Assembly: GCA_002897695.1 (NCBI GenBank)
Contig: BDTG01000034.1
Location: 1-39,388, forward strand
Length of the DNA: 39,388 nucleotides
Source of the DNA: a bacterium BMS3Abin14
GTDB taxonomy: Bacteria; BMS3Abin14
Reading direction: 5' to 3'
The notes beneath the pieces were generated by a model that was given only the letters and a program-made list of their open reading frames with translations, was not told where the DNA came from and searched no databases. How positions within the stretch are numbered: position 1 is the first letter of the stretch; each line of letters begins with the position of its first letter. Positions 1 through 39,388 of this stretch are shown in pieces. Both the position numbers and the translations under genes were made by a program.

Positions 1-63
1 CGGGTGGCCTTCGGTGACCGATTCCGCTGTTAAAGGGATTAACTGCCGAGTGTTCTTTTCCAT
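1..63 (-). CDS. metK: S-adenosylmethionine synthetase, N-terminal 21 codons (partial, runs off the left edge)
   Basis: Reading leftward from the ATG at 63, the translation contains LTAESVTEGHP, the N-terminal signature of methionine adenosyltransferase, which makes S-adenosylmethionine (SAM) from methionine and ATP. The rest of the gene is outside the window. A GGAGGAG ribosome-binding site lies 6 nt before the ATG. The start codon is preceded by a leader of about 300 nt holding two SAM-II-like aptamers and two terminators, which is what one expects for feedback control of the SAM-making enzyme by its own product. Identity is secure from the SESVTEGHP block even though only 21 residues are visible. 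Confidence 0.93.
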   Translation of the reverse strand, partial: MEKNTRQLIPLTAESVTEGHP

Positions 64-116
64 CGCGTTCTCCTCCAGGCCGGCTTGAGTAGAAGACTAC
101 GGCGGGACCGGGCCTG

Positions 117-150
117 AAATGAAAACCCGCCGCAGCCCGCGCGGCGGGTT
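117..150 (-). terminator. Intrinsic terminator of the downstream riboswitch unit
   Basis: On the minus strand a 10-bp perfect stem (AACCCGCCGC paired with GCGGCGGGTT, 7-nt loop) runs from 150 to 124 and is followed by a short T-rich tail (TTTTCATTTC). It sits between the second aptamer and the metK ribosome-binding site, so it can act as the off-state of a SAM-controlled attenuator. The tail is interrupted, so it is weaker than the upstream terminator. Confidence 0.7.
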
Positions 151-169
151 CGCTGTGAACGCGATGTTT

Positions 170-227
170 CCCGCGGCGCTTTAGCTGCATTTGTTTCGCG
201 CCCGCAAGTTGCCCTTAAATCGGCGCG
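170..227 (-). ncRNA. SAM-II riboswitch aptamer, copy 2 (proximal to metK)
   Basis: Minus strand 227 to 170. The conserved SAM-II (SAM-alpha, RF00521) blocks are present in order: GCGCCGATTTAA, then TTGCGGGCGCG, then an A-rich linker (AAACAAA) and GCAGCTAAAG. P1 can form as CGCGCC with GGCGCG. Compared with copy 1, the outermost P1 pair is C-G instead of A-U, a compensatory change. SAM-II binds S-adenosylmethionine in an H-type pseudoknot and represses methionine/SAM genes; the gene downstream here is metK. Recognition is by eye against the published aptamer; a covariance-model search was not run. Confidence 0.85.
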
Positions 228-255
228 TGGGACCCCAAAAGGCTATCAAGTCCCC

Positions 256-291
256 AATAAAAAACCCGCCTCAGCTTCCAGCCGCGGCGGG
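256..291 (-). terminator. Intrinsic terminator of the upstream riboswitch unit
   Basis: Minus strand: outer stem CCCGCC (291-286) with GGCGGG (270-265), inner stem GGCT with AGCT, loop GGA, followed directly by TTTTTTATT. It is a strong textbook rho-independent terminator. It lies 19 nt after the end of the first aptamer and before the second, so each aptamer has its own terminator. Confidence 0.85.
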
Positions 292-309
292 CATGTTCCC
301 ATAAAAAAT

Positions 310-364
310 CCCCGCTTTAGCTGATTTTGTATAGCGCCCGCAAGCTGAAGCTCAAATCGGCGCT
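310..364 (-). ncRNA. SAM-II riboswitch aptamer, copy 1 (promoter-proximal)
   Basis: Minus strand 364 to 310. It contains GCGCCGATTTGA, a short loop, TTGCGGGCGCT, ATACAAAATC and AGCTAAAGCGGGG. These match in order and spacing the blocks of the structurally characterised SAM-II aptamer (GCGCUGAUUUAA, UUGCAAGCGC, AUAAAUGU, AGCUAAAAAGGG). P1 forms as AGCGCC with GGCGCT. It begins only a few nucleotides after the predicted transcription start, so the aptamer is essentially the 5' end of the mRNA. Together with copy 2 it forms a tandem, diverged direct repeat with a period of about 137 nt. Confidence 0.88.
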
Positions 365-372
365 GATGATTA

Positions 373-401
373 TGTATAACACATCGAGAGGCCGTTTTCA
401 A
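373..401 (-). promoter_or_regulatory. sigma70-type promoter of the riboswitch-metK transcript
   Basis: Minus strand: -35 TTGAAA (401-396), 17-nt spacer, -10 TATACA (378-373). Transcription would begin about 6-8 nt further on, at roughly 366, at the first base of aptamer copy 1. The fit of promoter, aptamer, terminator and gene on one strand is mutually supporting. Confidence 0.75.
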
Positions 402-469
402 GCTGTGGGAGTTCAGGAGGGGGAGGAGGAAAGGCTCCAGGTCCACCCAAAAATTAACCCGAAAACCTG

Positions 470-511
470 CTTGTCCGCCGACTTGTCACGGCGTAGCATT
501 AGCGAAGTCGG
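470..511. repeat. Interspersed palindromic element, copy A
   Basis: Contains CTTGTCCGCC at 470-479 and a stem CCGACT (478-483) with AGTCGG (506-511), and holds GTAGCATTAGCGAAG. The reverse complement shares GGCGGACAAGC with the element at 14491-14520 and TAGC-TTAGCGA-type core bases with the hairpin at 2855-2882. It lies between the metK promoter and the AbiE genes. Family assignment is by eye. Confidence 0.45.
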
Positions 512-599
512 TTAATGTGGTTTAGGATAAGGTGAAGTCTCGGCAAAGATGAAGAGCGAAGGTGGATACGACCCCCCAAAAACGAATCATTAGTTTAAA

Positions 600-616
600 G
601 TAACGAAAAGTGTTAC
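600..616. promoter_or_regulatory. Inverted repeat upstream of abiEi (possible operator)
   Basis: GTAAC (600-604) and GTTAC (612-616) form a short inverted repeat just upstream of the antitoxin start. AbiEi antitoxins are known to bind inverted repeats in their own promoter, so this could be the autoregulatory operator. The repeat is short and no second copy is obvious, so the call is tentative. Confidence 0.35.
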
Positions 617-647
617 ATTGGGCCAACAATTCATTTGGGAGATGCAA

Positions 648-1433
648 ATGATTGCACGATTTATGGACGATTTAGCTTCAAAAGGTAAATACTGCTTCAG
701 TGTCAAGGACGCGGTAAAATTGTCCAACTCCTCTGATGTTGCTGTTAGGGCAGCTCTGCGTCGACTTCGTGGAAAGGGTGAAATAGCCACGCCCTACAAG
801 GGTTTCCATGTCATTGTCCCGCCTGAATATCGCTACATGGGCTGCCTGCCGGCAGAGCAGTTTATACCCGGCCTAATGGATTATTTAGATGAATTTTACT
901 ATGCGGGACTTTTGAGCGCTGCCCAGTACCATGGTGCGGCCCATCATCGTCCCCAAGTCTTTCAAGTCGTAGTGTCGAAAGCACGAAACGATATTGAATG
1001 TGGTAAGGTTCGAGTGAAATTCATCTTCCGGAAAAAAGCCAAAGAAATACCTACAGAAGAAAAGAACACGCCGCGTGGCCCGGTGCGAATATCCTCCCCC
1101 GAGGCAACAGTTTTTGATCTGGTTGGCTATCCTGACCATGCAGGCGGCCTGGATAACGTAGCAACCATTCTCATGGACCTGGCAGAAAAATTAGATTCAA
1201 ATAAACTCGCTGAGGTCGCTATTCGTTCACCGATTTCATGGGCCCAAAGGCTGGGATATTTGATGGATCTGGTCGGTGTGGGCGAGAAAGCTCATTCCCT
1301 GCATACGTATGTTAAAAATAGAAGACCTGTTTCTGTTCCCACGCCTCTTGCTCGGTCAAAACCAAATAAAGGAGTGGAAAAGGACCAGCGTTGGCAAGTG
1401 CTGATCAACACAAGGGTGGAGGCCGAGTTCTGA
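648..1433 (+). CDS. abiEi: AbiEi-type antitoxin / transcriptional autorepressor of a type IV toxin-antitoxin system
   Basis: About 261 residues. An N-terminal winged-helix region (FSVKDAVKLSNSSDVAVRAALRRLRGKGEI) is followed by the AbiEi C-terminal domain, including ISSPEATVFDLV, as in Streptococcus and Gram-negative AbiEi proteins. In characterised systems the antitoxin represses the operon and neutralises AbiEii without direct complex formation. Start chosen at 648 (MIARFMDDL), because GGGAG at 637-641 sits 6 nt upstream; the in-frame TTG at 618 and ATG at 642 are alternatives. The last 43 nt overlap the longest form of the next frame. Base composition is more AT-rich than the flanking housekeeping genes, which fits acquisition by transfer. 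Confidence 0.85.
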   Translation: MIARFMDDLASKGKYCFSVKDAVKLSNSSDVAVRAALRRLRGKGEIATPYKGFHVIVPPEYRYMGCLPAEQFIPGLMDYLDEFYYAGLLSAAQYHGAAHHRPQVFQVVVSKARNDIECGKVRVKFIFRKKAKEIPTEEKNTPRGPVRISSPEATVFDLVGYPDHAGGLDNVATILMDLAEKLDSNKLAEVAIRSPISWAQRLGYLMDLVGVGEKAHSLHTYVKNRRPVSVPTPLARSKPNKGVEKDQRWQVLINTRVEAEF

Positions 1434-2257
1434 TTCCTAAAGACTACATCACTGAGTGGAGGCCCAAGGCTCCATGGACAGAAGATGCCCAGGTAGAGCA
1501 GGACCTGGTTATCTGCAAAGCGCTGGTCGAGTTATTTAACCACGATGATATTTATCCGAACCTGGCCTTCCGGGGAGGTACTGCCTTATTCAAATTGTTT
1601 TTTGACCCAGTCCGCTATTCAGAAGATATAGACCTCGTTCAAATCAAGGAAGGGCCTATTGGCCCCGTCATGGGCGCAGTAAGAGAGGTCCTTGATCCCT
1701 GGCTCGGGTCCCCTTCCTGGAGACAAACTGAGGGCAGAGTTAAATTCAGATATGGATTTGAATCTGAGGATGGATTGCCCCTGAAGCTAAAAGTGGAGAT
1801 CAACACAAGAGAGCACTTTTCTGTCTACAGATTAAACTCTCACCCATTTTCTGTTGAATCTCGCTGGTTCAAAGGATCAACCAATATTTTCACCTATGAG
1901 ATCGAGGAACTGCTCGGCACAAAACTTCGGGCCTTGTATCAACGTAAAAAAGGAAGGGATCTATTCGACCTCTGGTATGCGTTTAAAAATAGAGACACCC
2001 TGGATCCATTCCGCGTCGTTGAATCTTTTTTGCAGTACATGGAGCGCGGAGAGCATACAATTACCCGTACTTTATTTGAGAGGAACCTGATAGAGAAAAA
2101 GGAAGATACTAATTTCAGGAATGACACAAATTACTTATTAACCCGCGAGGGTGAGTGGGATTTTGAGGAGGCATTCGACTTTGTGATGAATTCTTTAATT
2201 GCACGCGTGCCGGGAGAACCCTGGCGGGGGAAGGGTATTGCTCAATTCCCGGCCTGA
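1391..2257 (+). CDS. abiEii: AbiEii-type nucleotidyltransferase toxin
   Basis: Carries the DUF1814/AbiEii nucleotidyltransferase signature RGGTALFK (residues 61-68) and SEDIDL (77-82), then LKLKVEIN and TKLRALYQRKKGRDLFDLW. Relatives of this family transfer nucleotides to tRNA acceptor ends and arrest growth. Coordinates use the longest frame, from the TTG at 1391 with AAAAGGA nearby. The family's usual N-terminus (MIPKDYITEW-like) would instead put the start at the CTG of 1430, where GGTGGAGG lies about 7 nt upstream and CTG overlaps the antitoxin TGA stop. The pair is translationally coupled whichever start is used. Confidence 0.85.
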   Translation: MASADQHKGGGRVLIPKDYITEWRPKAPWTEDAQVEQDLVICKALVELFNHDDIYPNLAFRGGTALFKLFFDPVRYSEDIDLVQIKEGPIGPVMGAVREVLDPWLGSPSWRQTEGRVKFRYGFESEDGLPLKLKVEINTREHFSVYRLNSHPFSVESRWFKGSTNIFTYEIEELLGTKLRALYQRKKGRDLFDLWYAFKNRDTLDPFRVVESFLQYMERGEHTITRTLFERNLIEKKEDTNFRNDTNYLLTREGEWDFEEAFDFVMNSLIARVPGEPWRGKGIAQFPA

Positions 2258-2323
2258 CCCCAAGAGTTGCAGCTCAGCGCCATTGCCCTTGAGCTTTTCA
2301 AGTACGACATCTTTTCTCTTCAT
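2258..2323 (-). pseudogene. 5' stub of a MNT-type nucleotidyltransferase gene
   Basis: From the ATG at 2323, preceded by a GGAGG site 5 nt upstream, the minus strand encodes MKRKDVVLEKLKGNGAEL and then runs into unrelated sequence at the 3' end of abiEii. The first 18 residues resemble the helix that precedes the GSxARGE nucleotidyltransferase motif of small MNT-domain antitoxins. No GSxxxG motif follows, so only the beginning of the gene survives. It may be the scar left when the AbiE pair arrived. Assignment from 18-20 residues is tentative. Confidence 0.4.
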
Positions 2324-2517
2324 GACATCCTCCATCTGAACGAATATTATCATAGATTGAGGGATATACAATAACGTGCCTTCCGGGTTGGGGCCCCCGG
2401 GGGTCGGATCTTCCTGGGTCCACTATCGTTCATAGGGGGTGAGACGACAAAGGATGCAAGCGGCCATGGAACCAACAAGGTTTTCAAACGCTGTGCCGGA
2501 TTCACGGTGAGGTGAGT

Positions 2518-2760
2518 TTATTTGAAGTGGCGGGAGAGGAAGGATCGGCCGGAGCCATTTTTAAGATATTTCTCAAACTTCCTCGCCTTTTCATCATCAT
2601 GAATCTGGAAAGCAACGACAATATTCCATTGCCTATATTTCCTCGTATGACGTGATTTTCCCCAGTTGTGGTCCTGAACTCTTTCGTCCAGGTCGGATGT
2701 AATTCCGACGTAGGTCTGTTTTGGGTCTTTTTCCGACTGTAAAAAATAAACCCATTTCAT
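2518..2760 (-). CDS. Single-domain GIY-YIG nuclease-family protein
   Basis: 80 residues from the ATG at 2760: VYFLQSEKD is the GIY-equivalent strand, TYVGITSDLDERVQDHN the YIG-equivalent strand and helix, and FEKYLKNGSGRSF the C-terminal signature with its conserved Glu. The length matches stand-alone UvrC-type GIY-YIG proteins (about 80-95 residues), which have a predicted DNA-cleaving fold but mostly unknown roles. A longer frame from 2814 would add 18 residues that are not family-like. The start codon lies inside a perfect palindrome (2749-2773) and no strong ribosome-binding site is visible. Confidence 0.8.
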   Translation of the reverse strand: MKWVYFLQSEKDPKQTYVGITSDLDERVQDHNWGKSRHTRKYRQWNIVVAFQIHDDEKARKFEKYLKNGSGRSFLSRHFK

Positions 2761-2773
2761 GATGAAATGGGTT
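2749..2773. repeat. Perfect palindrome over the GIY-YIG start codon
   Basis: Twelve bases (AACCCATTTCAT) at 2749-2760 are followed by one central G and then their exact reverse complement (2762-2773). The ATG of the GIY-YIG gene is at the centre of the palindrome. It could sequester the start codon in mRNA or be a recognition or cleavage site for the encoded nuclease; both are inference. Confidence 0.7.
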
Positions 2774-2846
2774 GCAATAGAGGTGCCATCTGCTTTAAAA
2801 GAGTGGCCTGCCAACCGAAGCGATCAAGGAAATGCTGGTTGATGGC

Positions 2847-2882
2847 AACAAAAAGCCCGCCGTCGCTAAAGCTATGGCGGGC
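2847..2882 (-). terminator. Intrinsic terminator of ssrA, also repeat copy B
   Basis: Minus strand: GCCCGCC (2882-2876), a 14-nt loop with TAGCTTTAGCGA, GGCGGGC (2861-2855), then TTTTTGTT. It ends the tmRNA transcript about 40 nt past the mature CCA end. The loop bases are shared with the scattered palindromic element at 470-511, and the GCTATGGCGG flank with 14491-14520. Confidence 0.75.
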
Positions 2883-2923
2883 AACCTACGCCATCCAGGC
2901 TGTCGCCTTGATCGCGTAGGTTG
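2882..2923 (-). other. Long hairpin immediately after the tmRNA 3' end
   Basis: CAACCTACGC (2882-2891) pairs with GCGTAGGTTG (2914-2923), and inside it ATC-C-AGGC pairs with GCCT-T-GAT around a TGTC loop. It starts at the last bases of the tmRNA CCA end and would be the 3' trailer of the precursor. It may guide 3' processing. It is separate from the terminator that follows. Confidence 0.6.
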
Positions 2924-3274
2924 GTGGAGGCGGCGGGAGTCGAACCCGCGTCCGGAAGCTATCAGCCTCGCGGCCCTACATGCTTAGTCCGTGTTTAATT
3001 TCTCCGCCGGCGATCCCACGGACAGGAATACCGGAAGATGAGCCCGGTTAAGGAGTCTCCCCTCATGACCGGGCGGCCTGAGGGAACAAGCCTGACCTTA
3101 TGACATCACGACCCGCCGTTTCAGGCTCCGGCGGCGTGACGCCGACCGCGATTAAGCGGCCAGTGCGTAGCCAGTATCGTTGGCAGCTATTTACGACCGG
3201 TGTTTTACGAGGCCACCGGCACCTCGGCATGCGCCACGGGCGTCATTGACCCCCGTCGAAACCGACTCGCCCCC
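2922..3274 (-). ncRNA. ssrA: Transfer-messenger RNA (tmRNA)
   Basis: One-piece tmRNA of about 353 nt, read from 3274 to 2922. The 5' end GGGGGCG pairs with CGCCTCC before A-CCA, giving the 7-bp acceptor stem. GGTTCGACTCCCGCC is the T-arm at the 3' end, and the 5' domain contains GAGTCGGTTTCGACGGGG. The tag reading frame (3184-3152) encodes ANDTGYALAA and a TAA stop, with the usual ALAA protease-targeting end. tmRNA rescues stalled ribosomes with SmpB, whose gene lies at 7131-7586 in this window. The CCA is encoded in the genome. Confidence 0.97.
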
Positions 3275-3282
3275 ACAGTTTT

Positions 3283-3310
3283 ATTTTAACCACATATGAA
3301 GTTAATTCAA
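3283..3310 (-). promoter_or_regulatory. Promoter of ssrA
   Basis: Minus strand: -35 TTGAAT (3310-3305), 16-nt spacer, -10 TAAAAT (3288-3283). The mature tmRNA 5' G is 9 nt beyond the -10 box, so transcription may start at or very near the mature end. Confidence 0.7.
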
Positions 3311-3439
3311 GGGGATAAACCAGACATCCCACTCACCGACCTTCTTTGCGGTCCCCTGCGGTGCGGCTGAGGTTGGCCGCGAGAGCTTTTCTTTTTGCCC
3401 AATTGATATATTATCTCCCCCATGCTGAGGGAATTATTA

Positions 3440-4861
3440 ATGTTCCTCCTCTATCTCTTCTACGGGGGAGTGTTTTTCGCCATCGGGGTGGCGATCACAT
3501 CCAAAGACACAAGCGCCAGCAACCTCGGGATCGCCAGAAATCTGTGGATCTTCGCGCTGTTCGCCTACACTCACGGAATTCACGAGTGGTTTGAAATGTA
3601 CCTGAACCTTGCGTCAAGGCCGATTGCCGTCCAGCTCGTCATCACCTTTCAGATCGTACAGATCAGTCTCATGTTCGTCTCCTTCAGCTTTCTCCTCCTG
3701 TTTGGAACCCGGATCATGGGATACGTTCTCCCTGCAAAACGGCACTGGTTTTCCCTGTTTGCGGTGATCATTGTCGTAGCGTGGTTCGGTATGATTTTGG
3801 CAACGAACAATAAGGGCACGATGGACTTCTTTTCCATGGCTGACCTGCATATGCGCAACATCATCGCTCTGCCGGCGGCGCTTCTATCGGGATGCGGCTT
3901 TTTCATCTTTTCCAGGACCGTGCTGCAGATTAGCAAAAAAGGAGGGCTGAATTTCGCCGGGGCCGGAATTTCGCTTATCCTCTATGGCTTTGCCACCGGC
4001 ATGATCCGCTCAGGGTCCATCGTCCCGCTACTGGGCGTGCCGATTGAATTAATAAGGGGGATAACCGCCTTCGCTATTCTTCACTTCATCATGAACGCTT
4101 TGCACATCTTTGACGTGGAGAGGAAATCGCTGATCGAGGAGCAGCTCACGCGTTTCGCGAAGTCGGAAAAGCTCAGTTCCCTCGGCAAACTCGCCGCCGG
4201 CATCGCTCACGAGATAAACAACCCCCTGGCAAACGCTTCCATCAATGTCGAGATGCTCAAGAAAGAGATGACACAGGACCGGGAAAACGGATCTTTTCCA
4301 AAGAGGCTGAGCGCCATTGAGGGAAGTATCGACCGGGCCTCCAGGATAGCCCGGGAACTGCTTGATTTTTCCAGCGACAGGTCAGCGGAGTTTTCCCAGA
4401 CCGACCTGGGTGACGTGATCCAGAGCACACTGGATCTCATGCGCGCCGAATGGAAGAATCACAGCATCACACTGGACCTGGACGGATCGCCCATGATCCG
4501 GGCCATCCCCTGGAAGCTGGAGGAAGTTTTCCTGAACATCTTCATCAACGCCATTGACGCGATGCCCGATGGCGGGGACATTCACGTTGAGGCCCGAGGG
4601 GAAAACGGGGAGGTCTTTGTCCGGGTTACCGACACCGGGACAGGCATCCCGCCCGAACATATCGACATGGTTATGGATCCATTCTACACGACCAAGGAGG
4701 TCGGGCAGGGAACGGGGCTGGGGCTGTCAATCTGTTTCGGTATCATGGAGATGCATGGCGGAAGGATCGATATTTCGAGCAAACCAGGTCACGGCACAAC
4801 TGTCATCCTGGTTTTTCCCGGCACGGAGGAGGAGAATGTCAAAAATTATGGTGGTAGATGA
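3440..4861 (+). CDS. Membrane-bound sensor histidine kinase
   Basis: 473 residues if started at 3440 (MFLLYLFYGG), where GAGGG lies 9 nt upstream; an ATG at 3422 has no ribosome-binding site. About six to seven hydrophobic segments fill the first 225 residues, so the sensor region is mostly in the membrane and no periplasmic or PAS domain is seen. HisKA follows with the phospho-acceptor His in AAGIAHEINNPLAN (about residue 257). The HATPase_c domain shows NAIDAMPDGG, DTGTGIPPEH, PFYTTK and GTGLGLS. The end overlaps the response regulator by 26 nt, so the two are a translationally coupled pair. The signal sensed is unknown. Confidence 0.93.
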   Translation: MFLLYLFYGGVFFAIGVAITSKDTSASNLGIARNLWIFALFAYTHGIHEWFEMYLNLASRPIAVQLVITFQIVQISLMFVSFSFLLLFGTRIMGYVLPAKRHWFSLFAVIIVVAWFGMILATNNKGTMDFFSMADLHMRNIIALPAALLSGCGFFIFSRTVLQISKKGGLNFAGAGISLILYGFATGMIRSGSIVPLLGVPIELIRGITAFAILHFIMNALHIFDVERKSLIEEQLTRFAKSEKLSSLGKLAAGIAHEINNPLANASINVEMLKKEMTQDRENGSFPKRLSAIEGSIDRASRIARELLDFSSDRSAEFSQTDLGDVIQSTLDLMRAEWKNHSITLDLDGSPMIRAIPWKLEEVFLNIFINAIDAMPDGGDIHVEARGENGEVFVRVTDTGTGIPPEHIDMVMDPFYTTKEVGQGTGLGLSICFGIMEMHGGRIDISSKPGHGTTVILVFPGTEEENVKNYGGR

Positions 4862-5486
4862 CGACACGGAACTTCGGGAGAACCTGACCGAGATCCTCGT
4901 TGACGCCGATCATGAGGTTTTTTCGGCAAATCAGAGCGAAAAGGCGCTCCAGATGCTCGAGGATGAGGCGGTGGACCTGATCCTCCTCGACCTGATCATG
5001 CCCGGTATGGGGGGCATGGATGCCATACCACTTTTACGTAGAACATGTCCCGGCGCCAGGATTATCGTTATGACGGCTTTTTCCACCGTGGGAAACGCAG
5101 TGGAGTCTTTGAAAAAGGGGGCCAACGATTATATCGCCAAACCGTTCAAGATCGAGGAGCTCCTCACTACCGTGAGAAAGAACCTGGAAGAGGGACGGTT
5201 TTTGTCCTGCAAGCTCTTTCTTGACATGGATGACACCTTCAGCAGCCTTGCCAACGTCACCCGACGGAAGGTCCTTTACATTCTCGCACAGGAGGGATCG
5301 GTCCGATTCATGGATCTGGCGCGGAAGCTTGACATGCCGGATCACACAAAAATGAACTTTCACCTGAAGGTCCTCAAGGAGAACGGCCTCATCGAACAGA
5401 ACGAAGGTAAATCCTACCTGCTTTCCCCAAGGGGCCGACAGGTTAAAGAATGTCTTGATTTTATTGTAAAAAACCTTACCTCGTGA
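4836..5486 (+). CDS. Response regulator with ArsR-like winged-helix output
   Basis: 216 residues from the ATG at 4836, preceded by GGAGGAGGAG. The receiver domain has acidic residues D8-D10, phospho-acceptor D52 (LILLDLIMPG), T80 (VMTAF) and K102 (AKPF). The remainder (about 135-205) is a winged helix of ArsR/MarR look: RRKVLYILAQEG, LARKLDMPDHTKMNFHLKVL, KENGLIEQ, then a wing and SPRGRQV. It is not an OmpR, NarL or NtrC output domain. It would be phosphorylated by the overlapping kinase. Targets are unknown; the cytochrome gene 242 nt downstream is one possible target. Confidence 0.9.
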   Translation: MSKIMVVDDDTELRENLTEILVDADHEVFSANQSEKALQMLEDEAVDLILLDLIMPGMGGMDAIPLLRRTCPGARIIVMTAFSTVGNAVESLKKGANDYIAKPFKIEELLTTVRKNLEEGRFLSCKLFLDMDDTFSSLANVTRRKVLYILAQEGSVRFMDLARKLDMPDHTKMNFHLKVLKENGLIEQNEGKSYLLSPRGRQVKECLDFIVKNLTS

Positions 5487-5603
5487 CAAATCGGGAAAAA
5501 AGCCGTCAATAAAATGGTGAAGTTTTCTTCACGGAAATCCACCAATATGTGAGATTTTTTAATCTGGATTATCCCTCTTTCTCCGTATCTAATGCCTCTG
5601 AGC

Positions 5604-5695
5604 TATAATATTGCTTTTTTGGGATGCGCTGCATTTTACTTTTCCTGTGTCCCGAGCAATGCTACCGGCCAAATCGGCAATTCTGCCGACAGGCC
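5604..5695 (+). promoter_or_regulatory. Possible promoter and leader hairpin of the cytochrome gene
   Basis: A perfect TATAAT lies at 5604-5609 without a good -35 box. Downstream, TCGGCA (5674-5679) pairs with TGCCGA (5684-5689) around an ATTC loop, inside a GGCC/GGCC outer stem (5667-5670, 5692-5695). The leader would be about 110 nt. It lacks the conserved blocks of the GEMM (cyclic dinucleotide) riboswitches that precede many deltaproteobacterial cytochrome genes. Confidence 0.4.
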
Positions 5696-5728
5696 GCGCC
5701 AGTACCGAAAATTGAGGAGGTTATAACA

Positions 5729-6217
5729 ATGAAAACGATGAAGATGAGCATTATTGCCATCCTTGCCGCAGCGTGCCTGTTGATATTTTCCGCTGTGAGC
5801 TTCGCTTCACCCCCCGATTGGAATCAGGGCACTACTGATCAGAGAATCAGAACCCTTTCCGACCTTCAGCCTGGCCTCGGAACAGTCATGATCGAGTATG
5901 GCAACCGTTTCTCCGCAGCCTATTATGCGGCAAAAGGCGGCAACTGGGGCATGGCTGCTTACCAGTTGAAGGAAGCGGGCGAAATTCAGGAAGTTGGCGA
6001 GGCTACTCGGCCGGCCCATTCCCCCGCCCTGAAAAGCTTTGAGCATTCATATCTGGACAACCTGAACGCTACGGTCAAAGCCAAGGACTTTAAGCAGTTC
6101 AAGGCGGCATTCAATCAGACTATTGAAGGATGCAATGGCTGTCATGCGGCCAGCGGCCATGCGTACATCAAGTATCAGCTTCCGAAGCGCTCTCCGTCCC
6201 CCACCTCGGTTAAATAA
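5729..6217 (+). CDS. Periplasmic monoheme c-type cytochrome
   Basis: 162 residues from the ATG at 5729, 9 nt after GAGGAGG. The signal peptide MKTMKMSIIAILAAACLLIF...SFA is followed by a mostly helical region and a single heme-binding CNGCH at residues 135-139. The heme sits near the C-terminus, as in small helical cytochromes of the c'/c-552-like kind; a distal Met ligand is not obvious. It would carry electrons in the periplasm, partner unknown. It stands alone between the two-component genes and a convergent flavoprotein and has its own terminator. Confidence 0.85.
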   Translation: MKTMKMSIIAILAAACLLIFSAVSFASPPDWNQGTTDQRIRTLSDLQPGLGTVMIEYGNRFSAAYYAAKGGNWGMAAYQLKEAGEIQEVGEATRPAHSPALKSFEHSYLDNLNATVKAKDFKQFKAAFNQTIEGCNGCHAASGHAYIKYQLPKRSPSPTSVK

Positions 6218-6271
6218 GTAGCAGTGCGGGATTGAAGCAGGTTGCCGACCCCGGCTGCCTGTTAGAAATCC

Positions 6272-6298
6272 AAGGGGCCCTTCGGGGTCCCTTTTTTA
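6272..6298 (+). terminator. Intrinsic terminator after the cytochrome gene
   Basis: AAGGG-G-CCC, loop TTCG, GGG-T-CCCTT (6272-6293) followed by TTTTTATT. It lies 55 nt past the cytochrome stop. No T-tract is present on the minus strand, so it does not serve the convergent gene. Confidence 0.85.
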
Positions 6299-6369
6299 TT
6301 GCAGCGAGTCGCACTATCCAGGGCCTGGTTCCAGGTGCCTGGTCTAAACCCCAGGTCCTGGATTCCGCC

Positions 6370-7116
6370 TTATCTGTACTCAGGATTGGGATAATCGCTC
6401 CTGCACCCGGCATCCCACTTCGAACGCTGATTCCCGTGGGCGGGAATACCGCCGGCATCCTTTATCATGCGGGCCATGTGCATCAGGTTCCAGGTCATGA
6501 AGGTGGTATTGCGGTTGGTGAAGTCATTTTCAGGCCCGCCCGATCCGGCGTCCAGGTAGGAGGGCCCCGGCCCAGCCTCGCCGAGCCATGCGGCATCCGC
6601 CTGGGGCGGGATGACATATCCCAGATGCTGAAGGGAATAGAGAATATTCATGGCGCAGTGCTTGGCCCCGTCCTCGTTTCCCGTGATCAGACATCCGCCG
6701 ACTCCTCCATAATAAGCGTACTGTCCACCGTCGTTAAGGTCCCCTGATGAGGAGTAGAGGCGTTCAATGGTCTGGGTACATATTGACGACTTCTCTCCGA
6801 GCCAGATGGGAGACGTAATGACAAGGATATGGGCATCCTTGACCTTCTCGTAGATCCGGGGCCAATCGTCATGGTCCCAGCCGTGCTGAGTCATATCCGG
6901 GTAAACGCCGCTCGCGATGTCAAAGTCCACGGGGCGGAGTGTCTCGACGGAAACACCGTTTTTCTCCATGATGGCTCTGGCAATCCTGACCAATCCCTCG
7001 GTGTGGGACAATTCGGGGGTCTTTTTCAGTGTGCAGTTGAGGAACAACGCCCGGAGATCGGAAAAATCCCAGCGGCTGGTCTCGCACATCTCGATCATTT
7101 TGTCGCTTAGCACCAT
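6370..7116 (-). CDS. Flavodoxin-family NAD(P)H-dependent reductase
   Basis: 248 residues. The N-terminal part RALFLNCTLKKTPE.SHTEGL is the FMN-phosphate binding loop of the NADPH-dependent FMN reductase/flavodoxin fold. ILVITSPIWLGEKSS is the isoalloxazine-contacting strand and YAYYGGVGGCLITGNEDGA the third flavin loop. It probably binds FMN and reduces quinones, flavins or iron-sulfur partners in the cytoplasm; the substrate is not predictable. The ATG at 7116 has an AAAGGAATT site about 7 nt upstream. It follows smpB by 14 nt and is probably cotranscribed with it. Confidence 0.8.
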   Translation of the reverse strand: MVLSDKMIEMCETSRWDFSDLRALFLNCTLKKTPELSHTEGLVRIARAIMEKNGVSVETLRPVDFDIASGVYPDMTQHGWDHDDWPRIYEKVKDAHILVITSPIWLGEKSSICTQTIERLYSSSGDLNDGGQYAYYGGVGGCLITGNEDGAKHCAMNILYSLQHLGYVIPPQADAAWLGEAGPGPSYLDAGSGGPENDFTNRNTTFMTWNLMHMARMIKDAGGIPAHGNQRSKWDAGCRSDYPNPEYR

Positions 7117-7130
7117 TTTAGAATTCCTTT

Positions 7131-7586
7131 CTATCCGCGACGCTCCATCTCCCGGGCGATTTCCCGTTCCTGATCGCGTTTCTTTATCGTCTCCCGTTTA
7201 TCGTGCAGTTTCTTGCCGCGCCCCAATCCAAGCTCCAATTTAATCCTTCGGCCCTTGAGATAAAGCCGCAGTGGGACCAGCGTCAGCCCCTTTTCGGCAA
7301 CCTTTCCGGCAAGCCTCCTGATCTCACGGGCGTGCAGCAGGAGTTTACGTTCCCTTAAAGGATCGTGGTTGTTGATGTTGCCCTGAGTATACGGACTGAT
7401 GTGGGCACCCACGAGGAAGACCTCGCCGTCCCGTATGTCGGCGTAGCTCTCCTTGATGTTGGCCTTCCCTTCCCGGATGGACTTTACCTCCGTGCCCATG
7501 AGGGAAATCCCGGCCTCCATGGTCTCCACTATCTCATAGTTATACCGCGCCTGGCGGTTCACGACTATTGTGCGACCCGCTGCCAT
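7131..7586 (-). CDS. smpB: SsrA-binding protein SmpB
   Basis: 151 residues, the usual length. Diagnostic blocks: NRQARYNYEI, EAGISLMGTEVKSIREGKANIKESYADI, NHDPLRERKLLLH and the basic C-terminal tail GLGRGKKLHDKRETIKKRD that enters the mRNA channel of a stalled ribosome. SmpB binds the tRNA-like part of tmRNA; ssrA is at 2922-3274. The start overlaps the last 22 nt of the HEAT-repeat gene, so its translation may be coupled to that gene. Confidence 0.97.
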   Translation of the reverse strand: MAAGRTIVVNRQARYNYEIVETMEAGISLMGTEVKSIREGKANIKESYADIRDGEVFLVGAHISPYTQGNINNHDPLRERKLLLHAREIRRLAGKVAEKGLTLVPLRLYLKGRRIKLELGLGRGKKLHDKRETIKKRDQEREIAREMERRG

Positions 7587-9469
7587 GCTCCGCCCCCCGA
7601 GGAACCACTGATCTCGTTGTTTACCCTGTCACGGACCGCGACAATGCTGCCCTTCCTCGCATAGATATGCCGAAACCGGAAAAGCCGGTCCTTCTCAAGC
7701 GCAACAGCGGCCCATGGCTTAGGAAAGAGGGCTTGGGTGATCTTTTCCTGCGCCTGAGCGTCATTCATCCGGCACAGGATTTCGGCGGCATCGGCAAATT
7801 TGGGGCCATCCAATGTCAGCATCTTCTCGACAATGAGAGGAATGGCATCAGCGCCTGTCCTGACCAGAGATTTTGAGACGGCCCGCCTGATGCCGGCGTC
7901 ATCGTCCGCAAGACAATCAAGCAGATCCGGCAGAGCCTTTTGATCCTTTATCATGGAAATGCCGTCCAGAGCGTTCTTTCTCATAAGGGTCTCACCATGG
8001 GCGTCCTCATACAGGGTTTTCCATGCATTTCTTCCAATACCGGCCAGGGAGTGGGCGGCTACCCATCCGACCTTCTCGTCAGCGAGCAGGGCGCTTAACA
8101 CCGGAAGGCTCTGCGGGTAACCCAGTTCCCCCAGGATAACGATGGCATTCATGCGAACGTTGCTGCTGCCGGTCCGTGCGCGGAGATGCAGGACGTCCAG
8201 CGCCTTTTCACCCATGCGAAGGATGATAAGGTTCCTGGTGTAGCAGAACTCCTCATCCCCGGTTGCCTGGAGCAGCTCGTCCACCGCTTCATTTCCCATC
8301 TGCATGAACGCGAACGAGACCAGCCAGTGTATCTTTTCCTCGTTGGCCAGTCTGTAGATGAGAGGGCGAATGGCTCGGGGATCCTTGAACTCCATGAGGG
8401 CCGACACGGCGAACATCCTGACCGTTGGGTCGGGGTCCTCCAGCAGGTTGATGATGGGAACGATGGCCCGCTTGTCACCGATCTTCCTTAAGGATGATAC
8501 AATATTTTTGCGGATCAGGGCATTCGGTGACGTCAGGTGCTCAATCAGAATGGGCACCACGTCCGATCCGAGCCTGGCCAGAGCGTCGCCGGCAAACTCC
8601 TGTACCTGCATATCCTTGTCACCCATGGCTGTAATAAGGGTATCTACCACATTCATACTTTGGAAATTACCAAGAGCGCTTACCACGTTGCGGCGAACGG
8701 TGGGCGACGGATCCGACAACCCCTTCACCAGGAGGGGGATGGATTCCGGAACCCTGATCCGCCCCAGCGCCATTGCCGCGCCACTGCGAACCTTCTCGTT
8801 GTTGGATTCCATGGACGCTTCAAGAACCTTGGCAGCCCTCCATCCAAATTTCTGGGCGGCCATGAGGACAAAGTCCGCAAGCCCCACATCTTCCGTGTCG
8901 AACAGCTCCAGGATATAGCCCAACGCATTCTCGTCCCCCAGATCCGTGAGAGCCTGGATGACCTGCATCCTTACTTCGCGAGACGGGTCCTTAAGGTGAT
9001 CATACAGGGGCCCAATTGCCAATCGGTCCTTGATTATCCCAAGGAGATAAGCCGCCCTGGCCCTGTTATATTCATTGGGATCATCCAGCATTCCCAGGAT
9101 ATAGGGAACAGCTTCAGAGCCCAGCTCCACAAAAACAGACTCGCACATCCAGCTGATTTCCGGGTTGTCCATTCCATGGAATATAGCTCGCAGGCCCTTA
9201 TCACCCCACCCCTTGATGCTTTTCACGGCCTCCATCCTAACCTTCAGATCAGGATAGTTCAGCAGGTCCAGACTGAACTGAAGCGCCGCCGGGGTTCCCT
9301 CCTCCCTGATAGCATCGAGCACCGCAGATCTCTTACCCTCAGTTGCCAGATAGTACTGTTTTTCCAGATTATCCAGGTGAACGGCATTTGCCGAAAGGTC
9401 GGACGCCCACCCGGCAAGGAGGAAGCTTGCAAGAAGGATGCTTATGAAGTATCGTTTTTTTTCAAACAT
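7565..9469 (-). CDS. Exported HEAT-repeat (PBS-lyase-like) protein
   Basis: 634 residues. It opens with a signal peptide (MFEKKRYFISILLASFLLAG, cleavage near SANA). About 15 HEAT repeats of roughly 30 residues follow, each with a helix like VRMEAVKSIKGWGD or AAYLLGIIKD and the recurrent P..VR/A pattern. Such solenoids are protein-binding scaffolds; no enzymatic motif is seen. Its position ahead of smpB with overlapping ends suggests cotranscription but not necessarily a shared function. The last residues (SGSSGGGAWQRVAQ) are not repeat-like and coincide with the smpB start. Confidence 0.88.
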   Translation of the reverse strand: MFEKKRYFISILLASFLLAGWASDLSANAVHLDNLEKQYYLATEGKRSAVLDAIREEGTPAALQFSLDLLNYPDLKVRMEAVKSIKGWGDKGLRAIFHGMDNPEISWMCESVFVELGSEAVPYILGMLDDPNEYNRARAAYLLGIIKDRLAIGPLYDHLKDPSREVRMQVIQALTDLGDENALGYILELFDTEDVGLADFVLMAAQKFGWRAAKVLEASMESNNEKVRSGAAMALGRIRVPESIPLLVKGLSDPSPTVRRNVVSALGNFQSMNVVDTLITAMGDKDMQVQEFAGDALARLGSDVVPILIEHLTSPNALIRKNIVSSLRKIGDKRAIVPIINLLEDPDPTVRMFAVSALMEFKDPRAIRPLIYRLANEEKIHWLVSFAFMQMGNEAVDELLQATGDEEFCYTRNLIILRMGEKALDVLHLRARTGSSNVRMNAIVILGELGYPQSLPVLSALLADEKVGWVAAHSLAGIGRNAWKTLYEDAHGETLMRKNALDGISMIKDQKALPDLLDCLADDDAGIRRAVSKSLVRTGADAIPLIVEKMLTLDGPKFADAAEILCRMNDAQAQEKITQALFPKPWAAVALEKDRLFRFRHIYARKGSIVAVRDRVNNEISGSSGGGAWQRVAQ

Positions 9470-9474
9470 GATAG

Positions 9475-9504
9475 TTGACGTAACCGCAATAAATTCTGTT
9501 AAAC
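9475..9504 (+). promoter_or_regulatory. Candidate promoter of the inositol monophosphatase gene
   Basis: TTGACG (9475-9480), 18-nt spacer, TTAAAC (9499-9504), in the 72-nt gap between the divergent HEAT-repeat and phosphatase genes. An AGGAG at 9514-9518 follows. Confidence 0.45.
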
Positions 9505-9541
9505 ACCTTCACCAGGAGATATCTAAATTACATTGACCGGC

Positions 9542-10357
9542 ATGGACAATCAACCACATAACGCACAGATTTTTCTGGTTGACGCTATCCGGATGGCCCG
9601 GCGGGCCGGACTTGTCCTCAAGAACAGGCTGAAAACCGATTTTGAGATCGAATACAAGGGGGAAGTGGACCTCGTAACGGAGATGGATCGCATCGCCCAG
9701 AATATCATTGTGGATGAGATAAGGGCCAACTATCCCGGGCATGGCATTCTGGCAGAGGAGGGCATCGACGATAAAGGGCTGGAGGGCTACGTCTGGATAG
9801 TTGACCCTCTCGACGGCACCACCAACTATTCCCACAGATTTCCCATCTTCAGCGTGTCCATCGCCATCACCTTCCGTGGGGAAACCATATGCGGAGTAGT
9901 CCATAGCCCTATTTCTGAGGAGACCTTCTCGGCAATCAAAGGGGAGGGGGCCTCCCTTAACGGACAGTCAATTTCCGTTTCCAAAACAACCGATCTTGAC
10001 CGGAGTCTGCTGGCAACCGGTTTTCCATACAACATCAGGGATAATGCGGGGGCAATTCTGGACAGGTTCGGCAGGATGGCGGTTCAGGCCCAGGGAATCA
10101 GGCGATGCGGGAGCGCCGCTCTGGACCTGTGTTTCGTTGCATGCGGCCGACTGGACGGTTTCTGGGAAGCAGGCCTTAAACCCTGGGACATAGCGTCCGG
10201 CATTCTCATCGTCGAGGAAGCCGGGGGCTTGGCGACCGATTTTTCGAAAATGCCGATCACTCTGGACGGAGCCAGTGTTTTAGCTTCAAACCGAAAAATC
10301 CACAGGGAGATGGCGCAGGTCCTGAACCCTCACGCTTCGGGCAAGCGTAAGGACTGA
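9542..10357 (+). CDS. suhB: Inositol monophosphatase family protein (SuhB-like)
   Basis: About 271 residues. The IMPase metal and catalytic motifs are complete: GEVDLVTEMD, LAEEG, WIVDPLDGTTNYSHRFP and KPWDIASGILIVEEAGG. It hydrolyses phosphate monoesters such as myo-inositol-1-phosphate with Mg2+; SuhB relatives also act in rRNA maturation. The ATG at 9542 is taken as start, but the AGGAG at 9514-9518 is nearer an in-frame TTG at 9533, so the N-terminus is uncertain by three residues. The 3' end overlaps comFC tail-to-tail by 72 nt. Confidence 0.9.
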   Translation: MDNQPHNAQIFLVDAIRMARRAGLVLKNRLKTDFEIEYKGEVDLVTEMDRIAQNIIVDEIRANYPGHGILAEEGIDDKGLEGYVWIVDPLDGTTNYSHRFPIFSVSIAITFRGETICGVVHSPISEETFSAIKGEGASLNGQSISVSKTTDLDRSLLATGFPYNIRDNAGAILDRFGRMAVQAQGIRRCGSAALDLCFVACGRLDGFWEAGLKPWDIASGILIVEEAGGLATDFSKMPITLDGASVLASNRKIHREMAQVLNPHASGKRKD

Positions 10358-11095
10358 AACGGTTGCCCCTGCCTTCCTGAGGGCTCTGCTGCACACCCGT
10401 GCCGTAGCTCCGCTGGTATAAACATCGTCAAAAATGAGGAGCCGCATTCCGGCGACACTCCCGCCCCAACTGCTCAAAATATATCCATTCCGGGCGTTTT
10501 GCTCCCTTTCCTTAAATCCAAGGCCTACCTGAGGTCTTTCCTTCACCCTCGTAAGTACCCGGGGCAGCATGGGAACGTCTAAAATTTCAGCCAGCGGCTT
10601 CGCCAACACCTCTGCCTGGTTGAAACCTCTCTTCATGAGCCTTCTGAAGTGTATGGGAACCGGAACAACTCCGTCCACAGGTGGTAAATCAATGCCGGCC
10701 AGACCTTTTTTCAGTGCCCATTGAAGCGGATCGAGGAGAGACAGTTTCCCCCGGAATTTAAGGAGAGTTATAGCCGTAGCCAATTCGTCGCTATACCGGA
10801 AGAGCCCACGACACCATTGGAATGGAGGTTTTTTCAGAATACATCTTAAACAGAGGTGGGGGTCGTCGGGAACACGGAAAGGCTCTCCGCACCAGCTGCA
10901 AACGTGGCCCGGCAAAGGTTCCATCAGGGTGAGACAACGATCACAGCAATGAGAGAACCGACCCTCCGCAGGCCCGCCGCACAACAGGCAGAAGGGGGGG
11001 AAGATCGCATCGAGGATGGAGCATTTAAATCCTTTTCCTGACATGCCGGGGGTTGGAGCAAAAATAGTGCCACATCCCGCCGGGGGCGGGATCAC
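10286..11095 (-). CDS. comFC: ComF family phosphoribosyltransferase-like protein
   Basis: 269 residues in the longest form (GTG at 11095); an ATG at 11044 (MSGKGFKCSILD) gives 252 residues and fits the family better. Neither has a convincing ribosome-binding site. An N-terminal zinc-binding region has four Cys pairs (CLLCGG, CDRC, CSWCG, CLRC). The type I PRTase domain follows with the PRPP loop FDDVYTSGAT and PVPIHFRRLMKRGFNQAE. ComFC proteins support DNA uptake and single-strand DNA handling. A perfect hairpin (11074-11081 with 11085-11092) lies just upstream of the shorter start and could mark the gpmI/comFC boundary. Confidence 0.88.
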   Translation of the reverse strand: MIPPPAGCGTIFAPTPGMSGKGFKCSILDAIFPPFCLLCGGPAEGRFSHCCDRCLTLMEPLPGHVCSWCGEPFRVPDDPHLCLRCILKKPPFQWCRGLFRYSDELATAITLLKFRGKLSLLDPLQWALKKGLAGIDLPPVDGVVPVPIHFRRLMKRGFNQAEVLAKPLAEILDVPMLPRVLTRVKERPQVGLGFKEREQNARNGYILSSWGGSVAGMRLLIFDDVYTSGATARVCSRALRKAGATVSVLTLARSVRVQDLRHLPVDFSV

Positions 11096-11157
11096 TTCAC
11101 AGGGGGTCTGCTTGGGATTACCCCGCGGTGGTCCTGGAATGTGGGGTCTGGAACTTC

Positions 11158-12696
11158 CTAAAACAATGCCTTCCCGGTCATCTCCTCCGGTTTGGGAAGT
11201 CCCATAATTTTCAAAATGGTGGGCGCGATATCTGCCAGACGGCCCGTCCGAAGCTTCGGCGCCCCTGCCCGGAACCCGGGCCCCACGAGAATGAGGGGGA
11301 CGCGGTTGGTTGTATGGGCAGTGAGAGGAACCCCCTCAGGGTCCAGCATGGATTCGGCGTTCCCATGGTCTGCTGTAATGATCATGGTGCCTTCCAGATC
11401 CTCAACCGTGGATGCCACCCGGCCGACGCACCTGTCCACCTCCTCGATGGCGGCAACAGCGGCGCTGAAATTGCCGGTATGCCCAACCATGTCGGGGTTG
11501 GCGTAATTCACCAGGATAAAATCGTATTTGCCTGAATTCAGCCTCGTAACGAGTTCGTCCGTTACGGCCTCGGCGCTCATCCGAGGTTTGAGATCGTAGG
11601 TAGCAACATCCCTGGGTGACGGGACCAAGCAACGGTCCTCCCCTTCGAAGGCATTTTCTTCTCCGCCGTTAAAGAAGAATGTGACATGAGCATATTTTTC
11701 AGTCTCGGCGATCCGGAGCTGGGCCAGGCCTTTTCCGCTGATAACCTCCCCCAGAATGGCGGTCAGGGACACCGGAGGGAAGGCCACCGGGTAAGGGAAG
11801 CTCTCGTCGTATTCTGCAAGACAGACATAAACGGACAGCTCAGGCACTTTCTCCCGCTCAAAACCGGAGAAAAGATCATCATTCAATGCGCGGGTTATCT
11901 CCCTTGCCCGGTCGCCCCTGAAATTCATGAAAATAACACCATCGCCGGCCGAGATAGACCCCACCGGTCCGGACTTATCCCTTATCACCGAAGGCAGAAT
12001 AAATTCGTCGGTTTCTCCTCTGCCATAAGCCGCCTTTATTGCGTCTAAGGCACTCGAGGCAATGATTCCTTGCCCCGACACCATGGCTCTGTAGGCAGCA
12101 TGAACACGCTCCCACCTGTTGTCCCGGTCCATGGCGTAAAAACGCCCGGATACGGTGGCAATCTCCGCATTTCCGAGGGACGTCAGGCAGGACTCCATTT
12201 CCCGGATGTATTTGATCCCGCTGTTGGGGGGGGTGTCCCTTCCGTCCATGAAGGCGTGAACGAAGATTCTTTCCACGTCATTTTGAGACGCGAGGGAGAC
12301 AAGGGCCTTTATCTGGTCGATGTGGCTGTGAACACCACCATCGGACATGAGCCCCATGACATGGAGGTTTCCGGAAGCGCTCCTGATCCGCTTGAACGCC
12401 TCCAGGAAAACGGGGTTTTTCTGGAAAGTTCCCGACCGGATGGCCTCATTGATCCTCGTAAAATCCTGGTAAACGATCCTGCCGGCTCCCAGGTTAAGGT
12501 GTCCCACTTCGGAGTTGCCGATCTGTCCGTCCGGCAGCCCCACTTCCTCGCCGGACGCACCCATTGTGGAGGTTGGAAAACGTTGGGCAAGAGTGTCCAT
12601 GACCGGGGTGCGGGCCGAAGCGATGGCATCTTTGGAATCGCCGGAGGATACACCCCAGCCGTCGAGGACCATCAATACTGTCGGAATTTTCGGCAA
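11158..12696 (-). CDS. gpmI: 2,3-bisphosphoglycerate-independent phosphoglycerate mutase
   Basis: 512 residues, the full family length. VLMVLDGWG begins the Mn-binding phosphatase domain, GQIGNSEVGHLNLGAGR holds the catalytic Ser, and HAFMDGRDTPP, NFRGDRARE and ITADHGNAE complete the metal and substrate sites. It interconverts 3- and 2-phosphoglycerate in glycolysis/gluconeogenesis. The start is a TTG at 12696, 10 nt after AGGAGG; no in-frame ATG precedes the conserved region. It lies 5 nt after lapAB. Confidence 0.97.
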   Translation of the reverse strand: MPKIPTVLMVLDGWGVSSGDSKDAIASARTPVMDTLAQRFPTSTMGASGEEVGLPDGQIGNSEVGHLNLGAGRIVYQDFTRINEAIRSGTFQKNPVFLEAFKRIRSASGNLHVMGLMSDGGVHSHIDQIKALVSLASQNDVERIFVHAFMDGRDTPPNSGIKYIREMESCLTSLGNAEIATVSGRFYAMDRDNRWERVHAAYRAMVSGQGIIASSALDAIKAAYGRGETDEFILPSVIRDKSGPVGSISAGDGVIFMNFRGDRAREITRALNDDLFSGFEREKVPELSVYVCLAEYDESFPYPVAFPPVSLTAILGEVISGKGLAQLRIAETEKYAHVTFFFNGGEENAFEGEDRCLVPSPRDVATYDLKPRMSAEAVTDELVTRLNSGKYDFILVNYANPDMVGHTGNFSAAVAAIEEVDRCVGRVASTVEDLEGTMIITADHGNAESMLDPEGVPLTAHTTNRVPLILVGPGFRAGAPKLRTGRLADIAPTILKIMGLPKPEEMTGKALF

Positions 12697-12701
12697 CCGC
12701 C

Positions 12702-14045
12702 CTAGGCCTCCTGGCTTTCGTACCGGGGGGCGGCGGCAGGAAGCGCGGAAACCTTATCGAGCGCCGGAAGGGTCAGCGTGTTCCATCTGCTGCATGATTC
12801 ACAGCGCGCGGACCACTTGCGCGTGGTGTATCCACAGTGACCGCACTGGTACTGAGGGCTCATCCCCAGGGAAATCTCCATGTATTTTCTGAACTCCTCG
12901 ACAGCATCCTCGAACCGCTCACGCTTTGCCTTGGCCTCCCCGAGGAGGGCGTGGAGAAAGGGAGAGTCGTATCGAAACGACTCGACCTTCTTCAGGGCCA
13001 TCAGACCCTGGTCCACCATTTCCAAGCGCAGACAGGTCTTGCCGTAGAAGAGGTTCAGGAAAACATCGTCGGGCATCTTCTCCAACAATTCCTGATAGAT
13101 CTCGATAAGCTTAGCCGGGTTTTCCTGCTCCAGAAGCTTGTCCTCGATCACCTGGAGGAAAACCGGGTTTTTCAGGGAACGATACCCCTCAATGAGAGCT
13201 TTCAACCCTTCATCCTGCTTACCCATGGCAATGAACGCCTCACCCTGAGAAACGGTTGCCGGCACAAAATCGGGCGCTTCCTTTAGAACCTCTTTCAAAA
13301 GTTTAACCGCCTTATCGTATTCCCCTTCCTTAACGAGGCCCGTTGCCAATTGATATTTCAGGCCGGTCAGATAGACCTGGGTTTCCTCTGCCTTGCCGCT
13401 TATCTTGAGAAGTTTCCGCTGGGTATCAACGGCCCCGCTCCAATCAGCTTCTCGCTCCTGGATATCCCGGAGGAGCGTCAGCGCCGTCCGATTACCGTCA
13501 TCTCTGCCGATGATCTCTTTTAGCACTGCCGCCGCATCCTGAAATTTTTCAGCGGCAATAAAGTCATCGACCAACATGAGAAGCAGACGAAGGTCTTTGG
13601 GGTGGGCGACCCTTGCCTTCTGGTGCAGTGCGATGGCCTGATCCGCCTTCCCCTCTCCCAGGTAAACCTTACCCAGTCTGAAAAAGGGAAGGAGGAAATC
13701 AGAATCCTTGCCCACCGCATCCTCAAGGAATTTAACTGCCTTTTCCTCTTTTCCGGAAAGATGCGCGTCCACGCCCTTGTTGTAAAGCTCCTCCGCTTTC
13801 TCTCTGCGTCTCCGTTTCATCCTTTCCTGAACCTGTACAAAGGTTCTGCGAATTCCCCTTATTCCAAAAAGAATCAGGATGAAGGTGGCGCCAATACCCA
13901 TGGCAATCAGTACAATACCGATCAGTGGGAATTCAGATACCTGGCCACGCCAGAGAACCAATGTGACATCGTTCTGGTTGTAATAGGCAAAGTACGAGAA
14001 CGCTATCACCAGGACCAACAGGACAATCGTTACAATTCGGCTCAC
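12702..14045 (-). CDS. LapA-LapB-like fusion: membrane anchor, TPR solenoid and rubredoxin-type zinc knuckle
   Basis: 447 residues. The first about 80 residues have two TM segments (MSRIVTIVLLVLVIAFSYFA and IGIVLIAMGIGATFILILFG) around VTLVLWRGQVSEFPL, as in LapA. A basic linker with EEL then leads into about nine TPR units, and the C-terminus holds CGHCGY and CESCSRW, the rubredoxin-like metal site of LapB/YciM. In enterobacteria LapA and LapB are separate adjacent proteins that control LpxC turnover and LPS assembly. Here one frame carries both, with no stop or restart visible. The start overlaps the DksA-like stop as ATGA. Confidence 0.88.
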   Translation of the reverse strand: MSRIVTIVLLVLVIAFSYFAYYNQNDVTLVLWRGQVSEFPLIGIVLIAMGIGATFILILFGIRGIRRTFVQVQERMKRRRREKAEELYNKGVDAHLSGKEEKAVKFLEDAVGKDSDFLLPFFRLGKVYLGEGKADQAIALHQKARVAHPKDLRLLLMLVDDFIAAEKFQDAAAVLKEIIGRDDGNRTALTLLRDIQEREADWSGAVDTQRKLLKISGKAEETQVYLTGLKYQLATGLVKEGEYDKAVKLLKEVLKEAPDFVPATVSQGEAFIAMGKQDEGLKALIEGYRSLKNPVFLQVIEDKLLEQENPAKLIEIYQELLEKMPDDVFLNLFYGKTCLRLEMVDQGLMALKKVESFRYDSPFLHALLGEAKAKRERFEDAVEEFRKYMEISLGMSPQYQCGHCGYTTRKWSARCESCSRWNTLTLPALDKVSALPAAAPRYESQEA

Positions 14046-14401
14046 TTCAACACTCCTCTTTTTTCAATATCTTCCTTGCACTTGATACAATACCGGGCAT
14101 TAGGGCGGACTTCCAGTCGTTTTTTCTGGATCTCATCTCCGCAAAGCTCACAGATTCCGAATTCACCACCGGTGATCCTCTCCAGAGCCTGGTCTATTTC
14201 CCTGATGTCCCGGGTGATCTTTTCCCTCAGGCTGATATTAAAATCGGTTGCATAACTTGCCCGTGCACGCTCCAGAGTGTCCTTATTCTCATCAAGGCTG
14301 GCATCCAGGGCATCATCAGCCCTTTTCGTCATCAGCTCATCCAGATCCATTCTCCTTTCGAGAAGAATTGCCCTGTAGCTGTCAAGTCCTTCCTTGGTCA
14401 T
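14042..14401 (-). CDS. DksA/TraR-family C4 zinc-finger protein
   Basis: 119 residues. A coiled-coil (residues 1-75, with YRAILLERRMDLDELM and DIREIDQALERI) is followed by a C4 zinc finger, GICELCGDEIQKKRLEVRP and CIKCKED. DksA-type proteins insert the coiled-coil into the RNA polymerase secondary channel and change promoter choice with ppGpp. The coiled-coil tip acidic pair of true DksA is not clear (DASLDEN), so it is assigned only to the family. Its TGA stop overlaps the lapAB ATG by 4 nt. Confidence 0.9.
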   Translation of the reverse strand: MTKEGLDSYRAILLERRMDLDELMTKRADDALDASLDENKDTLERARASYATDFNISLREKITRDIREIDQALERITGGEFGICELCGDEIQKKRLEVRPNARYCIKCKEDIEKRGVLK

Positions 14402-14490
14402 CTAAACCCTCAGAAAACATCATGGCCCTTCGTCCACATAAAACCTTTCCTCTCACCCGTCCGTCACGCCAAGGCCTGACTCACTTCCAC

Positions 14491-14520
14491 CTTCGCCTTC
14501 CAGGCTATGGCGGACAAGCA
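14491..14520. repeat. Interspersed palindromic element, copy C
   Basis: CTTCGCC at 14491-14497 and GGCTATGGCGGACAAGCA at 14503-14520, in the 132-nt gap between the DksA-like gene and rsfS. It shares GGCGGACAAGC with copy A (reverse complement of 470-480) and GCTATGGCGG with copy B (2871-2880). Confidence 0.45.
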
Positions 14521-14533
14521 AGACACTTGTGCC

Positions 14534-14884
14534 CTACGGCTGAGGGTCCAGATCGAGGCGTGGCGCGTCAACCCAGAGCCTCTCTATATCATAATATTCC
14601 CGCACAGGTTCCAGGAAAATGTGGACGACCACCTCGCCGTAATCAAGCAAAACCCATTTTCCCTCCCGCAGGCCCTCGGAACCCAACAGGGAAAGCCCCA
14701 CGGACTTGAAGGCCTCCATGATATTCTCGGCCATGGCCTGGACATGCCGGTTCGATGTCCCGGTAAGGATTACGAAAAAATCCGCAATCGAGGAAAGCCC
14801 TCTGAGGTCAAGGGCAACGGGATCCAGAGCTTTCCTGTCCAACCCGGACCCAGCGGCAAGACGGGCGTAATCTGAAGAGTTCAA
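14534..14884 (-). CDS. rsfS: Ribosome silencing factor RsfS
   Basis: 116 residues, normal length. LDLRGLSSIADFFVILTGTSNRHVQAMAENI and DYGEVVVHIFLEPVREYYDIERLW are the Iojap/RsfS signatures. It binds L14 on the 50S subunit and blocks subunit joining when nutrients are scarce. Its ATG overlaps the nadD stop by 4 nt, a common nadD-rsfS arrangement. Confidence 0.96.
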   Translation of the reverse strand: MNSSDYARLAAGSGLDRKALDPVALDLRGLSSIADFFVILTGTSNRHVQAMAENIMEAFKSVGLSLLGSEGLREGKWVLLDYGEVVVHIFLEPVREYYDIERLWVDAPRLDLDPQP

Positions 14885-15513
14885 TAAATCCCCTTTCTTT
14901 GAATATATTCAAAAACATCACTGTGTACAAGATACCGGATACTGAGGCCCCTGGAAACCAGAGAACGGATACTGCCGGCGGAAATGTCCAGGGCGGAAAC
15001 AGACATGGACCGCAGGGTAGCGCCGGCGGAATGGCGATACATGTCTCCTTCCCGGGAATATTCGGTGCGGAGGGCCTCCGGAAGAGGACCGAGGAAATCC
15101 ACTGCAAACCCGGGCCGGGTGAGAAGCACCAGATGGGCAAGAGATATCACCTCTCCTGGACGACGCCATTTAGAGATATCGTTGTACGCATCCGTTCCTA
15201 ACGCCATGAATAGTTCCCATTCGGGCTGTCTGCGCCTGATCTCCAGCAGTGTGTCAACGGTATAGGAAGATCCACCCCGTTCAATTTCCAGGTCGGACGC
15301 CTCCAGCCTGGGATTGGCTCTGGTTGCCAGACGAACCATCTCCAACCGGTCCCGGGGCCCGGCACCTGGAGATTCTTCCCTGTGGGGCGGGTTGGCTGAT
15401 GGGACCATGATGACATGGTCAAGTTTCAACCCTTCGGCGAACTCCTCGGCCGCCCGCAGATGGCCGAGGTGGACAGGATCGAAAGTCCCCCCGAATATTC
15501 CAACCTTCTTCAA
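14881..15513 (-). CDS. nadD: Nicotinate-nucleotide adenylyltransferase
   Basis: 210 residues. GIFGGTFDPVHLGHL is the nucleotidyltransferase GxFxPxHxGH motif. VPSANPPHRE is the nicotinate-ribosyl binding loop, and the C-terminal ISAGSIRSLVSRGLSIRYLV contains the ISxTxxR-type motif. It adenylates NaMN to NaAD in NAD synthesis. It follows proA after a 164-nt spacer that is filled with short repeats. Confidence 0.96.
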   Translation of the reverse strand: MKKVGIFGGTFDPVHLGHLRAAEEFAEGLKLDHVIMVPSANPPHREESPGAGPRDRLEMVRLATRANPRLEASDLEIERGGSSYTVDTLLEIRRRQPEWELFMALGTDAYNDISKWRRPGEVISLAHLVLLTRPGFAVDFLGPLPEALRTEYSREGDMYRHSAGATLRSMSVSALDISAGSIRSLVSRGLSIRYLVHSDVFEYIQRKGIY

Positions 15514-15530
15514 ATTAATGACACCCCATC

Positions 15531-15665
15531 AGGTTCCAGGAAGTCAGTTCCTGGCTCCTAGTACCTGGTTCCCAGGAGGGCAGTACCTGGTTCCTGGTAC
15601 CTAGGAAATGCGCGATTTGAATTTGAACTACACCAAGCACCAGGCACTAGCAGGTACTAGGCACT
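15531..15665. repeat. Degenerate CCTGG/CCAGG-type intergenic repeats
   Basis: AGTACCTGGTTCC occurs at 15560-15572 and again at 15582-15594 (22-nt period), surrounded by related words such as TTCCTGG, GGTACCTAGG, CACCAGGCACTAG and GGTACTAGGCACT. A similar cluster (GCCTGGTTCCAGGTGCCTGG and relatives) lies at 6317-6361. The unit is too short and irregular for a CRISPR. Confidence 0.6.
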
Positions 15666-15677
15666 GCTCTTCTGCTC

Positions 15678-16934
15678 TCATTCCCTCAGATGCCCGTCAC
15701 CCAACACGATGAACTTCCGGCACGTCAACTCCTCAAGCCCCATGGGGCCTCTGGCATGAAGCTTGTCCGTACTGATGCCGATCTCGGCCCCAAGTCCGAA
15801 GACGTAGCCGTCATTGAGCCGGGAGGAAGCGTTGACCATCACCACGGCCGAGTCAACTTCTCTTAGGAAACGTTCCGCATTTCGATGATTTTCGGTGACA
15901 ATTACGTCTGTGTGAGCGGAACCGAACCGGGCGATATGGTCCATGGCCGCATCCATATTCTCAACCACCCTGACCGCGAGGATCTTATCAAGGTACTCGG
16001 CAGCCCAGTCCTCCTCATCTGCCTCTTCCACTTCATCAACAATACGGCACGTTTCCGGGCAGCCACGGATAACTACTCCTTCATCCTTCATCCTGCCAAG
16101 AAGGGGAGGAAGAAGGTCCGGGGCGATGTCGCGATGGACCAGCAGAGTTTCCATGGCATTGCAGGTTCCCGGCCGCTCCAGCTTTGCGTTCAGGCATATC
16201 CCGACAGCCATATCGATTTTCGCGCCGTCATCAACAAAGGTATGGCAGACCCCATCCAGATGCTTGATAACAGGGATTGTTGAGTTTTTCATGATCATTC
16301 GGATGAGCCCCTTGCCTCCCCTTGGGATTATCAGGTCCACATAATCATCGAGAGTCAACAGGGCTCGCACCGCCCTCCGATCGGTGGTCGGCACAACCTG
16401 GGCGGCATCACCGGGCAGGGCCGCTTCGGCAACCCCGTTTCGAAAAACGTCGGCCAGCGCGCGGTTGGAGTGAAGGGCCTCGGACCCCCCCTTGAGGATA
16501 CAGGCGTTGCCCGATTTGAGGCATAGAGCGGCGGCATCGATTGTCACGTTGGGGCGTGATTCGTATATAATTCCGATAACACCGATGGGCACCCTCATCC
16601 GACCGACCCTGAATCCGCTGGGCCTCGTCCAGACCCGGGTGATCTCACCAACCGGATCGGGCAGGGCAGCGATCTCCTCTACCGCCAGAGCCATATCCTC
16701 AATACGTTTTTCGGTTAACCGAAGGCGATCGAGCATGGCAGATGAAAGACCGGCTTTCTCCCCACCCTGAAGATCCTTCAGGTTTGCCGAAACAAGCATC
16801 TCTCCGGATTCTCTCAGGCCTGCCGCAATGAGTTCCAGCGCCCGGTTTTTATCCCCCGGATTGGCCCTGGCCAGGGATCTTCCCGCCTCTCTGGCCTTGA
16901 TCCCCATCTCGCTCATCATTTTCTGGATCTTCAT
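15678..16934 (-). CDS. proA: Gamma-glutamyl phosphate reductase
   Basis: 418 residues, full length. VGRMRVPIGVIGIIYESRPNVT, KSGNACILKGGSEALHSN, LIIPRGGKGLI and KLERPGTCNAMETLLVH (catalytic Cys) are all present. It is an NADPH-dependent aldehyde dehydrogenase-fold enzyme, the second step of proline synthesis. It lies 61 nt after proB in the same direction and is probably cotranscribed with it. Confidence 0.98.
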   Translation of the reverse strand: MKIQKMMSEMGIKAREAGRSLARANPGDKNRALELIAAGLRESGEMLVSANLKDLQGGEKAGLSSAMLDRLRLTEKRIEDMALAVEEIAALPDPVGEITRVWTRPSGFRVGRMRVPIGVIGIIYESRPNVTIDAAALCLKSGNACILKGGSEALHSNRALADVFRNGVAEAALPGDAAQVVPTTDRRAVRALLTLDDYVDLIIPRGGKGLIRMIMKNSTIPVIKHLDGVCHTFVDDGAKIDMAVGICLNAKLERPGTCNAMETLLVHRDIAPDLLPPLLGRMKDEGVVIRGCPETCRIVDEVEEADEEDWAAEYLDKILAVRVVENMDAAMDHIARFGSAHTDVIVTENHRNAERFLREVDSAVVMVNASSRLNDGYVFGLGAEIGISTDKLHARGPMGLEELTCRKFIVLGDGHLRE

Positions 16935-16995
16935 GGCAACGTCTCCAACCCTGATATGGTCGCAAAAATTCCATCAAAGGACGCGTTGATGCCTT

Positions 16996-18132
16996 TTACG
17001 AGGTCATCAATTTGAGGGCCAGATCGTCCTTATGGATAACCTCAGTTCCCGGACATGCCCCGAGAACCGGCTCGATCTCCCGACTGTGCAGTCCCATGAT
17101 TTTCTGGATCTGGACGGAGGAAAAGCAGGTAACGCCTCTGGCGATCTCATCCCCTTCCCGATTCACACACCGGACAAGGGAGCCCTGCTCAAAACTTCCG
17201 TATACCTCCAGGACCCCGGCGGGAAGAAGGCTTTTTTTGTCCTCAACGAGAGCCTTTACGGCCCCATCGTCCAATACCAGTGTCCCGTTGACTCCACCGA
17301 CGAAGGATATCCAATGTTTTTTCGATGCCAGTTTCTCCGTGGACGGCAGAAAAAGCGTCCCCTCGGGGGCACCCGCAAGAATTCGGGTGAGAATCCCCCT
17401 TGAGCGACCATCAGCGATAACCGTGGGAATCCCCATCCGGGCGGTCCTTTTGGCAGCCAGCACCTTGGATGACATCCCGCCGGATCCGGCCTCTCCAGGT
17501 CCCCCCGCCATGTCAAAAACAGCGTCGTCCACATGGTCCACAACCTCAATGAGATGACCATCGCCCAATTTCGGGTCCCGGTCATACAGACCGGCAATAT
17601 CAGTCAGAACCACCAGGAGGTCGGCGTCAGTCAGATTTACTACCATGGAGGATAATAAATCATTGTCGCCGTACTGAATTTCGTCGACAGCCACTGTGTC
17701 ATTCTCATTGATAATGGGGATTATTCCCAGCCTGATGGATGTCTCCAGGGTGTTTCGTGCGTTCACAAAACGCCGGCGATCTTCCAGCCCATCCCGCGTG
17801 AGGAGCATCTGTCCCACATTTATTCCGTGGCGAGAGAAAGCGATCTCGTAGGCATTCATCAGCAAACCCTGGCCCACTGCGGCCAGGGCCTGTTTTACCT
17901 TGAGCGTCCGGGGGGCTTCCCTTCTTCCCATCTGATGCATCCCCATGAGGATAGCCCCTGAACTGACCACGACAAAACGGTACTTTTTGGGTGCCAGATC
18001 GGCGATTTCCTCGGCCAGAGCGCCGATGAGGCGTTGATCCACCCCGCCATCCGGACCGGCAAGGACCATGCTGCCCAATTTTATAACAATTCTTCGGCGA
18101 TCCCGGAGGATATTTTTTCTCTGCGAGTTCAT
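16996..18132 (-). CDS. proB: Glutamate 5-kinase with C-terminal PUA domain
   Basis: 378 residues. The amino-acid kinase domain shows VIKLGSMVLAG, VVVSSGAILMG, LTRDGLEDRRRFVNARNTL, IINENDTVAVDEIQYGDNDLLSSMV and GGMSSKVLAAK. The last about 100 residues form the PUA domain of long bacterial ProB proteins. It phosphorylates glutamate, the first and feedback-controlled step of proline synthesis. Its ATG overlaps the obgE TAA by one base (TAATG), implying translational coupling. Confidence 0.98.
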   Translation of the reverse strand: MNSQRKNILRDRRRIVIKLGSMVLAGPDGGVDQRLIGALAEEIADLAPKKYRFVVVSSGAILMGMHQMGRREAPRTLKVKQALAAVGQGLLMNAYEIAFSRHGINVGQMLLTRDGLEDRRRFVNARNTLETSIRLGIIPIINENDTVAVDEIQYGDNDLLSSMVVNLTDADLLVVLTDIAGLYDRDPKLGDGHLIEVVDHVDDAVFDMAGGPGEAGSGGMSSKVLAAKRTARMGIPTVIADGRSRGILTRILAGAPEGTLFLPSTEKLASKKHWISFVGGVNGTLVLDDGAVKALVEDKKSLLPAGVLEVYGSFEQGSLVRCVNREGDEIARGVTCFSSVQIQKIMGLHSREIEPVLGACPGTEVIHKDDLALKLMTS

Positions 18133-19139
18133 TAAATTTCTTTCTCTCCAGCCCTTTCTACAAATTCCGCAAGATCACCCACGAGCGTTTTCAATCCCTC
18201 TCCCGTAGCGGCAGACACCATGAGGACTTTCAAGCCCGTTTCATCTGCGAATTTTTCGGCAGCGCTTTCCCTGGAATCCTCGTCAAGCAGATCCACCTTG
18301 GCAAAAGCCACGATGAAGTGTTTTTGGGCCAACTTTTCCCCGTAGGCTTCAAGCTCATGCCGAACGGTCTGAAAAGCCACCATGGGATCCCCATCGGTGG
18401 GAGCCATTCCGATCAAGTGGAGAAGCACCGATGTTCTTTCCACGTGTCTTAGAAACTGGTGCCCCAGGCCGATGCCCTCGTGCGCGCCCTCAATAAGGCC
18501 TGGAACGTCCGCCACCACGAAACCCCTGTGGTCTTCCATTCTTACAACACCAAGATTCGGGACGAGCGTAGTGAACGGATAATCAGCGACCTTGGGCCTG
18601 GCCGCGGAAATTGTGGAGATAAGAGTGGATTTGCCCGCGTTCGGAAGGCCGACAATCCCCACATCAGCGATAAGCTTCAACTCGAGCATGAGGTCCATGG
18701 CCTCGCCCGATCTCCCCTCCTCCGCAAACCTGGGAGCCCTCCTCGTCGGTGTGGCAAACCGGGCATTGCCTCTGCCTGCTCTGCCGCCTCTGGCGACAGT
18801 ATACTCCCCTTCCGTCAGGTCCACCACCACGTGACCCGTCGCTGCATCGGTCACCAGGGTTCCCGGAGGGAGGTCCAGCACAAGGGTCTCACCATCCCTC
18901 CCGGTCATCCTGGAGCCCATACCGTGTTTCCCATCTGAGGCATGGTATTCTCTTTTGTAACGATAATCTATGAGTGTTGAAAGGTGGGAATCGACGCGAA
19001 AAACAACATCCCCGCCTCGGCCCCCATCACCACCATCGGGACCTCCGCGGGGAACATACTTCTCCCGTCTGAAGCTGACGCAGCCATTCCCTCCCGCCCC
19101 GGACTCCACACGTATATTTACGCGATCGATGAATCTCAT
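18132..19139 (-). CDS. obgE: GTPase Obg/CgtA
   Basis: 335 residues. The glycine-rich Obg fold (VNIRVESGAGGNGCVSFRREKYVPRGGPDGGDGGRGG) precedes the G domain with GLPNAGKSTL, DYPFTTLVPNLG, DVPGLIEGAHEGIGLGHQFLRH and FAKVDLLD. It ends soon after the G domain and lacks the acidic tail of E. coli ObgE. It binds the 50S subunit and links ribosome assembly to ppGpp. It follows rpmA by 24 nt in the classic rplU-rpmA-obgE order. Confidence 0.98.
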   Translation of the reverse strand: MRFIDRVNIRVESGAGGNGCVSFRREKYVPRGGPDGGDGGRGGDVVFRVDSHLSTLIDYRYKREYHASDGKHGMGSRMTGRDGETLVLDLPPGTLVTDAATGHVVVDLTEGEYTVARGGRAGRGNARFATPTRRAPRFAEEGRSGEAMDLMLELKLIADVGIVGLPNAGKSTLISTISAARPKVADYPFTTLVPNLGVVRMEDHRGFVVADVPGLIEGAHEGIGLGHQFLRHVERTSVLLHLIGMAPTDGDPMVAFQTVRHELEAYGEKLAQKHFIVAFAKVDLLDEDSRESAAEKFADETGLKVLMVSAATGEGLKTLVGDLAEFVERAGEKEI

Positions 19140-19163
19140 CGCACGGGATGGAATGTTTCTGAA

Positions 19164-19421
19164 TTATTCAGCAGTATAGACGCTGATCTGCTTGCGGGAT
19201 TTATCCTTGCGCTCGAATTTGACGATTCCGTCAATCTTCGCAAACAGCGTGAAATCTTTTCCGAGCCCAACATTGACGCCGGGGTGAAATTTGGTTCCAC
19301 ACTGTCGAACCAGAATGTTGCCGGCCCGAACCATCTCACCGGCAAAACGTTTCACCCCTCTGCGTTGGGCATTGCTGTCCCTTCCATTATTGGAACTGCC
19401 GCCCGCTTTCTTGTGAGCCAT
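19164..19421 (-). CDS. rpmA: 50S ribosomal protein L27
   Basis: 85 residues. [20 protein letters not shown] is the conserved N-terminus that reaches the peptidyl-transferase centre, and [21 protein letters not shown] the core. There is no Firmicutes-type N-terminal extension. It lies between rplU and obgE. Confidence 0.98.
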
Positions 19422-19455
19422 ATCCTTACCTCTTTTCCTGTTGGGCCGTTTGACA

Positions 19456-19482
19456 GGGTCGTAAAAAATCCATTAGCGACCC
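19456..19482. repeat. Interspersed GTAAAAAG-type hairpin between rplU and rpmA
   Basis: GGGTCG (19456-19461) pairs with CGACCC (19477-19482) around TAAAAAATCCATTAG. The core GTCGTAAAAAATCCATTA matches the reverse complement of 32808-32829 and resembles 27739-27757, so it belongs to a repeat family seen three times in this window. Confidence 0.55.
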
Positions 19483-19487
19483 TTCAC

Positions 19488-19799
19488 TCATCTTTCAATC
19501 TTCTCGATCCTGACCCCGGTGTAATCCTGCCTGTGCCCCTGTTTACGACGGTAGTTCTTTCGCCGCTTCATTTTGAAAACGATGATCTTCCTGTGGCGGT
19601 CCTGTTCCACAACTCTGGCGCTGACCTGCGCCCCATCCACCAGGGGTGTGCCAACCAGGAGATCGCTCCCCTCGCCGACCATAAGAACCCTGTCAAACGA
19701 CACCTCTGATCCGACATCGGCGACAAGCTTCTCTATTCGAACGATATCACCCTCGTTGACACGGTACTGCTTACCACCCGTCTCGATCACGGCATACAT
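19488..19799 (-). CDS. rplU: 50S ribosomal protein L21
   Basis: 103 residues from the ATG at 19799 ([20 protein letters not shown]), with GGAGG about 9 nt upstream; a longer frame adds 18 non-family residues. The end [26 protein letters not shown] is the usual L21 C-terminus. First gene of the rplU-rpmA-obgE-proB-proA series. Confidence 0.98.
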
Positions 19800-19869
19800 G
19801 ACTTCCAACCTCCAGTTGATAGTGTCGCAAGAATTCCAGTAGTACCAAAACACGATGAACGAACAGAAT

Positions 19870-19898
19870 CTGTTACCAAAACCGGCTCACCTTGTCAA
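19870..19898 (-). promoter_or_regulatory. Promoter of the rplU-rpmA-obgE-proBA operon
   Basis: Minus strand: consensus -35 TTGACA (19898-19893), 17-nt spacer, -10 TAACAG (19875-19870). It gives a leader of about 65 nt for rplU. Between it and the rng stop lies a stem ATGTCCC/GGGACAT (19925-19952) without a T-tract. Confidence 0.75.
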
Positions 19899-19954
19899 TA
19901 AGCGGAAGCTCGCATGCTCGCATACATGTCCCCGCAACAGAGCGCCGGGACATA

Positions 19955-21460
19955 CTACAACCCCATGATCTGGTACTGTTCCTGATGCACGTTATAGTCA
20001 GTCTTGACTACTATCTTTTTCTTTATCTGCTTCTCCAGACCCTCGAGAAATTCTCCTTCTTCTCCATACAGCAGGTCCGCAACCTTGGGATGTACCACGA
20101 TGATAACCCTTTTACCATCGAGGACCGGGGCCTCCCGGCGAACCTGTCGCAAAATCTCATAAACTACGGTTCGCAACGACTTGACTGTTCCCTTTCCCTC
20201 GCAGTAGGGACACGGCTCGGACAAAATCGACGACAGATTATCCCTGGTCCTCTTTCTGGTCATCTCCACCAGGCCCAGATCAGAGATCTTGAGTATTGTT
20301 GTCTTGTTCCTGTCCTTCCTCAGGGATTCCTCCATGGCAGTGAATACTTTCTTGCGATTGGAGGATTTCTCCATATCGATAAAATCGATGATTATCAAAC
20401 CGCCTATATTGCGCAGCCTGAGCTGATATACGATCTCGTACAGGGCCTCCATATTGGTCTTGACGATGGTCTCCTCGAGATTTCTTTTCCCCACGAAACG
20501 GCCGGTATTCACGTCAATGGCGGTCAAGGCCTCGGTCTGATCGATGATTATATACCCTCCGGATTTCAGCCAGACCTTCTTTCCAAGCGCCCGGTTTACC
20601 TCCATTTCAACGCCGAAATGTTCAAAAATAGGCTCATCGTCCTCGAAGAACTGAACGGTCGATTTTAAGTTCGGCATGAACTTTTTGGTGAAATCCAGTA
20701 TTTTCTTGTATTCATCCTTGGAATCGACATGGATGGCGCCGATCTCGAATCCGTAGACATCACGAAGGACCCTGAAGGAAAGATCAAGATCGGCGTAAAG
20801 CAGACTGGGGGCCCTTGACCTTCCCTTCTTCTTCCGAAGGGTGTCCCAGAGGCGAACGAGGAAATCCATGTCTTTCTTGATTTCGACCTCCGAAGCGCCC
20901 TCTGCTGCAGTCCGAATTATAAAACCCACCCCCTTGGGCTGAAGGCTGGTGACAATTTCGCGAAGACGGGTACGCTCCCCAAACTCCTGTATGCGTCGCG
21001 AGACACCTATCTTGGACAGAGTCGGCATCAGGACCAGAAGCCGGCCGGGCAATGTAATATAGGCGGTAACGCGAGCGCCCTTTGTCCCGATGGGTTCCTT
21101 GGTCACCTGAACGAGGATGCCCTGACCCTCCTTGAGAAGGTCCTCAATGGCGTGTCCTGCGGCAGTAATCACACGAACACCGTCGGGGCCGTCAATATCC
21201 TCTTCACCGACCATCTCGGTGTATTCGCTCATGTCGAGAACGATATCGGAAGCGTGCAGGAAAGCCGCCCGCTCATGGCCGATCTCAACAAAAGCTGCCT
21301 GCATCCCGGGCAGGACACGGATTACCTTTCCCTTGTAGATGTTGCCGCTGATACCCCTGTCTTTGAACCTGTCCAGGAATATCTCCTGGACATGCCGGTT
21401 CTCCAGGATGGCGACCCTTGTCTCAAACTCGTTGGAGTTGATAACTATCTCTAATCCCAT
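19955..21460 (-). CDS. rng: Ribonuclease E/G family protein
   Basis: 501 residues, the RNase G length with no long RNase E tail. An S1 RNA-binding domain (GNIYKGKVIRVLPGMQAAFVEIGHERAAFLH) is followed by the catalytic DNase I-like part with TAIDVNTGRFVGK and IIDFIDM (the two metal-binding Asp) and the Zn-link CPYCEGKG. It cuts single-stranded AU-rich RNA and matures rRNA and mRNA. It lies between the radical SAM/DUF2344 gene and rplU, a conserved deltaproteobacterial order. The preceding 563-nt gap is its probable leader. Confidence 0.95.
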   Translation of the reverse strand: MGLEIVINSNEFETRVAILENRHVQEIFLDRFKDRGISGNIYKGKVIRVLPGMQAAFVEIGHERAAFLHASDIVLDMSEYTEMVGEEDIDGPDGVRVITAAGHAIEDLLKEGQGILVQVTKEPIGTKGARVTAYITLPGRLLVLMPTLSKIGVSRRIQEFGERTRLREIVTSLQPKGVGFIIRTAAEGASEVEIKKDMDFLVRLWDTLRKKKGRSRAPSLLYADLDLSFRVLRDVYGFEIGAIHVDSKDEYKKILDFTKKFMPNLKSTVQFFEDDEPIFEHFGVEMEVNRALGKKVWLKSGGYIIIDQTEALTAIDVNTGRFVGKRNLEETIVKTNMEALYEIVYQLRLRNIGGLIIIDFIDMEKSSNRKKVFTAMEESLRKDRNKTTILKISDLGLVEMTRKRTRDNLSSILSEPCPYCEGKGTVKSLRTVVYEILRQVRREAPVLDGKRVIIVVHPKVADLLYGEEGEFLEGLEKQIKKKIVVKTDYNVHQEQYQIMGL

Positions 21461-22023
21461 TGATGAAGCCCTCGGAATCCTGTCCCTTCCGTTTCATTTC
21501 TGATCGGAAACAATGGATTTCCCAGCTTGCGGCACATGGGTCTTACTGTGAACGGGAGAGAGTACATCCGGGAAAATGCAGTGCGGGGGGGGGTCCTGAC
21601 GGGCCTGGCAAAGTCCCCTCAGGCGGTTCAGACGCGAAGCGCTGGAACCGGAGTAGGGGTTAAACCGGTTTCGGTTCGGTGACGGAAACGTCGGGAATAT
21701 CCATCCGGCACCGGAAAAACGACAACTGATTCAGGCACAAAAAAAACGTCGGCAACTGCCTTGTGCGAACATGCCATCACTAAACCCCAGTAAACCCCTG
21801 ACGTCCTGCTGCAAGTTCTCTCCTGCCTCAGCAAAAGTCCCTTATGCCGGACAGATTTCTTATTTTTCAACGCGCAAACGCGCATCTCTATAAAAAGTGG
21901 TCGTTACGCACAAACAATGGAAAGTTTACCAGTTAAAATACGATACGTCCAAGGAAAACTGGAAAACACGGCCATCACCACCTATGCCAAAATAATAGAC
22001 GACTTTTTGCAACCCTGTCAGGT
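21461..22023 (-). other. 563-nt gap upstream of rng; no gene recognised
   Basis: No convincing coding region on either strand. On the minus strand it holds a GC palindrome (TGCGCGTTTGCGCG near 21870-21885), an 8-T run (about 21740-21750) bracketed by CACAA and TTGTG, and a run of nine C residues (nine G on the plus strand, 21584-21592). E. coli rne has a long 5' leader used for autoregulation; a similar role here is possible but not shown by sequence. Confidence 0.4.
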
Positions 22024-24594
22024 TCAGTCCCAGATCCTGGAAAACCCCGGTCTCCCTCCGGACCGGTCACCCACCACCAAAAGACGCAGCCCGGTCCTGA
22101 AAACCCGGATACCGTCAATCGGGGTATTTTCGCCCATCAGGGCCTGGAGAACCTCGCCGGGCCGAATACTGCCACCGTTTGTTTGCATGGCAAGGGTAAA
22201 ATGGACGATATCGTCTCCCGATGATTCAATGGCCTGAAGGTAGTTTTTCAGATTCAGAGTTTTGGTTTTTCCCTTGCTCTCGCGTACCACGGGAATATCG
22301 CCGCCGCTCAAAAGTATCTCAACGCGGCTGTCCAGATCATGAACCGGTCCAGGAAATTCGGCCCTGTATCCCATGGATGAAATCCTGCTGGGCAGGGGTT
22401 GTCCATCAACGGGGGTTTTCCATGCCAGTAAAATCTCCAACCCCCCGGGCAAAAACATATTCATGGTTTCCCGGAATTTCTGCGGATCCCAGCTCTCCTG
22501 AAGTTCGAAATCTGCCCACTCTCTCTCCCCCTCAACCCCGACCGGCAGGGCGAGGGCAAATGTAATTTTCGGCTTTGGGTGATATCCACCCGAAAAAGCC
22601 AGCGGGATATTCGCCCGTCGGGCAGTCCGCTCGAAAACACGCATCGTCTCCAGATGGCCAAGAAAGCGCATATCCCCAACCTTTTGAAAGATAAATCTGA
22701 CCCTACGGTGAGACTTCTCCGGTTCCTGGAGTTCCCCGTCCAGCGGTGGAGACCCGTCCACTGCACCTGTTTTTCTCAGGGCCGGAATATTTTCCATCTG
22801 TTCCGGTGTGCAGACCCCGCACGACAGGCATCCGGCGCTTCTGCAATCATCCGAAACCTCCCCGGCAAGCCCCAGCCGATATTCCTTCAACAGGTACTGT
22901 CGTGACACCCCGGAGGACAGATGATCCCACGGGAAGGGTTCATCCCCGGAACGCTCTCTTTCTGTGTACCAGCCGGGGTCCAGGCTCTCTGACTCAAAAG
23001 CGGCCATCCAGGTATTCCAGGAAAAGTGCTCATCCCACCCATCCAGGACAGCCCCTCTACGCCAGGCGTTCTCCACCACCCGGGACAGGCGCCGGTCACC
23101 CCGTGCCAGTACAGCTTCGAGGCGGGCCTGATCTGTCCTTCCCCAACGAACCCGGACCTTCCCGCCCCTGAGGTTTTTTCGAAGATAGTCGAGCTTCTCC
23201 TTCAGGACGTGCTCGGGGTCCTGTCGCGCCCATTGGAACGGGGTATGGGGTTTGGGAACGAAAGGGGAAAGGCTCACCGTTATCTGCCCCCTTTTCGGAG
23301 CCATTGAACCTATCGTCTTTGCCAGATTCACGATACCGTCGAGATCCTCGACACACTCGGTGGGAAGCCCGATCATGAAATACAGTTTCACCGAGTCCCA
23401 ACCCCGTTCAAACACCCGTTGGGCCGTCTGGATGATCTCAGCGTCAGAAAAATCCTTGTTTACAACTTTTCTGAGCCGTCGGGTCCCTGCCTCGGGCGCG
23501 ATGGTAAAGCCGGTCTTCCTGACCCTCTGAATCTGCCTCGCCACTTCAGGTGTCAGCCCTCCGATCCTCATGGACGGAAGGGAGATAGATATTCGATCCT
23601 CGCCATAGGCATCCATGAGGTCCCTTAAAAGCGGTTCCAGGGGACCATAATCGCCGATGCTCAGAGATGTCAAAGCCAGTTCCTCGTATCCGGTGGATTC
23701 CAGGCCCTTTGCGGCCATTTCTACCAGCGTTTGACGGGATCGTTCTCTTACCGGACGGTAAACCATGCCGGCGTGGCAGAAACGACATCCCCGCGTACAC
23801 CCTCTGGCGGCTTCGATGTTCAGCCGATCGTGAATCGTCTGCACGTACGGCACAAGGAAAGAATGGGGAGGTATCTCGATATCCAGATTCAGGCACATCG
23901 CCTTGGTGACTTTCAGAACATTTCCCCTTGGGACGATTCTGTCGATCTTTCCATCGTCGGCGTAGTAAACGTCAAAATCGGAGGGATCGTAGACCCCCGG
24001 ATATGCCTTGGCCGCCGCGATCATCTGTGCCCTGGAACCACCCCGCTCCGTTATTTCCTTGAGATCGCGCAAAACGAGGGGCCAGACCTCCTCACCATCA
24101 CCCAGAAGAAAAAGATCGAAGAACTCTGCAATGGGCTCGGGATTGAAGGCGCAAGGTCCTCCCCCGATAACCAGTGGATGACTCCCGGATCTTTGTGATG
24201 CCCTGACAGGGATGTCGCCCGCATCAAGGATGGCAAGGATGTTGGTGTAGGTCAGTTCGGACTGAAGAGTAATGCCGATGACGTGGCACTCGGAAAGGGG
24301 GGTGCGGCTCTCCAGGGAAAAAAGCGGAATTCCCCTCTCCTTGAGGATCGCCAGCATGTCGAGCTGGGGGAGGAAGGCTCTCTCAACCTGAACACCGTCC
24401 ACCAGATTGCCGAGACCGTAGAGGATCTGAGTGCCCAGATGGGACATGCCAACCTCGTAAAGATCCGGAAAGGCAAGAACAGCCCTTAACCGGACACCTT
24501 CCTTCGGCTTATGAACGCTGTTAATTTCCTGACCGAGGTAACGTGACGGTTTCTCAACGTACGGGAGGACATCATCGATCATGACAGTAGTCAT
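22024..24594 (-). CDS. Radical SAM protein fused to DUF2344 (TIGR03960/TIGR03936 type)
   Basis: About 856 residues. The N-terminal part (VEKPSRYLGQEINSVHK, FPDLYEVGMSHLG) is the B12-binding-like domain of the family. The radical SAM cluster is EAARGCTRGCRFCHAG with Cys 266, 270 and 273. The C-terminal 200 residues (RRVRFIFQKVGDMRFLGHLE, AFSGGYHPKPKI) are DUF2344. It cleaves S-adenosylmethionine to a radical; the substrate is unestablished, and the constant link to RNase G and L21/L27 suggests RNA or ribosome modification. Start placed at 24594 because the family N-terminus begins there; 59 upstream in-frame residues are not family-like and would overlap the neighbour. Confidence 0.9.
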   Translation of the reverse strand: MTTVMIDDVLPYVEKPSRYLGQEINSVHKPKEGVRLRAVLAFPDLYEVGMSHLGTQILYGLGNLVDGVQVERAFLPQLDMLAILKERGIPLFSLESRTPLSECHVIGITLQSELTYTNILAILDAGDIPVRASQRSGSHPLVIGGGPCAFNPEPIAEFFDLFLLGDGEEVWPLVLRDLKEITERGGSRAQMIAAAKAYPGVYDPSDFDVYYADDGKIDRIVPRGNVLKVTKAMCLNLDIEIPPHSFLVPYVQTIHDRLNIEAARGCTRGCRFCHAGMVYRPVRERSRQTLVEMAAKGLESTGYEELALTSLSIGDYGPLEPLLRDLMDAYGEDRISISLPSMRIGGLTPEVARQIQRVRKTGFTIAPEAGTRRLRKVVNKDFSDAEIIQTAQRVFERGWDSVKLYFMIGLPTECVEDLDGIVNLAKTIGSMAPKRGQITVSLSPFVPKPHTPFQWARQDPEHVLKEKLDYLRKNLRGGKVRVRWGRTDQARLEAVLARGDRRLSRVVENAWRRGAVLDGWDEHFSWNTWMAAFESESLDPGWYTERERSGDEPFPWDHLSSGVSRQYLLKEYRLGLAGEVSDDCRSAGCLSCGVCTPEQMENIPALRKTGAVDGSPPLDGELQEPEKSHRRVRFIFQKVGDMRFLGHLETMRVFERTARRANIPLAFSGGYHPKPKITFALALPVGVEGEREWADFELQESWDPQKFRETMNMFLPGGLEILLAWKTPVDGQPLPSRISSMGYRAEFPGPVHDLDSRVEILLSGGDIPVVRESKGKTKTLNLKNYLQAIESSGDDIVHFTLAMQTNGGSIRPGEVLQALMGENTPIDGIRVFRTGLRLLVVGDRSGGRPGFSRIWD

Positions 24595-24601
24595 ATCCCC
24601 G

Positions 24602-25366
24602 CTACCCCGTATATCTCGTAATCCCTTCAAGGGACCGCAGGGTCTCGTCACGGCTGTGGTTCTCCAGGACCACCAGAGGGCAAAGTCCTCTCTCTGAAAG
24701 ATGGGCAAAAAAAGCGGAAAAGTCGAAGATCCCCTCCCCCACAGGCAGATGAGTGTCCTCTTTCCCATCATTGTCGTGGAGATGGATCTCCTGGAGGGAA
24801 TCTCCCATGGCAGTCAACCATTTATTAAGGGTAATCGATGTGAAAAGGAGAAAATGCCCGGTATCAAAGCATAACCCCAAGGAATTTTCAAAATGGCTCA
24901 GCAGCTGCAGCATGGGGTCTGGTTCCGTATCGAAAACGTTTTCCAGAACGATCTTCGTACCGAGGGGGATGCCCCAATCCAGGACACCGGACCATGTTTC
25001 CAGACTTCTTTCAAGCCAGACCCCGGGTTTCCTGCCATATCGCCATTTATCGTAACCCGGATGGAAGACAATATGCCGGGGGCGAACGATTTCAGCAAGA
25101 TCACGGACCTGATTAAAACGCAAGCGGGTCACTTCCAGTACCCGGGAGTCGAGACCGGCCGGAGACAGATCCATAAAAGGGGCGTGGAATGATATGTCCA
25201 GGCCCCGTTCCCTCCACCCTGTGAGATGATCCAGTGTCCGCCCGGTCAGGCTGTCAAGCTCATCCGCCGGCAGGTAAACCTCGGGCAGAAGGCCATGCCC
25301 ATCCAGAAAGACGAGATCGCTTTCGATGTTGCGGAGGGATGCCCGGGCGAAATATGGGCTATGCAC
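24602..25366 (-). CDS. AP-endonuclease-2/xylose-isomerase-like TIM-barrel protein
   Basis: 254 residues from a GTG at 25366. Barrel strands with metal ligands are visible: SFHAPFMD, HIVFHPGYDKW, KIVLENVFD, GLCFDTGHFLL, EIHLHDNDGKEDTHLPVGEG and LVVLENHS. The His/Glu/Asp set matches the sugar-phosphate isomerase/epimerase and endonuclease IV superfamily. Substrate unknown: DNA repair and sugar isomerisation are both possible, although it lacks the full nine-ligand Zn site of Nfo. It lies 7 nt before the radical SAM start and probably belongs to its operon. Confidence 0.8.
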   Translation of the reverse strand: MHSPYFARASLRNIESDLVFLDGHGLLPEVYLPADELDSLTGRTLDHLTGWRERGLDISFHAPFMDLSPAGLDSRVLEVTRLRFNQVRDLAEIVRPRHIVFHPGYDKWRYGRKPGVWLERSLETWSGVLDWGIPLGTKIVLENVFDTEPDPMLQLLSHFENSLGLCFDTGHFLLFTSITLNKWLTAMGDSLQEIHLHDNDGKEDTHLPVGEGIFDFSAFFAHLSERGLCPLVVLENHSRDETLRSLEGITRYTG

Positions 25367-25390
25367 TATGACACCAGTCGTTCAACGGAA

Positions 25391-26458
25391 TCACCGAGCC
25401 TTTTGAGAGATCGACTCCAACCTCTCCAGATCAGGTCCATGTCCCAGGAGGACCAACGTGTCGCCGGCCTTGATTTCGGTCCCCGAGGATGGATTGAATG
25501 CCATGCCGCCCGTACCGCTTTTTATCGCCACCACCATCAGGTTCAGGTCTTTACGCAGGCCCGCATCAGCTACCTTGATTCCGTCCAGCCTGGAACCGGG
25601 GGGAACGTGGACTTCATCCAGGCGAAGCCCTCCCAGCTCCTTATTGTCCACAATACTTTCCAGAAAATCGAGCACTGTCGGCCTGAGAACGGCCTGGGCA
25701 ATTCTGAACCCACCCAGGTCGTAAGGGGTAACCACCTTGTTCGCCCCCGCCCGGATAAGCTTTTGCACCGATTCATCGCTTGCAGCACGGCTGACGATGT
25801 TCAGCTTGGGGTTCAATCCGCGTGCGGTCAGGGTAATAAAGACATTTTCCGTGTCGTTGGTCACAACGGTAACAAGGCCTTTCGCTTTCTCGATGCCGGC
25901 GTCCACAAGGACCTCGTCCACTGTCGCATCACCCCGGATAAACAGGTAGCCGAGCCGTTCCAGTTCATCAGCGGAATTCTCAGCATTATCCACCACGACA
26001 AAGGGGTAGCCCTTTTCGTTCAGTTCCTGACAGATGACGCGGCCCATTCTGCCGAAACCACAGATAATATATTGGCCCCGGAGTTTTCCGATCGTTTTCA
26101 CCATTCTCCTCCTGAATACGATGCTGAACCTGTTCTCAAGCATTACCCGGCCGGCTGTTCTGACCGTGAAAGCGACAGCGCCAACACCTGTGGCAATGAG
26201 GAATATAGCGAAGATCTTGCCGGCCGGGGAGAGCGGATAAACCTCCCTGAAACCCACGGTGGACAGGGTCAGGACAGTCATGTACAGGGAATCGAGGAAC
26301 CCCCAGCCCTCTATTTTCATGAAGCCGAACACACCGCCGCTTACTATCAGTACAATAAAAGCTGCCGCAATCCTCAGGTTCCCCCTGAGATCCCTGGAGG
26401 ATATTCTGCCTGGTGGGGGACCCGTTTTTCCTTTGACCTTACGCTCCCTTGTTATCAC
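25391..26458 (-). CDS. Two-TM potassium channel with RCK (TrkA-N and TrkA-C) domains
   Basis: 355 residues. TM1 (IAAAFIVLIVSGGVFGF), a pore loop with the filter TLSTVGFREVYPLS and TM2 (IFAIFLIATGVGAVAF) form a KcsA/MthK-like pore. RCK-N follows with the Rossmann loop IICGFGRMGR and RCK-C in the last about 80 residues. Four subunits would make a ligand-gated K+ channel in the inner membrane. The filter reads TVGFRE rather than TVGYGD. Start from the ATG at 26458, 17 nt after the FmdB-like gene. Confidence 0.9.
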   Translation of the reverse strand: MITRERKVKGKTGPPPGRISSRDLRGNLRIAAAFIVLIVSGGVFGFMKIEGWGFLDSLYMTVLTLSTVGFREVYPLSPAGKIFAIFLIATGVGAVAFTVRTAGRVMLENRFSIVFRRRMVKTIGKLRGQYIICGFGRMGRVICQELNEKGYPFVVVDNAENSADELERLGYLFIRGDATVDEVLVDAGIEKAKGLVTVVTNDTENVFITLTARGLNPKLNIVSRAASDESVQKLIRAGANKVVTPYDLGGFRIAQAVLRPTVLDFLESIVDNKELGGLRLDEVHVPPGSRLDGIKVADAGLRKDLNLMVVAIKSGTGGMAFNPSSGTEIKAGDTLVLLGHGPDLERLESISQKAR

Positions 26459-26475
26459 GCCGCTTTCCGGCAGAG

Positions 26476-26742
26476 TTACTTCGTGCCTGCCGGACAGGAC
26501 TTACATTTCGGGTCGGATGTTTCCGCAGCGCAACCCGCTGGTTTACTGGGGGGTGGGTCGGACGATGAACAGTAGTCGGTCTTATACCACCCACTGCCCT
26601 TAAGGATAAAGTTTGAGGCGCTGATCAGGCGGTGGGCCTTACCCCCGCATTCCGGACATTCGCTCGATGGGTCATCGGTAATCCTCTGGTCAACTTCGAA
26701 CTCGCGTTCGCAACTGTCGCAATGGTACTCGTAAGTGGGCAT
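26476..26742 (-). CDS. FmdB-family zinc-ribbon protein
   Basis: 88 residues. MPTYEYHCDSCEREFEVDQ and CPECGGKAHRLISASNFILKGSGWYKTDY are the FmdB/CxxC_CxxC_SSSS signature. The Ser/Pro-rich tail contains an extra CAAETSDPKCKSC. It is a small cytoplasmic regulator-like protein of unknown role. First of a leftward run with the K+ channel, the TIM-barrel and the radical SAM genes. Confidence 0.92.
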   Translation of the reverse strand: MPTYEYHCDSCEREFEVDQRITDDPSSECPECGGKAHRLISASNFILKGSGWYKTDYCSSSDPPPSKPAGCAAETSDPKCKSCPAGTK

Positions 26743-26831
26743 CTACTCTACTCCTCTTTTCTTTCTGCTGTTACGATTCCCGTACTATATAGAGGCTTCC
26801 GCATGAAATCTATGCCCGATTCCGCCATCTG

Positions 26832-27698
26832 TCAACGCCCCAATCCACTCTGCAACCCGGAGAAGTGTGCTTTCTTCAACCCTTCAGCCACACTCCCCGG
26901 CACACGCATATCGCCGGTGCCGATGCCGATATCGGTGCGCTTCAGCCCTCCTGGACCATGATAGTCGGTACCGCCCGTCGGAAGCAGTCCATACTCTTCG
27001 GCAAGGGAACCATAGAAAGCGACATCTTCAGGGGAGTGGCTGTAATAATAGACCTCAAGGCCTGCAAGGCCCGAATTCTTCAGATCGCCCACAAACATCG
27101 AAAGGGAGTCCCTGTCCAGATTCATATACTGAGGGTGGGCCAGAACGGGGATTCCACCGGCCTTGAGGATGATCGCAACGGCGCCCTCGGGGGTCATGCG
27201 CTCCTTATCCGCATACGCGGGAGCGCCTTTTGACAGTAAACGATCAAAAGCCTCATTCCGGTTATCGACGTATCCCCTGTTGACAAGGGCATCCGCGATG
27301 TGGGGACGCCCCACACTCTGCCCGCCCGCAAACCGCATAACATCCTTTAACTCCAGCGGGTACCCAAGGACCGCCAGCTTCTCCAGGATAATCCGGTTCC
27401 GATGGTCCCTCCCTTCCCTCAGTAAGCTGAGGCTCCTTTCCAGAGCTGAATCACCCGCATTCGTGTAGTATCCGAGGATGTGCAGGGTTCCGGGTTCAAA
27501 TTCAGCGCTTATCTCTATCCCCGGGATGAAATCTATCCCCACCCGCCCGGCCTCATCTTCCGCCTCATTGAGGCCGGACAGTGTATCGTGATCCGTCAGT
27601 GCAAGAACCTCGATACCGCGTTCAGCTGCATACCTGACCAGCTCGGCCGGCTTCATGGTTCCATCCGAGGCAGTGCTGTGTGTGTGCAGATCAATCAT
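26832..27698 (-). CDS. PHP-domain phosphoesterase (YciV/RNase AM type)
   Basis: 288 residues from the ATG at 27698, chosen because AAGGAGG is 7 nt upstream; the ATG two codons earlier is too close to it. Metal motifs: MIDLHTHSTASDG, ALTDHDTL, IPGIEISAEF, GRPHIADALVNRG, IPVLAHPQY and GGTDYHG. Relatives such as E. coli YciV/RNase AM are 5'-3' exonucleases on short RNAs; 3',5'-pAp phosphatase activity is also known in the family. It diverges from the kinase gene. Confidence 0.92.
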   Translation of the reverse strand: MIDLHTHSTASDGTMKPAELVRYAAERGIEVLALTDHDTLSGLNEAEDEAGRVGIDFIPGIEISAEFEPGTLHILGYYTNAGDSALERSLSLLREGRDHRNRIILEKLAVLGYPLELKDVMRFAGGQSVGRPHIADALVNRGYVDNRNEAFDRLLSKGAPAYADKERMTPEGAVAIILKAGGIPVLAHPQYMNLDRDSLSMFVGDLKNSGLAGLEVYYYSHSPEDVAFYGSLAEEYGLLPTGGTDYHGPGGLKRTDIGIGTGDMRVPGSVAEGLKKAHFSGLQSGLGR

Positions 27699-27740
27699 TC
27701 CCATGCCTCCTTGGCACAAAAGGTCAGCCCTGATATAGTT

Positions 27741-27775
27741 ATAAAAAGTCCATTAATAGCTTTTTACAAAGTTAT
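27741..27775. repeat. Interspersed TAAAAAG...CTTTTTA hairpin element
   Basis: TAAAAAG (27742-27748) pairs with CTTTTTA (27760-27766) around TCCATTAATAG, followed by AAAGTTATC. It matches the element around 32799-32829 (reverse complement) and the one at 19456-19482. It lies between the divergent PHP and kinase genes. Confidence 0.6.
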
Positions 27776-27809
27776 CAACCCTACAATTCGAAACGGCTAA
27801 AGTCAAATT

Positions 27810-27839
27810 CTGACAACCTGATCCGCTTTGTGCTATTTT
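27810..27839 (+). promoter_or_regulatory. Candidate promoter giving a leaderless kinase mRNA
   Basis: CTGACA (27810-27815), 18-nt spacer, TATTTT (27834-27839). Transcription would start about 6-8 nt later, at or next to the ATG at 27847, and no ribosome-binding site is visible before this ATG. Both boxes are imperfect. Confidence 0.4.
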
Positions 27840-27846
27840 ATCCACG

Positions 27847-29415
27847 ATGCAACGGACATTCGGACAATACGTGCTTCTGGAGCTAATCGGTTCGGGGGGA
27901 ATGGCGGAAGTCTACAGGGCGAGGATGAAGGGCCAGCCATTCTTCGCCCGGGGAGAAAACCCGAAACAGTTCACCCGCGAAGTGGCCGTGAAGCTTATTC
28001 TTCCCCACCTCTCCAGAGAAGATTCCTTCCGGGAGCTTTTCTCCAGGGAGGCCCACATGGCTTCCCTTCTTGACCATCCCAACATTATAGGCATCCAGGA
28101 TTACGGGACTCTGGATGAAACAGATTTTATCGTAATGGAGTACATCCACGGCATGGATCTGAGGGGACTTCTCAAAGCCATGCCTGATGAAAAACCGGTC
28201 AGCTTGGGAGAGGCCGTTCACATTCTGTACAGGATATCCAGAGGGTTGGAGTATGCCCACGGCATGGGGGGACCGGAATCCCCGGGCGGCATCATCCACC
28301 GCGACCTGAGCCCACATAATATCCTCATCTCCACCGAGGGGGAGATCAAGATAGCCGATTTTGGTATCGCCAGGGCAGTTCTGTCGGACGCTACGTGGAC
28401 CACCGCTTTCAAGGGAAAATTATCCTATATGTCGCCGGAGCAGGTGGAAGGAAAACCTCTGGACCACCGATCCGACATCTTCTCCCTGGGAATTATCGCC
28501 CACCAGATCCTTTCGGGACGCCATCCTTTCACGAGAGGTTCCGATGGGGCAACACTAAAAGCCGTCCAGAATGCCGACTTTCCACCCATCTCCTCTGCCG
28601 CAGGCATTCCGGCCAGTATCCTGATGCTTGTTGAATCATGTCTGGCGGTAAACCCATCATCCAGACCGGCCTCCGCAGGAGCTATCGCCGCGGAACTGGA
28701 ACCGCTGCAGACCCCAAAATCGGAGAGAATTCTGGGACAGCGGGTTCAATCCCACAGTAAGACCCCGAGGGAGATCCCTGCAGTTGCACCGACCTCAGCA
28801 ACCATCACAAGGCCAAAACGCTACGGGGCTCCAATCACTATCACGACACTTCTTGCCATTGCCGCAATGTGGGTTTTCCTTTCCCCTACGGGCATTGAAA
28901 AACCGGCTATATCCACACCCGCCCCGTCTGCACAATCCGCCGGATCAAATCCGCCCGATGCCGCAGCGCAATCAAACCCCCTTCCGGCACAAAAAGCGGA
29001 CTACATCACAATCTCTACGTCACCTCCGGGGGCCCGGATCATCGTAAACGGCAATGTGGTCGGCAGGTCTCCAGCCAGGATATCCCTGGATAAAAACAGA
29101 GGACCTTTGATAGTCTCGGCCGACCTTTATGGCTACCGGAAATCCACCTTCAGCCTGGACCGGCTTGAAGGTGATCGGACCCTGCGTTTGACCCCCCTGC
29201 CCAGGGGAGAAGTCCGGATCGGGGCAATCCCGTGGGCACAGGTATTCTACAGGGGAAATCTCAAGGGATACACGCCCATCGTCCTTGAGGACCTGCCTGT
29301 GGGGAAGAGGACTTTTGTTTTGAAAAACGGTCAAATGGGGGTAACCAGGGAGATTACTGTGGAGGTGGGCGAGGGAAAGATCAACACCGTGAACGTGGAT
29401 CTTGCGGCCAATTGA
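27847..29415 (+). CDS. Membrane Ser/Thr protein kinase with C-terminal PEGA-type repeats
   Basis: 522 residues. The kinase domain (about 7-285) has LIGSGGMAEVY, VAVKLILPHL, IIHRDLSPHNIL, IADFGIARA, SYMSPEQ and DIFSLGIIAHQIL, so it looks catalytically complete. A Pro/Thr-rich linker precedes one TM segment (ITITTLLAIAAMWVFLSP, about 330-350). The outer part holds a PEGA domain (ISTSPPGARIIVNGNVVGRSP) and a second PEGA-like unit (FYRGNLKGYTPIVLEDLPVGKRTF). Such kinases are frequent in deltaproteobacteria and link envelope signals to cytoplasmic phosphorylation. Confidence 0.92.
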   Translation: MQRTFGQYVLLELIGSGGMAEVYRARMKGQPFFARGENPKQFTREVAVKLILPHLSREDSFRELFSREAHMASLLDHPNIIGIQDYGTLDETDFIVMEYIHGMDLRGLLKAMPDEKPVSLGEAVHILYRISRGLEYAHGMGGPESPGGIIHRDLSPHNILISTEGEIKIADFGIARAVLSDATWTTAFKGKLSYMSPEQVEGKPLDHRSDIFSLGIIAHQILSGRHPFTRGSDGATLKAVQNADFPPISSAAGIPASILMLVESCLAVNPSSRPASAGAIAAELEPLQTPKSERILGQRVQSHSKTPREIPAVAPTSATITRPKRYGAPITITTLLAIAAMWVFLSPTGIEKPAISTPAPSAQSAGSNPPDAAAQSNPLPAQKADYITISTSPPGARIIVNGNVVGRSPARISLDKNRGPLIVSADLYGYRKSTFSLDRLEGDRTLRLTPLPRGEVRIGAIPWAQVFYRGNLKGYTPIVLEDLPVGKRTFVLKNGQMGVTREITVEVGEGKINTVNVDLAAN

Positions 29416-29498
29416 GACTGACAGGCTATTGATATGGCCGAAAAAAGTCCACCATATACCTTGCCGTCGGGAACATCGCTGAGGGAATGATTTTAGAC

Positions 29499-29557
29499 AA
29501 AAAAACGGCCCGCACATCCCTTGTACCCCCATGGGGAACGCAAAAGATACACGGGCC
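29499..29557 (-). terminator. Distal intrinsic terminator of satP
   Basis: Stem GGCCCG (29507-29512) with CGGGCC (29552-29557), a central CCCCATGGGG palindrome, and on the minus strand a following G-TTTTTTT run (29505-29499). The same hairpin could also end the kinase transcript, but the plus-strand tail is A-rich. Confidence 0.65.
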
Positions 29558-29561
29558 AAAG

Positions 29562-29590
29562 AAAAAAGCCCAGGGTTATTGAACCCTAGC
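29562..29590 (-). terminator. Proximal intrinsic terminator of satP
   Basis: Minus strand: AGGGTT, loop CAAT, AACCCT, GGGC and TTTTTTC, starting 10 nt past the satP stop. With the distal hairpin it gives two terminators in series. Confidence 0.7.
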
Positions 29591-29599
29591 CGTTAGACA

Positions 29600-30172
29600 T
29601 TACTCCGACTTCGGGGCGCCGATTGGCAGATGAATGCCGGCTTCCGCGTAGACAACGTGGGCCATCAGGTACAGTGCCAGACATGCGCAGACAATCAGGT
29701 CCCAAGCAGCGAGGGTACCTAACGCCTTGCTTCCGGCCAGCTCTTTGAAGTCCAGGCCGAGGAAGCCCAGGAACAGGGTCAGGAAGATCAGGTTAAGCAC
29801 CAAGTGGTGCTTGATTGACGCTATCCACAGGATACCCGTAAAGATCGTGAACATCACAAGGAAAACACCCAGACCCCTTGCGTCCAACTTCAGCGTCGGG
29901 TACTTGGCAACGATATCAGAACTGGTGCCGAAGATAACGAAGAAGCACAACGCGATCCAGAATGCGCCGTATCCGGTGAAGGCACACAGGCCGAAGTTAT
30001 TGCCGGTGCCGAACTCCAGGAACCCGGCGACCAACTGAGCGGTCCCTCCGTACAGAAGACCGATCCAGAGGACAGGGCCGATTCCTACCCAGCCCAGATT
30101 ATGGAACTGAAGGATCATGGTGGTCAATCCGAATCCACCTAACCCGATAACTGCAGGATTACCTTTTGTCAT
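29600..30172 (-). CDS. satP: Acetate uptake transporter (GPR1/FUN34/SatP family)
   Basis: 190 residues. NPAVIGLGGFGLTTMILQFHNLG is the family signature NPAPLGL-like motif. Six TM segments follow, with FLEFGTGNNFGLCAFTGYGAFW and the C-terminal ELAGSKALGTLAAWDLIVCACLALYLMAHV. It transports acetate (and succinate in E. coli) with protons or as a channel. The ATG at 30172 has AAGGAG 6 nt upstream. It is a single-gene unit with its own promoter at 30447-30475, a leader of about 270 nt and terminators. Confidence 0.93.
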   Translation of the reverse strand: MTKGNPAVIGLGGFGLTTMILQFHNLGWVGIGPVLWIGLLYGGTAQLVAGFLEFGTGNNFGLCAFTGYGAFWIALCFFVIFGTSSDIVAKYPTLKLDARGLGVFLVMFTIFTGILWIASIKHHLVLNLIFLTLFLGFLGLDFKELAGSKALGTLAAWDLIVCACLALYLMAHVVYAEAGIHLPIGAPKSE

Positions 30173-30365
30173 TCCTTTCTCCTTTCCAAAATGATGGTCC
30201 GATAAAAAGTGTTACTTCCTCCAGAAACAGGAAACATTCATAACAGATTCCGGGAACCACCTCCTCTCCCATGGGATTATGGAATGAACCTTAACTCATG
30301 AACAGGACGATTCGACATCCGCCCTATAATTTTCCCGTTAAAACAGCGTTTACCTAACTGAAAGA

Positions 30366-30411
30366 CCCTGGTCTCTACCCTTTTGGGCGTTAGAAGAGGG
30401 GCCAGGATCAA
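30366..30411 (-). promoter_or_regulatory. Nested hairpin in the satP leader
   Basis: Minus strand: GATC-CTGG, CTCT, GCCC, loop AAAA, GGG, AGAG, CCAG-GGTC, i.e. three nested stems, about 40 nt into the satP mRNA and about 190 nt before the start codon. It does not match a riboswitch class I recognise. It could be a protein-binding or RNA-stability element. Confidence 0.4.
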
Positions 30412-30446
30412 TCCAAATGTGAACTGTTCAATGTCGAGGTTGGTTA

Positions 30447-30475
30447 TTTTTAAAACATTGTTTTTATTTTGTCAA
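30447..30475 (-). promoter_or_regulatory. Promoter of satP
   Basis: Minus strand: consensus -35 TTGACA (30475-30470), 17-nt AT-rich spacer, -10 TAAAAA (30452-30447). Predicted start near 30440 gives a leader of about 270 nt. Confidence 0.7.
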
Positions 30476-30545
30476 AGAAAAAATATTTTCATCCATGTCC
30501 CCCCGAAGGCATGATAATGCCCCCTTTGAGACGCTACAATCAGTA

Positions 30546-30560
30546 CTGTTTTGAAAACAG
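30546..30560. promoter_or_regulatory. 15-bp palindrome CTGTTTTGAAAACAG
   Basis: Perfect palindrome (7 bp each side of a central G) in the 512-nt region between divergent satP and the LolA-like gene, 139 nt before the latter. It is a plausible operator for a dimeric repressor. The CTGT-N7-ACAG spacing is one base short of the E. coli-type LexA box. Confidence 0.45.
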
Positions 30561-30684
30561 CCCCCGTTTTTTCAGTTGATAATGGCCCGCCGACCGGTCA
30601 TTATTGCATGCAGGGACCAGTTGAGCACACAGGACAGGGTGCAGGGTGAAAGGCCCCGGGCGGAGCTGCAACAAGGGCAAAGAG

Positions 30685-31473
30685 ATGAGGATGGGGAAAG
30701 TCAAAAAGGCCTTTCTGTCGGTATTATGCGTCATCATCCCCATGATCAACATCCTGGCGCCGAAAGCAGCCGGCGCTGTGACCTCCAGAGAGATTCTGGA
30801 GAAGGTCGACGACCTGTGGCGGGGCGAATCCAGCTACGCCGAGATGTCCATGGAGGTGATCACTGTCCACTGGAAGAGGTCGTTAAAGATCAAGGCGTGG
30901 TCACTGGGGAAGGACTACTCTCTCCTCGTCATCACATATCCGCCCAGGGAAAGGGGAGTCGCCACCCTTAAAACCAAAAAGGAGATCTGGAACTACCTCC
31001 CGAGGGTCAACAGGGTCATCAAGGTGCCCACCTCGATGATGATGGCCGGGTGGATGGGCAGTCACTTTACCAATGACGATCTCGTAAAAGAGAGCAGGAT
31101 GTCCGAAGATTACGACTCCAGGATTACCTTCGAGGGAAAACGGGGGGGGATGCCGGTCTATGAGATCACCCTGATCCCGAAACCGGACGCCCCTGTGGTA
31201 TGGGGAAAGATCCTGATCACCGTTCGCCGGGATGAACTGATCCCGATAACCTCGCTGTATTACGATGAGGACGGAAACCTGGCCAGGACCATGACCTTTT
31301 CCGACGTGACGCGATTCGGCGGACGGAGTCTCCCGGCGACCATGACACTGATCCCCGCCGACAAACCGACCGAGAGAACGGTTATCCATTACAACGAAAT
31401 AAAGTTCGGACTTGGACTGAAGAAGGATTTTTTCTCCATCCGCAACCTGTCCCGCAGAGACCTGTCCCAATGA
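30685..31473 (+). CDS. LolA-like outer-membrane lipoprotein-sorting protein
   Basis: 262 residues from the ATG at 30685 (MRMGKVKKAFL), 7 nt after AAGGG; an ATG at 30691 is possible. A signal peptide ends near AAGA. The mature part has the LolA/LppX half-barrel strands: YAEMSMEVITVHWKRSLKIKAWS, DYSLLVITYPPRERGVATLK, IWNYLPRVNRVIKVP, then SLYYDEDGNLARTMTFSDV and ATMTLIPADKPTERTVIHYNEI. Such proteins shuttle a lipid or lipoprotein across the periplasm. The stop overlaps the next ATG by 4 nt, and the neighbours supply the ABC parts, so it likely serves that transporter rather than general Lol sorting. Confidence 0.85.
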   Translation: MRMGKVKKAFLSVLCVIIPMINILAPKAAGAVTSREILEKVDDLWRGESSYAEMSMEVITVHWKRSLKIKAWSLGKDYSLLVITYPPRERGVATLKTKKEIWNYLPRVNRVIKVPTSMMMAGWMGSHFTNDDLVKESRMSEDYDSRITFEGKRGGMPVYEITLIPKPDAPVVWGKILITVRRDELIPITSLYYDEDGNLARTMTFSDVTRFGGRSLPATMTLIPADKPTERTVIHYNEIKFGLGLKKDFFSIRNLSRRDLSQ

Positions 31474-32699
31474 CCATTCTGAGGATCTCATGGCGCAACC
31501 TCTGGAGAAATCCGCGGCGTACAGGAATTACCGTCTTCTCCATGTCCTTCGGCCTGACCATGATGATCGTTGCGTATGCACTCATGGACGGGATGTACGG
31601 CCAGATGGTTCAGTTTGCCACCGTTCTGGGTACGGGCCATATCCAGATTCACAAACCAGGGTATCTCGATAACCGCTCCCTTTACGAAACCATCGACAAA
31701 CCCGAAGCGGTCCTGAGAGTCGTGGACTCCGCCAACGAAGGGTGGGCGGCCCCGAGGTCCTATGCCACCGCCCTGGTAAGTTCGGGCCCCCAGTCCGCCG
31801 GAGGCTACATATGGGGGATCGACCCGTCAAGGGAAAGGCGGGTAACGGATTTTCAACATCACCTGGAAAGCGGGGTCTTCCTGTCCGAGGGAGGGAGAGG
31901 AAAGGTCGTTCTGGGCCATAACCTTGCGAAAACCCTGTCCGTAGGCCCCGGGGATGAAGTCGTCCTTCTGGCCCAGGCTGCCGACGGGTCCCTCGGCAAT
32001 GCCATCTACACGGTTTCAGGGGTCCTTCAGAGCATAGGAGAAACTATCGACCGGACTGGAGTCCTCATGGACATTCGCGACATGGATGACCTGATGGTGC
32101 TCCACGGAAAAATACACGAAGTAGCTGTGCGCCTCGCAAGGCCCGACAGACTGGCCGAAGCGTTGTCGCGTTTCAAAACCCTCATGGCCCCCATGGGGCT
32201 CGAGGTAAAAAGCTGGAGGGAGCTTCTCCCTGGACTTTCGGAAGTCCTGAAATTGAGCTCCACCAGCACCACTATTGTGCTTTTCATCATCTTCGCCGTG
32301 GCATCCCTGGGCATCGTCAATACTCAGCTAATGGCCCTCTTTGAAAGGACCAGGGAGATCGGGGTCATGAGAGCTCTGGGACTGGGGCCAATACCTGTCG
32401 CGGCTATTGTTTTCCTTGAGACCATTTTCATGACCATCATCTCCGCTGTTGCCGGCGGAGTCGGCGGAGCCCTCTGGTCCTGGTACCTCGAAGTCTACGG
32501 CTGGGACATCAGCAACTTTGGAGGCTCCTTCGCCTACGCGGGTGTGACTTTCGACCCCCATCTCCGTGCCAGTCTCACGCTTACAGCTGTCGTTCAATCC
32601 GTTGAGATAATGCTGGTAGTCAGTATGCTGGCCACGATTTACCCTCTATTCAAGGCAGCCCGCATCACCCCGGCCACCGCGGTTGGAAGGGGGCGTTAA
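31470..32699 (+). CDS. FtsX/LolCE-type ABC transporter permease 1
   Basis: 409 residues. The N-terminal TM follows the typical RISWRNLWRNPRRTGITVFSMSFG motif, then a large periplasmic MacB-like domain (about 45-265) and three C-terminal TMs with the coupling segment LMALFERTREIGVMRALGLG. This topology fits type VII (mechanotransmission) ABC exporters such as LolCDE and MacB, which extract or move substrates on the periplasmic side. It overlaps the LolA-like gene (ATGA) and would pair with permease 2 and the ATPase at 34076. Confidence 0.9.
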   Translation: MTILRISWRNLWRNPRRTGITVFSMSFGLTMMIVAYALMDGMYGQMVQFATVLGTGHIQIHKPGYLDNRSLYETIDKPEAVLRVVDSANEGWAAPRSYATALVSSGPQSAGGYIWGIDPSRERRVTDFQHHLESGVFLSEGGRGKVVLGHNLAKTLSVGPGDEVVLLAQAADGSLGNAIYTVSGVLQSIGETIDRTGVLMDIRDMDDLMVLHGKIHEVAVRLARPDRLAEALSRFKTLMAPMGLEVKSWRELLPGLSEVLKLSSTSTTIVLFIIFAVASLGIVNTQLMALFERTREIGVMRALGLGPIPVAAIVFLETIFMTIISAVAGGVGGALWSWYLEVYGWDISNFGGSFAYAGVTFDPHLRASLTLTAVVQSVEIMLVVSMLATIYPLFKAARITPATAVGRGR

Positions 32700-32705
32700 T
32701 GGATG

Positions 32706-32825
32706 ACTTCTTGCGAAGTTATCCACGCGCCCATTTAAGGGCGCGCAAATCGAAGATTTGTGAGGAAAGTGAAAATGACACTTTTCGCTTTCCGTGGAGT
32801 AAAAAGCCATGAAGGGACTTTTTAC
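32706..32825. repeat. Mosaic of five consecutive short hairpins between the two permease genes
   Basis: In order: ACTTC/GAAGT (32706-32719), CGCGCCC/GGGCGCG (32726-32745), CAAATC/GATTTG (32746-32760), AAAGTG/CACTTT (32766-32784) and GTAAAAAG/CTTTTTAC (32799-32825). Nearly every base between the permease genes is palindromic, like a bacterial interspersed mosaic element. The first hairpin recurs at 35937-35950 and the last is related to 19456-19482 and 27741-27775. The last hairpin encloses the ATG of permease 2. Confidence 0.7.
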
Positions 32826-34065
32826 GACCCGGCCAATGATTATCGGCCTCGCCGCGAGGAACCTTCGCCGCTACCTTCGAAGGACCCTGATCACAACAGT
32901 GGGAATCGCGCTTGGGACCGCCCTTTCACTATTTTCCATGGGCCTTGGCGACGGCGGGCACAACCAGATGATCGAAAACGGCGTGCGTATCGGCCAGGGG
33001 CATCTGACCGTCCAGCCCAAAGGCTACCTGCAATCCCCTTCCCCCTCTCTTTTTATCCGGAACCCCGGCCCGATCCTCTCCGCTCTGAAATCCAATCCGG
33101 GGGTCAGGGAGGTTTTTCCAAGAATTCGCGGTGAGGGGATTCTGGCCACAGCAGCCGGCTCCGAGGGGATCCTGTTTCAGGGGGTAGACCCGAACCTGAA
33201 GGCAGAGGGAGCGATATTCAAAAGGAGCATGAAGGAAGGCGCCTTTCTCGATAGCACAGGCCGCCATAACCTGGTGATAGGGGAAAAGCTTGCCAAGCGC
33301 CTTAATTTGAAAGTAGGGAAAAAAGCGGTTCTCACCGCCCAGGATGCCGGCGGCGAGATAACCAGCGTCCTGCTGCGGGTGAAGGGAATCTTTCAGACCG
33401 GGTCCTCGTCCATCGACGGGGCGGTTTGCCTCCTTCCCCTTGGGATACTCCAGAAAACCCTCGGCATGGGCAAGGGGGTGACGTCCCTGGCCATTTACCT
33501 GTCCAACCCATATCAGCAGAACGCCGTGTTCAGGGAGCTAGATAAAATGCTCCCCGACGGGCCTGACGTCCTTCTCCCATGGCAGAAGCTCCAGCCTCAG
33601 ATGAGGGATTTCGTCATAATCGACAACGTGTTCGGCTACCTGACCTATGGCATCGTCCTTTTCATCGTCTCCATCGGGGTATTGAACACCGTGCTCATGT
33701 CCGTAATGGAACGAAAGAGGGAGATCGGAATCCTTGCGGCGCTGGGCATGGAAAATGGAGCTATCCTCAGGATGATTCTGCTGGAGACGACCTTTCTCAC
33801 CCTGTTAGGGATAGGGGGGGGGCTCATCCTCGGACTGGGGGTCAACTGGTACTTCTCTGTCCACGGCCTTGACCTCAGGTCCTTTTCCTCCGAGAGCTGG
33901 AACCTTGCCGGGACAGTCGTGGATCCCATCATGTACTCCCAGCTCCGGCCTCACCGGATACTCCAGCTCTGTCTTGCGGTTCTCGGCCTCACACTGACAA
34001 TGGGGATATATCCGGCATGGAAAGCCTCACACATAGAACCGGTGGAAGCGATGGAAAAACCATGA
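32809..34065 (+). CDS. FtsX/LolCE-type ABC transporter permease 2
   Basis: 418 residues. It has the same plan as permease 1: GLAARNLRRYLRRTLITTVGIALG as first TM, a periplasmic domain, then TMs with LNTVLMSVMERKREIGILAALGM. The ATG at 32809 has GGAG 11 nt upstream but lies within a repeat hairpin; the first nine residues (MKGLFTTRP) come from the repeat, and an ATG at 32836 starts exactly where family similarity begins. The two permeases are diverged paralogues, suggesting a heterodimeric LolC/LolE-like exporter. Confidence 0.9.
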   Translation: MKGLFTTRPMIIGLAARNLRRYLRRTLITTVGIALGTALSLFSMGLGDGGHNQMIENGVRIGQGHLTVQPKGYLQSPSPSLFIRNPGPILSALKSNPGVREVFPRIRGEGILATAAGSEGILFQGVDPNLKAEGAIFKRSMKEGAFLDSTGRHNLVIGEKLAKRLNLKVGKKAVLTAQDAGGEITSVLLRVKGIFQTGSSSIDGAVCLLPLGILQKTLGMGKGVTSLAIYLSNPYQQNAVFRELDKMLPDGPDVLLPWQKLQPQMRDFVIIDNVFGYLTYGIVLFIVSIGVLNTVLMSVMERKREIGILAALGMENGAILRMILLETTFLTLLGIGGGLILGLGVNWYFSVHGLDLRSFSSESWNLAGTVVDPIMYSQLRPHRILQLCLAVLGLTLTMGIYPAWKASHIEPVEAMEKP

Positions 34066-34075
34066 GGAGTAATTA

Positions 34076-34768
34076 ATGTCCATCATCAAGACGGAAAACC
34101 TGACCCGCACCTACCAACAGGGAACTATCGAGGTCCACGCCATCAGGAACGTCACCCTTGACATCGGGAGAGGGGAGTTCGCCGTGATCGCCGGGCCTTC
34201 CGGATCGGGCAAGACGACCCTACTGAACCTCGTCGGAGCCCTGGATCGACCTACATCCGGGAAAATCTGGCTGGACGACCGGGAGTACAGCACCCTTTCC
34301 AGGATGGAACGGTCGAGACTCAGACGGGACCACATCGGATTCATCTTCCAGTTCTACAACCTGATTCCCGTTCTGACGGCCTACGAAAACGCCGAATTCG
34401 TACTCCTCCTCCAGAGGGTGCCCGAAAAGCTCCGAAAGGAAAAGGTGATGATGCTCCTGTCGAAGGTGGGCCTGGAAGGGCTCGAACGCAGAAAACCCCA
34501 CGAACTGTCCGGGGGGCAGCAACAGAGGGTCGCTATAGCGCGGGCGCTTGCATCCGATCCTGACCTCGTCCTTGCCGATGAACCCACAGCCAACCTCGAC
34601 AGCCACACGGAACAGGGGCTCATGGACCTCATGGAAACTCTCAATGAGGAAATGGGAACGACCTTTCTTTTCTCGTCCCACGATCCCGAGGTCATCGCGC
34701 GGGCGCACAGGTTCATCGGCTTGAGAGACGGTGAGGTTGTGAAGGATACTCTTGTGGGCCGCGATTAA
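34076..34768 (+). CDS. LolD/MacB-type ABC transporter ATPase
   Basis: 230 residues. Walker A GPSGSGKTTLLN, Q-loop FQFYNLIPVLTAYEN, signature LSGGQQQRVAIARAL, Walker B LVLADEPTANLD and the H-loop FSSHDPEV are intact. LIPVLTAYEN is the segment that separates the LolD/MacB group from other ABC ATPases. The ATG at 34076 has GAGGAG 7 nt upstream. It would energise permeases 1 and 2. Confidence 0.95.
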   Translation: MSIIKTENLTRTYQQGTIEVHAIRNVTLDIGRGEFAVIAGPSGSGKTTLLNLVGALDRPTSGKIWLDDREYSTLSRMERSRLRRDHIGFIFQFYNLIPVLTAYENAEFVLLLQRVPEKLRKEKVMMLLSKVGLEGLERRKPHELSGGQQQRVAIARALASDPDLVLADEPTANLDSHTEQGLMDLMETLNEEMGTTFLFSSHDPEVIARAHRFIGLRDGEVVKDTLVGRD

Positions 34769-35930
34769 GTTGTCAAACAGGTCCCCTGCCCTCTTCCTGG
34801 CTCTGGCCTGGATAATATTAACGGTCTCTCCGGCGGCAGCCTGGACGGGGTTCGAGCTGGACGGGCTGGGGAGCTGGGCCACCGCAGCATATCTCCCTTC
34901 GGAAGCCTCCGACGGCTTCACCCGGTGGGAGGTGTCGGGCCGCTTCATGGCTCAGGAAACAGCGGGCGATCTATTCCTGGAAGTCCACGCACTGGCAGGC
35001 ATGACGGGGTGGTCAAACTCGAGTGGGCGGCCTGTCTCCTCCTCAACATCCATGTTCCGCTCCCTGGACCTGGAGACCAGCGGCACTCCTCGGAACAATA
35101 CCATTGCATTCTCCGAGATCGACCGTCTACTGATAACCCTGAATCATCAAAAGTTTCGTCTTACCCTGGGCCGCCAGGCGGTAACATGGGGAAACGCCTT
35201 TTACTTCAACATCGAGGACCTTTTCGGCACTTTTTCCCTCGCGGACATTTCAAGGCTCCACAAACCCGGGATGGATGCAGCCCTTTTGACCTTTTCCATG
35301 GGAAGCTTCTCTGAATTTACCATAGTGGGCGTTCCCCGGGGAAACGCATCCGGGAGCGGCGCAGGTTATCTTTTTCTCCCGGCCGGCGGCGGCACCTTGA
35401 CACTGGTCGGAGGATTGATTGCCGGGGACATCGAGGCCGGGGGAGGATACACCCTCGACGTTTCGGGAACAAAACTCTTCACACAGGCCCTATATACCTA
35501 TCCAGAGGGAGAAAATGCATTCTGGCAGGTCACCGCCGGGGTCGAAAACCAGCTCGGGACTTTAACCCATCTCCTAGGGGAACTGCATTATAACGGCTGG
35601 GGTTCCACAGACACCGGAGCATACTCGGCCATGAGGATCTCCGACCGCTTTGTCGATGGTCGGACCCTGACAGTTGGAAGATGGAACGCTGCCCTTGATT
35701 TATCCTTGCAGTTGACCCCTCTTTTCACCGGTCATTCGGTGGCATTCGTTAACCTGACCGATCCAAGTGTACTGCTGAGGCTGTACGGATTGTACTCCCT
35801 GTCGGACGTCTCCCAGTTCATCGGCGGAATAAATTACGGGCTCGGTAATTCGCCGGAGGGGTTGACCATCAACAGCGAGTATGGTGGTGTGCCGTTGACT
35901 GTCAACCTGGAACTTGTGGTGGATTTTTAG
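34752..35930 (+). CDS. Putative beta-barrel outer-membrane protein of the export cluster
   Basis: 392 residues from a TTG at 34752, overlapping the ATPase end by 17 nt. A signal peptide (LSNRSPALFLALAWIILTVSPAAA) is followed by alternating amphipathic strands rich in Gly, Thr and aromatic residues (FRLTLGRQAVTWGNAFYFNIEDLF, LTLVGGLIAGDIEAGGGYTL). It ends in Phe (LELVVDF), the usual outer-membrane insertion signal. The LGRQAVTWG element recalls DUF1302-like porins that accompany LolA-like/MMPL lipid exporters. Function is inferred from the neighbours: a receiving or exit point in the outer membrane. Confidence 0.75.
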   Translation: MWAAIKLSNRSPALFLALAWIILTVSPAAAWTGFELDGLGSWATAAYLPSEASDGFTRWEVSGRFMAQETAGDLFLEVHALAGMTGWSNSSGRPVSSSTSMFRSLDLETSGTPRNNTIAFSEIDRLLITLNHQKFRLTLGRQAVTWGNAFYFNIEDLFGTFSLADISRLHKPGMDAALLTFSMGSFSEFTIVGVPRGNASGSGAGYLFLPAGGGTLTLVGGLIAGDIEAGGGYTLDVSGTKLFTQALYTYPEGENAFWQVTAGVENQLGTLTHLLGELHYNGWGSTDTGAYSAMRISDRFVDGRTLTVGRWNAALDLSLQLTPLFTGHSVAFVNLTDPSVLLRLYGLYSLSDVSQFIGGINYGLGNSPEGLTINSEYGGVPLTVNLELVVDF

Positions 35931-35936
35931 GGAACG

Positions 35937-35950
35937 ACTTCTCGTGAAGT
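35937..35950. repeat. ACTTC-TCGT-GAAGT hairpin, second copy of the mosaic's first module
   Basis: ACTTC, 4-nt loop, GAAGT then TAT, located 7 nt after the barrel gene stop. It is the same module as 32706-32719, which lies 7 nt after the permease 1 stop. Confidence 0.5.
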
Positions 35951-35993
35951 TATTAAGGTTGCGGGGCTGTTTTTTCCTGCTACACTTGAATGG

Positions 35994-36548
35994 TTGGAGG
36001 ACGTTTTGGGTGAGCGCAACCGGGCTTTTGCGGCCGTGCTTCCCAGGCATGTGGGAAGCGTTGCCCGCAGCAGGTGGATTCCATGGTCATGGATTCTTGA
36101 GCGTCACTTTGCCTCCTCCATGGAACCCCTTCTGGCACTCTTCGGAGCCTACCGTTTCATCGACTCCAGGATCGACCTGAAGCGGCTTTCCTCCTTGGCT
36201 GAGACCCCCGGTCCGACGACCTGTCGCAGATGTGGTTCCTGCTGTGCGGAACTCAACCCGGGGCCTTTCGAGACTTGGGAATATGACTTCTGGACCAGGC
36301 ACGACTCCCTGATCCGCTACTTCGTTCAACCGGTTGATAATGGACAGGGGAACTGTCAGCGTTACGAGGGTTGGTACTATGACGGGGTCCGACTCAGGAT
36401 GTGCCCCCTGTTATTTACCAACGGTTCGAAATCCATGGCTTTCTGCTCCACTTATCACCAGGGTCCCGGCCACAGGCCTGAGGCGTGCGAGCAATTTCGC
36501 CCCAACTATCCCCACTGCGAGATCTCGCAAATGCCGCTGGTGTATTAA
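35994..36548 (+). CDS. YkgJ-family Cys-cluster protein (putative zinc/iron chelating)
   Basis: About 184 residues. [24 protein letters not shown] starts the CxxCxxCC cluster (residues about 77-84), and further Cys lie in [20 protein letters not shown] and [12 protein letters not shown]. The family is proposed to hold a metal or Fe-S centre; its role is unsettled. The start is uncertain: TTG at 35994, or TTG at 36006 with GGAGG 5 nt upstream. It may be the last gene of the export cluster or independent. Confidence 0.72.
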
Positions 36549-36574
36549 TAGTCCAGAGTCCAGAGGATAAAGAA

Positions 36575-36607
36575 CGGTGTGGGCGTGTGGGCGTTTGGGA
36601 GTATGGG
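36575..36607 (+). repeat. Short tandem 8-bp repeat
   Basis: GTGTGGGC, GTGTGGGC, GTTTGGGA and GTATGGGA in series, directly before the aldo/keto reductase ribosome-binding site. AGTCCAGAGTCCAGAG lies just upstream (36549-36564). Confidence 0.6.
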
Positions 36608-36637
36608 AGCGTCAGGCACGTGACTAAAGGAGTCATT

Positions 36638-37636
36638 ATGAAAACAAGAAGATTGGGAAATCGGGGATTGGCCGTGTCGGCCATGGGCCTCGGATGCATG
36701 GGGATGTCCGAGTTCTACGGTCCGAGCGAGGAGGCCGAGTCTATCGCCACTATCCGCCGAGCCCTTGACCTCGGCATTACGTTCCTGGACACCGCCGACA
36801 TATACGGCATGGGGCATAACGAGGGTCTGGTGGGCCGGGCTGTAGCGGGGATACGGGACCGTTTCGTCATCGCCACCAAATTCGGCATCCTCAGGGGGGA
36901 GGACAAAAGCTTCCGTGGCGTGAACGGAAGGCCGGAATACGTCCGCTCCGCCTGCGAGGGCAGCCTGAGACGGTTGGGGATGGATCACATCGACCTTTAC
37001 TACCAGCACCGGGTGGATCCCGAGGTTCCCATCGAGGACACGGTGGGCGCCATGTCGCGGCTCGTAGAGGAGGGCAAGGTCAGGTACCTCGGGCTCAGCG
37101 AGGCGGGGCCCGAAACCCTCCGCAGGGCGAATGCGGTTCATCCCATCTCGGCCCTTCAGACCGAATATTCGCTCTGGTCGCGAGACCCCGAAGAAAAGAT
37201 ACTCCCTGCCTGCCGGGAACTGGGTATAGGATTTGTCGCCTATAGCCCGCTGGGGCGTGCCTTCCTTGCGGGAAAATTTACAAGCCGGGAGGATTTTGCC
37301 GTGGAAGGGGACTCGCGTCTCGCGCGGTTCCCAAGGTTCCGGGAAGAGGAAAATTTCCAAAGGAACCTCGAACTATTAGACGGGCTTAAGGACCTCGCCT
37401 CCAGGAAGGGGTTTACCCCCGCCCAGGTAGCTCTGGCCTGGGTTATGGCGCAGGGAAAGGACATAGTTCCCATACCGGGCACCCGGCGCCGGACCCATCT
37501 GGAGGAGAACGTCAAGGCACTGGCCATCCCCCTTTCCCAAGAAGATAAAGTCATACTTAGCGAAGCTTTTCCGCCCGGCGCGGCCGCAGGCACCCGTTAC
37601 GATGAACGGGGAATGGGGACGGTGGAAGAAAACTGA
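36638..37636 (+). CDS. Aldo/keto reductase
   Basis: 332 residues from the ATG at 36638, 5 nt after AAAGGAG. The (beta/alpha)8 barrel motifs include [26 protein letters not shown] (catalytic Asp and Tyr), VIATKFG (Lys), YYQHRVD (His), [14 protein letters not shown] and the NADPH-binding [14 protein letters not shown]. It is closest to the YajO/YakC-like (AKR13) group acting on aldehydes with NADPH. The natural substrate cannot be told from sequence. Monocistronic by position. Confidence 0.94.
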
Positions 37637-37879
37637 GTTTCGTATATAATTATGGATGGCTACCAGTCATGCGTTCCATTGAGCGATCTGCGGACCGCTC
37701 GACCGGAGGGGTATTCCCATGTCTTCACGCGGGCCTGAGAACACTCCTTTTGTCCTTCCCGCTATTTCGATATTCCTTTCCGCCGAAATCTATTACTATT
37801 CTCTCGTCCGTTAATTCCGTTTTTGTTTGGTTGCTTTATCTGAGGGAAAAACAATGTTCCGCCATAGTATTGCCGAGAG

Positions 37880-37991
37880 AAGATTCCTGAGGATCTCGCG
37901 GAGGGTCTCGTTCCACGGCGTCCTCACCGATAGGCCGTCGATCTTCCTGCCCGGATCCCTGTAGATGTCCTTTCCGACCAGGTGCTCCATG
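37880..37991 (-). pseudogene. N-terminal remnant of a coding gene (MEHLVGKDIYR...)
   Basis: From the ATG at 37991 the minus strand reads MEHLVGKDIYRDPGRKIDGL, then SVRTPWNETLREILRNL, and then degenerates. GRKIDGLSVRTPWN-type sequence is familiar as the N-terminus of some 4Fe-4S dicluster proteins of deltaproteobacteria, but only about 38 codons remain and no Cys cluster follows. No ribosome-binding site is obvious. Identity is a recollection, not a search result. Confidence 0.45.
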
Positions 37992-37993
37992 AT

Positions 37994-38443
37994 CTACTGT
38001 GCAGCAGCCCCGGCAAAATTACCAAGGGCATTCCCTATTTTCTTTATGACCTCATTACACCCCTTGATATGGTGGCGCTTCGCCAGATACTTCGGATCGT
38101 TATAGGACACCCACACCTGGCCCGCTTCATCTTTCCAGATTAACGCTTTCTGGGGAAGGTCGATGGCAATGCTCTGGCCACATTGCATCAGCGGCGAGCC
38201 AACCTTGGGATTGCCGAAGATGATCAATTCGGTTGGGCGCAGCGTTATCCCGACCTTTCGCGCCGCCTCTGCATGATTGATCCTCGCAAACACCGTCATG
38301 CCTTTTATTTTCAGGGTCTTTTCAAGGCGATCCGCTGTAGCCTGTACGTTGTGAGAGCTCTTTAAACTGATAAGGCCATTATCGGCGACAGCCGGCAAGG
38401 AGATAAAAAGAACAGATATTATACTCAGCAGCAAAATACGCAT
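37994..38443 (-). CDS. Secreted DUF302-domain protein
   Basis: 149 residues from the ATG at 38443, 7 nt after GGGAGG; a longer frame to 38518 has no family support. The signal peptide MRILLLSIISVLFISLPAVA is followed by the DUF302 core: TADRLEKTLKIKGMTVFARINHAEAARKVG, RPTELIIFGNPKVGSPLMQ, IDLPQKALIWKDEAGQVWVSYNDP. The domain binds small ligands or copper-like partners in a few studied cases; function unknown here. It is flanked on both sides by broken coding remnants. Confidence 0.88.
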   Translation of the reverse strand: MRILLLSIISVLFISLPAVADNGLISLKSSHNVQATADRLEKTLKIKGMTVFARINHAEAARKVGITLRPTELIIFGNPKVGSPLMQCGQSIAIDLPQKALIWKDEAGQVWVSYNDPKYLAKRHHIKGCNEVIKKIGNALGNFAGAAAQ

Positions 38444-38522
38444 TGTCAATCCTCCCTGGAGAATAAGTGGTGAACGCCATTGGGCCAACCTGAAAATCCC
38501 CCTACCATTTTTATTCAATCAG

Positions 38523-38687
38523 TATACCAATTACGACGAAGCAGAGGGTGAATATTACCTGGAGACCATGGAGGGCCTGCTTGACCACAAAAAAGCGCCT
38601 GCCGACTGCTTTTCCTGTGCTCGCTGCTTAAGATCGTGCAACTTCGGCGCGCTGTATTACCCTCCGTTCCGAAATTTGACCGACTGA
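38523..38687 (+). pseudogene. C-terminal remnant with a ferredoxin-like Cys cluster
   Basis: 54 codons without a start: YTNYDEAEGEYYLETMEGLL, then KAPADCFSCARCLRSCNFGAL and a short tail ending at TGA 38687. CxxCxxCxxxC is a 4Fe-4S binding pattern, but there is no start codon, ribosome-binding site or N-terminal part; the region upstream belongs to the DUF302 leader. It is probably the 3' end of a gene disrupted by the events that placed the DUF302 gene here. Confidence 0.5.
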
Positions 38688-38785
38688 TTTTATTCGGCTA
38701 CATTGAATTTTCTTGTTTATCCTGATTTATAGGCACTGTTGTTTGGAGAGGCAAACAGTTTGATTGAATCCTGGAGGGGTTAGTC

Positions 38786-39013
38786 ATGTGGCAATGGGTA
38801 ATCGTCATTGTTTCTGGCATCTGCACCTTTGCCAGTTTTTATTTAACCTTTCCTGCTTTTAGGGCTGACGACAGCGGCGCCTTTTTATTCGCAGGTTTCG
38901 GACTTTTATTCGGGGTTCCCTTCGTAATCTCTGTCATTAAGCTTTTCTCCGGGAGGAGCACAGTCTTAAAAAGGATAGATGCACAAATATCATCATTTTT
39001 CATTAATCCTTGA
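38786..39013 (+). CDS. Small two-TM membrane protein of unknown function
   Basis: 75 residues from the ATG at 38786, 8 nt after GGAGG. Two hydrophobic segments (WQWVIVIVSGICTFASFYLTF and AFLFAGFGLLFGVPFVISVIKLF) are separated by the polar FRADDSG, then a basic tail. No family recognised. A good ribosome-binding site and the clean two-TM pattern support a real gene; the surroundings are AT-rich and otherwise gene-poor. Confidence 0.6.
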   Translation: MWQWVIVIVSGICTFASFYLTFPAFRADDSGAFLFAGFGLLFGVPFVISVIKLFSGRSTVLKRIDAQISSFFINP

Positions 39014-39388
39014 CCCACGCCACTCTCCGTTTTAATTGCCTGGCTGCCCTATCAATACCCTTGGTATCCTCTCGCTCATTTTGGTCCAATTTAAAATTCA
39101 AGCTTGGCGAGATTGTAGTTTCCCTCAAGCCACCACGGGTCACTGGCCAGGGTAAACCTGTAGAGAGCTTCGACTTCAATATAACTTTCCCGGTCAACCA
39201 TTTTCTCAGCTTTTTTTCAGTTTCAAAAGCATAACGAGGTAAAGCCGGACTAATTAGTGTCCATCCGTAAACTCTAACCTGTTGATAATATTAGCAAATT
39301 GTGTGTTTTTTGTTTGTATTTTCCTTTGTTTTATCATGCACTATTTCGGTAACATATTGATATTATTGAATAAACACTGTTGCCGGAG
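39014..39388. other. Right-edge AT-rich region; no gene recognised
   Basis: No supported coding region. A minus-strand frame (39197-39003, ending LKRRVAWVKD) has no ribosome-binding site or recognisable domain. From about 39240 the sequence is strongly AT-rich and includes ACTAATTAGT and GTGTCCATCCGTAAACT, which might be the outer part of a mobile-element remnant; evidence is weak. Confidence 0.3.

Follow-up and report, generated by a model that had tools for sequence, protein, structure and literature searches.

A MITE copy on the stop/start overlap of two permease genes, and a candidate translational bridge across it

The genes that surround the junction studied here encode, by Pfam assignment, a LolA-like protein, two permeases of the FtsX/MacB type and an ABC ATPase, and they lie in a window that comprises the whole 39,388-nucleotide stretch analysed. 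Permease 1, recognized by its MacB_PCD and FtsX domains (Pfam) and from its sequence, occupies positions 31470-32699 of the forward strand. Its TAA stop (32697-32699) overlaps by one base the ATG that formerly opened the permease-2 gene (TAATG). Anti-SD energy and comparison with relatives place the ancestral ribosome site and start codon of the permease-2 gene, where GGAAGGGGGCGTTAATG ends, at 32686-32701 of the same strand. Read from its present start, M1, permease 2 extends from 32809 to 34065, also on the forward strand (Pfam; relatives).

Five adjoining hairpins, designated A to E, are predicted to fill positions 32700-32825 of the forward strand, with linkers totalling 8 bases between A and E. 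Hairpin A (32700-32725) is the head and carries the left inverted repeat; it is followed by hairpins B (32726-32745), C in a short form (32746-32760), D (32764-32793), which has a 12-bp stem and is identical at 30 of 30 bases in the sister genome G001, and E (32799-32825), the tail. A sequence-only reading of this locus had described a hairpin mosaic between the permeases, and folding bears this out: as RNA, 32695-32840 reaches a minimum free energy of -59.5 kcal/mol, whereas 200 shuffles give -33.2 (sd 4.0) and none does as well (z -6.5), and folding as DNA gives z -7.3. The span assigned to the mosaic, 32706-32825, was too short at its start, where it trims 6 nt from hairpin A. The proposal that the last hairpin encloses the permease-2 ATG and donates the N-terminus also holds: the stem of E is GTAAAAAGCC/GGaCTTTTTAC, its loop opens with the ATG (32809-32811), and bases 32809-32835 encode MKGLFTTRP, nine MITE-derived residues that precede the ancestral start, M10, at 32836. 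Between 32500 and 33000, no intrinsic terminator (GC stem and T run) was found and no Rfam family scored above the gathering threshold.

The hairpins had been taken for five independent modules. They are instead, almost certainly, parts of a single copy of a 136-nt miniature inverted-repeat transposable element (MITE) in its short form (32700-32835, forward strand), delimited by the family alignment and a profile, with a match of its right half to R1, a covariance model built from hairpins D and E. The mosaic is repeated elsewhere in the window genome (G000; 2.28 Mb in 49 contigs), where the genome-wide search proposed in the sequence-only reading returned 40 BLAST matches and 52 R1 matches. 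The 36 G000 regions that were fetched, together with the window, held 41 BLAST matches and 18 near-full-length copies, in which the hairpins, being parts of one element, keep a fixed order. Neither observation that would have refuted that reading was made: the modules do occur elsewhere, and the region is not conserved as coding sequence. The family consensus runs from head A (TTGATGACTTCGCAAAAAGTCATCAA) through B, C (short or long form) and D to tail E, which ends in GACTTTTTRCGACCCTATCA; the 71 copies collected span 111-177 nt, cluster around 136 and 156 nt and contain no transposase gene. As terminal inverted repeats, the consensus head and the reversed tail have 17 of 21 bases in common, and some copies consist of little beyond both ends. 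A separate GC-rich hairpin (CCTGCCTGTGCGT...ACGCAGGCAGG), perhaps another mobile module, is carried within the loop of E by some copies (L021, L023, L030, L031 and L042).

Two remnants of the family are present on the minus strand of the window, one of A+B (16952-17009; profile match, E 8e-5) and one of tail E (19451-19490; E 0.001). The first module had also been reported to follow a 'barrel gene'. A similar palindrome (35937-35950) does follow the ORF ending at 35930, for which Pfam gave no match, but the resemblance is weak and at chance level, the window containing 5 such matches against a chance mean of 2.6, with at least 5 in 16 of 100 shuffles. The A+B remnant is a better second piece.

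Pairs with substitutions on both sides number 9 in the 35 short copies (of 71 near-full-length ones); shuffles average 3.2, with 0 of 500 reaching 9, and slid controls never exceed 5. Pairing shows no strand preference overall (33 G.U vs 27 A.C), which leaves strand-specific selection on RNA unsupported overall; hairpin D alone leans toward the RNA strand, and it is conserved across the whole family, not at the junction copy alone. The idea of the element as a coding module was rejected as well: open frames are found at least as often in shuffles as in the two copies assessed, the window copy and a long one. When copies located between co-directional genes in G000 and G001 were counted once per cluster, 26 lay with and 7 against the genes (p 0.0013), the gene context, as for the bridge paths considered below, being taken from rough gene calls by a longest-ORF script. 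Such an orientation bias could arise through selection within operons or through a preference at insertion.

The distribution of the repeat is narrow. Under strict filters, R1 was positive in 11 of 386 surveyed genomes, all within the 12-genome family of the window, and had no match in the 374 genomes outside this bacterial family. Copies detected by R1 number at least 119 in each of G001, G004 and G005 and near 119 in G006, G007 and G010, with lower counts in the other family genomes and only 3 in G003. G002, though rated complete, is the sole family member with no R1 match. The 348 kb of G001 that were examined, in stretches picked for dense R1 matches, contain 53 near-full-length copies. 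Viral contigs, plasmids and phages gave no match to the MITE (the viral pattern being one exact tail consensus), and no paper on this repeat was recognized in literature searches, which could not be made by sequence.

The element is mobile, as shown by sites occupied in only one of the two sister genomes. Seven G000/G001 region pairs were compared, four obtained via matching flanks of G000 copies, two via dense G001 stretches and one being the window itself. They contain 27 G001 clusters, of which 5 could not be placed in G000; among the 22 placed, 19 are absent from G000, 2 lie in the same gap but elsewhere or doubtfully, and a single one, the permease junction copy, is shared base for base. 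Conversely, 6 of 11 G000 clusters could be placed in G001, where 3 are absent and 3 were flagged, the latter representing the same three sites. The family duplicates 3 bp (perhaps 4 bp) of its target, within A-NNR-TTGA: in 49 of the 71 copies, 22 having been dropped as tandem neighbours or as the G001 ortholog, the flanks agree at positions -3 to 0 in 65, 47, 63 and 61% of cases, against 52, 26, 38 and 45% when the flanks are re-paired; of 300 re-pairings, 4, 0, 0 and 0 reach the observed values. At the junction copy the putative duplication, AATG at 32698-32701 and 32834-32837, is out of the family register, which counts against the account of the junction given below. Tandem copies meet at joints of about three bases, and in G001 they form arrays (L120:6128-6404, L114:16985-17418 and L110:18585-18859) as if inserting into each other's ends. 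G001 also carries, after a Ser/Thr kinase gene and next to a solo head palindrome, a segment of about 1.7 kb with ABC transporter-like genes (L112:8814-10519), which is missing from G000 at window positions 29421-29497.

Target duplication and inverted ends together indicate a DDE transposase. The search for one covered two families and seven genomes, and a single DDE_Tnp_1 locus, in G005 (L141:1239-2907), was found bracketed by MITE-like ends. This insertion sequence (IS) is 1669 bp long, encodes a transposase of 520 amino acids and lies about three bases from a MITE copy; its best NCBIfam model is IS1182, at 116 bits and thus below the cut-off of 270. Related IS fragments occur in G000 and G008 and a scrap in G001, whereas 8 of the 12 family genomes lack them altogether. 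The 5' end of the fragments matches the MITE head at 19 of 21 bases in G008 and 15 of 21 in G000, and across G005, G000 and G008 the IS and MITE ends agree at 15 to 19 of 21 bases. The MITE, which shares only its ends with the G005 element, is non-autonomous and probably mobilized by such an IS1182-like transposase. Large G001 insertions near elements were discarded as candidate autonomous copies, their translations indicating ordinary protein genes, as were rve-type transposases: one of these (L149) has MITE pieces nearby, but its gene is not enclosed by a pair of ends.

Several known repeats resemble this element in part. REP/BIME sequences, which go with RAYT transposases, are short palindromes with many intergenic copies and arrays, as is the present element; the latter differs in having a target duplication and inverted ends, and a RAYT origin was rejected because the lone Y1 match of G000 is broken and not flanked by the repeat. 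This match, L075 (G000:C28:49348-49638), is an IS200-like Y1 transposase gene interrupted by three stops and the only one in the genome. The palindromic elements of Rickettsia are able to add coding sequence and sit inside genes, whereas the present element is intergenic and adds nine N-terminal residues.

Bacterial MITEs such as Correia, Chunjie and QMITE are described as elements of less than 500 bp with terminal inverted repeats, target duplications and stable stem-loops, which occur in partial and tandem copies and have related IS (PMC10969869). The present element is similar in size, inverted ends, target duplications, stem-loops, tandem and partial copies and a candidate related IS, and has most of the MITE features that were tested. 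It differs in its five hairpins of fixed order, with each end itself palindromic, in the confinement of the family to one uncultivated lineage and in the position of the junction copy on a stop/start overlap. The roles reviewed for MITEs include promoters, IHF sites, RNase cleavage, gene inactivation and small RNAs, as well as possible riboswitches or terminators; the passage of the review devoted to functions mentions no translational bridge (PMC10969869).

The state of the junction before insertion is visible in relatives. Among ten family genomes outside the genus, the permease pair is readable in eight (G009 reads N at the junction and G007 is without a close ortholog), and none of these eight carries the element there. 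In all of them the permease genes overlap as TGATG and the start of permease 2 corresponds to M10, which answers the earlier suggestion that its N-terminus be compared in strains without the element. Their ribosome site lies within the last permease-1 codons (anti-SD -5.8 to -12.4 kcal/mol), and the old site is retained before TAATG in both G000 (-10.8 kcal/mol) and G001 (-7.1). The MITE has thus landed on the permease stop/start overlap. Its copies in G000 and G001 are identical at 120 of 136 positions (88.2%), without a gap, and diverge less than synonymous sites, since fourfold sites of four neighbouring genes are identical at 449 of 630 positions (Fisher p 2e-5). Two variants forming a compensated pair are common to both junction copies and absent from the 33 remaining short copies; this favours a single insertion, and one that predates the G000/G001 split is the best explanation.

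The sequence-only reading supposed that the mosaic would damp or stall translation and could set the ratio of the permeases. The anatomy of the element suggests another route: the old ATG at 32699 now opens a frame of 37 codons (MDDFLRSYPRAHLRARKSKICEESENDTFRFPWSKKP; 32699-32812, forward strand) that crosses all five hairpins and whose TGA stop (32810-32812) overlaps the new permease-2 ATG as ATGA. Ribosomes finishing permease 1 would restart at the old ribosome site and ATG, translate through this mini-ORF, melting all five hairpins, terminate at ATGA and then initiate permease 2, which would preserve coupling despite the insertion. We consider this the best mechanism for the junction, with a probability of roughly 0.6. 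In its favour, the old ribosome site is strong, and the one before the new start is weaker (-5.9 kcal/mol in G000 and -3.3 in G001). The same mini-ORF and ATGA are found in G001, with 12 differences in 114 nt, of which 10 lie in codons where residues are altered or preserved with no clear coding pattern, a point against the bridge.

Retention at the junction site is the only argument for use of the bridge. The frame is open to the tail in 22 of 71 copies and ends as ATGA in just 3 (the junction copy, its ortholog and one other), and a bridge-like path exists at 5 of 20 tight loci. At 15 controlled loci there are 3 such paths, against 102 of 600 for swapped and 163 of 600 for flipped elements, and general bridging as a trait of the family is not supported, there being no excess over these controls. 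Random substitutions, moreover, retain the mini-ORF and its ATGA 36% of the time, which together with the lack of enrichment means that the bridge can be accidental at its origin. One further G001 copy (L122:11337-11491), absent from the corresponding place in G000, lies right after a gene stop, and a TTG-started frame in it ends as ATGA at the start of the next gene.

A stronger version of the bridge, tentative at present, holds that the transposon was domesticated as a joint: the copy would have been kept, as nearly all others turned over, because its accidental frame restored coupling, and the hairpins would act as a gate driven by ribosomes. Somewhat doubtful, too, is the view that the MITE is merely tolerated, with permease 2 initiating by itself, at an altered level, from the GGAG and ATG borne by the element (M1) or from M10, and with the mini-ORF accidental. 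The GGAG before M1 (anti-SD -5.9 in G000) agrees with this view, as do the chance-level bridging at other copies and the persistence of the frame under random change, but the site is weak in G001 (-3.3), and the junction copy is shared and slow-evolving while others turned over. An improbable alternative is a putative regulatory hairpin array, in which the stems would slow ribosomes or be cut by RNase, hairpin D being the likely site, and so set the permease ratio. The fold is very stable, hairpin D is unchanged in G001 and transcripts of Correia MITEs are reported to be cut by RNase III (PMC10969869); against this stand the absence of an overall strand bias in pairing, D alone excepted, and the family-wide conservation of D. 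Independent insertions into one preferred target, which would make the sharing uninformative on retention, are very improbable, for although some other copies resemble the members of the orthologous pair at least as closely (up to 91.1% and 89.7%) as these resemble each other, as expected under a star-like family or gene conversion, the boundaries of the two orthologs are identical without a gap and the compensated pair that they share is missing from the 33 other short copies.

For coupling through the mini-ORF, the closest functional case found in print is the mycobacterial MIRU, described as inserting at start codons and as having an internal ORF that is coupled to the gene at -4 spacing (ATGA) (PMC12548453). 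Compared by that description, the junction copy is likewise a mobile repeat at a start codon with an internal ORF ending in ATGA; it belongs to a different lineage, and here the ORF is a property of one copy (3/71), bridging not being enriched.

The occupied sister genomes and their empty relatives show the outcome of a transposable element hitting a stop/start overlap: a new mini-ORF captures the old ribosome site, and the downstream gene acquires an N-terminal extension. They also add a MITE family that is high in copy number, restricted to one lineage and paired with an IS1182-like candidate partner. If the joint is indeed domesticated, permease 2 would be synthesized solely by ribosomes coming directly from the completion of permease 1, and the junction would represent a second, independent origin of a MIRU-type bridge, with its empty ancestral state visible in relatives. 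The junction thus offers a simple, testable case of whether translational bridging can absorb mobile repeats into operons.
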